NCBI GenBank assembly: GCA_040219515.1
Contig: JAVJSI010000005.1
Coordinates: 271,243 to 335,242 of the forward strand
DNA length: 64,000 bases
Direction: 5' to 3'
DNA from: Acidimicrobiales bacterium
GTDB lineage: Bacteria > Actinomycetota > Acidimicrobiia > Acidimicrobiales > Aldehydirespiratoraceae
Position 1 is the first letter of the stretch; every line of letters starts with the position of its first letter. The notes beneath the pieces were generated by a model that saw only the letters and a list, made by a program, of their open reading frames with translations, did no database searches and was not told where the DNA came from. The translations under genes were made by a program, and so were the position numbers. Shown one piece after another: positions 1 to 64,000 of this stretch.

Positions 1-683
1 GGGCCGGCGACGAACTGGGTGATGACGACGTCGTCGAGCGAGAGGGTGAGGGCCAGCAGCGCGCCGCCGACGATGCCCGGCATGATCTGCGGGAGGGTGA
101 TGTGGCGGAACGTCTTCCACCGTGACGCGTAGAGGTCGAGGGCGGCCTCCTCGAGCACCTGACTCATCCCCGCGAGTCGCGCTCGCACCACCACCGACAC
201 GAAGCTGATGTTGAAGGCGATGTGGCTGAGTGTCACCGTGCCCACGCCCTTGCGGAAACTCGTACCGAACATGTCGTTCACGAGATCGATCCCCTGGGCG
301 AAGAAGAGCAGCATCATCACGGCCATGGTGACATCGGGGATGATGATCGGCAGGTAGAGCACCGCGTCGAATACGCGCTGGCCGCGGAATCGAAAGCGCT
401 CGAGCGCCAGAGCCGCGAGTGTTCCGAGGACCACCGAGACGATCGTCGACACGATCGCGACCCTGACCGATACCCAGAGTGCGTCCTGCACTTCGTCGTT
501 GGCGGCGAAGTCCCGGTACCACCCGAGTGTGAACCCGCCCCAACGTCCGACGAGTCGGTCGTCGCTGAACGAGAAGAGGGTGAGGATCGCGATCGGTGCG
601 TAGAAGAAAACGAAGACGAGAACTGCGTTGATCGTCAGCGCGAATCGGGTGACCCCACGCGGGCGGGCGGTGGTCGCGGTCAC
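1..683 (-). CDS. potC: Polyamine/spermidine-type ABC transporter permease (PotC-like), 3' end outside window
   Basis: Inner-membrane permease subunit of a type I ABC importer of the spermidine/putrescine family. The visible 227 residues start at a GTG that overlaps the TGA of the upstream permease gene (GTGA), so the two are translationally coupled. A first membrane segment lies at about residues 15-38. The EAA loop that docks on the ATPase is at about 179-202 (EEAALDLYASRWKTFRHITL). The gene order ATPase-permease-permease on the minus strand is the normal pot order. The C-terminus, and any periplasmic binding protein gene, lie beyond position 1. The true substrate cannot be read from the permease; polyamine, thiamine-like or other small cations are possible. 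Confidence 0.88.
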   Translation of the reverse strand, partial: MTATTARPRGVTRFALTINAVLVFVFFYAPIAILTLFSFSDDRLVGRWGGFTLGWYRDFAANDEVQDALWVSVRVAIVSTIVSVVLGTLAALALERFRFRGQRVFDAVLYLPIIIPDVTMAVMMLLFFAQGIDLVNDMFGTSFRKGVGTVTLSHIAFNISFVSVVVRARLAGMSQVLEEAALDLYASRWKTFRHITLPQIMPGIVGGALLALTLSLDDVVITQFVAG

Positions 684-1609
684 AGGTTCTTCCCGCCGCT
701 ACGGAAGTACACGAGCGTCGCGCTGAGCATCACCATCATCGACACGACCGAGAGTGCCGCACCCAACGGCCAGTTCCGGGCGGTGAGGAACTGCACGACG
801 ATGTAGGAACCGAGGAGGACCGACTTGCCGCCGCCGAGGATGGCCGGGGTGACGTAGGCCCCCAGCGACGGCACGAACACGAGGATCGAGCCGGCGATGA
901 TGCCCGGCATCGAGAGCGGGATGAGCACCTTGCGCAGGGTCTGGAACCCGGATGCGTACAGATCCCGGCTCGCCTCCACGAGACTCAGGTCGATGCGCTC
1001 GATCGATGCGTAGAGCGGGAGGATCATGAATGGAAGGAAGCCGTAGACCAGGCCGACGACCACCGCCCGCTGGGTGAAGAGCAGGTCGATCTCGCCGAGA
1101 CCGATCGCCGAGGTCGTGTCGGTGAGCACCCCGTCGTTCTCGAAGATGAGCCGCCAGGCGTAGTTGCGGACCAGGAAGTTGGTCCAGAACGGGATCATCA
1201 CGAAGACGAGCATGAGGTTGCGCACCCGGGGCGACCGGGTGGCCAGGAAGTAGGCGAAGGGGTACGCGACGACGAGGCAGATGACGGTCGTGATCACGGC
1301 GAGCGCGACACTGCGATAGAGGATCGTCCGGACGATCGGGTCGGTCAGTCGCTCGTAGGAATCGAAATTCCAGCCGCTGAGGTCGGTGCCGCCGGTGCGG
1401 TTCCTGGTGGCGAACGAGTAGACGACGACGATGCCGAACGGCACGACGAAGAACAGGAACAGATAGAGGAAGGCAGGTGCCGCGAGCAGCGCACCCCGAC
1501 GAGAATCGGCGCGCGCCGCGGCCCGCTCGAATGCCGGCGTCGCCTCGGGCGCGGTCGGGATGTCGTCGAGAGCCGGGCCCGGCGGCGGGGGCTCGTCGAC
1601 GAGTGTCAT
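680..1609 (-). CDS. potB: Polyamine-type ABC transporter permease (PotB-like)
   Basis: First permease of the PotABC-like importer, 309 residues from the ATG at 1609, which lies one base after the stop of the ATPase gene. An in-frame start further upstream would run into that ATPase gene and is rejected. The N-terminus is Pro/Ala-rich and cytosolic, followed by about six membrane segments beginning near residue 40. The EAA loop at about 212-235 (EASRDLYASGFQTLRKVLIP) marks the ATPase contact. It is coupled to PotC through a GTGA overlap. Together with PotC it should form the heterodimeric pore. Confidence 0.9.
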   Translation of the reverse strand: MTLVDEPPPPGPALDDIPTAPEATPAFERAAARADSRRGALLAAPAFLYLFLFFVVPFGIVVVYSFATRNRTGGTDLSGWNFDSYERLTDPIVRTILYRSVALAVITTVICLVVAYPFAYFLATRSPRVRNLMLVFVMIPFWTNFLVRNYAWRLIFENDGVLTDTTSAIGLGEIDLLFTQRAVVVGLVYGFLPFMILPLYASIERIDLSLVEASRDLYASGFQTLRKVLIPLSMPGIIAGSILVFVPSLGAYVTPAILGGGKSVLLGSYIVVQFLTARNWPLGAALSVVSMMVMLSATLVYFRSGGKNL

Positions 1610-1610
1610 G

Positions 1611-2681
1611 TCAGTCGCGCACCACGGAGATCGAGCCGGGTTCCCACGAGACACTCACCGGGGTGCCGATCCGGGGGACCTCGACACTCCCCCGGTTCTC
1701 GCTGCGGACCTCGAGCGACATCCAGTCGAGGGTGACGGTCGAGACGAGCGCGTTGCCCAGGTAGGTGACCTGCTCGAGGAGCCCATCGAGGCTCGGCTGC
1801 CCGACCGGGGCGTCGCCGGCATTGTGCAGAGTGGCCCGTTCCGGGCGGAGACTGACGGCCACCGCGTCGCCCACCGCGAGGTGGGAGACATCGATCGGCA
1901 CGCGGGCGCCGTTGGCGAGACACACGAGATCCCGACCTTCGACGGTGCCGTCGAGCAGGTTGGTCTGACCGATGAAGTCGGCCACGAATCGGCTGGTCGG
2001 CCGCTCGTAGATCTCCTCGGGGGACCCGACCTGAAGGAGTCGGCCGTCGTGCATGACGCCGATGCGGTCGCTCATCGTGAGCGCCTCCTCCTGGTCGTGG
2101 GTCACGAAGACGAACGTGATGCCGACCTCGCGTTGAAGCTGCTTCAGCTCCCGCTGCATCTCCTGTCGCAGTTTGAGATCGAGCGCGCCGAGTGGCTCGT
2201 CGAGCAGGAGGACCTTCGGGCTGTTGACCAACGCCCGGGCCAGGGCCACCCGCTGCTGCTGCCCGCCCGAGATCTGATCGGGCCGTCGCTTCTCCATGCC
2301 GTCCATGTGGACGAGCCGGATGGCTTCCGCGACGCGGTCGGCGATCTCCGACTTCGCCACCTTCTTCATCTTCAGCCCGAACGCCACGTTCTGCTCGAGT
2401 GTCATGTGCGGAAAGAGCGCGTAGGACTGGAAGACGGTGTTGACCGGCCGCTTGTTGGGCGGCAGCGTGCCGACCTCGTCGCCGAAGATCTTGAGGCTGC
2501 CCTCGGTCGGGAACTCGAGGCCGGCGATCATCCGCAGCGTGGTGGTCTTGCCGCAGCCGGACGGGCCGAGCAGGGCGAAGAACTCGCCATCGGCGATCTC
2601 GAGATCGACGGCGTCCACCGCGATGACGTCGCCGAACCGCTTGGTGATGCCGCCCAGCGTGACTGCCGCTGCCCCGGTCAC
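1611..2681 (-). CDS. potA: Polyamine-type ABC transporter ATP-binding protein (PotA-like)
   Basis: ATPase of the importer, 356 residues. The Walker A motif GPSGCGKT is at about 39-46, the Q-loop near 85, the signature ISGGQQQR at about 137-144, and Walker B VLLLDEP with the D-loop at about 157-168. A C-terminal region of about 110 residues has the size of the TOBE domain found in PotA/MalK-type ATPases. The GTG start at 2681 overlaps the stop of the C45 hydrolase gene (GTGA), so hydrolase, ATPase and both permeases form one transcript. This coupling suggests that the hydrolase acts on what the transporter brings in, or releases the substrate. That link is inference from context. Confidence 0.92.
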   Translation of the reverse strand: MTGAAAVTLGGITKRFGDVIAVDAVDLEIADGEFFALLGPSGCGKTTTLRMIAGLEFPTEGSLKIFGDEVGTLPPNKRPVNTVFQSYALFPHMTLEQNVAFGLKMKKVAKSEIADRVAEAIRLVHMDGMEKRRPDQISGGQQQRVALARALVNSPKVLLLDEPLGALDLKLRQEMQRELKQLQREVGITFVFVTHDQEEALTMSDRIGVMHDGRLLQVGSPEEIYERPTSRFVADFIGQTNLLDGTVEGRDLVCLANGARVPIDVSHLAVGDAVAVSLRPERATLHNAGDAPVGQPSLDGLLEQVTYLGNALVSTVTLDWMSLEVRSENRGSVEVPRIGTPVSVSWEPGSISVVRD

Positions 2682-3772
2682 GAGGCGACCGCGACGAAGT
2701 CGATGCGCTGGTAGTCGTTGTCGCGGGGGAGACCCCAGCAGGCCCAGAACTCGCGGGTCCGCGGGCGCATGATCGTGGCGCCGCTCGACTCGATGTGTGA
2801 GGGTGCCGCCGAGATCTGACACACGTCGCCGGCGGTGAGGGCGATGAGATCGTCGATCGTGATGTCGTCGCCCGCCAGCGCGGCATCGGCGGTGTCGAGT
2901 CGGAAGCGGGAGCTCGCCTGGAGCGCGTCGGCCCGCACACCCTCCACCGCCACCGTCTCGGGCGTGGTCGTGTGGTTGGTGTGCGTGAGGGCGGTGCCGC
3001 GCAGCGCGGTGACCGGGCGCACGGTGGGCATGGCCTCGATGTTGTAGCCGTCGCCGTCGGCGTCGAAGGTCATGAAATTGTGGCCGCCGGCGAGATCGGC
3101 ACCGAGGATGACATCGCGGGCTGCAGCCGCGGTTTCCTGTTGCAGGGCGGCCCGCACGACCGAGGGCCAGGTGACGCCGATGCCGCCGTCGGCCGCGGTG
3201 AGGTTGTTGATGCCGACGCAGACACCGAGTTCGTTCATGCCGATCTGGCCGAGGCAGCCGGTGGTGGTGAACACGAGGGCCGCCGGCGCGTCGGTGGGCC
3301 GGGTGCGAAGGAGGACGACGTAGTCGGTGGCCGAGTCGTGCATGTCCCAGGTCTGCCCGAAGAACCCGGCGCCGTCGGCCCGTTCGTCGGGGACGATGAA
3401 CGCCGTGCAGTCGTCCTCCATCACGGACGGCGGATGGGCGCCGCCGAGGTTGGCTCGCACGGTGTCGACGAAATCGGTGAAACCGCCGACCACGATCGCC
3501 TCGGCCGGGCTGATGCCGGCGCCCTCGGCCATCGCCATCATCTCCTCGTGCAGCGACGCGGAGAACGATTCGTGGGCTGGAAGGCACGCGTCCGCGAGCT
3601 CGAGCACCGTGGCGCGGTCGACGGGACCGCCGCTCCAGGTGCCCGACATCACCAGTCGGACGCGCTCGTCGGCGTAGCGGCGGATCTCGTCGGCATACGC
3701 GGTGCCATGCGCGTGACCCATTGCGGCAGGTGACCCGACGACGTCGAGCACCCGAATCGGCGGACGCTTCAA
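2678..3772 (-). CDS. C45-family N-terminal-nucleophile hydrolase/acyltransferase
   Basis: Member of the peptidase C45 / acyl-CoA:6-aminopenicillanic-acid acyltransferase family, which cuts or transfers amide-linked acyl groups after self-cleavage exposes a catalytic cysteine. The expected new N-terminal Cys is C122 in DDCTAFIV, followed by the family-like FFGQTWDM. The opening IRVLDVVGSPAAMGHAHG also fits the family. I chose the TTG at 3772 because GGAGGG lies four bases upstream; an in-frame ATG at 3808 would add 12 residues. It heads the potABC-like operon and overlaps potA by four bases. The substrate is unknown; N-acyl amines, acyl-polyamines or acyl-homoserine lactones are possibilities, not evidence. 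Confidence 0.78.
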   Translation of the reverse strand: MKRPPIRVLDVVGSPAAMGHAHGTAYADEIRRYADERVRLVMSGTWSGGPVDRATVLELADACLPAHESFSASLHEEMMAMAEGAGISPAEAIVVGGFTDFVDTVRANLGGAHPPSVMEDDCTAFIVPDERADGAGFFGQTWDMHDSATDYVVLLRTRPTDAPAALVFTTTGCLGQIGMNELGVCVGINNLTAADGGIGVTWPSVVRAALQQETAAAARDVILGADLAGGHNFMTFDADGDGYNIEAMPTVRPVTALRGTALTHTNHTTTPETVAVEGVRADALQASSRFRLDTADAALAGDDITIDDLIALTAGDVCQISAAPSHIESSGATIMRPRTREFWACWGLPRDNDYQRIDFVAVAS

Positions 3773-3856
3773 GGATCCCTCCAGAGCCTGAGGGCCACAT
3801 TCAAGCACGCCGGCACACCCGGCTCCAGCGGTTGTTCAGTTGTGAGGCAGGAACCG

Positions 3857-4450
3857 CTAGCCCAGGGTGGGGAGGGTGTCGAGGATGCGCTGCCGGTCGT
3901 CGTCGCCGAAGCCGAAGAAGAGTTCACCGAACGAGGTGAGATCGGCGGGGGCGAGCAACATCTGGCTGTTGATCCGCACCCCGAAGGTGGACCACGTGTC
4001 GAACGACGGATCCCAGACCATGTCAGGGGTCTCGACGCCGGTGGTGGCCACGAACTCTTCGGCGTGGTCGAAGTCGTCCTGGGCGCCGACGCCGATCACC
4101 TGGATCTCGTCGGCGTGGTCTCGAGCGAACTGCTCGACGACGGGAGCCTCCCGTCGGCACGTCGGTCAATGGGGCGCCCAGAACCACAACAACACCGGTC
4201 GGTCACCGGTGGCTGCGTCGGCGATGGTCGTGGGCTCGCCGGTGTCGACATCGAGCACCTCGACGAGGAGCACGTCGTCGCCGACGGCGGTGTCGGGGAC
4301 ATCGGGCTCGCCGTGCTCGGCGTCGGTGCCGGTATCGGCGGTCGCCGAGGTGTCGGTGGTGGCGTCGGAACCGCACGCGGTCGCCGCGAACGTCAGGAGG
4401 ACGAACGACGCGGTGGCAGCGACACGCAAGGGGGATTTCACGATCTTCAC
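3857..4450 (-). CDS. Secreted TlpA/DsbE-like thioredoxin lipoprotein, candidate selenoprotein (in-frame UGA in UxxC)
   Basis: Read through one UGA, this gene encodes a 197-residue extracytoplasmic thiol-disulfide protein of the TlpA/DsbE (mycobacterial DsbF/Mpt53-like) type. Residues 1-26 form a lipoprotein signal (FAATAC, C26), followed by a Thr/Asp/Ala-rich linker. The thioredoxin fold begins near residue 60. The active site reads LWFWAPH-stop-PTCRREAP: the UGA at 4166-4168 is codon 95 and replaces the first Cys of CxxC, while C98 is intact. The reading frame continues without further stops to TAG at 3857, with typical thioredoxin-like sequence (VIGVGAQDDFDHAEEFV). A hairpin 17 bases after the UGA fits the bacterial SECIS pattern. 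The usual cis-proline loop is not evident (INSQMLL). Alternatives are a TGC-to-TGA nonsense mutation or a sequence error. Start is GTG 4450. Confidence 0.6.
4138..4156 (-). promoter_or_regulatory. SECIS-like hairpin downstream of in-frame UGA
   Basis: On the minus strand a perfect 8-bp stem (CGACGGGA / TCCCGTCG) closes a GGC loop. Seventeen bases separate the UGA at 4166-4168 from the loop, and the first loop bases are G. Bacterial SECIS elements are described as a small apical loop with a G in its first two positions, about 16-37 bases after the UGA, so this one fits. Caution: the same bases encode RREAP, a stretch constrained by protein function in TlpA-like proteins, so a chance hairpin is possible in such GC-rich DNA. 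Confidence 0.5.
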
Positions 4451-4733
4451 CGTACCGATCGCGCGATGCTTGTGTGGGTGCGGGAACCACGAATGGTTCG
4501 CATGGGCAGCGGTCCTCTCGTCGACGTGTACGGGTCCAACGACGGCGGGGACGATTCGGTTCCCAATCGGATGGCTCCCAATAGGTACAATTGAATAGGT
4601 GCATTCCGAGATGGTTGTTGTTGGGTCACGGTAGAGTGTCGGCCGTGGACAACTCCGACGGTCGCGACCCTAGGATCAGACGATCGTTTCCCCGGCCGAC
4701 CCTCCGGCTGCACCGAGAGCCCCCTCTGACTAG
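4451..4733. other. Intergenic region between divergent thioredoxin and mrp genes
   Basis: 283 bases between two outward-facing genes, so both promoters should lie here. The only notably AT-rich stretch is around 4580-4600 and contains TACAAT (4586-4591), a plausible -10 for the mrp side, but no good -35 sits 16-18 bases upstream. I see no RNA gene or convincing small coding sequence. Confidence 0.3.
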
Positions 4734-7577
4734 ATGATCTCGATCCTCCTCGTCCACGTCGCAGTAGGGGTTCTCGCGGTCGCGTTCGGACCTCGTCTAC
4801 GCGCTCGCGTGTTCTGGATCACGATCCTCGCGCCGGCGGCCACGGTCGGGTGGATCGCAACGAATGCCGCGGATGTCCACGACGGCTCGCCGGTCGTGCA
4901 GGACCAGCCCTGGGTGCCCGGCCTCGGACTCGACCTTCGATTCGTCGTCGACGAGTTCGCGCTGCTGATGCTGGGCATCGTCAGTGGTGTCGGTGTGCTG
5001 GTGATGGCCTACGCGAGCCAGTACTTCGACGACGAAGAGGGCCTCGGTCGCTTCGCGGCCCTGCTGACCATCTTCGCCGGCGCCATGACCGGCCTGGTGA
5101 GCGCCGACAGCCTCATCCTCATCTTCGTCTTCTGGGAACTCACCTCCGTCACGTCCTACGGCCTGATCGGGTTCAAGGACACCAAGTCGGCAGCACGCAG
5201 CGCCGCCCAACAGGCGCTGATCATCACCGGGGCCGGCGGTCTGGTGCTGCTCGCCGGCCTGATCATGCTCACGATCAGCACCGGCTCCACGACGCTGTCG
5301 GGTCTCGCCGACGCGACGATCGGTGGCGGCCTCGCCTCCTGGGCTGCCGTCTTCATCCTGATCGGTTGCTTCACGAAATCCGCACAGGTTCCCTTCCACG
5401 GGTGGCTCCCCGGCGCGATGTCCGCCCCGACCCCCGTGTCGGCCTACCTGCACTCCGCCACCATGGTGAAGGCCGGCGTGTTCCTGGTCGCCCGACTCTC
5501 ACCGCACCTGTACGAGCTCCCTCCATGGCGGCCGATGACATTGATCGTGGGTCTGGCCACGATGAGTTGGGGTGGCTACCGGGCGCTGCGCCAGACCGAC
5601 CTGAAGCTGCTGCTCGCCTACGGCACGGTCAGCCAGCTCGGCATGCTCATCGCGGTGTTCGGCGCGGGCACTCCGAAGCTGTTGTTCGCCGGGACCGCGC
5701 TGCTCGCCGCCCATGCGGTCTTCAAGGCGAGCCTCTTCATGGTCGTCGGCATCGTCGATCACAGCACCCACACCAGGGAGATCTCCGAGCTGAGCGGTCT
5801 GCGCTCGGCCATGCCCCTCGTGGCCATCACGTCAGTGGTCGGGGGCGCCTCGATGGCCGGCATCATCGGGCTCGCCGGCTTCCTGGCCAAGGAGGCGGCG
5901 ATCGTCGGCCTGCTCGACGCCCAGATCGTCGGCATCGGCCTCGCCACGGTCGTCTTCGTCGGTGCATCCGCGCTGACCGGCGCCTACACACTGCGGTTCC
6001 TGTGGGGGGCGTTCACCGACAAGGTCGGCGTCGAGACCCCGATCCATCGACCCGGCGCCGCGCTCGTGGCCCCGGCCGCGCTGCTCATGATCCCGACGCT
6101 CGTGCTCGGCATCGCCGACGGGTGGGCCACCCGCCTCGTGCGCCCGGCCGCCGCTGCCCTCGAGCAGAAGGCCGAGGTGTACGAGCTCGTGCTCTGGCCC
6201 GGCTGGAAGACGGCGTTCGCCCTGTCGATCGTCGCCGTCGCCGGCGGCGTGGCCCTGTTCGCGATCCGAGGATTGGTCGAAGCGGCGCAGGCCAGGCTCG
6301 GTCGCAGTCACGACGCCGCGGACCTGTTCCAGGTCGGGCTCCGGGAGGTGCTGGCCGGGGCAACCCGTTTCGTCGGGGTCATCCAGCCCGGCTCCCTGCC
6401 GGTCTACCTGGCCGTCATCCTCCTCGCGGTCATCACCCTGCCGTTGGTCACGGTGCTCGGTGATGTCCGCATGCCGACCGATCGCGTGTTCGCGGAGTCG
6501 CCACTGCAGTTCGCGGTCATCGCGGCCACGATGCTCGCCGCCGGGCTCCTCGCGTTGGCCGAGCGCCGTTTCGCCGCCGTGCTGCTGCTCGGCGCCGTCG
6601 GCCTCGGCTCCGCGTCGTTGTTCGTGATCCAGGGCGCGCCTGATCTGGCGTTGACCCAGCTCCTGGTCGAGACCGTGTCCGTCGCCATCTACGTGTTCGT
6701 GCTGCGCCATCTTCCCGCCCGGTTCAAGGCGCCGCCGATCTCGGGCGCGAACGGACTGCGGGCGCTCGTTGCCGCCGGCGTCGGCGTCACCGTCTTCCTG
6801 CTCACCATCACCGCCGTCGCCGACCGCGACGCCGAGCCGGTCGACACGCAGCTCACGGCCCTCAGCTATCCCGAGGCGGACGGTTCGAACATCGTCAACG
6901 TCACCCTGGTCGACTTTCGCGGGTTCGACACGGTCGGCGAGGCCCTCGTCCTCGTCGTGGCCGCTCTGGGTGTCGTCTCGCTCGTCCGCTCGGGCGGTCC
7001 GGTCGTGACCGCCGCGACCGGAGGATGGCGCCGTCGACGAGGCTCGGCGACCGTGACATCCGACCTCGCGATCCCCGAGACTGCGGAGCGGCCCGCTCGG
7101 CTTGTTCTCGGCCTGCCCAGCGTGGTGCTCGACACCACGCTGAACGCCATCTTCCACACGATCATCGTGTTCTCGCTGTATCTCCACTTCGCCGGCCACA
7201 ATCAGCCGGGCGGTGGCTTCATCGCCGGCCTCGTGGCCGGGGCCGGACTCGTCCTGCGGGTCATCACCGGCCGCGAGACGCTGCGCAGCCGCCTGTCGGT
7301 CCCGTCCGTGTATCTCCTGGGTGCCGGTGTCGTCCTCGTCACCGGCACCGCCCTGACCAGCATGCTCCTCGGCAATGCCCTGCTCGAGCACCACACGTGG
7401 GAACTCGATCTTCCTCTCCTGGGCACGGCGAAGACGACATCGGCGCTGGTGTTCGACACCGGCATCTATCTCGTCGTCGTCGGCGTCGTCGCGACGCTCA
7501 TCGAAGTGCTGGTCGGCGAGCGCGACGATGATGCGGACCCCGTGCACGACAGCGGTGCAGCCGAGGTGGGCGCATGA
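4734..7577 (+). CDS. mrpA: Na+/H+ antiporter Mrp subunit A with fused MrpB domain
   Basis: Largest membrane subunit (947 residues) of the Mrp-type multisubunit cation/proton antiporter, homologous to the NuoL proton-pumping subunit of complex I. The NuoL-like core carries the expected charged membrane residues, for example the Glu in FVFWELTSV and the Lys in FTKSAQVPFHGWLPGAM and TMVKAG. A C-terminal block from about residue 790 (IFHTIIVFSLYLHFAGHNQP, then GGGF) is MrpB-like, so subunits A and B are fused, as in several actinobacterial and proteobacterial operons. The ATG at 4734 is the first gene of the operon. Its stop overlaps the mrpC start by four bases. Likely role: sodium extrusion and alkaline or salt pH homeostasis. 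Confidence 0.95.
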   Translation: MISILLVHVAVGVLAVAFGPRLRARVFWITILAPAATVGWIATNAADVHDGSPVVQDQPWVPGLGLDLRFVVDEFALLMLGIVSGVGVLVMAYASQYFDDEEGLGRFAALLTIFAGAMTGLVSADSLILIFVFWELTSVTSYGLIGFKDTKSAARSAAQQALIITGAGGLVLLAGLIMLTISTGSTTLSGLADATIGGGLASWAAVFILIGCFTKSAQVPFHGWLPGAMSAPTPVSAYLHSATMVKAGVFLVARLSPHLYELPPWRPMTLIVGLATMSWGGYRALRQTDLKLLLAYGTVSQLGMLIAVFGAGTPKLLFAGTALLAAHAVFKASLFMVVGIVDHSTHTREISELSGLRSAMPLVAITSVVGGASMAGIIGLAGFLAKEAAIVGLLDAQIVGIGLATVVFVGASALTGAYTLRFLWGAFTDKVGVETPIHRPGAALVAPAALLMIPTLVLGIADGWATRLVRPAAAALEQKAEVYELVLWPGWKTAFALSIVAVAGGVALFAIRGLVEAAQARLGRSHDAADLFQVGLREVLAGATRFVGVIQPGSLPVYLAVILLAVITLPLVTVLGDVRMPTDRVFAESPLQFAVIAATMLAAGLLALAERRFAAVLLLGAVGLGSASLFVIQGAPDLALTQLLVETVSVAIYVFVLRHLPARFKAPPISGANGLRALVAAGVGVTVFLLTITAVADRDAEPVDTQLTALSYPEADGSNIVNVTLVDFRGFDTVGEALVLVVAALGVVSLVRSGGPVVTAATGGWRRRRGSATVTSDLAIPETAERPARLVLGLPSVVLDTTLNAIFHTIIVFSLYLHFAGHNQPGGGFIAGLVAGAGLVLRVITGRETLRSRLSVPSVYLLGAGVVLVTGTALTSMLLGNALLEHHTWELDLPLLGTAKTTSALVFDTGIYLVVVGVVATLIEVLVGERDDDADPVHDSGAAEVGA

Positions 7578-8002
7578 GCATCGTGATGGCGGTTCTCGTC
7601 GGCTGGCTCTTCGCCATCGGCACCTATCTCATCCTCCAGCGAGCACTCACGCGCATCGTGCTCGGATTCGGTCTCCTCAGCCACGGCGCGATCCTGTTGT
7701 TGATCACCGTGGGCGGACGGGCCGGTCGTCCGCCGCTGGTCGGCAAGGGTGACGACGGTGCCGGCATCGCCGCCCCGCTACCCCAGGCCTTCGCGCTGAC
7801 CGCGATCGTGATCGGTTTCGGCATGACCTCGTTCCTGCTCGCGCTCGCCTATCGCAGCTGGACGGGTACGAACGACGACGAAGTCCAGGACGACGTCGAA
7901 GACCGTCGAATCGCCCTCATGACCGACGAAGAGGGCCACTTCCGCGACCCGGAACAGAGCGACGACGAGCCGTGGGACGAATGGGACGAGGCGCACCCGT
8001 GA
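7574..8002 (+). CDS. mrpC: Na+/H+ antiporter Mrp subunit C (NuoK-like)
   Basis: Small NuoK-like membrane subunit of 142 residues with three predicted membrane helices (about 4-24, 30-48 and 72-96). The typical segment PLPQAFALTAIVIGFGMTSF is recognisable. The C-terminal tail of roughly 45 residues is unusually acidic (many Asp/Glu) and probably lies in the cytosol. ATG overlaps the mrpA stop (ATGA), and its own stop overlaps the mrpD GTG (GTGA), indicating tight translational coupling. Confidence 0.95.
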   Translation: MSIVMAVLVGWLFAIGTYLILQRALTRIVLGFGLLSHGAILLLITVGGRAGRPPLVGKGDDGAGIAAPLPQAFALTAIVIGFGMTSFLLALAYRSWTGTNDDEVQDDVEDRRIALMTDEEGHFRDPEQSDDEPWDEWDEAHP

Positions 8003-9492
8003 ACCTCGTCGTTCTTCCGGTCGTCCTCCCGTTGTTCGCAGCCGGTCTCGCGCTGCTGTCGATGCGCTCGCTCACGCTGCAGCGTGTGGTGGCGCTGGGC
8101 GCCAACCTGGCCGCCCTGGGCGCAGCGATCGCGTTGCTGGTCGCGGTCGAGTCCGACGGCATCCAGGCCCAGACACTCGGTGGCTGGCCCGCGGGCGTCG
8201 GCATCACGCTCGTCGCCGACCTCGCCGCCGCGATGTTCCTCGTGGTCAGCCTCGTCGTCATCGCGACGGTCCAGGTCTTCGCGATCGGGCAGGGGGCCGA
8301 CGAAGCGCGCCCCCGGATCGGTCAGCCGGTCTACCTCGTGCTCTCCGCCGGCGTGTCGCTCTCGTTTCTCACCGGCGATCTGTTCAACCTGTTCGTCGCC
8401 TTCGAGGTCATGCTGATCGCCAGCTACGTGTTGCTGACCATGGGCGCCGGCGCGGCCCAAGTTCGAGCAGGCATGACCTACGTGGTGATCAACGTGCTGG
8501 CCTCGACGTTGCTGTTGTCGACGGTCGGGCTGATCTACGGCGCCACCGGCACCGTGAACATGGCCGAACTGGTCACCCGCTACCCCGAGCTCCCGCAGTC
8601 CACGCAGACCGCGCTCGGCATCCTGCTGATCTCGGTGTTCGCCATCAAGGCTGCGCTCTTCCCCTTCTTCTTCTGGCTCCCCGACAGCTACCCGACGGCC
8701 CCCGTCGCCGTCACCGCGGTCTTCGCCGGGCTGCTGACCAAGGTCGGCATCTACACCCTCATCCGGGCCACCACGATCCTCGATCTCGACAGTGCCCGTT
8801 GGGTACTCGTGATGGCGGCGACGCTCACCATGGTCGTGGGTGTGGTCGGCGCCATCGTGCAGAGCGACATCAAGCGGATTCTGAGCTTCCACATCATCAG
8901 CCAGGTCGGCTACATGGTCATGGGTCTCGCCATCGGCACGGTGGCCGGACTCACCGGCGCCGTCCTCTACGTGGTCCATCACATCCCGGTGAAGACGGCA
9001 CTGTTTCTGGTGGGCGGGCTGGTCGAGGACTCCACGGGGTCCGGGCGACTCCATCGGCTGGGCGGTCTCGTGCGGCGGGCTCCCATCCTCGCGATCCTGT
9101 TCACCCTGCCCGCCCTGAGCCTCGCCGGTATGCCGCCCTTCTCCGGGTTCCTGGCCAAGCTCGCCGTGATCACGGCGGGTCTCGAGGCCGAGGAGTACAT
9201 GATGGTCACCGCTGCACTGGTGGCCTCGCTGCTCACGATCTTCTCGATGTCGAAGATCTGGGCCGGGGTCTTCTGGGGAACCGCCGACGACCCGACGCCC
9301 GCGCTGGCCGACGCCGAAGCCGACGACCGCCGGCTGCCGATCGACCCCGTCACGACCGCGGCCACCGCGGCGCTTGTCCTGGCCACCCTGGTCGTGCCGG
9401 TGTTCGGCGGTGCGGTCTACGACCTCGCGGAGCGGGCGGCCGTGCAGCTGCTGGACTCGCGCGACTACGTCGAGGCGGTGCGGAACTCGTGA
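7999..9492 (+). CDS. mrpD: Na+/H+ antiporter Mrp subunit D (NuoM/N-like)
   Basis: NuoM/NuoN-like proton-translocating membrane subunit, 497 residues. The family's key residues are visible: Glu in NLFVAFEVML, Lys in FAIKAALFPFFFWLPDSYPT and in LLTKVGIYTL. I chose the GTG at 7999, which overlaps the mrpC stop, rather than an in-frame ATG at 7972 inside mrpC. MrpA and MrpD form the two antiporter-like pumps of the complex. Confidence 0.95.
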   Translation: MNLVVLPVVLPLFAAGLALLSMRSLTLQRVVALGANLAALGAAIALLVAVESDGIQAQTLGGWPAGVGITLVADLAAAMFLVVSLVVIATVQVFAIGQGADEARPRIGQPVYLVLSAGVSLSFLTGDLFNLFVAFEVMLIASYVLLTMGAGAAQVRAGMTYVVINVLASTLLLSTVGLIYGATGTVNMAELVTRYPELPQSTQTALGILLISVFAIKAALFPFFFWLPDSYPTAPVAVTAVFAGLLTKVGIYTLIRATTILDLDSARWVLVMAATLTMVVGVVGAIVQSDIKRILSFHIISQVGYMVMGLAIGTVAGLTGAVLYVVHHIPVKTALFLVGGLVEDSTGSGRLHRLGGLVRRAPILAILFTLPALSLAGMPPFSGFLAKLAVITAGLEAEEYMMVTAALVASLLTIFSMSKIWAGVFWGTADDPTPALADAEADDRRLPIDPVTTAATAALVLATLVVPVFGGAVYDLAERAAVQLLDSRDYVEAVRNS

Positions 9493-10022
9493 GGCCCCGC
9501 ATCGTCCTCGTCGGGTGGCTTGTGGTCGCGTGGGTGGCACTGTGGCGCGATGTCTCGATCGCGAACACCGTGTCGGGCGTGCTCGTCGGGAGCATCGTCG
9601 TATGGTGGTTCCCGCCGGCCGCCGAAGGTGGCCTGCACATCCGGCCGCTCGCCCTCTTGAGGTTCATCGGGAGCTCGGCGATCTCGATACTGCGGGCCAA
9701 CCTGGTGGTCGCATGGGAAGTGCTGACGCCGAGCAATCGGATCAACGAGGGCGTCGTCGCGGTCGAGCTGGCTTCCAACAACCCGGTCGTCATCACGCAC
9801 GTCACCCACGCGATCATCCTCGCGCCGGGCACGATGGTCATCGACATCGACAAGGGCTCCGACGACCGGCCGACCGTTCTCTTCATCCACGTTCTGCATC
9901 TCCGCAGCGTCGAGGAGGTGCGCGAGGACGTGCTCCAGCTCGAGACACTCGCCTTGGCCGCGGTCTCCGGCCGCGCCGATGCCGAACCGCCGACCACGAC
10001 AGACGAGGGAGAGGCCCGATGA
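9489..10022 (+). CDS. mrpE: Na+/H+ antiporter Mrp subunit E
   Basis: MrpE/MnhE subunit, 177 residues, with N-terminal membrane helices (about residues 4-38 and 52-74) and a soluble C-terminal domain. The conserved ITHVTHAIILAPGTMVIDID is a clear family hallmark. GTG start overlaps the mrpD stop (GTGA). Its stop overlaps the mrpF ATG. Confidence 0.95.
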   Translation: MRPRIVLVGWLVVAWVALWRDVSIANTVSGVLVGSIVVWWFPPAAEGGLHIRPLALLRFIGSSAISILRANLVVAWEVLTPSNRINEGVVAVELASNNPVVITHVTHAIILAPGTMVIDIDKGSDDRPTVLFIHVLHLRSVEEVREDVLQLETLALAAVSGRADAEPPTTTDEGEAR

Positions 10023-10288
10023 CCGAGGTGCTCGAGTACGCAGCGTTGGCCATGATCGGACTGGCCGGGATCCTCGCGCTGCTCAGGACCGGTCGCGGCG
10101 GTTCGCTTCCCGACAAGGTCCTCGGCGCCGACACCCTCCTGCTGGTGTTGGCGGCCGGTGTTGCGGCCGATGCCGGGATCCGCCGCGACGCCACCTTCCT
10201 CGATGCGCTCGTCGTCGTGACCGTGTTGGGCTTCGTGGCCACGATCACGGTGGCCCGATACATCGAACGACGAGGAGCGCGGGTGTGA
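10019..10288 (+). CDS. mrpF: Na+/H+ antiporter Mrp subunit F
   Basis: 89-residue MrpF subunit with three membrane helices. The segment LPDKVLGADTLLLVLAAGVA is typical of MrpF/MnhF and of the related PhaF. ATG overlaps the mrpE stop. Thirteen bases separate it from mrpG. Confidence 0.93.
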   Translation: MTEVLEYAALAMIGLAGILALLRTGRGGSLPDKVLGADTLLLVLAAGVAADAGIRRDATFLDALVVVTVLGFVATITVARYIERRGARV

Positions 10289-10301
10289 CCGGGAGGAACC
10301 C

Positions 10302-10634
10302 ATGGATGTGATCTCTGCTGCGCTCATGGCCGTCGGTGCGGCCTTCGTACTCCTGGCCGGCGTCGGCCTGCACCGCTTCGACGACGTCTTCGCCCGGATG
10401 CACGCGGCGGGCAAGGCTTCGACGCTCGGTCTCCTGCTGATCCTGTTCGGAGCGACCTTCCGTCTGACCGAGTCGGGCGAGGTGCTCAAGCTCGGTCTCG
10501 TCGCCGTGTTGGCCGTCATCACCATTCCCGCCGGGGTGCATCTGATCGCGCGGGCGGCTTGGCGAGCCGGTACCGAGCTGGCGGAGGCGACGACGTTCGA
10601 CGACGCATCGCAACGCCGCCTCGACGAGTTCTGA
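10302..10634 (+). CDS. mrpG: Na+/H+ antiporter Mrp subunit G
   Basis: 110-residue MrpG/MnhG subunit with three membrane helices. LHRFDDVFARMHAAGKASTL is the family signature. A GGGAGG ribosome binding site lies just upstream of the ATG. It is the last gene of the A(B)-C-D-E-F-G operon, so all canonical Mrp subunits are present. It is followed directly by a 26-bp tandem repeat block. Confidence 0.94.
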   Translation: MDVISAALMAVGAAFVLLAGVGLHRFDDVFARMHAAGKASTLGLLLILFGATFRLTESGEVLKLGLVAVLAVITIPAGVHLIARAAWRAGTELAEATTFDDASQRRLDEF

Positions 10635-10635
10635 C

Positions 10636-10739
10636 CGCCCGCCGGCGGGGAGGCACAGCATCGCCCGCCGGCGGGGAGGCACGGCATCGCCCGCCGGCGG
10701 GGAGGCACAGCACCGCCCGCCGGCGGGGAGGCACAGCAC
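10636..10739. repeat. Four tandem 26-bp repeats with a palindromic core
   Basis: Four consecutive 26-bp copies at 10636-10661, 10662-10687, 10688-10713 and 10714-10739. They differ only at one inner base (A/G) and the last base (T/C). Each contains the perfect 12-bp palindrome CCCGCCGGCGGG followed by GGAGGCAC. The block fills nearly the whole space between mrpG and the gyrB/parE-like gene and begins one base after the mrpG stop codon. Each copy could fold into a short hairpin, so it may end mrp transcription, bind a protein, or simply be a slippage-prone repeat. Confidence 0.9.
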
Positions 10740-10767
10740 TGTCAGTGGGGGGCGCTACGGTCGGGCC

Positions 10768-12816
10768 GTGGTCACCAAGAAGTCCAGTGGATACGACGCC
10801 GATGCCATTCAGACCCTCGAGGGTCTCGAAGCGGTGCGCAAGCGGCCGGGCATGTACATCGGGGGCACGGGGTCCGAGGGGCTCATGCACCTGGTGTGGG
10901 AACTGATCGACAACGCGGTCGACGAGGCGGCGGGTGGTTTCGCCGACAAGGTCGACGTCACCCTCCATCGGGACAAGTCGATCGAGGTCAGCGACAACGG
11001 GCGAGGCATCCCGATCGACCTCCACACGAAGCGCAAGGTCTCGGCCCTCGAGGTGGTCTTCACCGAACTCCACGCGGGCGGCAAGTTCGGCGGCGGGGCC
11101 TACACCTCCTCGGGCGGGCTCCACGGCGTCGGCGCCTCGGTGGTCAATGCGCTCGCCGCCAAACTTGTCGCCGAGGTCGATCGCGACGGGGCCACCCACG
11201 TGCTCGGTTTCCAGGAACGCATCGCCGGTCAGTTCACCGGCTCGAAGTTCAAGGCCGGCCACACCCTCGAGAAGATCAAGAAGGTCTCGAAGAACAAGAC
11301 CGGCACCCGGGTGCGGTTCTGGCCCGACTTCGACATCTTCGATCCCGAGGCGGTCATCGACGTCGAGGAGATCTGCGCGCGCGCCACGCAGGCGTGTTTC
11401 CTCGTTCCCGGCATGAAGGTGACCGTCACCGACAAGCGCACCGGCGGACGGGCCGAACCCTTCTCGTTCGTGTCGCGCGGCGGGTTGGCCGACCTGGTCG
11501 ATCATCTCGCCATCGGTGAGAACGTGAGCCAGGTCATCACGTGCAACGGCATCGACACGTTCACCGAGAAGGTGCCGGTCAACGGAAAGATGACCGATGT
11601 CGAACGCGAGTGTGAGGTCGATGTCGCACTGCGATGGGTGAAGGGCTACGACTCCGAGGTCGTCACCTTCGTCAACACGATTCCCACGAGCCAGGGCGGC
11701 ACCCACCGTGCCGGGTTCGACAAGGCGCTCACCCGTGTGGTCAACAACGTCGTCCTGAAGGACAGCCGCCGGCTGGCGAAGCTGGCCAAGCAGGACAAGC
11801 ACAAGGCCACGAAGGACGATGTTCAGGAGGGTCTCGTCGCGGCGGTCAAGGTGACGTTCCCCGAGCCGCAGTTCCGGGGTCAGACCAAGCAGGAACTGGG
11901 CACGCCGGCCATCGAGGGCATCGTCTCCCGGGTGGTCTACGAGCAGCTCAAGGAGTGGTTCGAGCCCGGTGGTGGGCCACGCACCCACGTGAAGGCCATC
12001 GCCGACAAGTTGGCCACGGCGATCCAGAACCGGGTCGAGTCCAAAACGCTGCTGGAGAACAAGCGCAAGGCGGCCAGTCTGGGGTCCACCGGCATGCCGG
12101 AGAAGCTCGCCGACTGTCGGGTGCACGGCATCGACAGCGAGCTGATCCTCGTCGAGGGCGACTCCGCGGCCGGCCCGGCCAAGCGGGGCCGCGACTCCGA
12201 GACGATGGCGATCCTGCCGTTGCGGGGCAAGGTCGTCAACGCGGCCAAGGCCAGCCAGAAGCAGGTGCTCGACAACGCCGAGGCGCAGGCGCTGTTCACC
12301 TCGATGGGGGCCGGCGCCGGCAAGGAGTTCAATCTGGCCGATGCGCGTTATGGCCGCATCGTGATCCTGTGCGACGCCGATGTCGATGGCAGCCACATCC
12401 GCTGTCTGCTGCTCACGCTCATCCATCGCTACATGCAACCGATGCTGGCCGAGGGTCGGGTCTTCGCCGCCCAGCCGCCGCTGTTCACCACGAAGATCGG
12501 TGATGAGGTCTACCGGGTCTACTCCGACGAGGAGAAGGAGGCGGTCACCGACGAGCTGTGCAAGGGCAAGCGCAAGCGCGAGAACGTCAAGTGGCAGCGC
12601 TTCAAGGGCCTCGGCGAGATGAACGTCGACGAACTGCGCCATTGTGCGCTCGATCCGGCCACCCGCACGCTGCGCCGGCTCACGATGGACGATGCCCAGG
12701 AAGCCGAGGACGCCGCCCGCATGTTCGACGTGTTGATGGGCAACGACGTCAGCGTCCGGCGCGACTTCCTGGTGAAGAACTCCGCCCTCGTCGACTCGGC
12801 GACGCTCGACATCTGA
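10768..12816 (+). CDS. Type IIA DNA topoisomerase ATPase subunit (GyrB/ParE)
   Basis: 682-residue ATPase/TOPRIM subunit of a type IIA topoisomerase. The GHKL ATPase features include ELIDNAVDEA, DNGRGIPID and GGLHGVGASVVNAL. The TOPRIM motifs are LVEGDSAAG at about 460 and LCDADVDGSHI at about 534-544, with PLRGKVVNAAKA between them. The length matches actinobacterial GyrB and ParE, which lack the long insert of E. coli GyrB. No partner GyrA/ParC gene is adjacent, and I cannot tell gyrase from topoisomerase IV by sequence reading alone. The GTG start at 10768 follows the tandem repeat block by 28 bases. Confidence 0.9.
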   Translation: MVTKKSSGYDADAIQTLEGLEAVRKRPGMYIGGTGSEGLMHLVWELIDNAVDEAAGGFADKVDVTLHRDKSIEVSDNGRGIPIDLHTKRKVSALEVVFTELHAGGKFGGGAYTSSGGLHGVGASVVNALAAKLVAEVDRDGATHVLGFQERIAGQFTGSKFKAGHTLEKIKKVSKNKTGTRVRFWPDFDIFDPEAVIDVEEICARATQACFLVPGMKVTVTDKRTGGRAEPFSFVSRGGLADLVDHLAIGENVSQVITCNGIDTFTEKVPVNGKMTDVERECEVDVALRWVKGYDSEVVTFVNTIPTSQGGTHRAGFDKALTRVVNNVVLKDSRRLAKLAKQDKHKATKDDVQEGLVAAVKVTFPEPQFRGQTKQELGTPAIEGIVSRVVYEQLKEWFEPGGGPRTHVKAIADKLATAIQNRVESKTLLENKRKAASLGSTGMPEKLADCRVHGIDSELILVEGDSAAGPAKRGRDSETMAILPLRGKVVNAAKASQKQVLDNAEAQALFTSMGAGAGKEFNLADARYGRIVILCDADVDGSHIRCLLLTLIHRYMQPMLAEGRVFAAQPPLFTTKIGDEVYRVYSDEEKEAVTDELCKGKRKRENVKWQRFKGLGEMNVDELRHCALDPATRTLRRLTMDDAQEAEDAARMFDVLMGNDVSVRRDFLVKNSALVDSATLDI

Positions 12817-12821
12817 GCGGG

Positions 12822-14165
12822 TCAGTCGGCAGTGAGATGTGATTTTAGACGGCCGAACCCACGGCTCAGCCGGGCGCCGACCGACGTGTCGCCGGGCCGG
12901 AAGCCGAGCTGATCGGCCAAGTCGGCCGAATCGAAGATCTCGTCGATCTGGACGATGAACCCGTCTTCGAGGCGGAGATGGAGAACCACAGCGAGATCGA
13001 CTTCGCGCTCGTTGGCATCGACGCCACACCACGGCGACCCGGTGAACGTGCCGGTGAGGCGATGGCGAACGGTTGCGTCGTCCTCGGTGGCATGCACCGA
13101 TTCCGTGATCAGTGCGAGATCGGGGATCGCCGCGAACATCTCGTCGAGGTGGTTTCTCAGCTGGTCGGGAACGGCGAGGTCGCCGAAGAGGGGATGACGG
13201 TGGACGCCGCGCCGGTGCCACTGAGCGATCACGGCGTCGGTGTCGTGGTGCGTCATGGCGGCCTGGAGTGCGGCGGCGGCTGCGTCGCCGTCCTTCGCCA
13301 CGGAATCGCGGTTCTCGAGGCCGGACCGTTCGCGCCATTCGCGGTCGGCCAACTCGGCGTCGAGCTCGGCGCCGACGATGATCGCGAGCGCGGACAGCTG
13401 GAACCAGAGCAGGAGCACGATGATCGTGGCCAGCGGGCCGTAGGTCTCGCCGTAGCTGCCGAGATTGGCGGTGTAGAAACTGAACAGAATCGACAAGACG
13501 ACGAAGAGCACGGTCGCGGTGAGACCACCGGCGGTGAAGAGCTTCGGCGACAGCGGCCGGTCGTTGCCGTCGTGGTCGGGCCCGACGCGGTAGAGCACCG
13601 ACAGCGATGCCGCCATCACGAGTCCGAGCGCGGGATAACGAACGATGTTGACGAGCAGGCGCGTATTGTCGCCGAGCCCCCAATCACTGAGGAGGGGAGG
13701 GAGCGCGGCCATGAGGAACATGGTCACGGTGAGCACGACGACGCCGCCGAGCATCAGCAGGAGGGCAGTGCCCCGCAGCGTCCATGGCTTGCGGGTGTCC
13801 TCGATCTCGTAGGCGACGTTCAGCGACTTGAGCAGGTTCGCCACTGCCCCCGAGGCGCTGAAGAGCGCGATCGCCAGGCCGACGCCGACGCTCAGCCCGA
13901 GGGCACCGGAGCTGCCGGCCGCGATCTCGGTCATCTGTGTCGTGAGGAACTCCCGCGTGGAGTCGGGCGCCCCGGAGAGCGTGTTGGTGATCTGGCGAGT
14001 GACCTCGTCCGGGTCGGCGACCAGGCCGTAGACACCGATGACGGCGGTGAGTGCGGGAATGAGTGCCAGAAAGGCGAAAAAGGCAACGGCCGCTGCGAAA
14101 ATCGTCACACGGTGGCGGGAGATCCGGTCCTTCAGGGCAAGGGCGAGGTCTTTCACATCGGTCAT
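12822..14165 (-). CDS. BrkB/YihY-type membrane protein fused to a SnoaL-like domain
   Basis: 447 residues. The N-terminal 290 or so residues form a YihY/BrkB (UPF0761, formerly called ribonuclease BN) membrane domain with about six helices, opening AFFAFLALIPALTAVIG and closing with LLLWFQLSALAIIVGAELDAEL. The C-terminal part, from about residue 305, is a SnoaL/NTF2-like fold (AALQAAMTHHD, then VHRHPLFGDL and EIFDSADLADQLGF). The ATG at 14165 has GGAGGGG upstream; the in-frame extension beyond it is not credible. The function of YihY proteins is not settled, and the fused domain suggests binding of a small molecule. It is convergent with the topoisomerase gene. Confidence 0.82.
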   Translation of the reverse strand: MTDVKDLALALKDRISRHRVTIFAAAVAFFAFLALIPALTAVIGVYGLVADPDEVTRQITNTLSGAPDSTREFLTTQMTEIAAGSSGALGLSVGVGLAIALFSASGAVANLLKSLNVAYEIEDTRKPWTLRGTALLLMLGGVVVLTVTMFLMAALPPLLSDWGLGDNTRLLVNIVRYPALGLVMAASLSVLYRVGPDHDGNDRPLSPKLFTAGGLTATVLFVVLSILFSFYTANLGSYGETYGPLATIIVLLLWFQLSALAIIVGAELDAELADREWRERSGLENRDSVAKDGDAAAAALQAAMTHHDTDAVIAQWHRRGVHRHPLFGDLAVPDQLRNHLDEMFAAIPDLALITESVHATEDDATVRHRLTGTFTGSPWCGVDANEREVDLAVVLHLRLEDGFIVQIDEIFDSADLADQLGFRPGDTSVGARLSRGFGRLKSHLTAD

Positions 14166-14226
14166 GAGGTCCCCTCCCCGCAGCGTAACGATGCGACTGT
14201 CATACCCGTGAGGTAGAACTACAAAC

Positions 14227-15135
14227 ATGCAACTCGATCCCGACGCCATCGGTCTCGCCGACCCGGTCGACCCGGCCGAGATCGATCTCGGCGATGGCGT
14301 GCGTGAGGTCGGTGTGCCCATGCCGCCGCCCCGGCTGTCGCCGTCGGGCGCCGGCACCTTCGAGCAGTGTCCCCGCCGGTGGCGGCATCGCTACGTCGAT
14401 CGTCTGCCCGATCCGCCGGGTGAGGCCGCGCTGGCCGGGAGCTTCGCCCATCGAGTGCTCGAGCTCCTCATGCAGCGCCCCGGCGATCAGCGCACGCCCG
14501 AGGAGGCCAAGCTGATCGCACGCGAGGAGTGGCCCGAGACCGAGGCGACCGACGACTACGCGGCCATGGGCTACGACGAGGAGAAGGGCCGCCACTTCCG
14601 TTGGAAGGCGTGGCAGGCGATCGAGGGACTCTGGGCGCTCGAGGACCCCGCCACCGTCGACGTCGCTGCCACCGAGCAGGACATCGAAGCCGACCTGGCC
14701 GGGGTTCCCTTCCGGGGCATCGTCGACCGGCTCGAGCGGGAGGGCGATGGTCTGGTGATCACCGACTACAAGTCGGGCAAGGCACCGTCCCCACGGTTCC
14801 GGCGGCCCCGACTCGATCAGGTGTTGCTCTACGCCGCCGCCGTCGAGGCCGACTCCGGCGAGATGCCGGTGCGGGCGCGCCTGCTCTATCTCGGCCAACG
14901 CCCGGTCGGTATCGATGTCACCCGGAAGGAACTCGACGTCGTCACGGAGAAACTCGCGACCACCTGGGCCGACATCAACACCGCCTGCGAGACCGACGTG
15001 TTCGAGCCCCGCACCGGCCCACTCTGCGGCTGGTGCCCGTATCTCGACCGCTGCCCGGAAGGAGCAAAGGCCGTCGCGAAGCGAGCCGAGGGCAAGGCCG
15101 CCGAGGAAGCGGCGTATCTCCAGGCCGCCGGCTGA
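14227..15135 (+). CDS. RecB-family PD-(D/E)xK nuclease with Fe-S-type cysteines
   Basis: 302-residue stand-alone nuclease domain of the RecB/AddB/Cas4 type. The fold opens with SPSGAGTFEQCPRRW. Catalytic residues fit GIVDRLE (Asp near 169) and ITDYKSGK (Asp and Lys near 180-182), then a QVLLYAAAVE segment. One early Cys (near 48) and three late Cys in LCGWCPYLDRC (about 263-273) match the four-cysteine iron-sulfur arrangement of AddB and Cas4. There are no CRISPR or cas genes nearby, so a DNA-repair role is more likely. It is divergent from the BrkB-like gene. Confidence 0.85.
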   Translation: MQLDPDAIGLADPVDPAEIDLGDGVREVGVPMPPPRLSPSGAGTFEQCPRRWRHRYVDRLPDPPGEAALAGSFAHRVLELLMQRPGDQRTPEEAKLIAREEWPETEATDDYAAMGYDEEKGRHFRWKAWQAIEGLWALEDPATVDVAATEQDIEADLAGVPFRGIVDRLEREGDGLVITDYKSGKAPSPRFRRPRLDQVLLYAAAVEADSGEMPVRARLLYLGQRPVGIDVTRKELDVVTEKLATTWADINTACETDVFEPRTGPLCGWCPYLDRCPEGAKAVAKRAEGKAAEEAAYLQAAG

Positions 15136-15144
15136 ACGAGCGGT

Positions 15145-15426
15145 TCAGTCCTCGTTGGTGGTGGGGCGTCGACGTCGCCACAACTGGCGCAGCGTCACCA
15201 GGGCGATGAGCGCACCGATCGCCGTGGCCAGCCCGGAGCTGACCAGCAGCTTGTCCGACGGCGGGTCGGCGGGTTGCGGCGTGACGCCGGGCGCGGGCGG
15301 GGGATCGTCGGGCACGGATTTCGGCGCGAGCGGCGTGTGCCGATCGCCGAGGAGCGCATCGACGGGCGCCGCTTCGGCCGGGGCGGGCTTGGGCCGACGA
15401 CGGCGGGCTTGGGGGTCATAGGCCAT
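15145..15426 (-). CDS. Small single-pass membrane protein of unknown function
   Basis: 93 residues: a Pro/Ala-rich basic N-terminal half, one predicted membrane helix at about 60-79 (LLVSSGLATAIGALIALVTL) and a short Arg-rich tail. Its ATG at 15426 overlaps the end of the ParA gene by 11 bases, so the two are very probably co-translated. I do not recognise a family. The tight coupling suggests a membrane partner or anchor for the ParA-like ATPase. Confidence 0.65.
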   Translation of the reverse strand: MAYDPQARRRRPKPAPAEAAPVDALLGDRHTPLAPKSVPDDPPPAPGVTPQPADPPSDKLLVSSGLATAIGALIALVTLRQLWRRRRPTTNED

Positions 15427-16204
15427 GGGCCACCTCCATCGGGAGGACCAGATCGAAGAGTCGGTCGAACTCGGCGGCGGCTTCCTGCGCCCCCGCCCGG
15501 GTGCCCAGCGCGTGGATCGGCAGGGAGCCGGCGGATGCCTCGGGCACGGCGGCGCGCAGGTGCACGGCGGGCAACACGATGTCGCCGTGATCGGCCCGCA
15601 GTTGCTCGTCCCAGTAGCGGGCGTCGCGGGTGCGGCCCAGTCGATTCACGGCGACACCGGCCACGGTCAGCGGGTCGGACCGGCGCGCCGCGATGCGTTC
15701 GACCGTTCGCAGGATCTGGCCGACGCCGTCCGATGCCCAGGCGCCGGGCTCGGTGACGATGAGTGCGCGGTCTGCCGCGAAGAGTCCGTTGACCGTCAGG
15801 AGTCCGAGCGACGGCGGACAGTCGATGATCACGACCTCGTGCTCGACACCCTCGAGGGCGATGGCAAGCCGATCGTTGGCACCGATCGGGTCGGTGAGCA
15901 GTTGGGGTTCGCGCGCGGCGAGTGCGGGGGTGGCCGGCACCACCGACGGCGGGCGGCCTCCTTCGGTCGGCCACCCCGAGGTCACCCGTAGACCGGCGAT
16001 GGCGCCGGGGCGTTCCTCGGCGAGGGCCTGGTCGACACTGAACGGCGGGTCCCACACGCCCAGCCCCGTCGTGGCGTTGCCCTGTGGATCGAGGTCGATC
16101 ACGAGAGCGTCGATCCCTCGTGACCAGGCCGTGGCCGCGAGGCCGAGTGCGACGGTCGTCTTGCCGACGCCGCCCTTCTGATTGACCACCGCGAGTACTG
16201 GCAC
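15416..16204 (-). CDS. ParA/MinD-like ATPase without ParB partner
   Basis: 262-residue P-loop ATPase of the ParA/Soj family. The deviant Walker A KGGVGKTT is at residues 10-17, the A' segment is DLDPQGNATTGLG, and IIDCPPSLGLLTVNGL is the Walker B-like motif. GTG start at 16204. There is no parB gene or visible parS cluster beside it. Its partner is more likely the overlapping small membrane protein. This fits orphan ParA proteins that position cargo other than the chromosome, but that is inference. Confidence 0.88.
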   Translation of the reverse strand: MPVLAVVNQKGGVGKTTVALGLAATAWSRGIDALVIDLDPQGNATTGLGVWDPPFSVDQALAEERPGAIAGLRVTSGWPTEGGRPPSVVPATPALAAREPQLLTDPIGANDRLAIALEGVEHEVVIIDCPPSLGLLTVNGLFAADRALIVTEPGAWASDGVGQILRTVERIAARRSDPLTVAGVAVNRLGRTRDARYWDEQLRADHGDIVLPAVHLRAAVPEASAGSLPIHALGTRAGAQEAAAEFDRLFDLVLPMEVAHGL

Positions 16205-16332
16205 GCCGACAACGTAGCCAACACCAGCGGTGCGGGGCCATGACCGGCGTCAGGTAAGGGACCCGCCGATGTGACGAACCACCCCGGAGGTGGTGCACTC
16301 GTGCGCGTGCTCCTCCCTCGCAACACCAGTTC

Positions 16333-17814
16333 GTGAGTCGCCGCGTTCTCGCCGGGCTCATCCTCGCGATGGCGTTGCCGGCGCTCGATCTCATGGCGCT
16401 GGGTGCCGCAGCCCCCGAAGTGGCCGACGATCTCGGTCGTCTCGACCAGGTCGCGTGGCTGTTCGTCTCGTACCACCTCGCGCTCGTCGTCTCGGTGCCG
16501 CTCTACGGAAAGTTGGGTGACCTCCGCGGGCGACGGGTGGTGTTCATGTCATCGGTCACCGCGTTCACGCTGGCATCGCTCCTCGCCGGCATCGCGTGGT
16601 CGTTCCCCGTGCTGGTCATCGCACGCGTCGCGCAGGGCCTCGGCGGCGGGGGGATCATCAGCCAGACCCACGCGGTGATCGCCGACCTCGTGCCCGCCCG
16701 CGAGCGGGGCCGCTACTCCTGGGTGACCCCGACGGTGTGGACGATCGCCTCCTTCCTCGGTCCGGTGTTCGGCGGGGCCCTGGCCGAGCACGCGAGCTGG
16801 CGTTGGATCTTCCTGCTCAATCTTCCCTTCGGTGTGTTGTCGATGTGGTTCGTGCGCGACGCGTTCCCGGCCATGCGCCCGAGCTTCGAACGGCGCACGT
16901 TCGACATGCCGGGCGCCGTGCTCCTCGTGGTCTCCTATGGCGCGCTCGTGTTCTCGGTCTCGGTGGCCGGCGACCTGTTCCAATGGCGGGACCCGATCGT
17001 GGTGATCGGCCTCCTCGGTGGCGCCGCCCTCCTGGTGGCGTTCGTCGCCCAGGAGTTGCGGTCATCCGACCCGGTCATGCCCCTCGCGATGTTGCGCATC
17101 GCGGTGGTGCGGTCCAGTGCGGCGACCACGTTCCTCATCGGCGCGGTGAACTTCATGACCGTGGCGTTCCTTCCCCTGATGCTGCAGGTGGTCCTGGGAA
17201 TCGGCAGTACCCAGGCCGGTCTGGCGATCCTCCCGACCACCCTCGGCCTGGCGGTCGTCAGCACCATCGTCGGACGCATCATCGCCCGCACGGGCCACTA
17301 TCGGATCTTTCCCGCGCTCGGGTGTGCGGTCTTCTCGGCCGGCTACTTCGTCCTGGCCGGACTCGGCCCCGACCCCCGGCTGCCCGTGGTGTGGCTGGGG
17401 AGTGCGCTCCTCGGCGTCGGCATGGGTGCCGGGTCACCGGTGTTCATGCTGGCGATGCAGAACGCCGTGCCCCATCGCGACGTCGGCGTGGTGAGCGCCA
17501 TGGCGATGTTCGCCCGCAACTCCGGCCAGGTGTTCGGTGTGGCCCTCGCCGGGACGTTCTTCACAGCTCGACTGTCGCACCATCTCGGCCGGCTGGTGCC
17601 GTCGGATCGCCTCGCCGGGGTGAGCGTCGACGACTTGCGGTCGGACATCGACACCATTCGTGCGCTCGAACCCGACCTCGAAGCCCTTGCCGCCGACGCG
17701 TTCCGGCTGGCGGCCACCGATGTGTTCACGATCGCCGCGTGGGGCGCGGTTCTCGCAACGCTCGTGGCGATCACCATTCCGCAGATCCCGCTGCGCGAGA
17801 CGATCGAGGACTGA
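16333..17814 (+). CDS. MFS drug/H+ antiporter, DHA2 (14-helix) type
   Basis: 493-residue major facilitator of the EmrB/QacA-like DHA2 group. Recognisable elements are the motif A region YGKLGDLRGRRVVF, the RVAQGLGGGGII segment in the N-terminal half, and SWRWIFLLNLPFGVL, characteristic of DHA2 pumps. About 14 membrane helices. The GTG start at 16333 has no clear ribosome binding site, so initiation may be leaderless. It probably exports a toxic organic compound in exchange for protons; substrate unknown. Confidence 0.87.
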   Translation: MSRRVLAGLILAMALPALDLMALGAAAPEVADDLGRLDQVAWLFVSYHLALVVSVPLYGKLGDLRGRRVVFMSSVTAFTLASLLAGIAWSFPVLVIARVAQGLGGGGIISQTHAVIADLVPARERGRYSWVTPTVWTIASFLGPVFGGALAEHASWRWIFLLNLPFGVLSMWFVRDAFPAMRPSFERRTFDMPGAVLLVVSYGALVFSVSVAGDLFQWRDPIVVIGLLGGAALLVAFVAQELRSSDPVMPLAMLRIAVVRSSAATTFLIGAVNFMTVAFLPLMLQVVLGIGSTQAGLAILPTTLGLAVVSTIVGRIIARTGHYRIFPALGCAVFSAGYFVLAGLGPDPRLPVVWLGSALLGVGMGAGSPVFMLAMQNAVPHRDVGVVSAMAMFARNSGQVFGVALAGTFFTARLSHHLGRLVPSDRLAGVSVDDLRSDIDTIRALEPDLEALAADAFRLAATDVFTIAAWGAVLATLVAITIPQIPLRETIED

Positions 17815-17815
17815 G

Positions 17816-18124
17816 TCAGGCGGCGAGTGAACGCGTCGCGACCCGCACGATGTCGTCGAGCGCGTCGACGAGTTCGGGACATTGCTGGAACAGGGCGTCG
17901 ACCTCGGCGCCCGACCAGGGTTCGCAGAGCTCGTCAGGTCGGAAGCCGGCGCGGATCCATGCCGTCGCGATACGGCGAATGGCGCTGTCGACGAGCGGGT
18001 CGGCCGCGGCGACCGATTGGCTGGCCCGCTGCTCGAGATCCCATGCGGTGCCATCGAGCAGCGGTCGACGAACGAGATTCAGCCGGTAGCGAAGTGCCTC
18101 GGTGGTGATTCTCGTGTGGTTCAC
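17816..18124 (-). CDS. Conserved-looking hypothetical protein
   Basis: 102 residues, soluble and mostly helical, rich in Arg and Asp, with no membrane segment or motif that I recognise. I chose the GTG at 18124 (start VNHTRITTEALRYRLNLV) because GGGGAGGG lies about eight bases upstream. It is convergent with the MFS gene, one base apart. Confidence 0.6.
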   Translation of the reverse strand: MNHTRITTEALRYRLNLVRRPLLDGTAWDLEQRASQSVAAADPLVDSAIRRIATAWIRAGFRPDELCEPWSGAEVDALFQQCPELVDALDDIVRVATRSLAA

Positions 18125-18222
18125 TCGGGTGCCCTCCCCAGAAAGGCCCTGTGGACAACTCTGGGGATGAAGACTACGAACACCCGCGCGATGAGCGGTG
18201 GATACCTGCGCCGCCGTTGTCC

Positions 18223-19239
18223 TCAGGCCGGGGCGGGGGGCGGGCGCCGCCCCGATGGGCAGCAGCCGGCCGCGCACGGCGTCGGGCGGGCCGGAAGGGC
18301 GCTCAGCGCTCGGCGCGGACCGTCGGTGAGCTGTTCCTCGAGCAGCTCACGCCACATGGTCACGAACCGGGGATCGGGTGTCGTCCCCGGCGTGGGCGTG
18401 CGGATCATGGTCATTCCGAGCTCGTCGGCGGTGGCCTGAGCCTCGGTGTCGAGGTCCCAGATCACCTCCATGTGATCCGACACGAAGCCGATGGGGGCGA
18501 CGACGACCGAGGAATGTCCCGCCCCTTCGAGGTCGCGCAGGTGGTCGCTGATGTCGGGTTCGAGCCAGGGCACGGTCGGTGGTCCCGACCGGCTCTGCCA
18601 TGCAAGCGTCCACGGCGATGCTGGCGCGGCCTCCGCCACGAGGGCGGCCGTCGTCCTGAGCTGCTTCTCGTAGTCGGAGGCGTCGGCCATCGCCATCGGG
18701 ATCGAGTGGGCGGTGAAGACGAGGGGGACCCCCGAGCCGAGTCGGGCGACGCCATCGCGGACGCCGTCGCGAAAGGGCTCGACGAACCCCGGATGATCGA
18801 AGTACTGCCTGATCTTGACGACCTCGGGCGCGGAGGGCCCGACCTGGGTCCGGGCGGCGTCGAGGTCCTCGAGGTACTGGCGGCAACCCGAGTACGAGCT
18901 GTAGGCGGACGTGACCACGACCAGGGCGCGGGTGATGCCGTCGTCGGCCATCTGCTGCACGGTGTCGACGAGGAACGGTCGCCAGTTCCGGTTGCCCCAG
19001 TACACGGGTAGGTCGTGGCCGGCCGCCGTCAGATCGTCGGCGAGGGACTGACGGAGACGTCGGCACTGCTCGTTGATCGGCGACACGCCGTCGAAGTGGG
19101 CGTAGTGGGCACCGACGGCGGCCAGGCGATCGTCGGGGATGTCGCGACCTCGTGTGACATTCCGCAGGAACGGGAGGACCTCCTCGGGGCCCTCGGGGCC
19201 GCCGAACGACAGGAGAAGCACGGCGTCGAATCTGGTCAC
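18223..19239 (-). CDS. hemH: Ferrochelatase (actinobacterial, coproporphyrin type)
   Basis: 338-residue class II chelatase that inserts iron into (copro)porphyrin in haem synthesis. It opens with FDAVLLLSFGGPEGPEEVLP. The catalytic His is in LVFTAHSIPMAMADASDYE (His near 179), and PIGFVSDHMEVIWDLDTEA contains the second metal-site region with Glu. A Cys in SYSGCRQYLED and a C-terminal CAAGCC cluster match the extra cysteines that hold a 2Fe-2S centre in actinobacterial ferrochelatases. I chose GTG 19239 because the conserved start lies right after it. Other haem genes are not in the window. Confidence 0.93.
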   Translation of the reverse strand: MTRFDAVLLLSFGGPEGPEEVLPFLRNVTRGRDIPDDRLAAVGAHYAHFDGVSPINEQCRRLRQSLADDLTAAGHDLPVYWGNRNWRPFLVDTVQQMADDGITRALVVVTSAYSSYSGCRQYLEDLDAARTQVGPSAPEVVKIRQYFDHPGFVEPFRDGVRDGVARLGSGVPLVFTAHSIPMAMADASDYEKQLRTTAALVAEAAPASPWTLAWQSRSGPPTVPWLEPDISDHLRDLEGAGHSSVVVAPIGFVSDHMEVIWDLDTEAQATADELGMTMIRTPTPGTTPDPRFVTMWRELLEEQLTDGPRRALSALPARPTPCAAGCCPSGRRPPPAPA

Positions 19240-19375
19240 GGACCCGAGACTACCGAGCGTGGTGGCGGCTTTCATCGGCGCCGGTGTTGTGGCTAGGGTC
19301 CACGGGTCCTCCGGGTGGAGTTCGGTCTCACGACCGCCGTGACGCGCACGCGTCGCCGCCCACGGGTCTTCTGCG

Positions 19376-20296
19376 ATGCGTCTTCTTTCCTCCACTCCTG
19401 CCGACGGGTTCCTCTCCCGCCGCCCCGTGCTGCGCCGTTGCGGCGCGCTGCTCGTCGCGAGCGCGGTCGGGGCCGTGTTGATGTTCGGTCCCTTCGCCTC
19501 GGCCGACGAGATCGAGGAACTGCGCGACGGCATCCCCACCGGGGCAGTCGTGCGCGCCGAGATCTCTCGTCTGTCCGACGAGCGGGACTCGTTGTTGTCG
19601 CAGCTGAGCGCAGCGGAGTCGTTGCTGGCCGCGGAGCTCGAGGAACGGGATCGACTCGACGACAGTCAACGTCTGCTCGCGTCGCAGATCGAGGCCGCAG
19701 CAGACCATCTCCGCACGGTTGCGGTGCGGGCGTTCGTCTCCGGCGGGGAGCTCGGGGAACTCCAGTACCTCGTCAACGTCGAGTCGGCCTCCGAGTTGAG
19801 TTGGCGTCGACATCTCCTGCACAACCACGCGGACTCATCGCAGCTCGCGCTCGACCGGCTCGAGAGCCTCGAGGCTCTGGCGAGCGACGACGTGCGCGAC
19901 AGCATCGCCACGGCCGACCGGCTTCGCAGTGACATCGCCGGCCTCGAGTCCGAGATCGCGCGGATCGACCCCCTGATCGCCGAGGAGCTCGCACTCCAAC
20001 CGCTGGCCGACGCCTGGGATCGCGCCGCCATCGCGATCGAGGAAGGCCGCTACGGCATCGCTCCCGAGGACAAGTGGGAACAGCTCCGTTTCTGCGAGTC
20101 GTCCGACAACTACCAGGCCGTCTCGCCCGACGGAAACTATCGGGGTGCCTACCAGTTCGACTTCCCGACATGGCAGACCGTGGGTGGCACCGGTGATCCG
20201 GCCGCGGCGCCGCCCGCCGAGCAGGACGCGCGGGCGCGAGAACTCTACGCCCGTCGCGGGCACCAGCCATGGGAGTGCGGACACCACCTCCGATAG
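19376..20296 (+). CDS. Secreted Rpf-like cell-wall lytic transglycosylase with coiled coil
   Basis: 306 residues. An N-terminal signal or anchor (about 24-44) is followed by a long coiled coil at about 45-225 with heptad-like Leu/Glu/Arg, similar to peptidoglycan-hydrolase regulators. A C-terminal transglycosylase-like domain at about 233-306 is of the resuscitation-promoting-factor type. That domain opens WEQLRFCESSDNYQAVSPDG with the catalytic Glu right after the Cys. It ends HQPWECGHHL with the second Cys, so the family disulfide is kept. It should cut peptidoglycan during growth or daughter-cell separation. Confidence 0.88.
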   Translation: MRLLSSTPADGFLSRRPVLRRCGALLVASAVGAVLMFGPFASADEIEELRDGIPTGAVVRAEISRLSDERDSLLSQLSAAESLLAAELEERDRLDDSQRLLASQIEAAADHLRTVAVRAFVSGGELGELQYLVNVESASELSWRRHLLHNHADSSQLALDRLESLEALASDDVRDSIATADRLRSDIAGLESEIARIDPLIAEELALQPLADAWDRAAIAIEEGRYGIAPEDKWEQLRFCESSDNYQAVSPDGNYRGAYQFDFPTWQTVGGTGDPAAAPPAEQDARARELYARRGHQPWECGHHLR

Positions 20297-20316
20297 GGCG
20301 GTGTCCGGTGGTGGAC

Positions 20317-20652
20317 TCAGCCGCCGAGAAGACGGCGGGCGGCCTGCCCCAACCGGCCGGGTTGGGGAGGTTCCCAGCCCTCGGGCACCAGATGGGGCGC
20401 TTTCCTGCTGAGGACGGCGAGGACGTCATCGGCGGAGGGGTTCACGAGACCGACGTCGTCGATCACCACCGTGGGAACGGTCTCGTTGCCGTTGGCCCAC
20501 TCGCGAACCGTCGCGGCGTCGGCCGGGCTGTCCCAGATGTTGTGCTTTCGCAACGGCACGCCGGCCTTGGTGAGTCCCCGGTCGAGCGACGCGCAGAATC
20601 CGCAGCCCGGCCGCCAGTAGAAGTCGATGCCGGTGGGTGATGCGTCAGTCAT
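20317..20652 (-). CDS. Mycoredoxin/glutaredoxin-like protein
   Basis: 111-residue thioredoxin-fold protein with the dithiol motif CGFC (C17 and C20 in WRPGCGFC) near the N-terminus and the cis-Pro segment ETVPTVVIDD, followed by a C-terminal extension (PEGWEPPQPGRLGQAARRLL). In actinobacteria such proteins reduce mycothiol mixed disulfides. ATG 20652 is the first Met that leaves a normal glutaredoxin N-terminus. It is convergent with the Rpf-like gene. Confidence 0.85.
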   Translation of the reverse strand: MTDASPTGIDFYWRPGCGFCASLDRGLTKAGVPLRKHNIWDSPADAATVREWANGNETVPTVVIDDVGLVNPSADDVLAVLSRKAPHLVPEGWEPPQPGRLGQAARRLLGG

Positions 20653-20703
20653 GTCGTTTCGAACCGGTCGACCGTCGGGTTTCTTCCCGCTGACTCCCAT
20701 GTC

Positions 20704-21414
20704 TCATACGGAGATCTTGACGGTGAGGGCGTCCATGTCGGCCTCGAGCGACGCCATCACCGTGTCGATCATGGCCCGACGGGCGTTGGCGCGGGTGATC
20801 CGGAAGCCGGAGGGACTGAGCGCCGCCGCGTGGGCCCTCGCCGTCTCCATGACGGTGTCCTCCAGCTCGGCAACGGGGACGATCCGGTCGAGATATCCGA
20901 CGTCGAGCGCCTCATCGGGGGAGTAGACCGTGCCGAGCAGGGTCGCGGCGGTGAAGTGTCGGCGCGAGAGCCGATCCCGGGCCAGCTCGGTGGCGAAGAC
21001 GGGCAGCGGCATGCCGATGGTCGTTTCGGGAAGCCCGATACGACCCGGGTTGTCCGATGCCACCCTCACATCGCAGGAGAGCAACAACAACGCGCCGGCA
21101 GCCAGCGCATGACCGTCGGAGCCGGCCACCACCGGTGCCGGGAAGCCGTAGAGACGCATGCAGAGTTCAGCGCCCTTCTTCATGAGCATCCGGGCGGCCT
21201 CCGGGCTCTCCTTCATCACGGCGAGGTCGAACCCGGCGCTGAACTTTCCCTCACGGCCGAATAGCACGACCGCTCTGGCGTCGCGGGCCTCGTCGAGCGC
21301 GGCATCGAGTCCGTCGATGGCGGCGTGGCCCAGTGCGTTGGCCTTGCCGTCGTCGATGCGGATGACGGCGATGTCGTCGGTGAGTTCGAGAGTGACGGAA
21401 TCAGTGGTGCTCAT
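20704..21414 (-). CDS. Crotonase-family enoyl-CoA hydratase/isomerase-like protein
   Basis: 236-residue crotonase-fold protein. The oxyanion-hole regions are FSAGFDLAVM and SDGHALAAGALLLLSCDVR. The later PE motif is present in GRIGLPETTIGMPLP. The first catalytic Glu of true hydratases, expected in the GxxE region before the CD motif, is a Leu here, so the reaction may be an isomerisation, hydrolysis or other crotonase chemistry. The protein is shorter than the usual 255-260 residues but the core is whole. Confidence 0.85.
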   Translation of the reverse strand: MSTTDSVTLELTDDIAVIRIDDGKANALGHAAIDGLDAALDEARDARAVVLFGREGKFSAGFDLAVMKESPEAARMLMKKGAELCMRLYGFPAPVVAGSDGHALAAGALLLLSCDVRVASDNPGRIGLPETTIGMPLPVFATELARDRLSRRHFTAATLLGTVYSPDEALDVGYLDRIVPVAELEDTVMETARAHAAALSPSGFRITRANARRAMIDTVMASLEADMDALTVKISV

Positions 21415-21438
21415 CGCGTCGACGCTAGCTCCCGACCC

Positions 21439-22209
21439 TCAGCTCGCGGGTTCCCACTCGTCGGGGATCGATGCGAGATCGAGGTCGAGCGCGTCGCAGA
21501 ACGCCATCACCCACGCGCGGTAGCCGAGGTCGCTCGGGTGGAAGCGGTCGGCCGCCCACCCCTTTCGGCCACCGATCAGATGTGGCACGACATCGGCCAC
21601 CACCAGACCGCGACGTTCTGCGGATCGCCGCATCGAACGGTTCACCCATCGCCCGGAGGGGCTGGCCGACGGCGCGGGGAGCGTCGAGACGATCGCGTGC
21701 GTCGGCAACTCGTCGATCAGCTCGTTCAGCCGGGCCGCAACCGAGGGTGGGTGGGGGTTGCGCATGAGGTCGTTGGACCCGACGCCGCAGGTGATGAGGG
21801 CGGCGCGCCGTTCGACGTCGGCGAGAAGCGGCAGTTGTTCCTCGCGGACATGGTGGCTGCGGGCGCCCGACCGGCTGAGGTTCACGATGCCGTGGGGGCG
21901 ACCGTCGGCCTCGAGCGCACCGGCGATGCGGGCGACCCAGCTCCTCGAGATGGAGCTGGCCCCCACGCCCTGGGCGATCGAGTCGCCGAGCACGACCCAG
22001 AGGGGCAGTTCGCCGGCGAGTGCGTCGGCCGCGATATCTCGCCAGTGCGCCTCGCGGGGGTTGACCTGCTCGGCGACCTGGCGCGTGCCGCGGCTCACGA
22101 CGCTGATCGTGCGGGTGAAGGGTCGCGGTGTCCAGGGCTCGCGCTCGTGGAGCGCGGCGATCACCGGATGGTGATCGGGTTTCTGCGGAAGGGGCTTAGT
22201 CTGCGCCAC
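21439..22209 (-). CDS. SGNH/GDSL-family hydrolase
   Basis: 256-residue esterase/lipase-type protein. The family blocks are visible: GDS (Ser77 in VVLGDSIAQGVG), GSNDL for block III, and DRFHPSDLGY with the catalytic Asp/His pair near 234-237. There is no signal peptide and the first 60 residues are poorly conserved in style. The GTG at 22209 directly abuts the divergent ABC-F start codon (CACGTG). If that start is right there is no intergenic DNA at all; a later start inside the first 60 residues would leave room for a promoter. Confidence 0.83.
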   Translation of the reverse strand: MAQTKPLPQKPDHHPVIAALHEREPWTPRPFTRTISVVSRGTRQVAEQVNPREAHWRDIAADALAGELPLWVVLGDSIAQGVGASSISRSWVARIAGALEADGRPHGIVNLSRSGARSHHVREEQLPLLADVERRAALITCGVGSNDLMRNPHPPSVAARLNELIDELPTHAIVSTLPAPSASPSGRWVNRSMRRSAERRGLVVADVVPHLIGGRKGWAADRFHPSDLGYRAWVMAFCDALDLDLASIPDEWEPAS

Positions 22210-23961
22210 GTGATCCTTGTCGACATCGAGCGTGTCAGCATGAGCCGTCCGAACCGGCCGCTCTTCAGCGACGTGTCGGTGACGGTGTCAGATGGCGACC
22301 GTTTGGGGGTCGTGGGCATCAACGGTACCGGCAAATCGACACTGCTCTCCGTCATCGCCGGCACCCGGGAACCGGAGTCGGGCACGATTCGACGTGGTCG
22401 CGAGGCCAGCATCGCCGTGGTCGATCAGGTGACGAAGCTGCCGGAGGGCTCCGTGCGCGACGCGGTCGGCGGCGGCTGGCGCGGCGAGGCCGCGCTCGAC
22501 CGCCTCGGCGTGGGCGATCTCATGGACCGGTCCACCACCGAGTTGTCGGGTGGCCAGGAAAAGCGCGTCGCTCTGGCGCAGGCCGTGGTCGCCGATGCCG
22601 ATCTGCTGGTGCTCGACGAGCCGACGAACCATCTCGACGTCGACGCGATCGAGTGGCTCGAGAGCGAGCTGCGGGGATTTCGGGGCGGCCTCGTTCTGGT
22701 CACCCACGATCGCAAGGTGCTCGACTCGCTCACGACCCGCATTCTCGAACTCGACCGCGGGTCGGCCTACGTGCACGACGGCGGCTACGCCGGCTATCTC
22801 GAGGGACGGGCGGCCCGCGAGGAGCGGGCGGCGGCCAGCGAGTCCACGCGTCGCAACCTCGCCCGACGGGAGCTGGCCTGGCTGCGCACGGGAGCAAAGG
22901 CCCGCACCCGCAAGAGCCGGTCCCGCATCAACCGGGCCAACGAACTGATTCAGGGCGGCCCGCAGGCCGCGGCCCGCGAAGGCGACCTCGATCTCAAGCG
23001 GCTCCACGAGGGCACCCCCCGTCTGGGCGACCAGGTGGTCGAGCTCCACGACGTCACCGTCGGCTTCGCGGGGGCCGCACCGCTCGTCACCGGACTCGAT
23101 CTCCTGCTCGACCGTCGCGAACGGCTCGGCATCGTCGGTGCCAACGGCAGCGGCAAGTCCACCCTGCTCGACGTGATCGCCGGCCGCCGAGCGCCGCTGG
23201 CCGGCGAGGTCGTCGTCGGTCCGACGGCCGAGGTCGGTCTGCACGACCAGCGAGGCCGTGAGCTGCCGCCCACCGCGAAGGTGCGGGAGTTGATGGCGGG
23301 CGACGGGGCCGAGCCCGACTGGTGGGACATGGCGCTGCTCGAGCGCTTCTGGTTCGACAGCGACACGCAACACTCGCCGATCGAGCTCCTCTCGGGCGGC
23401 GAACGACGTCGCATCCAGCTGGTGTTGACGCTGGCCGACAAGCCGAATGTTCTCCTGCTCGACGAGCCGACCAACGATCTGGACCTCGACACGCTGCGGG
23501 CGTTGGAGGACTTCCTCGACGACTGGCCCGGCGCCGTCGTGGTCGTGAGCCACGATCGGACCTTCCTCGATCGCACCGTCGATGATGTGCTCGTGATCGA
23601 TCACGGGCGGGCCCAGCGCTGGCCCGGCGGGTACGAGCAGTGGCTCGAGGACCGGTCCACCTCCGGGAACCGGGGCAGTGTGGCAACGACGACGTCGACG
23701 CCGTCGGTGAAGCCTCGAAAACCGGCGGTCCGCACCGGTGGGCGCAGCCACAGCACCATTCGTCACGACGTCAAAGCAGCCGAGAAGGCCATGGGTCGAC
23801 TGCAGAAGCGGCGAGAGCAACTCGACGCCGAACTGGCGGACGCGGGCACCGATCATGTTCGACTGGCGGAGGTCGGCGAGGCCATCGCCGGCTGTGATGC
23901 GGAGCTGTCGGCGGCGGAGGAACGCTGGTTGGAGCTCTCCGAGGAGCTCGAGAACCGATGA
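22210..23961 (+). CDS. ABC-F family ATPase (Uup-like)
   Basis: 583-residue soluble protein with two ABC domains and no membrane part. Walker A1 is GINGTGKST at 36-44, signature LSGGQEKRVAL and Walker B LLVLDEPTNHLD near 131-142. The second half has GANGSGKST near 310, LSGGERRRIQLVL, and LLLDEPTNDLD near 415. A charged C-terminal coiled coil (about 515-583) is typical of Uup. ABC-F proteins act on ribosomes to relieve stalling or give antibiotic resistance. GTG 22210 is needed to keep the first strand (ILVDIERVSM). Confidence 0.9.
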   Translation: MILVDIERVSMSRPNRPLFSDVSVTVSDGDRLGVVGINGTGKSTLLSVIAGTREPESGTIRRGREASIAVVDQVTKLPEGSVRDAVGGGWRGEAALDRLGVGDLMDRSTTELSGGQEKRVALAQAVVADADLLVLDEPTNHLDVDAIEWLESELRGFRGGLVLVTHDRKVLDSLTTRILELDRGSAYVHDGGYAGYLEGRAAREERAAASESTRRNLARRELAWLRTGAKARTRKSRSRINRANELIQGGPQAAAREGDLDLKRLHEGTPRLGDQVVELHDVTVGFAGAAPLVTGLDLLLDRRERLGIVGANGSGKSTLLDVIAGRRAPLAGEVVVGPTAEVGLHDQRGRELPPTAKVRELMAGDGAEPDWWDMALLERFWFDSDTQHSPIELLSGGERRRIQLVLTLADKPNVLLLDEPTNDLDLDTLRALEDFLDDWPGAVVVVSHDRTFLDRTVDDVLVIDHGRAQRWPGGYEQWLEDRSTSGNRGSVATTTSTPSVKPRKPAVRTGGRSHSTIRHDVKAAEKAMGRLQKRREQLDAELADAGTDHVRLAEVGEAIAGCDAELSAAEERWLELSEELENR

Positions 23962-23989
23962 CCGGGACCACGTCGCTACCCTGAACGTC

Positions 23990-24631
23990 ATGACTGACAC
24001 CGTCACCACCGAGGCTGAATCCGGCGCCGACGAGGTGCTCATCGTCACCGATGCGGCCCGCGCCACCGTGCTCGAGATCCGGGCCAAGGAGGACGATGGC
24101 GAGAGCCTGGGCCTGCGGGTCGAGGTCACCGGCGCGTCGGGGGTCGACTACACCTACGACCTCTCGCTCGAACCGGTGGCCGAGGCGGCCGACGACGACC
24201 ACGTCCGCGACGACGACGGGCTCTCCATCATCGTGCCCGCAGCCAGCGTTTCCGCCCTGACCGGGGCCACACTCGACCTGCCGGCGACCGCAGGTCAGGG
24301 CGGGCTGGTGATCCGCAACCCGAACCGGCCGAACCCGCTCGGTGAGCTCGGTCAGCTCGAACTCACCGGCGATGCGGCCAACAAGATCACGATCCTGCTG
24401 GCGGAGCGCATCAACCCCGCGCTCGCCTCGCACGGCGGATTCGCCGAACTCGTCGGGGTCGAGGGCGAGAAGGCCTTCGTCACCATGGGCGGCGGATGTC
24501 AGGGGTGCGCGATGAGTGCCGCCACGCTGCGCGAGGGCATCACCAAGGCGATCCTCGAGGCGATCCCCGAGATCACCGAAGTGGTCGACACGACCGACCA
24601 TGACGAGGGCGAGAACCCCTACTACAGCTGA
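23990..24631 (+). CDS. nfuA: Fe-S cluster carrier NfuA-like (HesB-like plus NifU C-terminal domain)
   Basis: 213 residues. The N-terminal half resembles a degenerate A-type (IscA/HesB) domain (VLIVTDAARATVLEIRAKED, then LGLRVEVTGASG) without its cysteines. The C-terminal half is the NifU-like domain with the cluster-binding CxxC in MGGGCQGCAMSAATLREGI near residues 169-172. NfuA dimers carry a 4Fe-4S cluster to target enzymes. The last ten bases overlap the convergent dxs gene. Several possible clients in the window (MoaA, the RecB-like nuclease, the ferrochelatase) use Fe-S centres. Confidence 0.88.
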   Translation: MTDTVTTEAESGADEVLIVTDAARATVLEIRAKEDDGESLGLRVEVTGASGVDYTYDLSLEPVAEAADDDHVRDDDGLSIIVPAASVSALTGATLDLPATAGQGGLVIRNPNRPNPLGELGQLELTGDAANKITILLAERINPALASHGGFAELVGVEGEKAFVTMGGGCQGCAMSAATLREGITKAILEAIPEITEVVDTTDHDEGENPYYS

Positions 24632-26490
24632 TCTCGGTTCGTCTGCAGCGAGCGCCGGGCGCTCTCGGCGATACCCGCGGCGTCGAGACCGAAGCCGGCG
24701 TGGATGTCGTCGGGGTTGCCGTGGGGCACGTACTCGGTGGGCACACCGAGTACCCGGACCCGACAGTCGGCGTCTCGCTCACCCAGCGCGTCGCGCACTC
24801 CGGCGCCGGCCCCGCCGATACGGAGTCCGTCTTCGATGGTGACGACGGCGCGGTGGCCGGCGATGTCTTCGATCATGGCCGGGTCGAGCGGGGTGACGAC
24901 GCGGGGGTCGTAGACCGTGGCATCGATGCCCTCGGCGGCGAGCAGGTCGGCGGCGCCCAACGTGGCACCGAGCATCTGGCCGAAGCCGACCAGAGCGACA
25001 GAACCGTCGCCGGCGCGGATCTTGCGGGCGTGGAGCCCGGCACCGACCTCGTGGTCGGGTACGTGGGCGGCCTTTCCCCGGGACCAGCGGATGGCGACGG
25101 GCCCATCGGTGAGGCCCATGGCGTCGTCCATCATCTGCTGGAGTTCCTGATAGCTCGACGGCGCGAAGACGGTCATCCCGGGGACCTTCGTGAGCAGGAC
25201 GAGGTCGAGGATGCCGTGGTGGGATGCACCGTCGGGGCCGGTGATGCCGGCCCGGTCGAGACAGAAGATCACGGGCTGTCCGTGGAGGCCGACATCGAGG
25301 TTCACCTGGTCGAACGCCCGAGTGAGGAAGGTGGCGTAGACCGCGATCAGTGGCCGGAGACCGCCCATGGCCATGCCGGTCGCCGCAGTGACGGCATGCT
25401 GTTCGGCGATGCCGACGTCGATGCAGCGATCGGGGAAGCGCTCACGGAAGGGGATGAGACCAGTGGAGTCGGGCATCGCCGCGGTGATGGCCACGAGCTC
25501 GGGGTGCTGGTCGCCGAGCTTCACGAGGGCTTCGGAGAACGCGGCCGTGTAGCTGCCCTCCTTCATCTTGGAGCCGGTGTCGGCGAGGCCCGGCTTTGCG
25601 TCGTGCATGTTCTTGACGTCGTCCTGCTCGGCGGGCAGGTAGCCCCGCCCCTTCTGGGTGAGGACGTGGACGACGACCGGACCCTCGAACTCCTTCGCGT
25701 TCTGGAGGGCTTCCTCTACCGAGGCGATGTCGTGGCCGTCGAAAGGGCCCATGTAGCGCACGCCGAGATCCTCGAAGAACGCCGATGGCTCCCACATCTC
25801 GCGGATGGCCGCCTTTGACATCTTGACGCCTCGGCCGATCTGTTCGCCGACCCACGGGATGCGCTCGGCGATCTCCTCGATCTTGGCCTGACGGCGCATG
25901 TAGGTGGGGTTGTTGCGGATCTTCACGAGGCTCTCCGAGAGCTTCGAGACGGTCGGAGCGTAGGAACGGCCGTTGTCGTTGAGCACGACCACGACATCGC
26001 GTCCACTGTGGCCGAGATTGTTCAGTCCCTCGAACGCCATCCCGCCGGTGAGCGCGCCGTCGCCGATCACCGCCACCACTTCGCGTCGCGCGTCGGTGGC
26101 GTGGAACGCAGTGGCGAGGCCGTGGGCGTAGGACAGCACGGTGGATGCGTGGCTGTTCTCGATCCAGTCGTGCTCGGACTCGGCCCGCGAGGGGTAACCC
26201 GACAGGCCCCCGGCCTCGCGTAGGCCGGCGAAGTCGCGAACCCGTCCCGTGAGCATCTTGTGGACGTAGGTCTGGTGACCGGTGTCCCACAGGATGACGT
26301 CGTGAGGTGAGCGGAACACCCGGTGCAACGCGATCGTGAGTTCGACCGCACCCAGGTTCGAGCCGAGGTGGCCGCCGTGCTCGTTGACGGCTTCGATGAC
26401 CTGGTGGCGGATCTGTTCGGCGAGATCGCCGAGTTCGGCGAAGCTGCGTCCTTGGAGATCTTCGGGGCCGTTGACGGCGTCGAGCAACAT
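24622..26490 (-). CDS. dxs: 1-deoxy-D-xylulose-5-phosphate synthase
   Basis: 622-residue thiamine-diphosphate enzyme joining pyruvate and glyceraldehyde-3-phosphate, the first step of the MEP isoprenoid pathway. Hallmarks are GHLGSNLGAVELTIALHRVF, WDTGHQTYVHKMLTGR, the ThDP/Mg motif GDGALTGGMAFEGLNN and the transketolase C-terminal region. Length is as usual. ATG 26490 has AGAGG just upstream. A repeated 13-mer lies in its leader. Confidence 0.97.
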   Translation of the reverse strand: MLLDAVNGPEDLQGRSFAELGDLAEQIRHQVIEAVNEHGGHLGSNLGAVELTIALHRVFRSPHDVILWDTGHQTYVHKMLTGRVRDFAGLREAGGLSGYPSRAESEHDWIENSHASTVLSYAHGLATAFHATDARREVVAVIGDGALTGGMAFEGLNNLGHSGRDVVVVLNDNGRSYAPTVSKLSESLVKIRNNPTYMRRQAKIEEIAERIPWVGEQIGRGVKMSKAAIREMWEPSAFFEDLGVRYMGPFDGHDIASVEEALQNAKEFEGPVVVHVLTQKGRGYLPAEQDDVKNMHDAKPGLADTGSKMKEGSYTAAFSEALVKLGDQHPELVAITAAMPDSTGLIPFRERFPDRCIDVGIAEQHAVTAATGMAMGGLRPLIAVYATFLTRAFDQVNLDVGLHGQPVIFCLDRAGITGPDGASHHGILDLVLLTKVPGMTVFAPSSYQELQQMMDDAMGLTDGPVAIRWSRGKAAHVPDHEVGAGLHARKIRAGDGSVALVGFGQMLGATLGAADLLAAEGIDATVYDPRVVTPLDPAMIEDIAGHRAVVTIEDGLRIGGAGAGVRDALGERDADCRVRVLGVPTEYVPHGNPDDIHAGFGLDAAGIAESARRSLQTNRDQL

Positions 26491-26493
26491 GAA

Positions 26494-26531
26494 GCCTCTG
26501 GCGAGAGATGGGCGAGGTGCCTCTGGCGAGA
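26494..26531. repeat. Pair of 13-bp direct repeats in the dxs leader
   Basis: GCCTCTGGCGAGA occurs at 26494-26506 and again at 26519-26531, a 25-bp period, inside the 65-base gap between dxs and the PAP2-like gene. The first copy overlaps the dxs ribosome binding site region. Possible operator half-sites spaced by about 2.4 helical turns, or chance. Confidence 0.4.
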
Positions 26532-26555
26532 CCCGGGCGGCGCGTGCCGCAGCCG

Positions 26556-27416
26556 TTACCCGGCGTCCAGGGTACCCGCAGGCTCGGGCTCATGGAGGAC
26601 GCGGCCCGGGAGCAACCGCGACAGCGGTCGCGCGACCAGCAAGCCGAACCCCAGCGCGGCGAGTCCGCCGATGGCGTCGATCCAGTAGTGGTTGGCGGTG
26701 ACGATGATGGCGAACAGGGTGATGAAGGGGTAGGCGGCGATCGAGAGCCGGGCCCATCGCCGCTTCAGCACCGGGTAGAGGCCGACCGCGCACCAGGTCG
26801 CCCAGGCGATGTGGAGGCTGGGCATCGCCGCGTACTGGTTGGAGATGGATTCCATGGTGCCGGACTCGAACGACCAGAGCCCCCCCGGGTCGACGAGCGT
26901 GTCGACATAAGCGTGGTCGAGTTCGCACGCGCCGTACGAGGACTGGGGTTGGCATGCCGACAACAGCCGGGGCGGCATCAGCGGGAAGAATGCGAAGCCG
27001 AAGAGGGCCACGGCTGTGGTGGCGGCGAGGGCCGAGCGCATGAACATGTAGCGCTGGGGAAACCGCAGGAAAAGGAAGACCATCACGAAGATGGTCACCA
27101 CGAAATGGAACGAGCCGTAGAAGACGTTCCAGAACACGATGAAGGGGTCGATGTCGAGGAAGCGGGCCTGGATCCACTCCTCGTGGTAGAGGCCGAGTGC
27201 CTTCTCGAGATCGATGACCTTGATCGCGTTGTCGAACGACCGGTCGAGGATGTTGCCGCCGAGAGCCGAACCGAACTGGTTCCGGACCGCCGAATAGACC
27301 ACGTAGAAGCCCAGCGTGATGAGGCCCTCGACCCACCACCGGATACCGGTGTCAGCCGTGGACGGCGCGGGGGTACTGGTCGGAGAAGGCATGACGGTGT
27401 CGACGGGGGTGGACAC
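26556..27416 (-). CDS. PAP2-superfamily membrane protein (inositolphosphotransferase-like)
   Basis: 286-residue multi-pass membrane protein. Motifs FFPLMPPRLL, AAMPSLHIAWATW and TANHYWIDAIGG form the PAP2_3 / inositol phosphorylceramide synthase-type active site, with two catalytic His. It probably hydrolyses or transfers a phospho-head-group on a membrane lipid. Start taken as GTG 27416; an ATG at 27391 is also possible. The first 25 residues are Pro/Thr/Ser-rich. Confidence 0.83.
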   Translation of the reverse strand: MSTPVDTVMPSPTSTPAPSTADTGIRWWVEGLITLGFYVVYSAVRNQFGSALGGNILDRSFDNAIKVIDLEKALGLYHEEWIQARFLDIDPFIVFWNVFYGSFHFVVTIFVMVFLFLRFPQRYMFMRSALAATTAVALFGFAFFPLMPPRLLSACQPQSSYGACELDHAYVDTLVDPGGLWSFESGTMESISNQYAAMPSLHIAWATWCAVGLYPVLKRRWARLSIAAYPFITLFAIIVTANHYWIDAIGGLAALGFGLLVARPLSRLLPGRVLHEPEPAGTLDAG

Positions 27417-27420
27417 CTGT

Positions 27421-27813
27421 CTAGCCCGCAGTGCGCTCGAGAAACCGGTCGCGATCGACGAGGACCCGCACGACCCGACCCGCCGCCACGGTGCCCCGTC
27501 GGTCGGTCGCGTCGACCACGAAGGTCAGGCGGCGTCCTTCGACCCGTTCGATCTCGGCGGTGATGGTGACGATGCCGCCCACGGCGACCGGCTGGACGTG
27601 GTCGATCTGCATGCGCATCCCGACGGTGGTCTGGCCCGGCTCGAGCTCTTCCTGGATGGCTTCGATGCAGGCGGCCTCGGCCCACGCGAGCACTCGAGGG
27701 GTGGCGAGAACCTCGACATCACCGGACCCCAGCGCCACCGCGGTGTCGAGGTCGGTGACCTCTCGTTCGATACAGGCGGACAACCCGGCGTCGACGGACA
27801 TCGGCGGTACCAT
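27421..27813 (-). CDS. Hot-dog-fold acyl-CoA thioesterase (FlK-like)
   Basis: 130-residue single hot-dog domain. The pattern VLATPRVLAWAEAACIEAI followed by TTVGMRMQIDHVQPVAVGG resembles fluoroacetyl-CoA thioesterase FlK and related small-acyl thioesterases, which carry a conserved Thr/Glu/His triad; Thr, Glu and His are all present in these two segments. Start ATG 27813, or ATG 27801 if shorter. It ends with TAG four bases before the PAP2-like start, so the two are probably one transcript. Confidence 0.75.
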   Translation of the reverse strand: MVPPMSVDAGLSACIEREVTDLDTAVALGSGDVEVLATPRVLAWAEAACIEAIQEELEPGQTTVGMRMQIDHVQPVAVGGIVTITAEIERVEGRRLTFVVDATDRRGTVAAGRVVRVLVDRDRFLERTAG

Positions 27814-27840
27814 ACCCAACCCCGGACCAGGGAGGTCTCT

Positions 27841-29232
27841 GTGCTCGATCACGAGCTCGTCAACCGCACGCTCGGCACCGCACTGCGCACGGGCGGTGAG
27901 TTCGCCGAGGTCTTCGTCGAGGACAAGCGTTCGACGTCGGCCACGCTCGACGACGGCCGGGTCGAGGAGCTCACGAGTGGGCGTGATCGAGGCGCCGGGA
28001 TCCGCGTCGTCGTGGGCGACACGACCGGTTTTGCGCACACCGCGGATCTGTCCGAGTCCGGACTCGCCACTGCGGCGACCGCTGCGGCCGCCGCCGCGCG
28101 CGGGGGCGGCGGGGGTGTGAAGGAGGTGGCGGTCCGGCCGTCCGCCGGACCTGCGCCCCGACCCGTGCGAATTTCTCCGGAGGATGTCGCGAAGGCCACC
28201 AAGGTCGAGTTGTTGTCGCTGGCCGATGCCGCGGCGCGTGGCGAGAGTGCATCGATCACCCAGGTGTCGGCCCGCTACGGCGACAGCCGGCGACGCATTC
28301 TCGTGGCGAACAGCGACGGGCTGCTGGCCGAGGACGACCAGGTCCGCACCCTGTTCTCGGTGTCCTGCGTGGCAACCGGCGACACCGGTTTGCAGACGGG
28401 GCGCGAGTCCACCGGGCGCACGGTGGGGTTCGAGCTGTTCGACGACGCCGATGTGGAGGCAATGGCGCGCCGCGCCGCAGGTCGCGCGATCACCAAGCTC
28501 GCCGCCCGCCCGGCGCCGTCCGGCGCCATGCCGGTGGTGGTCGGCCCCGGCGGGGGCGGAGTGCTCTTCCACGAGGCCTGTGGCCACGGTCTCGAGGCCG
28601 ACCTGGTCGCCAAGTCCGCCAGCGTCTTCGCCGGTCGGGTCGGTGAGACGGTCGCCACCCCGCTCGTCACCCTCATCGACGACGGCACCATGGCCGGCGA
28701 ATGGGGTCACTTCACGATCGATGACGAAGGACGCCCCGCCGGTCACAACGTGTTGATCCAGGACGGGGTCCTCACCGACTACATGTGGGACCACCTCCGG
28801 GCCCGCAAGGAAGGCCGCCCGAGCTCGGGCAACGGCCGCCGGCAGAGCTACCAGCACCTTCCCATGGTGCGCATGACCAACACCTTCATCTCCAACGGCA
28901 CCGATGAACCCGACGACATCGTCGGCAGCACCGAGTCCGGTGTCTACGTGGCCCAGCTGGGCGGCGGTCAGGTCAACACCGCCACCGGCGACTTCGTGTT
29001 CGGCATGACCGAGGCCTACCTGATCGAGAACGGCGAGATCACCGAACCGATCCGAGAGGGCAACCTGATCGGCAACGGGCCCGAGGTGCTCACCCGCATC
29101 GATGCGCTGGGCAACGACTTCTCGATGGGGTCACCCGGCACCTGCGGCAAGGACGGTCAGGGGGTGCCCGTCGGGGATGGCACCCCGACGCTGCGGGTTA
29201 CCAGCCTCACCATCGGTGGCACGGCGGCCTGA
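27841..29232 (+). CDS. tldD: TldD metallopeptidase subunit
   Basis: 463-residue TldD/PmbA-family protein. The zinc motif HExxxH is present as HEACGH after GGVLFHEACGHGLEADL, which marks the catalytic TldD subunit. GTG 27841 has GGGAGG six bases upstream. TldD forms a heterodimer with TldE that degrades unfolded peptides and trims some modified peptides and antitoxins. Here two different TldE-like genes follow it in the same direction, with gaps of 10 and 4 bases. Confidence 0.95.
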   Translation: MLDHELVNRTLGTALRTGGEFAEVFVEDKRSTSATLDDGRVEELTSGRDRGAGIRVVVGDTTGFAHTADLSESGLATAATAAAAAARGGGGGVKEVAVRPSAGPAPRPVRISPEDVAKATKVELLSLADAAARGESASITQVSARYGDSRRRILVANSDGLLAEDDQVRTLFSVSCVATGDTGLQTGRESTGRTVGFELFDDADVEAMARRAAGRAITKLAARPAPSGAMPVVVGPGGGGVLFHEACGHGLEADLVAKSASVFAGRVGETVATPLVTLIDDGTMAGEWGHFTIDDEGRPAGHNVLIQDGVLTDYMWDHLRARKEGRPSSGNGRRQSYQHLPMVRMTNTFISNGTDEPDDIVGSTESGVYVAQLGGGQVNTATGDFVFGMTEAYLIENGEITEPIREGNLIGNGPEVLTRIDALGNDFSMGSPGTCGKDGQGVPVGDGTPTLRVTSLTIGGTAA

Positions 29233-29242
29233 GGCGACCGGC

Positions 29243-30586
29243 ATGTCCGAACTGATCGACATCGCCGCCCGCGTCGTCGGGTGGGCCCAGCGCGGCGAGC
29301 AGGTCGAGGCGTTCGTCGTCCACGCGAACGAATCCGAGATCCGCGCCTACGAGGGCGAGGTCGAGTCCCTCACGTCGGCGGAGAGCCGCGGCATCGGCGT
29401 GCGGGTCGTGGCCGACGGCCGTCAGGGCTACGCCTATGCCGGCACGCTCGACGAGGGCGCGCTGGCGGAGACCCTGCGCGAAGCACGCGACAACGCCACG
29501 TTCGCCGAACCCGACGAGTTCAACGGCGTCGCCGAGCCCGACGGACACACGCCGGCCGAGCTCGACCTCTTCGATCCGACGATGGCGTCCTTCAGCACCG
29601 ACGCCAAGGTCGCGTTGGCCATCGAGCTCGAGCGGGCGACGAGGGCCGCCGATCCGCGCATCAGCGGCATCGAGTCGGCCGAGTACGTCGACACCGTCTT
29701 CGAGTCCGCGGTGGCGACCACCACCGGGATCGCGAGCACGACCCGCGAGACGGGCTGCTATCTGTCGGCCTATTCGCTGGCCGAGAACGGGGACGAGACC
29801 CAGACCGGCTTCGGGTTCTCGATCGGGCGCGGACCCTCGGCCCTCGATCCGGCCAAGGCCGCGGCCGACGCGGCCGAGCGGGCCACACGGCTGCTCGGCG
29901 CGGTCAAACCGGAGACCGGGCGGGTGACGGTCGTGCTCGATCCGTGGGTCACCGCGCAGATGCTCCAGATCATCGGCCACACGCTCACCGGCGACGCGAT
30001 CCAGCGGGGACGATCGCTGTTCGTCGACCGACTCGGCGACGCGGTGGCGGTGCCGGCCTTCACCCTGATCGACGACGCGACCGACGCCGAGGCCTTCACC
30101 GCGTCGATGGTCGACGGCGAGGGACTGGCCACCCGCCCCACGCCGTTGATCGCCGATGGAGTCCTGCAGGGTTTCCTCCACAACAGCTACTCGGCGCGGC
30201 GGGGCGGTACCCGCTCGACCGGCAGCGCCGTTCGTGGCGGGTTCAAGGGCGCGCCGGGCGTCGGTGCCCAGGCGTTGGCGCTGCGGCCCGGCACCGCCAC
30301 CCAGACCGAACTCATCGCCGGGATCGACGACGGCCTGCTCGTGCAGGGCGTGTCCGGTCTGCATTCGGGGGTCAACCCGGTTTCGGGCGATTTCTCGACG
30401 GGCGCCGAGGGTCTGCGCATCCGCCACGGTGAGATCGCCGAGCCGGTGCGCGAGTTCACCATCGCCTCGACGATCCAGCGGTTGCTGCTCGACATCCAGG
30501 GCGTCGGATCCGATCTCGAGTGGCTGCCCATGAGCGCCGCCGGTGTCAGCCTGGTCGTCGCCGATGTGATGATGTCGGGCGTCTGA
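29243..30586 (+). CDS. TldE/PmbA subunit, first paralogue
   Basis: 447-residue TldE/PmbA homologue, without HExxxH, as expected for the non-catalytic partner. Typical features are VESLTSAESRGIGVRVV near the N-terminus, DGEGLATRPTPLIADGVLQG and GLHSGVNPVSGDFSTGAEG near the C-terminus. ATG 29243 lies ten bases after tldD. It is clearly related to the next gene but far from identical, so the duplication is old. Confidence 0.93.
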   Translation: MSELIDIAARVVGWAQRGEQVEAFVVHANESEIRAYEGEVESLTSAESRGIGVRVVADGRQGYAYAGTLDEGALAETLREARDNATFAEPDEFNGVAEPDGHTPAELDLFDPTMASFSTDAKVALAIELERATRAADPRISGIESAEYVDTVFESAVATTTGIASTTRETGCYLSAYSLAENGDETQTGFGFSIGRGPSALDPAKAAADAAERATRLLGAVKPETGRVTVVLDPWVTAQMLQIIGHTLTGDAIQRGRSLFVDRLGDAVAVPAFTLIDDATDAEAFTASMVDGEGLATRPTPLIADGVLQGFLHNSYSARRGGTRSTGSAVRGGFKGAPGVGAQALALRPGTATQTELIAGIDDGLLVQGVSGLHSGVNPVSGDFSTGAEGLRIRHGEIAEPVREFTIASTIQRLLLDIQGVGSDLEWLPMSAAGVSLVVADVMMSGV

Positions 30587-30590
30587 GTCG

Positions 30591-31937
30591 ATGGTCGAAC
30601 TCGCGGAACTCGCCCGGAAGATCCTCGCGTCCGCCCCGCCGGGCGACGACGTCGAGGTGTGCGTGGGGCGCGCGGTCGAGACCTCGGTCCGGGTCCACGG
30701 GGGCCAGGTGGAGTCGCTGACCGTTGCGGAATCCCACGCCGTGGGCGTCCGTGTGGTGACGGGAAGTCGCGAAGGGCACGCCCATGCCGGCAGCTTCGAT
30801 GCCGACGTGACCGAGGGTCTGGTGGGCGAGGCCCGCGACAACGCGTCCTTCGCCGAGGTCGACGAACGCGTCGGGTTGGCCGTGCCCGACGGTGTCGCCG
30901 CGGTTCCGGTCGACCGGTGGGACCCGACCGTCGAGTCGACCTCGGTCGACGACAAGATCGCCCTCGCCGTCGCGCTCGAAGCGGCCGTACTCGCCGCCGA
31001 CCCCCGGGTGCGCGGTGTCCGGGCATCCGTCTACGGCGACACCCGCAGCGAGCGGGTGGTCATGAGCAGCACCGGCATCGACAGCCACACCGTGGGCACC
31101 ATGGCGTCGTTGTCGACCAGCGTCATGGTGGACGACGTCGACGGTGGCACTCGCACGGGTGGGGCGGTCGATGCAGCCCGCGGGCCGGTCGGACTCGATG
31201 TCGACAAGGTGGCCGACCTCGCCGTCATCCGGGGCCTGCAGCTTCTCGGCGCCGTGGCACCGAGCACCGCCCGGCCGACCGTCGTGTTCGAGCCTCGGTT
31301 CGCGGCGACGGTCCTGGGCCTCGTGGCGTCGATGCTCTCGGGAGAACGGGTGGTCAAGGGACGCACCCCGTTCGCCGACCGGGTGGGTGCACCGATCGCC
31401 GCCGACCTCCTCACGATGTTCGACGACCCGACCGACCCGATGTCGCTCGCGGCGGCTGCATTCGACGGCGAAGGCCTCGCCTGCCGCCATGTGCCGCTGC
31501 TCAGCGACGGGGTTCTCGATGGATTCCTCCACGACACCCGCAGCGCGAGGGGCCTGGGTGTGCGCAGCACGGGCTCGGCGTCCCGCAGCGTCCGGGGTGC
31601 GCCGTCGCCCAGCCATCGGTCGTTGCACGTCGTTCCCGGCACGGGAGACCTGGCCTCGTTCATCGCGGGAATCGATGACGGGCTGCTCGTGGCCTCCCTG
31701 CAGGGTCTGCATTCTGGCGTCAACGCGGTCAGCGGCGATCTCTCCGTCGGGGTCGAGGGCATCCGGATCCGCAACGGCGAGCTCGCCGAGCCGATCAGGG
31801 AAGGCACACTCGCCGGCGCCATTCCTGCCATGTTGCGTCACATCGTGGGCGTCGGTGCCGATCTCGAACATCAACCGGGTGGGTCGATCGTGCCGACCGT
31901 GGTGGTCGACGGATTGACCCTCGGAGGTGGAGGCTGA
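30591..31937 (+). CDS. TldE/PmbA subunit, second paralogue
   Basis: 448-residue second TldE-like protein. It shares the landmarks VESLTVAESHAVGVRVV, DGEGLACRHVPLLSDGVLDG and GLHSGVNAVSGDLSVGVEG with the upstream paralogue, and the alignment covers the whole length. No zinc motif. ATG 30591 follows four bases after the previous stop. Two alternative TldE partners would allow one TldD to form two heterodimers with different peptide tunnels. Confidence 0.92.
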   Translation: MVELAELARKILASAPPGDDVEVCVGRAVETSVRVHGGQVESLTVAESHAVGVRVVTGSREGHAHAGSFDADVTEGLVGEARDNASFAEVDERVGLAVPDGVAAVPVDRWDPTVESTSVDDKIALAVALEAAVLAADPRVRGVRASVYGDTRSERVVMSSTGIDSHTVGTMASLSTSVMVDDVDGGTRTGGAVDAARGPVGLDVDKVADLAVIRGLQLLGAVAPSTARPTVVFEPRFAATVLGLVASMLSGERVVKGRTPFADRVGAPIAADLLTMFDDPTDPMSLAAAAFDGEGLACRHVPLLSDGVLDGFLHDTRSARGLGVRSTGSASRSVRGAPSPSHRSLHVVPGTGDLASFIAGIDDGLLVASLQGLHSGVNAVSGDLSVGVEGIRIRNGELAEPIREGTLAGAIPAMLRHIVGVGADLEHQPGGSIVPTVVVDGLTLGGGG

Positions 31938-31938
31938 C

Positions 31939-32748
31939 ATGGAGATCCTGCACGCGATCGTGCTGGGCGTGGTCCAAGGGCTCTCGGAGTTCCTGCCGAT
32001 CTCGTCGAGCGGCCACCTCGAACTCACTCGCTGGCTGTTCGGCTGGGACGACCTGCCGGCCGAACTCGAAACGGCCTTCGACGTGTCCGTGCATCTGGGC
32101 ACCCTGCTGGGTGCGATCGCCTACCTGCGGCACGATGTGGCGCGCTACATCGCCGCCGGATTCGCGCCCTTGCGACGACAGCGGCTGGAGACCGATGGCC
32201 GTATCGCCTGGTTCCTCGTCGCCTCCGCCGTTCCCGCCGGCCTCACGGGGGTCGTGTTGAAGGACCAGCTCGCCGATCTCGACAGCATCGCCTTGATCGC
32301 CGTGATGCTGATCGTGTTCGGCTTCGTGCTCATGGTCGCCGATCGGTTGCCGGAACGGCGTTCGCTCGACGAGTTCACCCTCCGCGACGCACTGATGATG
32401 GGGGTGGGTCAGGCCCTGGCGCTCCAGCCGGGGGTGTCGCGTTCGGGGGCGACCCTGACGGTGGCTCGCTTCGTCGGCTTCGAACGCGACGCGGCCGCCC
32501 GCCTCGTGTTCCTCATGAGCCTGCCGATCATCGCCGGGGCCGGCGTCTTCTCCCTCGCCGACGCGGACATTCCGAGCGACTTCTGGCCGCCCTTCCTCTG
32601 GGGAATGGCCGCATCCGCAGTCACCGGCTGGGTGGCCGTGTGGGGAACCCTGCGGATGGTGCGATCGCGGACGTTCCGGCCGTTCGTGATCTATCGCATC
32701 GGTCTGGGCGTGGTCGTGTTGGCGATTCTCGCCACGAACTGGCGCTGA
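31939..32748 (+). CDS. uppP: Undecaprenyl-diphosphatase (UppP/BacA)
   Basis: 269-residue membrane phosphatase that recycles the undecaprenyl carrier for cell-wall synthesis. The motif EFLPISSSGHLEL near residues 17-29 and PGVSRSGATLT near 165-176 are the active-site signatures. The ATG at 31939 lies one base after the tldE stop, with GGAGGTGGAGG upstream. Last gene of the tldD operon. Confidence 0.96.
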   Translation: MEILHAIVLGVVQGLSEFLPISSSGHLELTRWLFGWDDLPAELETAFDVSVHLGTLLGAIAYLRHDVARYIAAGFAPLRRQRLETDGRIAWFLVASAVPAGLTGVVLKDQLADLDSIALIAVMLIVFGFVLMVADRLPERRSLDEFTLRDALMMGVGQALALQPGVSRSGATLTVARFVGFERDAAARLVFLMSLPIIAGAGVFSLADADIPSDFWPPFLWGMAASAVTGWVAVWGTLRMVRSRTFRPFVIYRIGLGVVVLAILATNWR

Positions 32749-32750
32749 GT

Positions 32751-33371
32751 TCAGCCGACCAGGACGGGTACGAGCTCGCCGACGGAGAGGGCGCCGATCA
32801 CCGACGGCACGTACTCGTCGGCCACCGCGACGACCGCCAGCCCATCGACCACCGACAGCACTTCCGCGTCCGCTCCCACTCGGGCACCGGTGAACAGCGC
32901 GTAGAGGTCGACGCGATCACCGACCTGGAGGTGGGGGCTCGGCGTCGGGAGGCCGACCGCGCCGCGTCCCGGGCCGACGAGCGAACTGTTGGCGGTCGCG
33001 GCCGGGTCGCCGAGACGACCGTCGCGCAGGATCTCGCCCTCGCCCACGGCGTCGGCGAGATGGCGTCCGACCGGTGAATCCACGGTTGCGTCGCGGGGCA
33101 GCGCGCCGGCGGGAAGGGGACGGCGCACGACATCGCCCTCGGCGAGTCGGTGGCCCGCCGCCAGCTCGCCGGTCGTGACCCACGCGTCGAGGTGCGGTGT
33201 CCAGGCGGCGGCTGCGATCTCGCTCCGCTGCTGTGCAGACCTCACCGTCGACAGGCAGATCGCCACGAGCAGCACGGCCAGCAGCGGTCGGCTCCATCGG
33301 TGATGGCGAAGCGTCGCCGGCAACGCGCCCGGGTCGAACCGGGGCGGCCGCGTCGGACGTCGGATCTCCAT
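32751..33371 (-). CDS. SAF-domain membrane-anchored protein (CpaB-like)
   Basis: 206 residues: a basic N-terminus, one membrane helix at about 30-46 (PLLAVLLVAICLSTV) and an exported SAF domain. The SAF domain carries LAAGHRLAEGDVVRRPLPAG, a stretch typical of CpaB/RcpC pilus-assembly and antifreeze-like proteins. ATG 33371 is preceded by GAGGGAG. No other Tad/Flp pilus gene is nearby, so pilus function is uncertain. Confidence 0.72.
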   Translation of the reverse strand: MEIRRPTRPPRFDPGALPATLRHHRWSRPLLAVLLVAICLSTVRSAQQRSEIAAAAWTPHLDAWVTTGELAAGHRLAEGDVVRRPLPAGALPRDATVDSPVGRHLADAVGEGEILRDGRLGDPAATANSSLVGPGRGAVGLPTPSPHLQVGDRVDLYALFTGARVGADAEVLSVVDGLAVVAVADEYVPSVIGALSVGELVPVLVG

Positions 33372-33428
33372 GTACAGCACTCCCTCGAGGTCACCGGGGG
33401 GAAGTGGGGTCGGAGGAAGTCGGTCGGA

Positions 33429-33806
33429 TCAGTCGGTGGCGCCGGACTTGTTCGACGCCGACGACGACTTCTTCTTCGGCGAGGACTTGCCCGACGACGT
33501 GTCGCTCGACGAGGTCGTGGTCGACGTGTCGCTGGTCGACGAACTGCTGCTCGACGAGGACTCCGACGAGCTGTTCGCGCCGGATTCCTTCGGCGGCTTC
33601 GACGAGCTGCCGTGGTCGTTCTTGTAGAAGCCATCGCCCTTGAACGCGATGCCGACCTTGCTGAAGACCTTCTTCACGGGCGCCTTGCAGATCTTCTTCT
33701 CGCCCTTGTGGGTCTGTGGGCATTCGGTGAGGGCGTCGTCGCTGAACGACTGCCACAGTTCGAACATCTCGCCGGTGCGTTCGCATCGGTAGTCGTAGGT
33801 CGGCAC
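33429..33806 (-). CDS. FmdB-family putative regulatory protein with degenerate zinc ribbon
   Basis: 125 residues beginning PTYDYRC after GTG 33806, as FmdB proteins do. The usual CxxC...CxxC ribbon is incomplete: C8 and C29 remain, but the second Cys of each pair is Thr (T11, T32), with another Cys at 40. The segment KVFSKVGIAFKGDGFYKND is well kept. The C-terminal 55 residues are almost pure Ser/Thr/Asp/Lys low complexity. Either the ribbon binds metal differently or it has lost metal binding. Confidence 0.8.
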   Translation of the reverse strand: MPTYDYRCERTGEMFELWQSFSDDALTECPQTHKGEKKICKAPVKKVFSKVGIAFKGDGFYKNDHGSSSKPPKESGANSSSESSSSSSSSTSDTSTTTSSSDTSSGKSSPKKKSSSASNKSGATD

Positions 33807-33876
33807 GGGAATGGAGGATACCGAGCGACCGCGAACCAGCCACCCCACCCGACCGACCGGCGCCAGCCTCTACCAT

Positions 33877-34482
33877 GTGGCGGTGTCCCTCGCCGTCGTT
33901 CTCGTCATCGGTGCGTATGTCATCGGGATGTTCCCGACCGCACAGATCGTCGGGCGCCGACTGGGGGTCAATCCGACGGTCGAAGGCTCGCGGAACCCCG
34001 GCGCCAGCAACGTCTACCGGCTCGGGGGCAGGAGAGCCGGTCTGATCGTCGGTGTGATCGACATGCTCAAGGGCGCCATCCCTGCCGGTGTGGCCCTGCT
34101 GGTGGCGGGGGTCCCCGAGGCCCACGCGGTCTGGGTGGCGGCGGTCGCCGGTCATGTCTGGCCGGTCACTCGTGGCTTCCGTGGTGGCAAGGGCGTGGCC
34201 ACCGCCGGCGGCGCCGGGCTCGTGATCAATCCCGCGATCGGACTCGCCTGCGCGCTCCTGTTTCTGGCGCTGGTGAAGGTGGGTCGGATCGCCGCCCTGG
34301 GTTCGCTCGGCATCGCAGTGGCCTACCCGGTCATCGCCGCGTTGGCCGGCCGTCCGGGCTACGAGGTCGCCGTTTCCGCCGGTGTCGCGGCGATTCTCGT
34401 GATCCGGCACCAGAGCAACATCCGCCGCATGATGCGACGCGACGAGAACCGTCTGGGCGAGTCGGGCTCGGCCGCCGCCTGA
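33877..34482 (+). CDS. plsY: Glycerol-3-phosphate acyltransferase PlsY
   Basis: 201-residue membrane enzyme that transfers acyl from acyl-phosphate to glycerol-3-phosphate. Motifs SRNPGASNVYRLGG (family GSGNxGATNxxR) and FRGGKGVATAGG are active-site elements. I chose GTG 33877, which places the first membrane helix right at the N-terminus; an in-frame ATG at 33811 would start five bases from the divergent FmdB gene and adds a non-helical leader. Confidence 0.88.
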   Translation: MAVSLAVVLVIGAYVIGMFPTAQIVGRRLGVNPTVEGSRNPGASNVYRLGGRRAGLIVGVIDMLKGAIPAGVALLVAGVPEAHAVWVAAVAGHVWPVTRGFRGGKGVATAGGAGLVINPAIGLACALLFLALVKVGRIAALGSLGIAVAYPVIAALAGRPGYEVAVSAGVAAILVIRHQSNIRRMMRRDENRLGESGSAAA

Positions 34483-34598
34483 GATCGCTCAACTCGCTCG
34501 TCCCCACGCCGATCGAGACAGTGACCTCGGCTGCGGAAGCTCGAAAAACACCGTACGTTTGGCGGGGGTTCGGGACCTGCACGCGCACGAAGGGCAAG

Positions 34599-35489
34599 AT
34601 GCTGATGGAAAACAAGGTTCGCACTGCCGTCATCCCCGCCGCGGGTCTCGGTACCCGCTTCCTCCCGGCCACGAAGTCACAGCCGAAGGAGATGCTGACC
34701 GTTGTCGACCGCCCGGCGATCCAGTGGGTCGTCGAAGAAGCGGTCGCCGCCGGCATCGAAGACGTGCTCATCATCACCAGCCCCACGAAGAAGGGCGTCG
34801 AAGACCACTTCGACCGGATGGCGGAGCTCGAATCGCTCCTCGAGGCCAAGGGCAAGGTCGAGATGCTGGCCAGCGTGCGTCGCATCACGGAGATGGCGAC
34901 GTTCCACTTCACCCGCCAGGGTGCCCCGCTCGGCCTCGGCCACGCCGTGTCCATGGCCGCGCGTCACGTGCGCGACGAACCCTTCGCCGTGCTGCTGCCC
35001 GACGAACTCCTGCCCGACGGCGGCGTCACCCTGCGGCGCATGATCGACGAGTGTGAATCCTCGGGCTCGAGCGTCATCTCCCTGTTCGAGGTCGAAGGAC
35101 CCGACATCTCGAACTACGGATGTGCCGGTTTCTCCCGTCGCGACGGCGACGTGGTCGAGATCGACGCCATCGTCGAGAAGCCCAGGTACGAGGACGCGCC
35201 GTCCAACCTGAAGGTGACCGGCCGCTACGTGTTCACCCCGGACATCTTCGCGAAGCTCGCGATCACCGAGCCGGGCAAGGGCGGTGAGATCCAGCTCACC
35301 GACGCGATGGCGATGCTCATCGGCGACCCCGGACTGCGCGGTCTCGTGATCAAGGACGCCGGCTACGACGCCGGTCAGAAACTCGACTGGCTGCGGGCCA
35401 ACGTGGAGCTGTCACTCGACGACCCCGGCGGTGGGTCGAAGGTGGCGGAGATGCTCCTCGAGATCATGCGGACGCGCGGCCTCTCCTGA
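34599..35489 (+). CDS. galU: UTP-glucose-1-phosphate uridylyltransferase
   Basis: 296-residue nucleotidyltransferase making UDP-glucose. The N-terminus VIPAAGLGTRFLPATKSQPKEML is the nucleotide-binding signature, with conserved EKP and DAGQKLDWLRAN later. The start is ATG 34599 or ATG 34605; an AAGGG lies just upstream of the first. It heads the galU-moeA-moaA-moaC-GlpR-like neighbourhood that recalls a conserved actinobacterial cell-division locus. Confidence 0.95.
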   Translation: MLMENKVRTAVIPAAGLGTRFLPATKSQPKEMLTVVDRPAIQWVVEEAVAAGIEDVLIITSPTKKGVEDHFDRMAELESLLEAKGKVEMLASVRRITEMATFHFTRQGAPLGLGHAVSMAARHVRDEPFAVLLPDELLPDGGVTLRRMIDECESSGSSVISLFEVEGPDISNYGCAGFSRRDGDVVEIDAIVEKPRYEDAPSNLKVTGRYVFTPDIFAKLAITEPGKGGEIQLTDAMAMLIGDPGLRGLVIKDAGYDAGQKLDWLRANVELSLDDPGGGSKVAEMLLEIMRTRGLS

Positions 35490-35552
35490 GTTCGCCGCGG
35501 CGATCGTTCGGCACAGGTCGTGCCCGGCGGCCGGCTCTGGCACGCTGACGGC

Positions 35553-36767
35553 ATGATCTCGCTCGACGCTGCACGGTCCCACGTTCTCGAACGGGTGCGC
35601 CCCGCGGCGCCCAGATCCGTCGAGCTGTCCGAGGCCGCCGGACTGGTTCTCGCCAACGACGTGGTCGCGGCAGAGGCCGTGCCCCCGTTCGCCAACACGG
35701 CGATGGACGGTTTCGCGGTGGTCGCGGCGGACACCGATGCTGCACCTGTGACCCTCACCGTCGTCGGCACCGTGGCGGCAGGTTCGGCGGCGGAACACCC
35801 CATGCACGCCGGTCAGGCCATGCGGATCATGACGGGCGCGCCCATGCCGCCGGGGGCCGACGCGGTCGTGATGGTCGAGCGCACGACCTACGAGGAGGCC
35901 CGCGGCGAGGTGACGATCGAGATCACCGTGCCACCGGGCAACCACGTGCGTGGTGCGGGTGAGGACGTCCGGCCTGGCGATCCGCTGTTCGCCGCCGGTA
36001 CGACGCTGACCGCCGGCCACCTCGGGGTGCTGGCGAGCGTCGGGATGTCGACGGTCGAGGTGCTGCCGCGTCCCGTGGTCGGCGTCCTCTCCACCGGCGA
36101 CGAGTTGATCGACGATGGCGGTCCGCTCGCACCCGGCCAGATCCGTGATTCCAACCGGCTCACCCTGCTCACCCTGCTCGAGGAGTCCGGGTTCGAGGCC
36201 GTCGACCTCGGTCTCGTCCGCGACGACGAAGCCGCGATCGAAACCGCCTTCCTCGACGGCGCGGCCCGCTGCGATGCCGTGCTGTCCTCCGGTGGCGTCT
36301 CGATGGGGGCATTCGACTACGTGAAGGTCGTGCTCGACCGGGTCGGCGACATGCGGTGGATGCAGATCGAGATCAAGCCGGCCAAGCCGTTCGCCTTCGG
36401 CCTGATCGGCGAGACGCCGATCTTCGGACTTCCCGGCAACCCGGTGTCGTCCATGGTCAGTTTCGAGCTGCTCGCCCGACCGGCGTTGCGCAAGCTCGCG
36501 GGTCGTATGCCCTTCGACCGCCCCACTCGGCTCGCGATCACCGCCGACGACCTCGGCCGCCACGACGATGGAAAGACCCACTTCCTACGCGTCGAGGGTG
36601 GACCCGACGAGACCGGTCGGTGGCACGTGCGCAAGCTGAGCGGCCAGGGGTCGCACCAGCTGACCGCCATGGCCCGGGCAACCGCACTCGCGATCGTGCC
36701 CGATCAGGTCGATGTCGGCGCAGGCGACGAGGTCGAGATCATCCCCCTCGGTACTCTGGGACCATGA
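35553..36767 (+). CDS. moeA: Molybdopterin molybdenumtransferase MoeA (gephyrin-like)
   Basis: 404 residues with the complete MoeA plan: MoaB/MogA-like core with SSGGVSMGAFDYVK and IFGLPGNPVSSMVSF, plus PPFANTAMDGFA and the C-terminal beta-barrel domain. It inserts molybdate into molybdopterin. Its stop overlaps the moaA start by four bases, supporting a cofactor role. In Corynebacteriales a MoeA-like protein beside galU (Glp) instead helps organise cell division with a membrane partner; a similar membrane protein lies downstream here. Confidence 0.93.
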   Translation: MISLDAARSHVLERVRPAAPRSVELSEAAGLVLANDVVAAEAVPPFANTAMDGFAVVAADTDAAPVTLTVVGTVAAGSAAEHPMHAGQAMRIMTGAPMPPGADAVVMVERTTYEEARGEVTIEITVPPGNHVRGAGEDVRPGDPLFAAGTTLTAGHLGVLASVGMSTVEVLPRPVVGVLSTGDELIDDGGPLAPGQIRDSNRLTLLTLLEESGFEAVDLGLVRDDEAAIETAFLDGAARCDAVLSSGGVSMGAFDYVKVVLDRVGDMRWMQIEIKPAKPFAFGLIGETPIFGLPGNPVSSMVSFELLARPALRKLAGRMPFDRPTRLAITADDLGRHDDGKTHFLRVEGGPDETGRWHVRKLSGQGSHQLTAMARATALAIVPDQVDVGAGDEVEIIPLGTLGP

Positions 36768-37762
36768 CATCGCAGCTGGTCGACGGGTTCGGACGGGTGC
36801 ACCGCGACCTCCGCATCTCGGTCACCGATCGCTGCAACTTCCGCTGCGCCTACTGCATGCCCGAGGAGGGGATGCAGTGGCAACGACGCGAAGATCTGCT
36901 CACCTTCGAGGAGATCGAGCGTGTGGCCCGCATCATGGTCGAGCGCTACGGCGTCGACGGCATCCGACTCACCGGTGGCGAACCCACGGTGCGAGCCAAG
37001 CTCCCGGTTCTCGTCGAGAAGCTCGCGGCGTTGGGCGTCGACCTCTCGATGACCACCAACGGGGTCAGTCTGGCGGTGTTGGCCGCCGACCTGAAGGCGG
37101 CGGGACTGCGGCGCGTCAACATCTCGCTCGATTCGTTGCGGGCCGATCGCTTCCTGGAGCTCACCCGGCGCGACGAACTCGATCGTGTCCTCGCCGGCAT
37201 CGAGGCCGCCAAGGAAGCCGGATTCGATCCGGTGAAGATCAATGTCGTCGTGATGAAGGGCATCAACGACGACGAGGTGATCGACTTCGCCCACTTCGGG
37301 CGCACCCACGGGGTCGTCGTTCGTTTCATCGAGTTCATGCCCCTCGATGCCGACGAGATCTGGAACAACGATCGGGTGCTCACCCAGGACGAGATCCTCA
37401 CCACGCTGCGTACCGAGTTCGAGTTGGAGCCCGTCGAACGAACTTCGGCGCCCGCCACACGATGGCGCTACGTCGATGGGGGAGCATCCGACGGCGGCGG
37501 CGAGATCGGCGTCGTCGCCAGCGTCAGCCAGTCGTTCTGCGACACCTGCGATCGGGTCCGCATCACCGCCGACGGCCAGTTTCGCAACTGCCTCTTCGCG
37601 ACCGACGAGACCGACGTGCGGGCCCTGCTGCGCGACGGGTCCTCCGACGGCGTCGTGGCCGATGCGCTCGCCCGCTCGGTCGCATCGAAGTGGGCCGGTC
37701 ACCAGATCAACCAGGTGCAGTTCATCCGCCCCCGACGGTCGATGTCGGAGATCGGCGGCTGA
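36764..37762 (+). CDS. moaA: GTP 3',8-cyclase MoaA
   Basis: 332-residue radical SAM enzyme for the first step of molybdenum cofactor synthesis. SVTDRCNFRCAYCMPEEGM holds the CxxxCxxC SAM cluster and RLTGGEPTVR follows. The C-terminal cluster is SQSFCDTCDRVRITADG with a further Cys in FRNCLF. The ending is RRSMSEIGG, whereas the classical GG tail is also present. ATG overlaps the moeA stop. Confidence 0.96.
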   Translation: MTSQLVDGFGRVHRDLRISVTDRCNFRCAYCMPEEGMQWQRREDLLTFEEIERVARIMVERYGVDGIRLTGGEPTVRAKLPVLVEKLAALGVDLSMTTNGVSLAVLAADLKAAGLRRVNISLDSLRADRFLELTRRDELDRVLAGIEAAKEAGFDPVKINVVVMKGINDDEVIDFAHFGRTHGVVVRFIEFMPLDADEIWNNDRVLTQDEILTTLRTEFELEPVERTSAPATRWRYVDGGASDGGGEIGVVASVSQSFCDTCDRVRITADGQFRNCLFATDETDVRALLRDGSSDGVVADALARSVASKWAGHQINQVQFIRPRRSMSEIGG

Positions 37763-37789
37763 ACCCTCCGGGTCTCTTAGACTCCGGAG

Positions 37790-38272
37790 ATGTCTGACCA
37801 CGGATTCACCCACCTCGACCCGCTCGGCCGGGCCCGGATGGTCGATGTCACTCCGAAGGAGCCGACTCATCGCCGCGCCATCGCTCGCGGACGGGTGACG
37901 ATGACCGCCGACACCGCATCGGCGGTCGCCCAGGGCGCCATCAAGAAGGGCGACGTGCTGGCGGTCGCTCGCGTGGCGGGCATTCAGGCGGCCAAGCGTG
38001 CGTCCGACCTCCTGCCGCTCTGTCACCCGTTGCTGGTGGGAGCCGTGAGCGTGAACTTCGAGATCCTCGAGGAGAGCATCGAGATCGAGGCTGCCGTCGA
38101 GACCGTCGACCGCACGGGCGTCGAGATGGAAGCGCTCACCGCGTGCAGCGTGGCGGCACTCACCGTCTACGACATGTGCAAGTCCAAGGACCGGGCGATG
38201 GTCATCGGCGAGATCGCGCTCTGGGAGAAGACAGGCGGCCGCAGCGGCCACTTCAAGCGGTCCGAGGCGTGA
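37790..38272 (+). CDS. moaC: Cyclic pyranopterin monophosphate synthase MoaC
   Basis: 160-residue enzyme acting after MoaA. Typical motifs are ARMVDVTPKEPTHRRAIARG, LLPLCHPLLVG and TGVEMEALTACSVAALTVYDM with KSKDRAM. Full length. Twenty-seven bases after moaA on the same strand. Confidence 0.96.
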   Translation: MSDHGFTHLDPLGRARMVDVTPKEPTHRRAIARGRVTMTADTASAVAQGAIKKGDVLAVARVAGIQAAKRASDLLPLCHPLLVGAVSVNFEILEESIEIEAAVETVDRTGVEMEALTACSVAALTVYDMCKSKDRAMVIGEIALWEKTGGRSGHFKRSEA

Positions 38273-38333
38273 GCCTCGTCGGCACCCGGTCCGCGAGGTT
38301 GACCTCACTGCCTGTGACTTTTGTCGCCGGTCG

Positions 38334-38362
38334 TTGCCCTCGCGTTGCATTCGTAGTACAAC
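38334..38362 (+). promoter_or_regulatory. Candidate sigma-70-type promoter for the GlpR/SepX-like gene
   Basis: TTGCCC (38334-38339) and TACAAC (38357-38362) are 17 bases apart in a comparatively AT-rich stretch 80 bases upstream of the next start codon. Each matches four of six consensus bases. This would let the membrane protein be made independently of galU-moaC. Confidence 0.35.
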
Positions 38363-38444
38363 CGTAACTTGGAGTACGGGCCCCTCTCCCGAGGAGGCCT
38401 CATTCCGGTGCACCCGCACCGCACCCTGGAGGAGACCTCATCCG

Positions 38445-38918
38445 ATGAAGGAATCGATCGTTCTCCTGATTCTCGGCGCTTGCTGGGCCGGATATCTCGG
38501 CTGGTACTGGCGTGAGAATCGGAAGACGTCGCACCGCCGTTCCGATGGCATCCGTTCGTTCTCGAGCGGACTCGGCTCACTCGGTGGCGCCCTCGGCGGG
38601 TCAGCTCCGCGATCGCTCGCGTTCGGCCCGTCGGTCTCCTCGTTCGCTCCTCGTTCCGTGGGCGAAGCGGCCCGACGTCGGCGTGAGGTACTGGTCGCCC
38701 TCTGTGGCGCGGCCGGCGTCACGTTCCTCGCGGCCGTCGCACTCGGCGGCATCGCCGTGCTGTTGCACGTCGTGATCGACATCGCGCTGGCGGCCTACGC
38801 CTACGCCCTCGTGCAGCGACGCAACGACGAAGCCGAGCGCGAGATCAAGGTGCACATGCTCTATCCCGAGCGCGCGCCCGAGCCCGCGCTCCGTCCCCAG
38901 CGGGTCGTCAACGGCTGA
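38445..38918 (+). CDS. GlpR/SepX-like membrane protein
   Basis: 157 residues: one membrane helix at about 5-20 (IVLLILGACWAGYLGWYW), a cytosolic Ser/Gly/Arg-rich loop (about 24-80), two closely spaced helices at about 84-126 and a charged tail. This layout, with Arg-rich EAARRRREVLVALCGAAG before the helix pair, resembles SepX of Streptomyces and GlpR of Corynebacterium. These are divisome proteins encoded near galU and a moeA-like gene. Here it also sits in that neighbourhood. It is much shorter in the loop than described homologues. Family assignment comes from layout, context and remembered sequence, so it is moderate. GGAGG lies about ten bases before the ATG. Confidence 0.55.
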   Translation: MKESIVLLILGACWAGYLGWYWRENRKTSHRRSDGIRSFSSGLGSLGGALGGSAPRSLAFGPSVSSFAPRSVGEAARRRREVLVALCGAAGVTFLAAVALGGIAVLLHVVIDIALAAYAYALVQRRNDEAEREIKVHMLYPERAPEPALRPQRVVNG

Positions 38919-38958
38919 GTCGAATCGCCGGGTGAGCCGCTACCATGGCGGCTCCAAC

Positions 38959-39031
38959 GGGGGTGTAGCTCAGTTGGTAGAGCGCCTCGGTCGCATCGAG
39001 GAGGCCAGGGGTTCAACTCCCCTCACCTCCA
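38959..39031 (+). tRNA. tRNA-Ala (anticodon CGC)
   Basis: A 73-base cloverleaf folds cleanly. The acceptor stem GGGGGTG / CACCTCC contains the G3:U70 pair that identifies alanine tRNAs. The D-arm is GCTC..GAGC. The anticodon arm is CCTCG-GTCGCAT-CGAGG with T33 and anticodon CGC (codon GCG). The T-arm is AGGGG-TTCAACT-CCCCT, and the discriminator is A73. CCA is not encoded. Confidence 0.97.
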
Positions 39032-39373
39032 CCCCGTGAAGTCTCAGGTTTCGGGTTCGCCCGGCCTGGGATTTCCTCGTTTTGGGCCCGCCGCCGCTCG
39101 GCGGCCTCGGGCAGATCGACCACGGCTCTCACCCGATTCGAGAACAACGTCGAGTTCCCCACTACGCCGACGACCCGGTATGGGATGTGTGCCCGAATCG
39201 AGGGTGCTCGCCGAGTTGCGATTGCTCGTCTTGGTGACGATCTCGACCCGCACGCGTACGCCGCGAGTGCAGGTCGAGGATGAAGAAGAATTCCATCGAC
39301 GCAGCTTCCATCCGGACGCGAAGGATCCCGGCCCATCGGGCCGGGATCCCAGCTCACTGCGGCGGTGTGCGGG
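39032..39373. other. Gene-free stretch after tRNA-Ala
   Basis: 342 bases between the tRNA and the converging binding-protein gene. Open frames exist on both strands but none has a ribosome binding site or a recognisable sequence. The only clear element is the terminator hairpin at 39323-39349. I looked for an integrase remnant or a repeat of the tRNA 3' end and found neither. Confidence 0.5.
39323..39349 (-). terminator. Hairpin terminator of the binding-lipoprotein gene
   Basis: Perfect 12-bp stem GGATCCCGGCCC / GGGCCGGGATCC around ATC, 24 bases after the stop codon of the minus-strand binding-protein gene. There is only a short T-run, as is common in GC-rich actinobacteria. Confidence 0.7.
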
Positions 39374-40996
39374 TCAGCGTGGTGCCGGCCGCCAGTCGCC
39401 GCGGCCGGTGATGCAGATCGGCTCGCCGCTGTCCCGCGTGAAGGGCAGCGGTTGCTCGCACGGGTACGCCCAGTCGAGTGTCTGGATGGCGTCGGCCGAC
39501 TGGGTCTTGCCCGGGGTGATCGATGCCGGGGTCAACGTGTTGTTGTCGATCGGTCCCAGGTTCGCCAGCGAGGCCTGGATGTCGGCGATCGTCGGGTTGT
39601 CGCCCGCGTCGTAGACGGCTCGTGCCATCGCTCGCACGATGGCGCAGACGCTACCGACCATCGAGTAGCCGGTCTCGCCGGAGACGTCCCAGTCATGTGA
39701 TGTGCCGCTCGGGCTGAACTCCGAGTAGATCCGGTTGCATTCGCTGATGAACGGATTCGGCACGTAGTCGGGATCGCGGAACTCACCCGTCGAACGGAAG
39801 TCGACGATGATCGCGCCGTCGTACAGCGCACCGGCGTCGGGGTTGTTGGCGATCTGACTCGACACCAGTTCACCGGACTGGGAGTTGAAGTCGGTGGCGT
39901 AGAACTGGACGTCGCCGGGCTCGAAGCCCCGGGTGACCATCTCGTTGATGTAGCCCGGCGCCGACAGGATGTTCAGCACGTTGAAGAACACGTCGACGTC
40001 GGCATCGATCATGTTCTGGACCGACTCCGGCACGCCGCCGACGCACGAGGTACCACCGGCGCAATCGAGTTCGTCGAAGACGACATCGAAACCGGCGTCG
40101 GTCAGCGTCTGCACGAGTCCGGTCTCCACGGCTTCGTACTGGCCGGGGGTGTTCGGCGCGGCAACGCCGAGGGACTTGCCCTCGAGGGCGCCCGTCGCGA
40201 TGAGGTCTTCGGCCAGGAAGCGGAGGTTCTCCTCGAGCGTCGCGGACATCGAGATCAGGCGGTCTTCACCACGGGCCATGAACTCGTCGGTCTGGCCCTG
40301 GGTGGAGATGAAGGAGGTGTTCTGTTCCTCCACGATGCACAACGTGGCGGACCCCTGAAAGCCCGTGCTGTTCATCACGATCACGTTGTTCTGATCCTCG
40401 GTCATCTCGAGACAGGCGCGGTTGCGACTTGCCTCGACCTCGGCGCCCAGAAGGTCGGCCTCGGCGTAACCGAGGTTGAGCTGGCGTCCACGGATGCCGC
40501 CGCACTCGGTGTTGATGTAGTCGACGAGGACTTCGAACATCTCCTTCGGATCGCCGACCGGGATGCCGAAGCCGATCTCCACCGCATCCTCGAGACGGCT
40601 GCGCAGATGGCCGACGTTGATCGAGTCAGCCGTGATGCCGGTGTCGGTGTCGACGCGGTCAGCGGCTGCATCGTGCGAGAGGCAGAACTGGTCGACCTGG
40701 GTGAACGGGTGGTCGCCGCGGTCGTAGGTCTGCTGAAACTCGTCGAAGATCCCGTCGCGCGGGTCGTCGTAGATGTTGGCGTCACCGGTGTCGGTGTCAC
40801 CGGTGTCGGTGTCGCCGTCATCGGTGTCGGTGTCGTCCGTGTCGGTGTCGGTATCGCCGCCGGTGTCGTCCGTGTCACCGGTGTCGGTGTCGGGGGTGTC
40901 GGCGGCATCGCCGTCAGAGCTCTCGCCGCCGCACGACGCGGCGAGGAAGCTGAATGCGAGCACGATGGCGAGCCAGCGAATGATGGGCTTTCTCAT
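39374..40996 (-). CDS. Branched-chain amino-acid/amide-type ABC substrate-binding lipoprotein
   Basis: 540 residues. Lipoprotein signal with LAASC, then an Asp/Thr repeat linker of about 45 residues, then a type I periplasmic-binding fold of the LivK/Leu-Ile-Val receptor kind (INVGHLRSRLEDAVEIG, VIVMNSTGFQGSATLC, GVAAPNTPGQYEAVETGL). Several Cys suggest disulfides outside the membrane. ATG 40996 follows GGAGG by five bases. It is divergent from the fused LivF and LivHMG genes, whose ligand it should deliver. Ligand not readable; amino acids, urea or amides are all possible. Confidence 0.88.
   Translation of the reverse strand: MRKPIIRWLAIVLAFSFLAASCGGESSDGDAADTPDTDTGDTDDTGGDTDTDTDDTDTDDGDTDTGDTDTGDANIYDDPRDGIFDEFQQTYDRGDHPFTQVDQFCLSHDAAADRVDTDTGITADSINVGHLRSRLEDAVEIGFGIPVGDPKEMFEVLVDYINTECGGIRGRQLNLGYAEADLLGAEVEASRNRACLEMTEDQNNVIVMNSTGFQGSATLCIVEEQNTSFISTQGQTDEFMARGEDRLISMSATLEENLRFLAEDLIATGALEGKSLGVAAPNTPGQYEAVETGLVQTLTDAGFDVVFDELDCAGGTSCVGGVPESVQNMIDADVDVFFNVLNILSAPGYINEMVTRGFEPGDVQFYATDFNSQSGELVSSQIANNPDAGALYDGAIIVDFRSTGEFRDPDYVPNPFISECNRIYSEFSPSGTSHDWDVSGETGYSMVGSVCAIVRAMARAVYDAGDNPTIADIQASLANLGPIDNNTLTPASITPGKTQSADAIQTLDWAYPCEQPLPFTRDSGEPICITGRGDWRPAPR
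40781..40903 (-). repeat. Low-complexity Asp/Thr repeat in the lipoprotein linker
   Basis: Irregular tandem GTGTCGGTGTC-like units on the plus strand encode alternating Asp-Thr (with a few Gly) between the lipid-anchored Cys and the binding domain. It is a flexible acidic tether. Copy number in such repeats often varies between strains. Confidence 0.8.
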
Positions 40997-41151
40997 GGGA
41001 TCCTCCAGGGTTCCGGCCGTTGTGGCAACGGCACCGCGACAGTGTGGTGCGCAACCGTCGTGTGACACAAGCCACGACCAAAAGATTGAGTCATTGGCGC
41101 GGGCGGCGGATTGGCGTAAGAATGTCGCCGCGCTCGACCGAGCCCGGGGGG

Positions 41152-43365
41152 ATGATGACGGACGAGAATCACGAGGGCGTCGAGTCCGGTCCTGCGGCGG
41201 CGCTCGCCGCGGCCGTGCTGGACGAGGAAGCCAAGCGGCAGGAGGCACAGGCCGCGCGAGACCTGGCCGTCATCCTCCCCGACGACGTGCTCCCGGGTGT
41301 CGGCGTCGAACCGATGACGCTGCGCGAAGCGATGAAGGCCGGCGGCAAGACCACCGTCGTCCTGCTGTTCCTCCTGAACTTCATCGACGACCTACCCCGC
41401 GCCATCCGGGTCATCGGTCCCGACATCCAGGACACGCTCAGGATCTCCGACACCGTGTTGGCCGGCGTGCTCGGCTTCGGTGGTGTCGCCCTGGTACTCG
41501 GCGCGGTGCCCATGGCCTCGCTGGCCGACCGCGTCACCCGGGTCCGCATCATCCCGTTCGCGTCACTGTTCTGGGCAGCGACCCTGGCGCTGTCGGGTTT
41601 CATCGTCAATGCGTTCCAGCTGTTCTGGACCAACGCGGCGACGGGCTTCGGCCAGGCCTACCGGATCCCCGTCTCCAACTCGCTGCTCACCGACGCCTAT
41701 CCGATCCCGGCCCGCTCTCGCGTCTTCGCGTTCGAGGGGCTCGGCCGTCCGCTGGGACAGCTGCTCGGCCCGCTGACGATCGGCCTCATCGCCACCACCG
41801 CCGGCGGCGACGAAGGTTGGCGGTGGGCGTTCTATCTGCTCGCCATCCCGCCGGTGATCGTCGGCCTGGCGTCCTTCATCATGAAGGAACCGGTCCGTGG
41901 CAAGAACGAGCAGGACGCGCTGCTCACCGAGGACGCCATCGAGGTCGACGAACTCGAGCCGTCGATGAGCACCGCGCTCGCCCGGCTGCGCAAGATCCGC
42001 ACCTTCTACTTCTTCGCCACCGGCGTCGGAGTGCTCGGCTTCGCCCTGATCGCGGTGCCGGGTCAGTTCAACCTGCTGCTCGACGACAAGTACGGGCTCG
42101 ATGCGCTCGACCGTGGCATCGTCGAAGCCCTGCTCTGGGTCCCCTCGCTCGCCGCGATCCCGCTGGCGGGGCGCGCCTTCGACAGGAAGTTCCGTGAAGA
42201 TCCGGAAACCATGGTGCGTTTCACCGGCAGTCTGATCGCGGCTGCCGGCGCCATCTACCTGGTCGCGCTGCCGATGAAGCCGCTGTGGCTGCTGGTCCTG
42301 CTCGTCGGCCTGGCCCAGGCCTGCATCTCGGCGGCGTTCGTCGCCGCTCCGACCATCATCGCCGCGGTGGCCCCTTACCGGATTCGCGCCCAGGCCTTCG
42401 CCCTGCTCCCGGTGTTCATCTTCCTCATGGGAGGGTTCATCGGCGGCGTCGTGGCCGGTCAGATCTCCGATGCGTACAACAACCGCACGGCGATGCTCAT
42501 CCTCGCTCCCTGGACCGCGATGCTCGGTGGCTGGCTCATCCGACGCGGCGCCTTCCACATTCGCCGGGACATCTCGCTCGCCGTGGAAGAGCTCCTCGAG
42601 GAGCAGGAGGAGGCCCGCAAGATCGCAGGCGGCGAGGAAGTCCCTGCGTTGCAGGTGCGCAACCTGGACTTCAGCTACGGCCCCGTGCAGGTGTTGTTCG
42701 ACGTCGAGATCGAGGTCGCCAAGGGCGAGGTCGTGGCGCTGTTGGGCACCAATGGTGCGGGCAAGTCGACCCTCCTTCGTGCCATCTCCGGTCTGGGCAT
42801 CCCCGACCGCGGCGTGGTGCGGCTCAACGGGCGCACGATCACCTACGCCGAGGCCGAGACCCGGTTCCGGGTCGGCATCGTGCAGTTGCGTGGTGGGTCC
42901 GGCATCTTCCCGAGCCTGTCGATCGGCGACAACCTCCGAGCCGCGTTGCTCGGCAGCACGATCGATCCGGCCGAGGTCGAGCCCCGTATCAAGAGGACCC
43001 TCGAGACCTTCCCGGCCCTCCAGGGCCGGTTGAGCGAGCCCGCCGGCGACCTGTCGGGTGGACAGCAGCAGATGCTGGCGCTGGCGATGGCGTTGCTGCA
43101 CGATCCCGAGGTGCTGCTCATCGACGAGTTGAGTCTCGGTCTCGCGCCGGTCGTCGTGCAGGAGTTGTTGACGGTGATCGAGAACCTGAAGGCCCGAGGA
43201 CAGACCATGGTCATCGTCGAGCAGTCGCTCAACGTCGCCCTCGCGTTCGCCGACCGGGCGATCTTCATGGAGAAGGGCATCGTGAGATTCGAAGGTCCGG
43301 CCAGAGAGTTGGCCGAGCGAGACGATCTCGCCCGGGCCGTGTTCCTCGGAGGTGAGGGCGGATGA
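41152..43365 (+). CDS. MFS transporter fused to LivF-type ABC ATPase
   Basis: 737 residues. Residues about 50-465 form a 12-helix major facilitator domain (RVIGPDIQDTLRISDTVLAG; RIPVSNSLLTDAYPIPARSR). After a charged linker (SLAVEELLEEQEEARKIAGG) a complete LivF-like ATPase occupies about 500-737. It has Walker A GTNGAGKST near 532-540, signature LSGGQQQMLALAMAL and Walker B VLLIDELSLGLAP near 652, ending FADRAIFMEKG. ATG 41152 is preceded by a G-run; ATG 41122 is an alternative. The stop overlaps the next gene (ATGA). MFS and Liv-type ATPases normally work separately, so this fusion is notable. Confidence 0.9.
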   Translation: MMTDENHEGVESGPAAALAAAVLDEEAKRQEAQAARDLAVILPDDVLPGVGVEPMTLREAMKAGGKTTVVLLFLLNFIDDLPRAIRVIGPDIQDTLRISDTVLAGVLGFGGVALVLGAVPMASLADRVTRVRIIPFASLFWAATLALSGFIVNAFQLFWTNAATGFGQAYRIPVSNSLLTDAYPIPARSRVFAFEGLGRPLGQLLGPLTIGLIATTAGGDEGWRWAFYLLAIPPVIVGLASFIMKEPVRGKNEQDALLTEDAIEVDELEPSMSTALARLRKIRTFYFFATGVGVLGFALIAVPGQFNLLLDDKYGLDALDRGIVEALLWVPSLAAIPLAGRAFDRKFREDPETMVRFTGSLIAAAGAIYLVALPMKPLWLLVLLVGLAQACISAAFVAAPTIIAAVAPYRIRAQAFALLPVFIFLMGGFIGGVVAGQISDAYNNRTAMLILAPWTAMLGGWLIRRGAFHIRRDISLAVEELLEEQEEARKIAGGEEVPALQVRNLDFSYGPVQVLFDVEIEVAKGEVVALLGTNGAGKSTLLRAISGLGIPDRGVVRLNGRTITYAEAETRFRVGIVQLRGGSGIFPSLSIGDNLRAALLGSTIDPAEVEPRIKRTLETFPALQGRLSEPAGDLSGGQQQMLALAMALLHDPEVLLIDELSLGLAPVVVQELLTVIENLKARGQTMVIVEQSLNVALAFADRAIFMEKGIVRFEGPARELAERDDLARAVFLGGEGG

Positions 43366-46211
43366 TCGAGTTCCTCGGCTTCCAATTCGGCCAACAGGAC
43401 CTGGTGATCGGGCTGATCACCGGCCTGAGCTACGCCGCGCTCGCCGCGGGGTTCGTGCTGGTCTATCGATCGACGGGCGTACTCAACTTCGCGCACGGCG
43501 AGATCGGTTTCTTCGGCCTTGCCCTGTTCGTGATGATGGTCGTGAACTACGGCGTCAGCTGGTGGCTCGCCTTCTTCGTCGCTGTCATCGGCACCTCGGT
43601 CATCGGGATGTTGGTCGAACTGATCGTCGTGCGAAGACTCTTCACCTCGCCGCGGCTGGTCTTGCTGATCGCCACGATCGGCGTCGGCCAGATCCTGACG
43701 CTGGCGCGAGTGGCCTGGATCCCCGACATCACTGCCGGTGGTCCGATCCCGACGGCGTTCACCGCCAGCTGGAACCCGACCGATGACATCTCGCTGGCGG
43801 CCCGAGAGCTGGTCGTACTGCTCGTGGTCCCACTCCTGATCCTGTTGTTGGCGCTGTTCATGACGCGCACCAAGTTCGGCCTCGCAGTGAGGGCATCGGC
43901 CGACAACGCCGACACCGCTCGCGTCTACGGAACCTCGCCGCGGCGGGTCTCCACGATCGTCTGGACGATCGCCGCCGGCTTCGCCGCGGTCACGGCCATC
44001 CTCACGGCCCCGTTCACGATCTTCAGTGCGGCGGCCGTCGACGACACGGGCAACCTGCTCGTCGAACAGCTGTTGTTGCGGGTGCTGGTCGTCTCGCTAC
44101 TGGCCCGGATGCGTTCGCTCCCCGGGGTGGTCGCCGCCGGCCTCGCCGTCGGCGTGGTGGAGAAGTTCGTCCGTGAGAACGTCGAGAACGGCGACATCGT
44201 CAACGCCTGGATGTTCGTCGCCGTCCTGGCCGCCGTGCTGTGGGTGGTTCGTGGTGAACGCCAGGACGGCTGGTCGCTCTCGCCCGCCAACCGACCGATT
44301 CCCGAACGCCTGCGCGGGGTGTGGTGGGTTCGCAACATCAACGGCCTCGGCCTCGCCGTGCTGTTCGCCGGTCTCGCCCTCGTGCCGGTGTTCGTCACGT
44401 CGTCGGGGGGCATCTCGATCTGGACCCAGATCGTGCTGTTCGCGATGGTGGCGCTCTCGTTGTCGATCCTCACCGGCTGGGCCGGCCAGCTGTCGCTCGG
44501 TCAGTTCGCGTTCGTGGGTGTCGGGGCGTTGTCCACCGTTGCCTTCACCAAGGGTCACGACATCCCCATCCCCTTCGACCTGTTCGACGCGAGTCTGACG
44601 GCGCCGTGGGGAGTGGCGCTGGTGCTCTCGGTTGCCATGGGGGTGATCGGTGCGTTGCTGATCGGCTTGCCCGCGTTGCGCGTCCGCGGCCTGTTCCTCG
44701 CGGTGACGACCCTGGCGTTCGCCGTCGCCGCGAGCTCCTGGCTGTTCGACCAGTCCTTCTTCAGTGGCGGCACCAGCTTCCCGCGGCCGCCCCGGCCCCC
44801 GTCGTTCCTCGGTCTCGACTTCGGCGCATCCCGCCGCAGCCTCTACCTGCTGTGCCTCGTCGCCCTGATCGTTGTCTCGTGGATCGCGAGCCGGGTGCGC
44901 GCGTCGGGCATCGGCCGCACGCTGATCGCCGTGCGCGACAACGAGGAGATGGCCGCCGCATCGACGGTGTCGCCGGCCCGGGCCAAGCTGTCGGCGTTCG
45001 CGATCTCCGGCGGTATCAGCGCGCTGGCCGGCTCGCTGTTCGTGATCTCCGCCGGTTCGTTGTCGCCGGGTACCGACTTCGCTCCCGCCCAGTCGCTCAA
45101 GGTCATCGTGATGGCGATCATCGGCGGACTCGGCTCCGTCGCCGGGCCGATCCTCGGCGCGTTGTGGATCCTCGGCATCGGTGAGATCACCCCCGAACGT
45201 CTCCGCAACCTCCAGCAGTTGCTCACCTCCAACATCGGCCTGCTGGTCCTGCTGATGTACTTCCCCGGCGGTCTGCTCCAGCTCGTCCACGCCGGCCGTG
45301 ACGGCCTGCTGCGGGTCGCCGATCGGCGCTATACGGCGGCGGAGGATGCCGTCGGCGAGCCCGCGGTGCGAAAGACGGTGCCGGTGCCGACGACGGGGAA
45401 GGACAAGCCCGCGATCGACGGTCCTGCACTCTCCGTGCACAACATCACCGTTCGTTTCGGCGGAAACGTCGCCGTCGACAACGTCACATTCGACGTCGCC
45501 CCGGGAGAACTCGTCGGCCTCATCGGCACCAACGGCGCAGGCAAGTCGACGCTCATGAACGCGATCAGCGGATTCGTTCCGTCGGAGGGCGTCGTCGAGG
45601 TGCTCGGCGTCGACGTGTCGTCCAAGAGCGCCGCGGCCCGACATCGGCTCGGGCTCGGTCGCGGGTTCCAGGCGGCTCGCATCTATCCCGAGCTCACCGT
45701 CCGCGAAGCGTTGATGGTGGCGCTCGAGGCTCGTCAGCAGTCGCTGCTCGTGCCGTCGATGCTGGGCATGCCGCCGTCACCGGGCCACGAACGCACCAAG
45801 CGAACCGAAGCCGACGAGATCATCGATTATCTCGGGCTCGGCCGCTACGCCGACCAGGTGATCGGTGCGCTGTCGACCGGTACTCGTCGCATCGTCGAGT
45901 TGGGGTCGTTGCTGGCGGTCGACGCGCGGGTGCTGTTGCTCGACGAGCCGACCGGTGGTGTCGCTCAGCGGGAGACCGAGGCGTTCGGGCCGCTGATCAA
46001 GAAGATCCAGCAGGAGCTCGAAGCGTCGGTGGTCGTGATCGAGCACGACATGCCGCTGGTGATGTCGATCAGTGATCGTGTCTACTGCCTCGAGTCGGGA
46101 AGCGTGATCGCCGAGGGTGTGCCCGAGGATGTCCGCAACGACCCGCTGGTGATCGCCAGCTACCTCGGTACCGACGAGCGGGCGATCCAGCGGTCGGGCA
46201 CGACCGACTGA
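43362..46211 (+). CDS. LivH-LivM-LivG fusion: both permeases plus ATPase of a branched-chain amino-acid-type ABC importer
   Basis: 949 residues. Residues 1-about 305 are LivH-like (GLSYAALAAGFVLVYRSTGV, LNFAHGEIGFFGLA). Residues about 325-640 are LivM-like (LSLSILTGWAGQLSLGQFAF, RTLIAVRDNEEMAAASTVSP, IGGLGSVAGPILGA). Residues about 680-949 are LivG-like, with Walker A GTNGAGKST near 723 and Walker B VLLLDEPTGGVA; the signature is degenerate (LSTGTRRIVEL instead of LSGGxxR). With the preceding gene all four Liv membrane/ATPase subunits are encoded in two polypeptides. The degenerate LivG signature is typical of one of the two ATP sites being weak. Confidence 0.93.
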   Translation: MIEFLGFQFGQQDLVIGLITGLSYAALAAGFVLVYRSTGVLNFAHGEIGFFGLALFVMMVVNYGVSWWLAFFVAVIGTSVIGMLVELIVVRRLFTSPRLVLLIATIGVGQILTLARVAWIPDITAGGPIPTAFTASWNPTDDISLAARELVVLLVVPLLILLLALFMTRTKFGLAVRASADNADTARVYGTSPRRVSTIVWTIAAGFAAVTAILTAPFTIFSAAAVDDTGNLLVEQLLLRVLVVSLLARMRSLPGVVAAGLAVGVVEKFVRENVENGDIVNAWMFVAVLAAVLWVVRGERQDGWSLSPANRPIPERLRGVWWVRNINGLGLAVLFAGLALVPVFVTSSGGISIWTQIVLFAMVALSLSILTGWAGQLSLGQFAFVGVGALSTVAFTKGHDIPIPFDLFDASLTAPWGVALVLSVAMGVIGALLIGLPALRVRGLFLAVTTLAFAVAASSWLFDQSFFSGGTSFPRPPRPPSFLGLDFGASRRSLYLLCLVALIVVSWIASRVRASGIGRTLIAVRDNEEMAAASTVSPARAKLSAFAISGGISALAGSLFVISAGSLSPGTDFAPAQSLKVIVMAIIGGLGSVAGPILGALWILGIGEITPERLRNLQQLLTSNIGLLVLLMYFPGGLLQLVHAGRDGLLRVADRRYTAAEDAVGEPAVRKTVPVPTTGKDKPAIDGPALSVHNITVRFGGNVAVDNVTFDVAPGELVGLIGTNGAGKSTLMNAISGFVPSEGVVEVLGVDVSSKSAAARHRLGLGRGFQAARIYPELTVREALMVALEARQQSLLVPSMLGMPPSPGHERTKRTEADEIIDYLGLGRYADQVIGALSTGTRRIVELGSLLAVDARVLLLDEPTGGVAQRETEAFGPLIKKIQQELEASVVVIEHDMPLVMSISDRVYCLESGSVIAEGVPEDVRNDPLVIASYLGTDERAIQRSGTTD

Positions 46212-46325
46212 TCCCGACAGGCGATCGGCCGCGACAGTTCGCCGCGCAAACCTTCAGATCCCCGCCGTCGCGACCGACAGGACACCCACGATTCGTGTGG
46301 GCCTCTCGGCCGGGGAGCAACAGCA

Positions 46326-47678
46326 GTGTCAACTGGAGTCCAGAACGATCAGGGCCTTCGCTCGCCCAAGTCGCCCGAGGATCTCGGTGTGCCATACGCG
46401 CTCGTCGCCGATCTCGTCCTTCGCCGTTGCCTGCTCGAGGGGAAGACCAACGTCACCGGACTGTCGAATGCGCTCGCGCTCAACGCCGGTCTGGTCGACA
46501 AGATCGTCCAGGAACTCCGAGAGAAGAAGGAGATCGAGGTTCTCGGGATGGTGGGGCGTGACTACACGCTCGCGCTGACCAACCACGGCCAGAACCACGC
46601 CACCGATCGACTGACCCAGTCCCGCTACGCCGGCGCCTGCCCTGTCTCACTGGAGCAGTATCGAGCGGTCGTGGCCGCCCAGCGCCTTTCGGTCTACGTG
46701 AACCGTGAGATGCTGAAGACGGCGTTCTCCGATCTCGTGATCTCCGACGAACTGCTCGACGATCTCGGCCCTGCACTCAACGCCAACGGCGCGATGTTCC
46801 TCTACGGCCCCCCGGGCACCGGCAAGACCTCCATCGCCGAGCGCATCGTGCGGATCAGCCCGGACCATGTGCTGGTGCCGAAGGCGATCGAGGTCGATGG
46901 CCAGATCATCAGCGTCTACGACTCGACGGTGCACATCCCCGCCGACTCCCAGCCCGAGGACCTCGATCCGCGCTGGATCCTCTGTCATCGGCCGCGGGTG
47001 GTGGTCGGTGGTGAACTCGTCGGTTCGATGCTCGACCTGACGTTCGACAAGACCAGCGGCGTGTATCTCGCTCCTCTGCAGATGAAGGCCAACAACGGTG
47101 TGATGATCATCGACGACTTCGGTCGCCAGGTGCTCACTCCGGACCAGCTGCTCAACCGTTGGATCGTGCCGCTCGATCGGCGAGTCGACTATCTGTCGCT
47201 CGCCTACGGCGTCAGCTTCGAGGTGCCCTTCGACGTGAAAGTCGTGCTCTCGACCAACCTCGACCCCTCCGATCTCGGCGACGAGGCGTTCTTTCGTCGG
47301 ATCCAGACGAAGATCTACATCGGCGCCATCACCGAGGATTCCTTCGACTGGATCCTGGCGCGGGTCGCCCATGCGATGGGCGTCGCCTGCGACGGCGAGT
47401 CGGCCAACTATCTCCGGACGCTGTGCATTGCCGAGGGCGGCGATCTCCGCCCCTACCTCCCGGCCGACGTGTGCAAGCTCGTCAAGGCACTGGCGCTCTA
47501 CGAGGGCGTCGCGCCGGCCCTCGATCACCATTCGATCGACCGGGTGCTCAGCCTGTACTACACGCGCGGTCTCGGGGCGCCCGGTGGCTACGGCAAGGGC
47601 AGTGACGCATCGGTGGAAGAACTCGCCGAGTCGATGTTGCCGATGGACGCGCCGTCGGCGCAGGTCAGCACCTTCTGA
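46326..47678 (+). CDS. AAA+ ATPase with N-terminal winged-helix-like domain
   Basis: 450 residues, cytosolic. The first 100 residues look like a winged-helix module (LVADLVLRRCLLEGKTNVTG, VDKIVQELREKKEIEVLG). The AAA core has Walker A GPPGTGKTS near 161-169, Walker B VMIIDDFGRQ near 258 and a sensor-1-like VVLSTNLDPSDL. A helical C-terminal region follows. GTG 46326 start. It is not part of any pilus or secretion operon here, so its client is unknown. Confidence 0.8.
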   Translation: MSTGVQNDQGLRSPKSPEDLGVPYALVADLVLRRCLLEGKTNVTGLSNALALNAGLVDKIVQELREKKEIEVLGMVGRDYTLALTNHGQNHATDRLTQSRYAGACPVSLEQYRAVVAAQRLSVYVNREMLKTAFSDLVISDELLDDLGPALNANGAMFLYGPPGTGKTSIAERIVRISPDHVLVPKAIEVDGQIISVYDSTVHIPADSQPEDLDPRWILCHRPRVVVGGELVGSMLDLTFDKTSGVYLAPLQMKANNGVMIIDDFGRQVLTPDQLLNRWIVPLDRRVDYLSLAYGVSFEVPFDVKVVLSTNLDPSDLGDEAFFRRIQTKIYIGAITEDSFDWILARVAHAMGVACDGESANYLRTLCIAEGGDLRPYLPADVCKLVKALALYEGVAPALDHHSIDRVLSLYYTRGLGAPGGYGKGSDASVEELAESMLPMDAPSAQVSTF

Positions 47679-47721
47679 CATCTCGTCGGCCTGCGGGTCG
47701 GCCCGCCGCTACCGTGCGGCG

Positions 47722-48642
47722 ATGGACTTCAGCTTCTGGCCCACGACCGCGCAACCGTGGCCATCCCTCCTGCGCGGGTGCCGATGGGCGGAGGCCCACG
47801 GTTGGCACGGGGTCTGGGTGCCGGACCATTTCATGGCCAACACGCCGCCGGGTGTGGAGGCCGACGAGGAACTGGCGCCATGGCTCGAGGCCTGGACGTC
47901 GTTGGCTGCTCTTGCCGCGCTCGTGCCCCGGGTTCGGATCGGCACGATGGTCGCCGGCAATCTCTACCGTCACCCTGCCGTGGTGGCGAACATGGCCGGC
48001 ACGATCGACGAGATCTCGGGCGGTCGCGTGGTCCTCGGCCTCGGTGCCGGCTGGCAGGAGAACGAACACGCTCGCTACGGGATCGATCTGTCGACTCCGG
48101 CCGGACGTTCGGATCGCCTGGAAGAGGCCTGCGAGATGATCCGGGGTCTGCTCGACGCTCCCCGGACGGACTTCGCCGGGGCGCACTACGCCCTGGAGGG
48201 CGCGCCCTGTGAGCCCAGCGGTCACGGTCGCCGGATCCCGCTGCTGGTCGGCGGCAAGGGTGAGAAGCGCACGCTGCGCACGGTCGCTCGCCACGCCGAC
48301 GAGTGGAACGTGTGGGCGACGCCCGATGAGGTCGTCCCGATGCGTGAGGTCATCGCCAAATGGTGCGACGAGGTCGACCGGGACCCGGCCGAGATCCGGG
48401 TCACCATCTCCGCCATGACGCGGTTCTGTGACACGGCTCGAGAACGTGAGCAGGTGATGGGTCGACTCGGCAACCATGGCGGACTCGTGGGCGCGAGCAC
48501 ACAGGAGATCGTCGACGCGGCCGGTGCCTACGTGGAGGCCGGTGTGGACGAGATGGTGGTCGCCGATTTCAACCTGCCGCTCGATCGTCGTGAGGAGATC
48601 CTCGGACGGCTCCAGACCGAGGTGCTCGACCGGTTTCGCTGA
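47722..48642 (+). CDS. LLM-class (luciferase-like) F420-type oxidoreductase
   Basis: 306-residue TIM-barrel protein of the bacterial luciferase-like family. Recognisable segments are GVWVPDHFM, VRIGTMVAGNLYRHPAVVAN, ISGGRVVLGLGAGWQENEHA and IPLLVGGKGEKRTLRTVARH. Members in actinobacteria mostly use F420 rather than FMN. The substrate cannot be told. Confidence 0.88.
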   Translation: MDFSFWPTTAQPWPSLLRGCRWAEAHGWHGVWVPDHFMANTPPGVEADEELAPWLEAWTSLAALAALVPRVRIGTMVAGNLYRHPAVVANMAGTIDEISGGRVVLGLGAGWQENEHARYGIDLSTPAGRSDRLEEACEMIRGLLDAPRTDFAGAHYALEGAPCEPSGHGRRIPLLVGGKGEKRTLRTVARHADEWNVWATPDEVVPMREVIAKWCDEVDRDPAEIRVTISAMTRFCDTAREREQVMGRLGNHGGLVGASTQEIVDAAGAYVEAGVDEMVVADFNLPLDRREEILGRLQTEVLDRFR

Positions 48643-48664
48643 GCTGTCCGGTCGCGGTGTCGGA

Positions 48665-49171
48665 TCAGGCGTCGGCGACGCGGTGGCGGGCGTCTTCGGC
48701 GTTGACCACCGGAGCCTCGGTCGACCACGGGAAGTTGATCCACTGGTCGGTGCGCTTCCACACGTAGTCGCACTTCACGAGCGAGTGGGACTTCTCGTAG
48801 AGCACGGCGGTGCGCACTTCCGCCACGCGGTCGACACAGAAGTCGTAGACCATCTTCAGCGTGTGGCCCGTGTCGGCGACGTCGTCGGCGATGAGGATGC
48901 GGGCGTCGTCCATGTCGACGAAGTCGACATAGGGCGGCAGCATCACCGGCACGGGGAGGCGTTCGTCGACGCCGGTGTAGTACTCGCAGTTCATCACGTA
49001 GATGTTCTTGACCGACAGGGCGTAGCCCATCGAGCCGGCGACGAAGAGACCGCCGCGGGCGATGGCGAGGATCATCTCGGGTCGGTAGCCGTCGTCGGCG
49101 ACGGTCTGGGACAGCTCCCGCACGGCGGTGCCGTAGGCGGAGTAGTCGAGGATCTCGCGCTCTTCACTCAT
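48665..49171 (-). CDS. Purine-type phosphoribosyltransferase
   Basis: 168-residue PRTase-fold protein. The PRPP loop is ILIADDVADTGHTLKM, and ILAIARGGLFVAG is the nucleotide-binding loop near the N-terminus. It most resembles Gpt/xanthine-guanine types, though hood residues for base choice are not diagnostic by eye. It is convergent with the LLM gene. Confidence 0.85.
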   Translation of the reverse strand: MSEEREILDYSAYGTAVRELSQTVADDGYRPEMILAIARGGLFVAGSMGYALSVKNIYVMNCEYYTGVDERLPVPVMLPPYVDFVDMDDARILIADDVADTGHTLKMVYDFCVDRVAEVRTAVLYEKSHSLVKCDYVWKRTDQWINFPWSTEAPVVNAEDARHRVADA

Positions 49172-49200
49172 CGTCGGAATCTAGCTGGCAGGATGGTCGG

Positions 49201-49614
49201 ATGATTCACGCGGTCATCGACAAGTGGCATGCCCACCTGAGAGGCGATCTCCCCGGCGGGCTCGACGAACTCCTCCACGACGACTGCGTCTTCTGGTCGC
49301 CGATCGTGTTCTCGGGCCAGCGGGGCAAGGACCTCACGAAGCTCTATCTGAACGCCGCCGGAAATGTTCTCCCCGGGGAGAGCGCAGGGTCGTCCGGGGC
49401 CGGGAAGTTCCGCTACGTCAAGGAGGTGCTCGACGGCAACCACGCAGTGCTGGAGTTCGAGACCACCACCGACGGCATCGCGGTGAACGGCGTCGACATC
49501 ATCACGTGCGACGACGACGGCAGGATCATCGAGTTCAAGGTGATGATCCGACCGCTCAAGGCCATCAACAAGGTCCACGAGCAGATGGCCGCCATGCTCG
49601 AGAAGCTCTCCTGA
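49201..49614 (+). CDS. SnoaL/NTF2-like small protein
   Basis: 137 residues with the NTF2-like pattern: helical start HAVIDKWHAHL, then LDELLHDDCVFWSPIVFSG, and strands ending GRIIEFKVMIRPLKAI. Ends in a helix. Probably a small-molecule isomerase/cyclase-like or binding protein; function unassigned. Divergent from the phosphoribosyltransferase gene, 29 bases apart. Confidence 0.75.
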   Translation: MIHAVIDKWHAHLRGDLPGGLDELLHDDCVFWSPIVFSGQRGKDLTKLYLNAAGNVLPGESAGSSGAGKFRYVKEVLDGNHAVLEFETTTDGIAVNGVDIITCDDDGRIIEFKVMIRPLKAINKVHEQMAAMLEKLS

Positions 49615-49625
49615 TCATCCGTCCG

Positions 49626-49672
49626 TTCTGTGAGCTTGAACGGGCATCAGCGTGCCGCTCAAGCTCACAGAA
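49626..49672. terminator. Bidirectional hairpin terminator
   Basis: A perfect 14-bp inverted repeat TTCTGTGAGCTTGA (49626-49639) and TCAAGCTCACAGAA (49659-49672), with a short inner GC pairing, sits between the converging SnoaL-like and PhoH genes. Confidence 0.75.
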
Positions 49673-49682
49673 GCGGGGAGGG

Positions 49683-50975
49683 TCAGTCGCGGCCGTCGAG
49701 GAGGCCCGCGACGAGGGCGGCCACCTCGCTGCGTTCGCTACGGGTGAGGGTGACGTGGCCGAAGAGCGGGTGGCCACGGAGATGGTCGACGACCGCGCCG
49801 ATGCCGTCGTAGCGACCGACCCGGAGGTTGTCGCGCTGGGCGACGTCGTGGGTGAGCACGACCTTGGTGTTCTCGCCGACCCGGGTGAGGGCGGTGAGGA
49901 GCACGTTGCGTTCGAGGTTCTGGGCCTCGTCGACGATCACGAAGGTGTCGGTGATCGAACGGCCGCGGATATGGGTGAGGGGGAGCACGTCGAGCAGTTC
50001 GCGGCGGATCACCTCGTCGACGACCTCGGGCCCGGCGATCGCCTCGAGCGCGTCGTGGACCGCGGCGGCCCATGGCGACATCTTCTCCGACTCGTTGCCC
50101 GGCAGGTAGCCGAGGTCCTGACCACCGACGGCGTAGAGCGGGCGGAAGATGATGATCTTCGAGTGCGAGCGCTGCTCGAGCACGGCGTCGAGGGCGGCGG
50201 CCAGGGCGAGCACACTCTTTCCTGTGCCGGCGCGACCGCCGAGTGACACGATGCCGACGCGGTCGTCGGTGAGCAGATCGAGCGCGACGTGCTGTTCGGC
50301 GGAACGGGCCCGGACGTCGAAGACGGGGTGATCGACGATGCGATGGATGCGCTTGTCGGCGTGGACCCGGCCGAGCCCGGACTGTGAACCGGCCACGAGG
50401 GCGACGCCGGTGTTGACCGGCAGGTCGCGTGCCTCGTCGAGGTCGCATACACCCTCGGCATAGAGATCGTCGATGATCGCGCCGTCGACGACCATGTCGG
50501 TGAAGCCCGTCCAGCCGTCGTCGGCCACGTCGTGGTCGCGGAACTCCTCGGCCTCGAGTCCGACCACGCCGGCCTTGAGTCGCAAGGGCAGGTCCTTCGA
50601 CACCAGCACGACGTCGGCGCCCTCGGCGGCGAGGTTCGCGGCCACGCTGAGGATGCGGTTGTCGTTGGTGTCGGCCCGGAACCCGTCGGGCAACGACTCG
50701 CGCGACGTGTGGTTCAACTCGACCCGGACGGTGCCGCCCGAGTCGTTCACGGGCAGCGCGTCGAGCAGGCTCCCGTGTTCCTCCCGCAGCTCCTCGAGGG
50801 CGCGCAACGCACTGCGGGCGGCCCACCCGAGCTCGAGATGATGGCGTTTCGCTTCGAGCTCGGTGAGCGTGGCGAGCGGAACGACGACGGCGTGTTCCTC
50901 GAAGCGGCGGAGTGCGGAGGGATCGCTCAGCAGCACCGATGTGTCGAGGACGTAGGTACGACTCGTGCCTGTCAT
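49683..50975 (-). CDS. PhoH2-type protein: PIN nuclease domain plus PhoH ATPase
   Basis: 430 residues. The N-terminal PIN domain (about 1-135) starts [13 protein letters not shown], with the catalytic acidic residues in [14 protein letters not shown]. The C-terminal PhoH helicase-like ATPase has Walker [14 protein letters not shown] near 248-257, EAQNLERN for the Walker B region and [12 protein letters not shown] at the junction. PhoH2 proteins couple RNA unwinding to RNA cleavage. ATG 50975. Confidence 0.93.
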
Positions 50976-51041
50976 GTGATGTCAGAACTTACCGACGCTT
51001 TCAGGGGTGGGTGCGGACCCTCGGCGACGTCTCGGGGAACA

Positions 51042-52661
51042 TCAGCTGACGCCCACCTGAATGGCATGCCAACCCTCGGCGCCGTCGGGATCGACCCTCG
51101 CCGGACCGACCGGCTGGAGCTCGCCGTCGCCGTCGACGGCCCGGACCCGAAGGACGTGATCGCCGGCCTCGGCGCTCCAATCGGTCTTCCACTGGACCCA
51201 GGTCTCGTCGGATCCCGGCGCGGCGATCTCGCACTCTCTCCACTCGCCGTCGTCGATCGAGAGTTCGACGGCGCGGATGCCGCGGGGCGGCGACCAGGCG
51301 ACGCCGGCGACCGTGGTGGCTCCCGCCGTGATGCTGTCGCGATGCCGAGGTACGTCGATGCGCGACATCGTCTTGATGGGTCCTTCCTTCGACCAGCCTC
51401 GGGAGATCCAATAGCCGTCGAACGCGTCCCATGTGGTGAGGTTGATCTCTTCGATCCACTTCGTCGCCGAGACGTAGCCGTAGAGCCCGGCCACCACGAG
51501 TCGGGCCGGGAAGCCGTGGATGATCGGCAGCGGTTCGCCGTTCATGCCGACCGCGAGGATGGCAGTGCGGTCGTCGTCGAGGGCGCTGAGCGGGAAGCCG
51601 GCGGTCCAATCGTCGACCGATCTACCCACGATCTGCGACGCGCCGTCGTGCACGCCGGCCCGGTCCAGCAGCGAGCGCAGCGGTACGCCGAGCCAGGTCG
51701 CCGTGCCGACGAGTCCGCCGCCGACCTCGTTCGACACGCACGACAGCGTGACGGTGTGTTCGTCGAGTTCGGGCATCGCCAGGATCTCGTCGAAGGTGAG
51801 GCGGTAGGGATCGTCGACCATGCCGGTGAACGAGAGGGACCAGGAGTCGGGGTCGACCTGGGGCACGCTCAGGGCGGTGTCGATGCGGTAGAAGGTGTCG
51901 TTCGGCGTGACGAAGCTGGCGATCCCCGGCACGGTGTCGAAGGAGCCAGGGGTGACCGGCGCGGCCAGCGGTGCCGCATCGGCGAGCGGCGCGGCGGTGG
52001 TGGTCGACGACAGCTCGGAGAAGTCGAGGCCGTCGCGCGCGACTTCGGCCGCGCTCTGCCCACCGACCCGACTGGCGATGCCGTAGCCCGTGACGGCCAC
52101 TGCGCCGGCGCCGGCCGACCAGCTGAGGAACGCCCGACGGGTGGCGCTCTTCTGGCGGGGATCCTCTCGGAACGACGCGAGCCGGGTCGGTCGGTGCATG
52201 CGGGCGAGCAGGAAGTGCAGTGTCGCGATGCCGAGCGCGGCGGCAACGGCGGCCCACACCCAGCTGGCGACGGCCGGCGACTGGGGATTTCGGGCACCCG
52301 TGAAACCGCCGAGAAGTCCGAACACGACGAATCCGGCTGTGCCGATGTGGGATGACACCCGCTTGGAGAGATCGCCGAGGACGGCGCCGATGACCAGCGC
52401 GGTGATGGCGATGCCAGGGAGGAGCGCCGACTTTCCGCCGCTGCCCAGCGTGTCGATGCTCTCCGTGGCGACGTCGCCGGGTGTGATGTCGAGGATCCAC
52501 TCGCCCATGCCGAGCACGAGCCCCGGAATGTCGTCGTTGAATGACGCGACGAGCTGGCCGAACACGAGGGCGATCGCCGCGGCGATCGCCCCTGCGAGTG
52601 CCCCGTACCACCGGGGGTGGTCCCCCCGGGCGGCTTCGTCAGCTTCCATGATGTCCACCAT
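51042..52661 (-). CDS. Membrane-anchored sulfite-oxidase-fold molybdenum enzyme
   Basis: 539 residues. About four or five membrane helices occupy residues 15-165. A twin-arginine-like RRAFLSWSAGAGAVAV near 174-190 follows, and then an extracytoplasmic sulfite-oxidase/MsrP-like domain. The molybdenum-ligating Cys is in VTLSCVSNEVGGG near residue 307. Further segments are NGEPLPIIHGFPARLVV, YGYVSATKWIEEI and a C-terminal dimerisation domain. MSRIDVPRHRD and GVAWSPPRGI also fit. The cofactor could come from the moaA/moaC/moeA genes 15 kb away. ATG 52661; an ATG at 52649 is possible. Confidence 0.9.
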   Translation of the reverse strand: MVDIMEADEAARGDHPRWYGALAGAIAAAIALVFGQLVASFNDDIPGLVLGMGEWILDITPGDVATESIDTLGSGGKSALLPGIAITALVIGAVLGDLSKRVSSHIGTAGFVVFGLLGGFTGARNPQSPAVASWVWAAVAAALGIATLHFLLARMHRPTRLASFREDPRQKSATRRAFLSWSAGAGAVAVTGYGIASRVGGQSAAEVARDGLDFSELSSTTTAAPLADAAPLAAPVTPGSFDTVPGIASFVTPNDTFYRIDTALSVPQVDPDSWSLSFTGMVDDPYRLTFDEILAMPELDEHTVTLSCVSNEVGGGLVGTATWLGVPLRSLLDRAGVHDGASQIVGRSVDDWTAGFPLSALDDDRTAILAVGMNGEPLPIIHGFPARLVVAGLYGYVSATKWIEEINLTTWDAFDGYWISRGWSKEGPIKTMSRIDVPRHRDSITAGATTVAGVAWSPPRGIRAVELSIDDGEWRECEIAAPGSDETWVQWKTDWSAEAGDHVLRVRAVDGDGELQPVGPARVDPDGAEGWHAIQVGVS

Positions 52662-52733
52662 GCCGTGTCCAACCCTACGAGCGATGCTCCCGCCGTGGGT
52701 GCGGGGTGTGGTTGCAACGTCGGGCCGTGCCGA

Positions 52734-53870
52734 ATGGTTCCCGTGTCGTCCCCGTTGATCGTCGAGGCGCTGCGCACGCTCGCCCGACCGGGGGAACTCA
52801 CCGACGCCCAGGCCGACGTTGCCGTGGCCCCGCTCAACGGCCCCGAAGCCGACACATTCATCGGGCTCGTGATGACGCACCGCCTGCACGGGGCACTGGC
52901 CGAGGCCTGCCGCGTCGCAGGTCGGTCGGTGGAGGGTCGGGTCGCGGACCGTGTCGACGATGATCGCCTGGTTCGACTGCGGGCGAGCGCCGTGCTCGAT
53001 GCGGCCGCCGAGGTCCTCGATGACTACGACATCCCGTGGCTCGCGTTCAAGGGCCCGGTGGTGGCGTCGTACCTGGCCCGGCCCGAACTACGCGGATTCA
53101 ACGATCTCGATCTCCTCGTGGCCCGGGACCGGTTCGGCGATGCGATCGACGCGCTCGTGTCGATCGGCGGCGAGGAGCTGAACCGGAACTGGGACCCCTA
53201 CGTCACCCACGAGGTGGGCGAGGTCCCGATCGAGGTGGGGACGGTGCCCATCGATCTGCACTGGCACGTGATCGGCCTGGCTCACACCCGCGCCGGGATG
53301 CGCTTCGAACCCGACGCGATGCTCGCCCGCCGTCGCCGGGTCATGGTCGGTGGACGCGAGCTCCCGGTGTTCGACCCGATCGATCAGCTGCTGCACCTCT
53401 GCACGCACGCCGGGCTGAGTGGGGCGACACGACTCGACCAACTCCGCGACGTCGCAGCGCTCGTGCACGGTGGCGAGATCGATTGGGCCGCCTTCGTCGA
53501 ACGTTCACGACACGCTCGGGTCGCCGGTCTGGTCGGCCACACGCTCGACCGTGCCGCCATCGCCGCCGGCGCGCCGGTGGATCCCGTCACACTGCGTGAT
53601 CTCGCCGGCTCCTCGCTGCGGTGGCGACGCCGTGTCGACGGCGATGGTGTGACCGAGCTGCGCCGATCCGGTGTGCACTGGCGACGAGATGACCGCCGCG
53701 GCGCAGCTCGGGTGATCGCGCGGACAGTGGTAGCCATGATGCCGGCGCTCCCCGGTCGCCGCCGCGGTTGGGATTTCTCCGATCCGGACAGCGTGCTCTA
53801 CCACGATCGCCCGAGCGGTGGGGCGGCCCGCCGGCGCGAGTTCCTGCGAATGGTGGAGGATCGCGCCTGA
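52734..53870 (+). CDS. PF14907-type nucleotidyltransferase
   Basis: 378 residues. The nucleotidyltransferase signature is WLAFKGPVVASYLARPELRG followed by FNDLDLLV (DxD near 122-126) and PIDLHWHV. The rest is helical. Enzymes of this uncharacterised family are repeatedly found beside PqqD-like and HPr-kinase-like genes, including lasso-peptide clusters. Start ATG 52734 or GTG 52743. It is divergent from the molybdoenzyme gene. Confidence 0.8.
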   Translation: MVPVSSPLIVEALRTLARPGELTDAQADVAVAPLNGPEADTFIGLVMTHRLHGALAEACRVAGRSVEGRVADRVDDDRLVRLRASAVLDAAAEVLDDYDIPWLAFKGPVVASYLARPELRGFNDLDLLVARDRFGDAIDALVSIGGEELNRNWDPYVTHEVGEVPIEVGTVPIDLHWHVIGLAHTRAGMRFEPDAMLARRRRVMVGGRELPVFDPIDQLLHLCTHAGLSGATRLDQLRDVAALVHGGEIDWAAFVERSRHARVAGLVGHTLDRAAIAAGAPVDPVTLRDLAGSSLRWRRRVDGDGVTELRRSGVHWRRDDRRGAARVIARTVVAMMPALPGRRRGWDFSDPDSVLYHDRPSGGAARRREFLRMVEDRA

Positions 53871-53881
53871 GCCACGACGCG

Positions 53882-53912
53882 CCGCAGGGACGGCGAGTCG
53901 CCGTCCCTGCGG
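53882..53912. terminator. Strong hairpin terminator between nucleotidyltransferase and small peptide gene
   Basis: A 15-base perfect inverted repeat, CCGCAGGGACGGCGA against TCGCCGTCCCTGCGG, separated by one base (so a 13-bp stem with a five-base loop), followed by TTT on the plus strand. It lies between two converging genes and could serve both. Confidence 0.8.
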
Positions 53913-53935
53913 TTTCGAGTACTACTGAGGCTAGA

Positions 53936-54031
53936 TCAGCGGCCGCTACCGCGACGCTTCGGCGGGCGCTTGCGCTTGAGGGACCCCTCGAGGTCGACTT
54001 GGCTCTGGATCTGGGGCTTTCCGTACTTCAT
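53936..54031 (-). CDS. 31-residue basic peptide, candidate RiPP precursor with lasso-type leader motif
   Basis: ATG at 54031 with GAGAGG eight bases upstream; TGA at 53936-53938. The N-terminal MKYGKPQIQSQVDLEGSL contains Tyr3-x-x-Pro6-x-Ile8, the pattern by which lasso-peptide leaders are held by PqqD-like B1 proteins, followed by a V-x-x-EG-x-L stretch. The C-terminal 13 residues are nearly all Lys/Arg/Pro/Gly and end RGSGR, with a Ser that could be phosphorylated. It lies 92 bases after the S24/S26-like peptidase on the same strand. No hydrophobic signal peptide. Precursor status is inference from motif and context. Confidence 0.6.
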   Translation of the reverse strand: MKYGKPQIQSQVDLEGSLKRKRPPKRRGSGR

Positions 54032-54123
54032 GTTCCAACCTCTCGTAATTCTGATGTGACTGGCAGATTAACACGGCGCCACTCTCCGTGGGGGAATCAG
54101 CGGCAAATGATTCGGGCGACCCA

Positions 54124-54594
54124 TCACGTGTCTTTCGGGTTTCTGTCGGGGCGTCGACGGCGAGACGCGACGGCCAGCAGTCGCCGGACTCGGCGACGTG
54201 TGCGCAGCGTGACGGCGGCACGGACTCGGTCGACGGATCCGAAGCGACGGCGCTGACCGGACCAGTGGGATTCGACGACCCGGCCGACCAGTCGCGAGGC
54301 GGGAACGGGATCGTCGTCGACCCGGTTGCCCGTGCCGCGCGCGGTCACCGAAGAACCGTCGTACTCGCGGACCCGATGTACGACCACACCACCGTCGTCG
54401 TCGACGAATGCCCAGATCTCCCCGCAGCGCGGGTGGGTGGCGGGGCTGAGCACCACGGTCGACCCGGACGCGATCACGCCCGACATGCTCGTGCCGGCGA
54501 CCGGAATCTCGACGGCCGCGTGCGACAGCCGCCGTCGAAGGAGCGCGGCAATGGCGTCGGGTTCGGTTGTCGACGCGTGATCGCTCTCCACCAT
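54124..54594 (-). CDS. Soluble S24/S26-like (SipW/ER-type) peptidase
   Basis: 156 residues with no membrane segment. The catalytic Ser36 is in VAGTSMSGVI. The general base is His73 in VVVHRVREYDG rather than Lys, as in SipW/ER-type signal peptidases. An Asp cluster (93-95) follows in ARGTGNRVDDDPV, where the family often has GDxNxxxD. Since the protein is cytosolic, a role in cutting a leader peptide or as a small-peptide protease is plausible. ATG 54594. It is followed by the 31-residue peptide gene. Confidence 0.72.
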   Translation of the reverse strand: MVESDHASTTEPDAIAALLRRRLSHAAVEIPVAGTSMSGVIASGSTVVLSPATHPRCGEIWAFVDDDGGVVVHRVREYDGSSVTARGTGNRVDDDPVPASRLVGRVVESHWSGQRRRFGSVDRVRAAVTLRTRRRVRRLLAVASRRRRPDRNPKDT

Positions 54595-54689
54595 CGGGGG
54601 GACGGTACCGCGACGGCGTCCCCGCGTCCGACGCCGCCATCGGCTTTCATTGGCGCGATGCACCCGCCGACCCGACCCATCCCCGACGC

Positions 54690-55598
54690 ATGATCGAGTC
54701 GGTCCTCGACGTTGGTGGCGTCGCGGTGAGAGTGGTTGCGGAGAGCCGTGGCTACGCAGACTGCGCGGCGGCCCGACTCGGCTCCGTCCCGAGCACCGCG
54801 ACGCCCGAGGTCGAGGTCTGGCTCGGCGGCGACGTGCCCGACATCCCCGACGACTCGACCGAACAGGAGATGGACGGGTTTCTCGGTTGGGAGTCCGACG
54901 ACGGACTCTGGATCGGACGGCCCGGGGCTCGAGCCGCCATCGACGACACCTCCGTGAGGGTCGGTGGGCCGATCGATGCCCCCGGCCCACTCGACCTCTT
55001 CGACGATCTGTTGCAGTTCGGGATCTCGATCGGCATCGCCCGGCCCGACCGGCTCATGATGCATGCCGCCGTGGTGGCCCAGGGGGACGAGGCCTTGTTG
55101 TTGGTCGGTGAGAGCGGTCGGGGAAAGTCGACCCTCAGCGCGGCGGCCCTGGTGGGCGGATGGGACCTGCTCGGCGATGATCTCGCCGTGATCGACACCC
55201 GACAGATGATGGCCCGCGGGGTGGCACGGCGACCGATGGTGCCCGCGTCCCTTGCCACCGCACACGGCCTCATCGGTGAGGCCGAGGACGGTCCGCGAAA
55301 TCGGGTCCGCTTGGCGGTCGACACGCTGGCCCCGGGAGCTCGACGACTCGTCGGCATCGTCACCGTCGACCACGGCGTCGACGGGCACATCGACGCACTC
55401 GGCCCGGGCGATCTCTCGGTGCTCGACGACGGCTACGCGGCGCCGCCCTTCCGGCGGGCGCTTCGACGCCAGCTCGCGGCGAGCGCGGCGCTGGTCGCAT
55501 TGCCCGCCGTGCGCCTCGCCCACGCTCGTGACGAGACCGTTCGTGTCGCCCGAGCGCAGGAACTGCTGCTCGAGGCGTTGCAGCTCTGTCGCTCGTAG
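54690..55598 (+). CDS. HPr-kinase-like protein
   Basis: 302 residues resembling the C-terminal kinase domain of HPr(Ser) kinase, without the usual N-terminal domain. Walker A GESGRGKSTLSAAALV near 139-154 is followed by GWDLLGDDLAVID, typical of this group (Asp pair for metal). ATG 54690 is chosen; a GTG at 54567 would overlap the divergent peptidase gene. Homologues in some lasso clusters phosphorylate the precursor's C-terminal Ser. The present gene may do this on the nearby peptide (inference). Confidence 0.78.
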   Translation: MIESVLDVGGVAVRVVAESRGYADCAAARLGSVPSTATPEVEVWLGGDVPDIPDDSTEQEMDGFLGWESDDGLWIGRPGARAAIDDTSVRVGGPIDAPGPLDLFDDLLQFGISIGIARPDRLMMHAAVVAQGDEALLLVGESGRGKSTLSAAALVGGWDLLGDDLAVIDTRQMMARGVARRPMVPASLATAHGLIGEAEDGPRNRVRLAVDTLAPGARRLVGIVTVDHGVDGHIDALGPGDLSVLDDGYAAPPFRRALRRQLAASAALVALPAVRLAHARDETVRVARAQELLLEALQLCRS

Positions 55599-55608
55599 GA
55601 CTGGCTGA

Positions 55609-56418
55609 TCAGTAGGTGCCGAGCGTGCCGGCCCGCTGCGCCACGCCGACCGCCGACCGGAAGGCCAGCATCGACAGGGGGAGCACGACCACGACGAAGG
55701 CGAGAAGCACTCCCATCTCACCGACCACATCGGTCAGGCCCGCCTCGGTCTGCACGACCGCCCGAGTGGCCCGGACGCCGTAGGTGGCCGGCACCACGCG
55801 GGTGACGACCTCGAGCCAACCGGGGAGCACCGAGAGGGGATACAGGGCACCCGACAGCAGGAGCGTGAGCTGCTGGGCCGGCCCGCTGAACGGGTCACCC
55901 CGCTTCACCAGGATGATGAACGCGGCGGAGATCACGCCGAACGGGACGAACGACAACGCGACGAGGAACAGGATGGGTGCGGCCTGCACCATGCCCAGGA
56001 TGGGGATTCCCGCGCCGAACAGCCCCAGACCCACGAGAACGAGGAGCGCGGTCTCGGCGATCACGAAGACGAAGGCGACGGCGTGGCTCGCCACGAGCAC
56101 CGTCCAGATCGGTGTCGGTGTCGTGAGGACGGCCTCGAGCGTGCCTTCGTTCTGTTCCTCGCTGATCTGCTCGGGGAAGCTCGACATGCCGACGGCGGCC
56201 CAACTGGTGACGATCGAACCGATGAGCGCGAACTCGAAGTAGCCGCCGCGGAACTGGCTTATCGACTCCGGATCACCCACGAATTCCGAGATGAAGTAGA
56301 AGCTCACGGCGAAATAGCCGATGTGCAGCACCCGCATCATGAGATCGACCCGGTACGAGGTGAGGGTCGTCAACTCCTTGCGGACCACCGCGGCCATGCG
56401 CCGCCGGTTGGCGCTCAT
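55609..56418 (-). CDS. ABC-2 type permease
   Basis: 269 residues with six predicted membrane helices, beginning RMAAVVRKELTTLTSYRVDL, a typical ABC-2 N-terminus. FPEQISEEQNEGTLEAVLTTP is the coupling region. Overlaps the ATPase gene (ATGA) at its start. Its stop is ten bases from the convergent HPr-kinase-like gene. Likely exporter of a peptide, lipid or drug. Confidence 0.88.
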   Translation of the reverse strand: MSANRRRMAAVVRKELTTLTSYRVDLMMRVLHIGYFAVSFYFISEFVGDPESISQFRGGYFEFALIGSIVTSWAAVGMSSFPEQISEEQNEGTLEAVLTTPTPIWTVLVASHAVAFVFVIAETALLVLVGLGLFGAGIPILGMVQAAPILFLVALSFVPFGVISAAFIILVKRGDPFSGPAQQLTLLLSGALYPLSVLPGWLEVVTRVVPATYGVRATRAVVQTEAGLTDVVGEMGVLLAFVVVVLPLSMLAFRSAVGVAQRAGTLGTY

Positions 56419-57203
56419 GCGTCGTCTCGATCCTCGTCGGCGGCGGTATCGGCCACGAGGGACTCCAGCCGAGCGCCCAGTCCGCCGGGGTCGTCGGCGA
56501 TCTCCTCGGCCGATCCCTCCCACAGGATGCGGCCGTTGATCAACGCGACCGCCCGGTCGCAGGCGAGAACCACTTCGTCGAGGCGGTGGCTGGCCATCAG
56601 CACTGCCCGGCCCTCCCCGGCGAGGCCACGTATCTGATGACAGAGCCGGCGTCCGGCGATCGGGTCGAGGCTGCGCGTGGGTTCGTCGAGGACGATGAGG
56701 GGAGGGTCGTGCAGCGTGGCTCGGGCGATGCCGAGCTGGGCGAGCATGCCCGACGAATACCCGAACACGGCCTTGTCGCGGTGGGCGAGGCCGTGGTCGA
56801 CCATGGCCTGCTCGACGCGCTCCTCGCCGGCCGCGGCATCGAGTCCGGCCATGGCTGCGAAGTAACGCAGGTTCTGTCGCCCGGTGAGCCGCCAGTAGAA
56901 CGAACGCTCGTTGGGCAACGAGAGGCCGAACTTCGCCCGGACCTCGCGATTGTCGCCGGTGACGCGGACGCCGTCGATGTCGACGGTGCCGGCAGTGGGG
57001 ACGAGGAGCGCGGTGATCGATCGGATCAGCGTGGACTTCCCGGCGCCGTTGGGTCCGATGATGCCGACGACCTCGCCGGCCTCGACTCGGAGGTCGACGC
57101 CGTCGAGGGCGACCACCGGTTCCGGCGAGGCCGAGCGGACCAGCAGACCGAGCAGGCCCGTGGCCGGCTGATAGGTCATGCGCAGGCCGTCGACGACGAG
57201 CAT
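56415..57203 (-). CDS. ABC exporter ATP-binding protein
   Basis: 262 residues of the drug/polysaccharide exporter type. Walker A GPNGAGKST at 50-58, a variant signature GYSSGMLAQLGIARATL, and Walker B LIVLDEPTRSLD. ATG 57203 lies four bases after the PqqD-like stop, so PqqD-like protein, ATPase and permease are one operon. Confidence 0.92.
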   Translation of the reverse strand: MLVVDGLRMTYQPATGLLGLLVRSASPEPVVALDGVDLRVEAGEVVGIIGPNGAGKSTLIRSITALLVPTAGTVDIDGVRVTGDNREVRAKFGLSLPNERSFYWRLTGRQNLRYFAAMAGLDAAAGEERVEQAMVDHGLAHRDKAVFGYSSGMLAQLGIARATLHDPPLIVLDEPTRSLDPIAGRRLCHQIRGLAGEGRAVLMASHRLDEVVLACDRAVALINGRILWEGSAEEIADDPGGLGARLESLVADTAADEDRDDA

Positions 57204-57207
57204 GTCG

Positions 57208-57471
57208 TCAGCTGATGTCGACGAGGTCAGCGGCGGCGAGGTCCTCGATGAAGTCGGCGATGTCGCGCTCGAGCTCGTCGACCGCGACGTCCTCGAATTG
57301 GGTGACGAGGTCCTGGGCCAGGGCCGACGCGTCCCGCTCGCCGTCGAGGGCCTGCCAGATCAGCGAGCCCACGGGGTTGAGCGTGGTCATCTCGGTGCCG
57401 TCGGCGTTGAGGATCACCACGGAGTCGCCGCTCGGCTCGAAGCTGACTCCTGTGCGTCGTCGGGTAGCCAT
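57208..57471 (-). CDS. PqqD-like protein (RiPP recognition element)
   Basis: 87 residues with the PqqD fold pattern: VSFEPSGDSVVILNADG, MTTLNPVGSLIWQALDGE, then helices DELERDIADFIEDLAAADLV. PqqD-like proteins are winged-helix domains that hold leader peptides for modifying enzymes. It is first in an operon with the ABC exporter. With the basic peptide, peptidase, kinase and nucleotidyltransferase within 5 kb, it suggests a peptide-modification system. Confidence 0.85.
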   Translation of the reverse strand: MATRRRTGVSFEPSGDSVVILNADGTEMTTLNPVGSLIWQALDGERDASALAQDLVTQFEDVAVDELERDIADFIEDLAAADLVDIS

Positions 57472-57631
57472 GGGAAGAGCCTTTCACTCGCCGGCGCGTG
57501 AGCCGTTCATCCGCGGTTCTGGTCCCATCGGCACCACCGGTGACGATACGAGGCTGTCGGGCGACAATCTCCGACCCTAGGCTCGGTGTCATGCCCGACC
57601 GGATCCCTCGACGATCACGAAGCTCCACCGG

Positions 57632-58678
57632 ATGACTGATCTCGGCCCGTGGGGGCGCGACCGCTACGAGGCCGAGCTGACGCCGGTCGAGGGTGTTCTC
57701 GGTCGCGTGGTCAGGGTCGACCGGGGCGAGTGCGACGCGATGACCGACGATGGTCGGGTCCGGGTGCTCTCGGATTCGGTGCGCTCGCAGGACGAGATCG
57801 CACCCGTCACCGGCGACTGGGTCGACATCGTCGAGGACGACGAACTGGGCCCGGTCATCGATCGGGTGTTCCCGCGCGTGACATCGGTCAGCCGCCGTGA
57901 TCCGGCCGAACGCGACCTCGTGCAGGTGCTGGCGGCCAACCTCGACGTCGTCGCCGTGGTCCACGGCCTCGATCGGCCGCTGCCGCCGGGTCGGCTCGAA
58001 CGGTTCCTGGTGATCGCCCACCAATCCGGCGCGCGACCCGTCGTGATCCTCACCAAGGTCGACGCGGTCCAGTCGGGCGACGAGGCCGAGTCGACGCAGT
58101 CGCTCGTGCGCGCGCTGGCCGGCGACATGGCCGTCATCGCGTCGAGCATCGTCGACGGTCGCGGGCTCGACGATGTCCGGTCGCTGATCGGTTCGGGTCG
58201 CACGCTGGCGCTGGTCGGTCCGAGCGGCGTGGGAAAGTCCGCCCTCGTCAATGCGCTCGCCGGTCACGAGGTGCTGGAGGTCGGCGAGGTGCGCGACGCC
58301 GATGCCAAGGGTCGACACACCACGACGGCCCGAGAGTTGGTTTTGCTGCCCGACGACGCCGGACTCGTGCTCGACACTCCCGGCATTCGCGCCATCGGCC
58401 TCTGGGAGGCGGAGAACGCCCTCGATCTCGTCTTCGGCGATCTCGAGGCGCTCGCCACCGAATGCCGGTTCGGCGACTGTGCCCACGCGGGTGAGCCGGG
58501 GTGCGCGATCACCGACGGTGTGGCGTCCGGCGCGGTCGACGAGCGCCGGGTCCAGCGCTATCGGGCCCTCGTTGCGGAACTCGCCGCGCAGCGCGAGCGC
58601 GAAGCCGAGCGCGAACGCCGCGACCAGAAGGACGGTCGCGGACGAGGGCGGGGACGCGGCCGTCGGCGGCGTCGCTAG
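57632..58678 (+). CDS. rsgA: Ribosome small-subunit GTPase RsgA
   Basis: 348-residue circularly permuted GTPase that helps late 30S maturation. The order is G4 (ILTKVDA), G1 (GPSGVGKSALVNAL), then G3 (LDTPGI). The zinc motif CRFGDCAHAGEPGC follows. The last 25 residues are Arg/Gly/Lys-rich and probably bind rRNA. Its TAG overlaps the stop of the convergent synthetase by two bases. Confidence 0.95.
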   Translation: MTDLGPWGRDRYEAELTPVEGVLGRVVRVDRGECDAMTDDGRVRVLSDSVRSQDEIAPVTGDWVDIVEDDELGPVIDRVFPRVTSVSRRDPAERDLVQVLAANLDVVAVVHGLDRPLPPGRLERFLVIAHQSGARPVVILTKVDAVQSGDEAESTQSLVRALAGDMAVIASSIVDGRGLDDVRSLIGSGRTLALVGPSGVGKSALVNALAGHEVLEVGEVRDADAKGRHTTTARELVLLPDDAGLVLDTPGIRAIGLWEAENALDLVFGDLEALATECRFGDCAHAGEPGCAITDGVASGAVDERRVQRYRALVAELAAQREREAERERRDQKDGRGRGRGRGRRRRR

Positions 58679-60177
58679 CTTCCGCCGAGCTCCATTGCGG
58701 CGAGGGATCGTCGATCGACCTTGTCGCTCGAGTTGCGGGGGAGTTCGTCCACCGTGCGCAGGGCCTCGGGCAGCTTGTACTTCGCCAGTTCGTCGGCGCC
58801 GAACTCGCGCAGTGCGTCGAGCGTCGGGGTGTCGTGGCCGTCGGCCGTCACCACGACGGCGACCCCGATCTCGCCCATGACGTCGTCGGGCCGGGGGACG
58901 ATCGCCACCTCCGCCACCGCAGGGTGGGCGATCAGTACCGACTCGACCTCCATGGGATAGACGTTGTAGCCACCCCGGATGAACATCTCCTTCACCCGGC
59001 CGGCGAGGCGATAGCACCCCGCGTCGTCGACCCGGGCGAGATCGCCGGTGCGCAACCAGCCGTCGACCAGGGTCTCCGCAGTCGTCTCGGGATCGTTCCA
59101 GTAGCCCGACATGACACAGTCGGAACGAAGCCAGAGTTCACCGATGTCGCCGTCGCCGACGGGCGCACCGTCGCCATCGCGGATCGAGGCCTCGACGCCG
59201 GGGCGAGGTCGGCCGATCGTGTGGAGGGCCTCCTCGTCGTCGGCGTCGAGCGCAGTGCCGAGCCCGATGCCCCCACTCTCGGTGGACGAATAGCGGATCG
59301 AGTAGGGCGCGCCGAAGCGTTCCCGGCACTCTCGCACGAGCGCGGGTGGCGACGCCGCTCCACCCGCGACGACGGCCTGGACGGCGGAGAAGTCGAGTTC
59401 GTCCATGAGCGGATGCCGCAACATCAGCGCCAGCTGAGGGGCGACCCCGGTGACGGCGGGCATCCGGTGGTCGGCGATCAGGCGCAGCACCGGCCCGGCC
59501 GACCATCGTTCGAGGAGATGGGTCGTTCGTCCGCTGGCCAGCAACCACGGGAGCTTGGTCATGAAACCCACGTGGGCGAACTGGGTGGAGGAGATGCCGT
59601 GCCCGCCGCCGCCCCAGGCGCCGCCGGTGTCGAGTTCGGCGATGCGGGAGAGCTGTCGGTTCGTGTACCAGGCGCCCTTCGGTTGGCCGGTCGAGCCGCT
59701 GGTGAAACACACGCAGACCGCCCGGCTCTCGTCCTCGGCGAGGGTTGGTGCCGGTCCGGCGCCGGACAGCCGGAACGCCGCGGCGACGGATGCGGCCTCG
59801 TTGCCGACGATGATCACCTCGGTGGGGAAGCGGTCGGTGTCGACGGCGTCGAGCAGCTCGGCGGTGGCCACGACGAGCCGGGGGTCGAGGACATCGAGGC
59901 AGCCGGCGATCTCGCGTGGTCGCAGTTTCGGGTTGAGTCCCGCCGTGACCGCGCCCAGGCGGGCGAGAGCGAGGAAGATCACCACGTAGTCGATGGTCGA
60001 CGGGAGCACGAGGGCCACGGCATCGCCCGCGCCGACTCCTCGGGCCGTGAGACCGGCGGCCACCTCGTCGGCGGCGCGATCGAGTTCGGCGTAGGTGATG
60101 CCCCACCCCTCCTCGGTGACGTAGGCCGCGGTGTCGGCGAAGTCGGTGGCGGCGCGTCGAGAAATGTCCGTGAGCAC
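58675..60177 (-). CDS. AMP-forming acyl-CoA synthetase/ligase
   Basis: 500-residue ANL-superfamily enzyme. The P-loop is CFTSGSTGQPKGAWYT, the core motif YSSTESGGIGLG, and GWLRTGDLARVDDAG and VKEMFIRGGYNVYPMEVESV are the A8 hinge region. The catalytic Lys is in NSSDKVDRR near the C-terminus. Acid substrate unknown. GTG 60177 start. Confidence 0.88.
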   Translation of the reverse strand: MLTDISRRAATDFADTAAYVTEEGWGITYAELDRAADEVAAGLTARGVGAGDAVALVLPSTIDYVVIFLALARLGAVTAGLNPKLRPREIAGCLDVLDPRLVVATAELLDAVDTDRFPTEVIIVGNEAASVAAAFRLSGAGPAPTLAEDESRAVCVCFTSGSTGQPKGAWYTNRQLSRIAELDTGGAWGGGGHGISSTQFAHVGFMTKLPWLLASGRTTHLLERWSAGPVLRLIADHRMPAVTGVAPQLALMLRHPLMDELDFSAVQAVVAGGAASPPALVRECRERFGAPYSIRYSSTESGGIGLGTALDADDEEALHTIGRPRPGVEASIRDGDGAPVGDGDIGELWLRSDCVMSGYWNDPETTAETLVDGWLRTGDLARVDDAGCYRLAGRVKEMFIRGGYNVYPMEVESVLIAHPAVAEVAIVPRPDDVMGEIGVAVVVTADGHDTPTLDALREFGADELAKYKLPEALRTVDELPRNSSDKVDRRSLAAMELGGS

Positions 60178-60229
60178 CCATCGATCGTAGGGTGGGGCGA
60201 GGACGACGGCGAGACCGCCAGGGGGAAAG

Positions 60230-61606
60230 ATGAGCGACAAACCATGGGGAGGCGACGTGGTGTCGCTCGTCGACGCGTTCCGCGCCGGCGAGCGACACCC
60301 TCGAGAAGAGGTGGCGGCCACGTTGGCGGCGGTCGAGTCCGACCCGCTCAACACGGTGTGTCATGTCGACGCCGAGGCCGCGTTGGCGGCAGCCGAGCAC
60401 GCCGACGTCGCACTCCCTTTCGGTGGTGTGCCGCTGGCGGTGAAGGAATTGCTGACGGTGGCCGGGTGGCCCGACACCGAAGCCTCGGTCGCGCTCGCGG
60501 ACCGCGTGGCCACTGCCGACAGCATTCCGGTCGAGCGGCTCCGGGCCGGCGGCGCAATCCCGACGGTGCAGACGACCTCGAGCGAGTTCGGCGGCGTCAA
60601 CCAGACCACCACGAAGCTCCACGGCGTCACCCGCAACCCGTGGGGTCCCGATCGAACGCCCGGCGGTTCGTCGGGCGGTTCGGCGGCCGGGGTGGCGGCC
60701 GGGTTGTTCGCACTCGCGTCGGCGAGCGACGGCGGTGGTTCGATCCGTATCCCGGCCGGGTTCTGCGGCCTGGTGGGTCTCAAGCCCACCTACGGGCGGG
60801 TCCCGAAGGGTCCGCAGATCGGGAACCTCACGGCGGTCGAGGGCTGTGTCAGCCGTAGCGTCCGCGACACCGCCCGGTGGCTCGACGTCACCAACGGGTT
60901 CGATCGACGAGACCCCTTCAGTCTGCCACGAGTCGACGACTACGAAGCCCGGCTCGGCGAGGGCATCGCCGGTCTCGCGTCACTCCGGGTCGCGATCGTT
61001 CCCGATCTCGGCTGTGCCGTCGTGGCGCCGGAAACCGAGGAGATCGTCGTCGCGGCGGCCGAGGCCCTGATCGCGGCGATGGGCGCCACGCGGGTCGACA
61101 TCGAACTGCGGCTGCCCAACATCATGGGGGCCTGGGGTCTCACCGGCGGCATCGGCATCCGCAAGGAACTGGGCGACCGGTGGCCCGACTGTGCGGGTGA
61201 CCTGACCTCGATGATGCGGGAGGGTGTAGTGCGCGCGGAGAAGCGGATCGACCTCTCCTCGATGGTCAAGGCCGAGACCCGGCGCCAGGAGCTCAATGTG
61301 GCCATGGCCGAGATGTTCGACCGGGTCGACCTGGTGCTGGCGGCCACCAATCCGTCGACGGCCTTCGATGCCGAGGGACACCTGCCGAGCCTGTTCGGTG
61401 GCCGCGAGTCGAACCCCGGCAACAATGGTGCGCTGACCGCGCCGTCGAACATCTACGGCAACGCGGCGATCTCACTCCCTGCCGGTCTTGCCAGCGACGG
61501 ACTGCCCGTCGGCCTCCAGGTCGTGGCTCCCCACCACGCCGAGCGGGTACTCCTCGACACCGGCCTCGTCTGGGAACGCACCCAGCCGTGGCCCCTCACC
61601 GCCTGA
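60230..61606 (+). CDS. Amidase-signature-family amidase
   Basis: 458 residues with the Ser-cisSer-Lys triad visible: Lys72 in VKELLTVAG, the cis-Ser in GGSSGGSAAG near 147, and the nucleophile Ser171 in DGGGSIRIPAGFCG. AGGGGGAAAG precedes the ATG at 60230. It is flanked by two acyl-CoA synthetases, so the acid released from an amide may be activated next to it (inference). Confidence 0.9.
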   Translation: MSDKPWGGDVVSLVDAFRAGERHPREEVAATLAAVESDPLNTVCHVDAEAALAAAEHADVALPFGGVPLAVKELLTVAGWPDTEASVALADRVATADSIPVERLRAGGAIPTVQTTSSEFGGVNQTTTKLHGVTRNPWGPDRTPGGSSGGSAAGVAAGLFALASASDGGGSIRIPAGFCGLVGLKPTYGRVPKGPQIGNLTAVEGCVSRSVRDTARWLDVTNGFDRRDPFSLPRVDDYEARLGEGIAGLASLRVAIVPDLGCAVVAPETEEIVVAAAEALIAAMGATRVDIELRLPNIMGAWGLTGGIGIRKELGDRWPDCAGDLTSMMREGVVRAEKRIDLSSMVKAETRRQELNVAMAEMFDRVDLVLAATNPSTAFDAEGHLPSLFGGRESNPGNNGALTAPSNIYGNAAISLPAGLASDGLPVGLQVVAPHHAERVLLDTGLVWERTQPWPLTA

Positions 61607-61619
61607 CCGGCGACGTCGT

Positions 61620-63359
61620 TCAGTCCTCGATGAAGGTGTTCTCGGACTCACCGGCGACGACGGCCTTCAGGATCTTCCCACTGGCGTTGCGGGGCAGCGG
61701 CTCGGTGCGGATCTCCCAGTGCGCGGGCACCTTGTAGACGGCCAGGGTCTGGGCCACCCATTCCCCGAGCGCAGCCGGTTCGAGCGTGGCGCCGGGGCGC
61801 GGGACCACCACGGCCTTCACCTCCTGGCCGAGCTCGCGATGGTCGACGCCGATCACGGCGACCTCGTGGACATCGGGGTGCTCGTCGAGGCGGTTCTCGA
61901 TCTCGGTCGGGTAGATGTTCTCGCCGCCGCGGATGATCAGGTCCTTGCGTCGGCTCGCGAGGAAGAGCAGGCCGTCGCGCATGTGGCCGAAGTCGCCGGT
62001 CCGGAGCCAACCGCCCGGTCGAATGGTCTCGGCGGTGGCCTCGGGGTTGTCCCAGTAGCCGGGGATCACCATCGGCCCGCGCACACACACGTTGCCGATC
62101 TCGCCGTCGGGGAGCGGGTGGTCCTCGTCGTCGAGGATCGCGACATCCGCGGTGGGGATCGGGTATCCCACGCTGTCGGGATGCGCGGCGAGCACGTCGT
62201 TCGAGGCGTGGGTGGCGAGCCCGGCACACTCGGTGAGTCCGTAGCCCACGGCGACCGCCTGGGTGACGTGGGGGAGCGCGGCGCGGCAGGCCCGTTGGAG
62301 TTCCGGGGACCACACCGACCCACCGCCGCCGATCGACTGGACGCTCGACGTGTCGTACTCGTGGAAGTCGGGATGCTCGATGATGCGCCACATCTGGGTG
62401 GTGACGCCGCCCCACCCCGTGATGCGATGCTCCTCGGTGAGCCGTAGCACCTTCTCCGGATCGAAACGGCCGGTGGTCCACACGGCGCCCATACCGGACG
62501 CCACGGCCATGATCGCCGCCGAATGAAGGCCGGAGATGTGGAACAGCGGACTGGCGGCGAGCCGCATCGGCGGGTGCGCCGGGGGCTCGCCGGTGGACGG
62601 GAAGCGCACACCGTCGCGGGCACCGGTGATGTACGCGCACGAGACATACGCGAGGAAGTTGCGGTGGGTGGTGATCGCACCCTTCGGTCGGCCGGTGGTG
62701 CCACTGGTGAACAGGATCGCTGCGGGGTCGTCCTCGTTGATGGTCAGCTCTGGCAACTCGGCCGGTGTGAACTCGGCGATGAGTCCGTCGAGTGCGTCCT
62801 CCATGACGACGATCGGCATGTCGGGGTCCCAGTCGCTCTGCTCGATGCGTTCGAGACGTCGCCGGTCGGTGATGAGGACCTTCGGTGTCGTCAGCTCCAG
62901 GCCGTAGCGGATCTCGTCGGCCGTCCACCAGCCGTTCATCGCCACCGCGATGGCACCCTGGCCGACCGACGCCCAGAACGACTGGATCCACTCGGGCGAG
63001 TTGGCACCCAGGATCGCCACACGGTCGCCGGGACCGACACCGAACCGTTCGTGCAACGCGGCGCCGAGGGCGGCCGCGTGGTCGATGTTCTCGGTGAACG
63101 TGGCCGCCCGGCCGTCGTCGAAGAGGTAGTAGCGGGCCGCACCGTCGCCGTGGTCGGCCGAGGCGCGCAGGAGCTCGACGAGGTTGGCCGGGCGGTTCTT
63201 CACGACCCGCATCTCGATGCCGTTGACCGTCTCGGTGGTCGTTTCGAGAAAGCCGCCCTCGCCGGTGAGGAAGGCGTCCGCTTCAGGAACCGTCATTGTC
63301 GGCTGCGGGGTTGGCTGCGGGGTCGAGGAGGGCGTCGAATCTGCATGGGTGGGAGTCAT
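61620..63359 (-). CDS. AMP-forming acyl-CoA synthetase (fatty/aryl acid type)
   Basis: 579 residues. A short Thr/Ser/Pro-rich N-terminus precedes the ANL domain, with FTSGTTGRPKGAITTHRNF, VGYGLTECAGLATHAS, GWLRTGDFGHMRDG and KDLIIRGGENIYPTEIEN. The catalytic Lys is in NASGKILK. ATG 63359 gives a Pro-rich leader; an ATG at 63296 (MTVPEADAFL) is an alternative. It converges on the amidase gene. Confidence 0.9.
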   Translation of the reverse strand: MTPTHADSTPSSTPQPTPQPTMTVPEADAFLTGEGGFLETTTETVNGIEMRVVKNRPANLVELLRASADHGDGAARYYLFDDGRAATFTENIDHAAALGAALHERFGVGPGDRVAILGANSPEWIQSFWASVGQGAIAVAMNGWWTADEIRYGLELTTPKVLITDRRRLERIEQSDWDPDMPIVVMEDALDGLIAEFTPAELPELTINEDDPAAILFTSGTTGRPKGAITTHRNFLAYVSCAYITGARDGVRFPSTGEPPAHPPMRLAASPLFHISGLHSAAIMAVASGMGAVWTTGRFDPEKVLRLTEEHRITGWGGVTTQMWRIIEHPDFHEYDTSSVQSIGGGGSVWSPELQRACRAALPHVTQAVAVGYGLTECAGLATHASNDVLAAHPDSVGYPIPTADVAILDDEDHPLPDGEIGNVCVRGPMVIPGYWDNPEATAETIRPGGWLRTGDFGHMRDGLLFLASRRKDLIIRGGENIYPTEIENRLDEHPDVHEVAVIGVDHRELGQEVKAVVVPRPGATLEPAALGEWVAQTLAVYKVPAHWEIRTEPLPRNASGKILKAVVAGESENTFIED

Positions 63360-63425
63360 CGGCCTCGAAACTAGTCCAGCGCCCGAATCTGATGCACCGT
63401 CAGATCCTGGCTACGCTCCGACGCC

Positions 63426-64000
63426 ATGGACGTCCGGCTCGACCCCTCGCTCGAAACCTTCCAGGACGAAGTGCGCACATGGCTCGAAGAGCATGTCGTC
63501 GGTGAATTCGCCAAGTGGCGGGGAAAGGGACTCACGGCGCAGGAGGACATCCCGATCGAGGTGCAGCTCGCCTGGGAGCGGGAGATGGCGACCGGCGGAT
63601 GGCTCGGCATCGACTTTCCGGAGTGGATCGGCGGCCGCGGCTGCACCCTCGCCGAACAGGTGGTCTTCTTCAAGACGTATGTGGAGGCTCGGGCGCCGGG
63701 TCGGCTCGCCAATGTCGGCGTGACGTTGCTCGGACCGACCCTCATGGCGTTCGGCGACGAGGCGCTCCAACGACGCTTCGTGCCCCCGATCCTGTCCGGC
63801 GAAGAGATGTGGTGCCAGGGCTACAGCGAGCCCGACGCCGGCTCCGACCTGGCCAACGTCAAGACGCGAGCCGAGCTGGTCGACGGTCAATGGGTGGTGA
63901 ACGGCCAGAAGGTGTGGACGTCGCTGGCCCAGTTCGCCGACTACGCCTTCGTCGTCGCCCGCACCGAACCCGGTTCACAGCGTCACCAGGGGCTCAGCTA
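63426..64000 (+). CDS. Acyl-CoA dehydrogenase, 3' end outside window
   Basis: The visible 191 residues start at ATG 63426 and show the N-terminal helical and middle beta domains of an acyl-CoA dehydrogenase: GWLGIDFPEWIGGRG, then WCQGYSEPDAGSDLANVKT, the first family signature, and GQKVWTSLAQFADYAFVVAR. It is divergent from the acyl-CoA synthetase gene, as expected for a fatty-acid or steroid-like catabolic locus. Confidence 0.9.
   Translation, partial: MDVRLDPSLETFQDEVRTWLEEHVVGEFAKWRGKGLTAQEDIPIEVQLAWEREMATGGWLGIDFPEWIGGRGCTLAEQVVFFKTYVEARAPGRLANVGVTLLGPTLMAFGDEALQRRFVPPILSGEEMWCQGYSEPDAGSDLANVKTRAELVDGQWVVNGQKVWTSLAQFADYAFVVARTEPGSQRHQGLS

Follow-up and report, generated by a model that had tools for sequence, protein, structure and literature searches.

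A probable RiPP locus resembling the LPP pathways of Bacillota in an Acidimicrobiales bacterium

Results

Gene content and conservation of the locus

The locus described here occupies positions 52734-57471 of a 64,000-nt stretch of DNA (the window) from an Acidimicrobiales bacterium (GCA_040219515.1, contig JAVJSI010000005.1, positions 271,243 to 335,242, forward). It contains six protein genes, a short peptide gene and a hairpin (Table 1). The six proteins that a preliminary description had placed at these positions were confirmed by Pfam/NCBIfam matches and predicted structures. For two of them, the S24/S26-like peptidase and the HprK-like kinase, the assignment is weak by sequence, with scores below the profile cut-offs, and is supported by the predicted structures.

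Table 1. Features of the locus, with positions in the window
Feature	Position	Strand	Basis
PF14907 nucleotidyltransferase-like (NTF) protein (LppN/PsmN-like)	52734..53870	+	PF14907 E 2.7e-31
14-bp hairpin, probable terminator	53882..53912	.	between convergent peptide and NTF genes
31-aa precursor peptide, MKYGKPQIQSQVDLEG/SLKRKRPPKRRGSGR	53936..54031	-	conserved family; leader YxxPxI...LEG, GS in core
Predicted core, SLKRKRPPKRRGSGR	53939..53983	-	candidate phospho-acceptor Ser29 (RGSG), inferred
Predicted leader, residues 1-16, LEG at end	53984..54031	-	M, Y, P, V, L, E, G the same in all 12 aligned peptides
SpI-like (archaeal signal-peptidase type, S24/S26 fold) leader peptidase, Ser36/His73/Asp94	54124..54594	-	TIGR02228 and fold
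HprK-like kinase, His125-Lys146-Asp163-Asp164	54690..55598	+	HprK_rel_A below cut-off; PEPCK/HprK fold
ABC-2 permease of exporter	55609..56418	-	PF01061 E 1.6e-13; DrrB-like (under the NCBIfam cut-off)
ABC ATPase of exporter (DrrA-like)	56415..57203	-	PF00005 E 1.5e-26; TIGR01188 168 bits, below cut-off
PqqD-like discrete RRE	57208..57471	-	PF05402 62.6 bits, E 4.4e-17

The peptide and its neighbourhood are conserved in other genomes, contrary to the lack of conservation that the preliminary description had named as a reason to discard its proposal. All six protein genes and the peptide occur together in 9 of 26 loci compared, a sample that includes many draft or metagenome assemblies and three loci shorter than 5 kb; the nine loci represent three families (f1, f20 and f115), one of them outside the class of the window. 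The cassette recurs partially in further families, and in several genomes the gene for the kinase or the PF14907 protein is located on a different contig or elsewhere. Across the f1 genomes the cassette is syntenic, as are its flanking genes, which we take from their translations to be RsgA and AMP-ligase, and the locus genes are distributed over at least three transcription units. Both observations would suit a set of unrelated housekeeping or regulatory genes that are neighbours by chance and co-inherited in one family. However, we consider this very unlikely, since the full set of six genes and the peptide recurs in f20 and f115, where the f1 flanking genes were not found, and part of the set is present in additional families.

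A search of the order with a peptide-only profile matched at least 2 of 298 genomes, including that of the window. As this search was so sparse, the distribution was traced with the protease instead, and the genome counts from the protease searches are lower bounds, to be read as "at least". In another search for the peptide, a weak match in G002 was taken as chance because no cassette gene surrounds it; that search missed genome G032, although the locus of the latter holds peptides. The protease search of plasmids gave no match. In the window's own genome, contigs 9 and 10 carry further PqqD matches, at loci with neither protease nor precursor; contig 9 also has a weak HprK-like match, and contig 10 a PF14907 protein.

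The precursor peptide

The 31-residue open reading frame is a member of a conserved precursor-peptide family and not a chance frame. Its relatives occupy the equivalent slot in other genomes, and their alignment has a conserved leader and a variable core. In two peptide pairs (G034 and G035) the leader codons differ by four synonymous and no non-synonymous changes. The hairpin beyond the peptide gene folds at -34.4 kcal/mol (65 nt; z -4.28), a value equalled by none of 200 shuffles. A precursor-like pattern occurred 41 times in 618,788 bases (40 sequences), once in the window, and was absent from the 15 loci (230,072 bases) that lack the cassette; since the pattern was partly built from these same peptides, the counts are no independent test.

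The motif GS is present in 31 of 41 cores, compared with 9.3 expected when each core is shuffled; this core set leaves out a 113-aa overlapping ORF of locus L079, counted in the pattern search, and adds one peptide of L053 whose Shine-Dalgarno site is weak. The calculated [M+H]+ of the predicted core is 1779.10, rising in steps of 79.97 to 1859.07 and 1939.04 for the phosphorylated forms. The product had been proposed to be cationic, yet strong basic charge characterizes only some of the relatives or species. Several relatives have cores that lack such a charge, which led us to reject a cationic antimicrobial as the general product of the family.

The RRE, exporter and leader peptidase

The closest described counterparts of this gene set belong to the Linear Polyphosphorylated Peptides (LPPs; LppA, LppK, LppB, LppS, LppD and LppN) of Popov et al. 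2026 (PMC13381572). The RRE profile matches TbiB1 (E 8e-6) and LppB (9x8z, E 4.7e-5), and Asn32, Asp70 and Phe74 of the RRE align with LppB N33, D70 and F74. A Leu-Asn pair at the position of LppB N33 is present in all 15 aligned RREs but not in PbaB1 or TbiB1. FastTree analysis of 19 RRE domains placed LppB beside two lasso RREs (0.86), although this tree is weak, being drawn from a short alignment with a single LPP sequence; the RREs of L092 and L094 were left out of the alignment and tree. The RRE shares an operon with the genes of a DrrAB-type ABC-2 pump, whose ATPase and permease both have Pfam matches above cut-off. We corrected the permease start to 56418, where it overlaps the end of the ATPase gene.

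The protease scored below the cut-offs of PF00717 (21.9 bits, cut-off 23.3) and TIGR02228 (32.5 bits, cut-off 51.85), the latter matching 7 of 16 aligned relatives at E 0.001. Its Ser, His and Asp are invariant across all 16, and its predicted structure (pLDDT 84.6) matches LexA C-domains and signal peptidases with modest best Z scores of 7.9 and 7.8. In two genomes the PF14907 and protease domains lie within one open frame.

Lasso rings close on an Asp or Glu at about core position 7-9. The predicted core in the window has neither residue, so a lasso ring would be impossible. Moreover, PF13471 (B2) at E 1e-6 had no match in the window's whole genome, nor in 17 of the 18 genomes with the cassette, and the single weak PF00733 match in the genome spans 64 of 354 positions and lies outside the window. 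On these grounds we rejected a lasso pathway completed in trans by a cyclase and a B2 peptidase from other parts of the genome; such an arrangement is scarcely credible, even though the leader is similar to lasso leaders and the kinase and PF14907 protein are of types known as lasso tailoring enzymes (PMC9266682). The earlier suggestion that an S24/S26-like peptidase stands in for the lasso B2 protein gains support both from this absence of a B2 match and from the Bacillota LPPs, in which such a replacement has been shown (PMC13381572).

The kinase and the PF14907 protein

The kinase reached 57.3 bits against HprK_rel_A (cut-off 200), and its predicted structure (pLDDT 94.5) has a PEPCK/HPr-kinase fold (Z 16.2 to PEPCK across 268 residues). 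ATG 54690 is the best placement of its start, correcting the preliminary description. The His-Lys-Asp-Asp motif, reported to be necessary in lasso kinases (PMC9266682), is invariant in eight orthologues. Outside family f1, the HprK profile at E 1e-6 matches only 6 of 10 genomes. Among those with no such match are three genomes of one genus in which the Ser is nonetheless kept in 17 of 17 precursors; one of them, G510, has a 20.5-bit partial HprK match near its PF14907 gene.

This retention of precursors and Ser where HprK is not clear would fit a RiPP pathway that uses this RRE and protease but in which the HprK-like protein does not phosphorylate Ser, acting on another substrate or as a regulator, while the peptide is modified otherwise or not at all. 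One precursor (L071, G297) points the same way, its core having neither Ser nor Thr beside a kinase that keeps H, K, D and D. We nevertheless consider this rather unlikely, given that the kinase gene is present in all nine full-set loci, that its catalytic residues are invariant as above, and that homologous kinases phosphorylate Ser in lasso (PMC9266682) and LPP (PMC13381572) precursors. The proposal of a linear phosphorylated product is in keeping with what has been demonstrated for the Bacillota LPPs (PMC13381572).

Orthologues of the PF14907 protein occupy the equivalent slot in other genomes and carry NDLDLLV and DLHWH motifs. That the product is nucleotidylated, as previously suggested, is unproven: deletion of lppN caused no detectable change (PMC13381572), and knock-outs tie the lasso homologue PsmN to hexoses (PMC9266682).

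Discussion

Proposed pathway

The earlier interpretation is largely upheld. We consider it likely that the locus encodes a RiPP pathway operating in the manner of the Bacillota LPP pathway, in a divergent actinobacterial form, based on its gene content, conservation, conserved catalytic residues and predicted folds, and the lack of a B2 match in the genome. We infer as follows all of the reactions, where the peptide is cut, which residue is modified, how the steps are ordered and what the pump carries. The PqqD-like RRE would bind the Y-x-x-P leader of the precursor, and the HprK-like kinase would add one or more phosphates to the core serine (RGSG). Under guidance of the RRE, the protease, a cytosolic signal-peptidase-like enzyme, would then cut after Leu-Glu-Gly, a site predicted by analogy with LppA (F-3 E-2 T-1). 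The PF14907 protein may decorate the phosphate with a sugar or nucleotide, and the DrrAB-type pump would export the linear product.

The precursor is short and has a clear candidate phosphosite, and precursor arrays and repeat precursors also occur, which invites a search by mass spectrometry. The purpose of LPPs and the role of PF14907 become testable through a comparison of branches that have a clear kinase with branches that do not, and of those with Ser with those lacking it. It is conceivable, although distinctly unlikely, that SpI-processed linear RiPPs are an old and diverse Actinomycetota kind whose branches share the RRE, the signal-peptidase-like protease and the core serine and differ in how the Ser-phosphate-X bond is made: by HprK and PF14907 in some, and by a LytR-CpsA-Psr phosphotransferase attaching cell-wall glycan directly in the branch without clear HprK, in which peptides form arrays and Gly-Ser often lies between two Cys. 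If so, the products would be cell-surface-linked phosphopeptides and not free antibiotics.

Comparison with known systems

The HprK_rel_A system (NCBIfam TIGR04352/TIGR04353) likewise combines an HprK-like kinase with a PqqD-like partner, but the proteins here score below its curated cut-offs (kinase 57.3 vs. 200 bits; PqqD 18.6 vs. 35 bits). With phosphorylated lasso peptides of the paeninodin/pseudomycoidin type the locus shares a [Y/W]xxP leader bound, here by prediction, by a discrete RRE (PMC13381572), as well as an HprK-like kinase acting on a precursor Ser, again by prediction here, and a nucleotidyltransferase-like tailoring protein (PMC9266682). Unlike that type, it has no cyclase gene, no B2 match in the genome and no Asp/Glu acceptor in the core.

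The LPPs differ from this locus in several respects (PMC13381572). Their hosts are Bacillota, whereas this one is an actinobacterium; their precursor motif, YxxPxVLxHQxIxFETxxS, is not matched by the leader here, which lacks HQxIxFET; cleavage follows FET rather than, as predicted here, LEG; their Ser is at +3, whereas the candidate Ser here is mostly distal from the cut; and their exporter is MsbA-like rather than of the two-gene ABC-2/DrrAB type. Capsule loci are frequent neighbours of LPP genes, but the neighbouring genes read at the loci studied here included none for capsule, and the RREs here do not group specifically with LppB, albeit in a weak tree. Among the articles listed by our literature searches, only PMC13381572 was found to describe an SpI-type LPP system. 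What the two have in common is a discrete RRE, an HprK-like kinase, a PF14907/NTP transferase protein and an exporter; an SpI-like leader peptidase with Ser/His/Asp, predicted here to be active; short precursors whose leader contains YxxPx[V/I] and ends in hydrophobic-Glu-small; and a pathway with neither cyclase nor B2 (PMC13381572). The locus would extend to Actinomycetota a newly described, LPP-like kind of RiPP that this article states to be restricted to Bacillota.

Cassette Proteins in the Window

The window (part of G000:C5, in a genome of 4.02 Mb) encodes the PF14907 protein, the PqqD-like protein (RRE) and the two-gene ABC-2 exporter named in a preliminary description. The S24/S26-type peptidase and HprK-like kinase that it also proposed were found by weaker, sub-cut-off matches, and the predicted structures support both assignments, as the kinase model (pLDDT 94.5) matches the PEPCK/HPr-kinase fold and that of the protease (pLDDT 84.6) resembles both LexA C-domains and type I signal peptidases at a modest level (best Z 7.9 and 7.8). 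The Ser/His/Asp triad of the protease is invariant in 16 aligned relatives, as are the kinase His-Lys-Asp-Asp residues in eight aligned orthologues. We infer every reaction of the pathway that we consider most likely: the RRE would dock the precursor, a core Ser would be phosphorylated, an RRE-assisted cut would follow LEG, the PF14907 protein would decorate the phosphate, and the ABC-2 pump would export the product.

Conservation and Spread

Conservation of the neighborhood and of its peptide, proposed as checks in the preliminary description, was borne out. The full set of six proteins plus precursor is present in 9 of the 26 profile-scanned loci, from three families (six from the window's own, f1, two from f20 and one from f115, which lies outside the window's class), and the remaining loci have a partial set, in some owing to a contig end. 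The six proteins of f20 and f115 align directly with those of the window (E 1e-11 or better), and the f1 flanking genes, when looked for in these two families, were absent, the only hit being a short one of RsgA across the ABC ATPase. With the protease profile, relatives were detected in at least 11 genomes, the window's own among them, of a class-level sample of 395. A phylum-level sample of 396 gave at least 6, two of them weak, counting the window's genome and G069; both counts are lower bounds. A named-collection scan gave six loci, titled as Acidimicrobiia, Acidimicrobiales or 'Actinomycetes' MAGs.

In two genomes (G359 and G371; Pfam was run on the G359 frame only) the PF14907 and protease domains share one open frame, and this apparent gene fusion suggests a shared pathway for the two proteins. 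Systems of this kind may extend further, as G968, a more distant genome, has an SpI-like protease and an RRE, both weak, together with a precursor-like ORF.

Coordinates of features in the window and in related loci
Locus	Position	Feature	Remark
Window	53936-54031 (-)	Precursor peptide gene	31 aa
Window	54080-54091	12-bp element	
L069	8809-10455	PF14907 + SpI-like protease domains, one open frame	apparent fusion
L070	4592-7075	PF14907 + SpI-like protease domains, one open frame	apparent fusion
L065	8446-11679	LytR-CpsA-Psr + RRE + SpI-like protease + precursors	no clear HprK
L066	5855-10949	LytR-CpsA-Psr + RRE + SpI-like protease + precursors	no clear HprK
L067	321-4696	LytR-CpsA-Psr + RRE + SpI-like protease + precursors	no clear HprK
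L094	7626-10851	Weak protease, weak RRE, precursor-like ORF	G968
L045	8604-8732	Lasso-like precursor	G053

The Precursor Peptide and Its Core Serine

The peptide gene is genuine and not a chance ORF. Relatives occupy the same slot, between the protease and PF14907 genes, in one or two copies in all seven f1 loci spanning the site. In 12 aligned peptides M, Y, P, V, L, E, G, and L are invariant within the first 18 residues, and a variable stretch is then followed by Gly-Ser in all 12. Between G034 and G035 (two peptide pairs) the leader codons have four synonymous and no non-synonymous differences, vs. 6 and 10, respectively, in the core. A peptide search at E 0.1 gave matches in 7 of 51 genomes of the family, own included; the match in G002 is probably due to chance, and the search missed G032, although that genome has the cassette. 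A 14-bp hairpin (z -4.28) lies 3' of the window gene. Separately, a 12-bp element, [CT]ACTC[TG][CG]CGTGG, which is possibly part of a promoter or operator, occurs upstream of the peptide genes in five f1 genomes (the window, in reverse orientation, and L030, L031, L032, and L036); it was absent when looked for in L033, L035, and L053.

A precursor pattern (Shine-Dalgarno, Y..P.[hydrophobic], then [LV].G) had 41 matches in 40 sequences (618,788 bases), one match in the 64-kb window and none in 15 cassette-free loci (230,072 bases), counts that are no independent test since the pattern was derived partly from these same peptides. Single precursors in L079 and L093 contain two leader-core repeats; in one genus the precursors form arrays of 2 to 8. 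Ser is present in 40 of the 41 cores, and Gly-Ser in 31 vs. 9.3 expected when each core was shuffled, a comparison that overstates independence because the peptides are related. The sole core without Ser, that of L071, also lacks Thr, and the kinase of this locus retains its His, Lys, Asp, and Asp. Three genomes of genus g236 gave no HprK match at E 1e-6, with a partial match (20.5 bits) near the PF14907 gene in G510, and keep Ser in 17/17 precursors, 10 of which have Gly-Ser between two Cys. L071 and g236 argue against any simple rule tying the core Ser to HprK. One genus forms a branch with no clear HprK; there a LytR-CpsA-Psr gene shares its strand with the RRE and the SpI-like protease, and 2 to 8 small precursors come next.

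Comparison with Known Peptide Systems

A lasso peptide was rejected as very unlikely for the window, in keeping with the cyclase and transglutaminase-like leader peptidase having been described as missing: the PF13471 (B2) profile had a match in one of 18 cassette genomes and none in the window's own, the single PF00733 match in the own genome is partial (64/354 positions) and outside the window, and Asp and Glu are both absent from the predicted core. A lasso-like precursor occurs in G053, near PF14907-like and HprK-like genes.

In the linear polyphosphorylated peptides (LPPs; PMC13381572), LppB is the RRE, LppK phosphorylates core Ser3, and the SpI-like peptidase LppS (S29, H68, D93) cleaves after F-E-T aided by LppB, with LppN and the export pump LppD as further components. 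The same paper includes MsbA-like transporters in the conserved set, describes LPPs as confined to Bacillota and reports no visible effect of lppN deletion in the host (PMC13381572). The lasso homologue PsmN is linked by knock-outs to hexoses on phosphoserine.

The window RRE has Asn32, Asp70, and Phe74 at the positions of LppB N33, D70, and F74, and Leu-Asn is found in all 15 aligned RREs of this set and in LppB, but is missing from PbaB1 and TbiB1. In a weak tree of 19 RRE domains, built on a short alignment with a single LPP sequence, LppB fell beside two lasso RREs (0.86). At its end the leader has L-E-G, similar to the F-E-T of LPPs (hydrophobic at -3, Glu at -2, small at -1). However, the precursors here lack the full LPP leader motif, and the window has a two-gene ABC-2 exporter, unlike the MsbA-like exporter of LPPs; for these reasons we do not file the locus as a strict LPP member. 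We say that it would operate like an LPP system, from which it differs as a variant.
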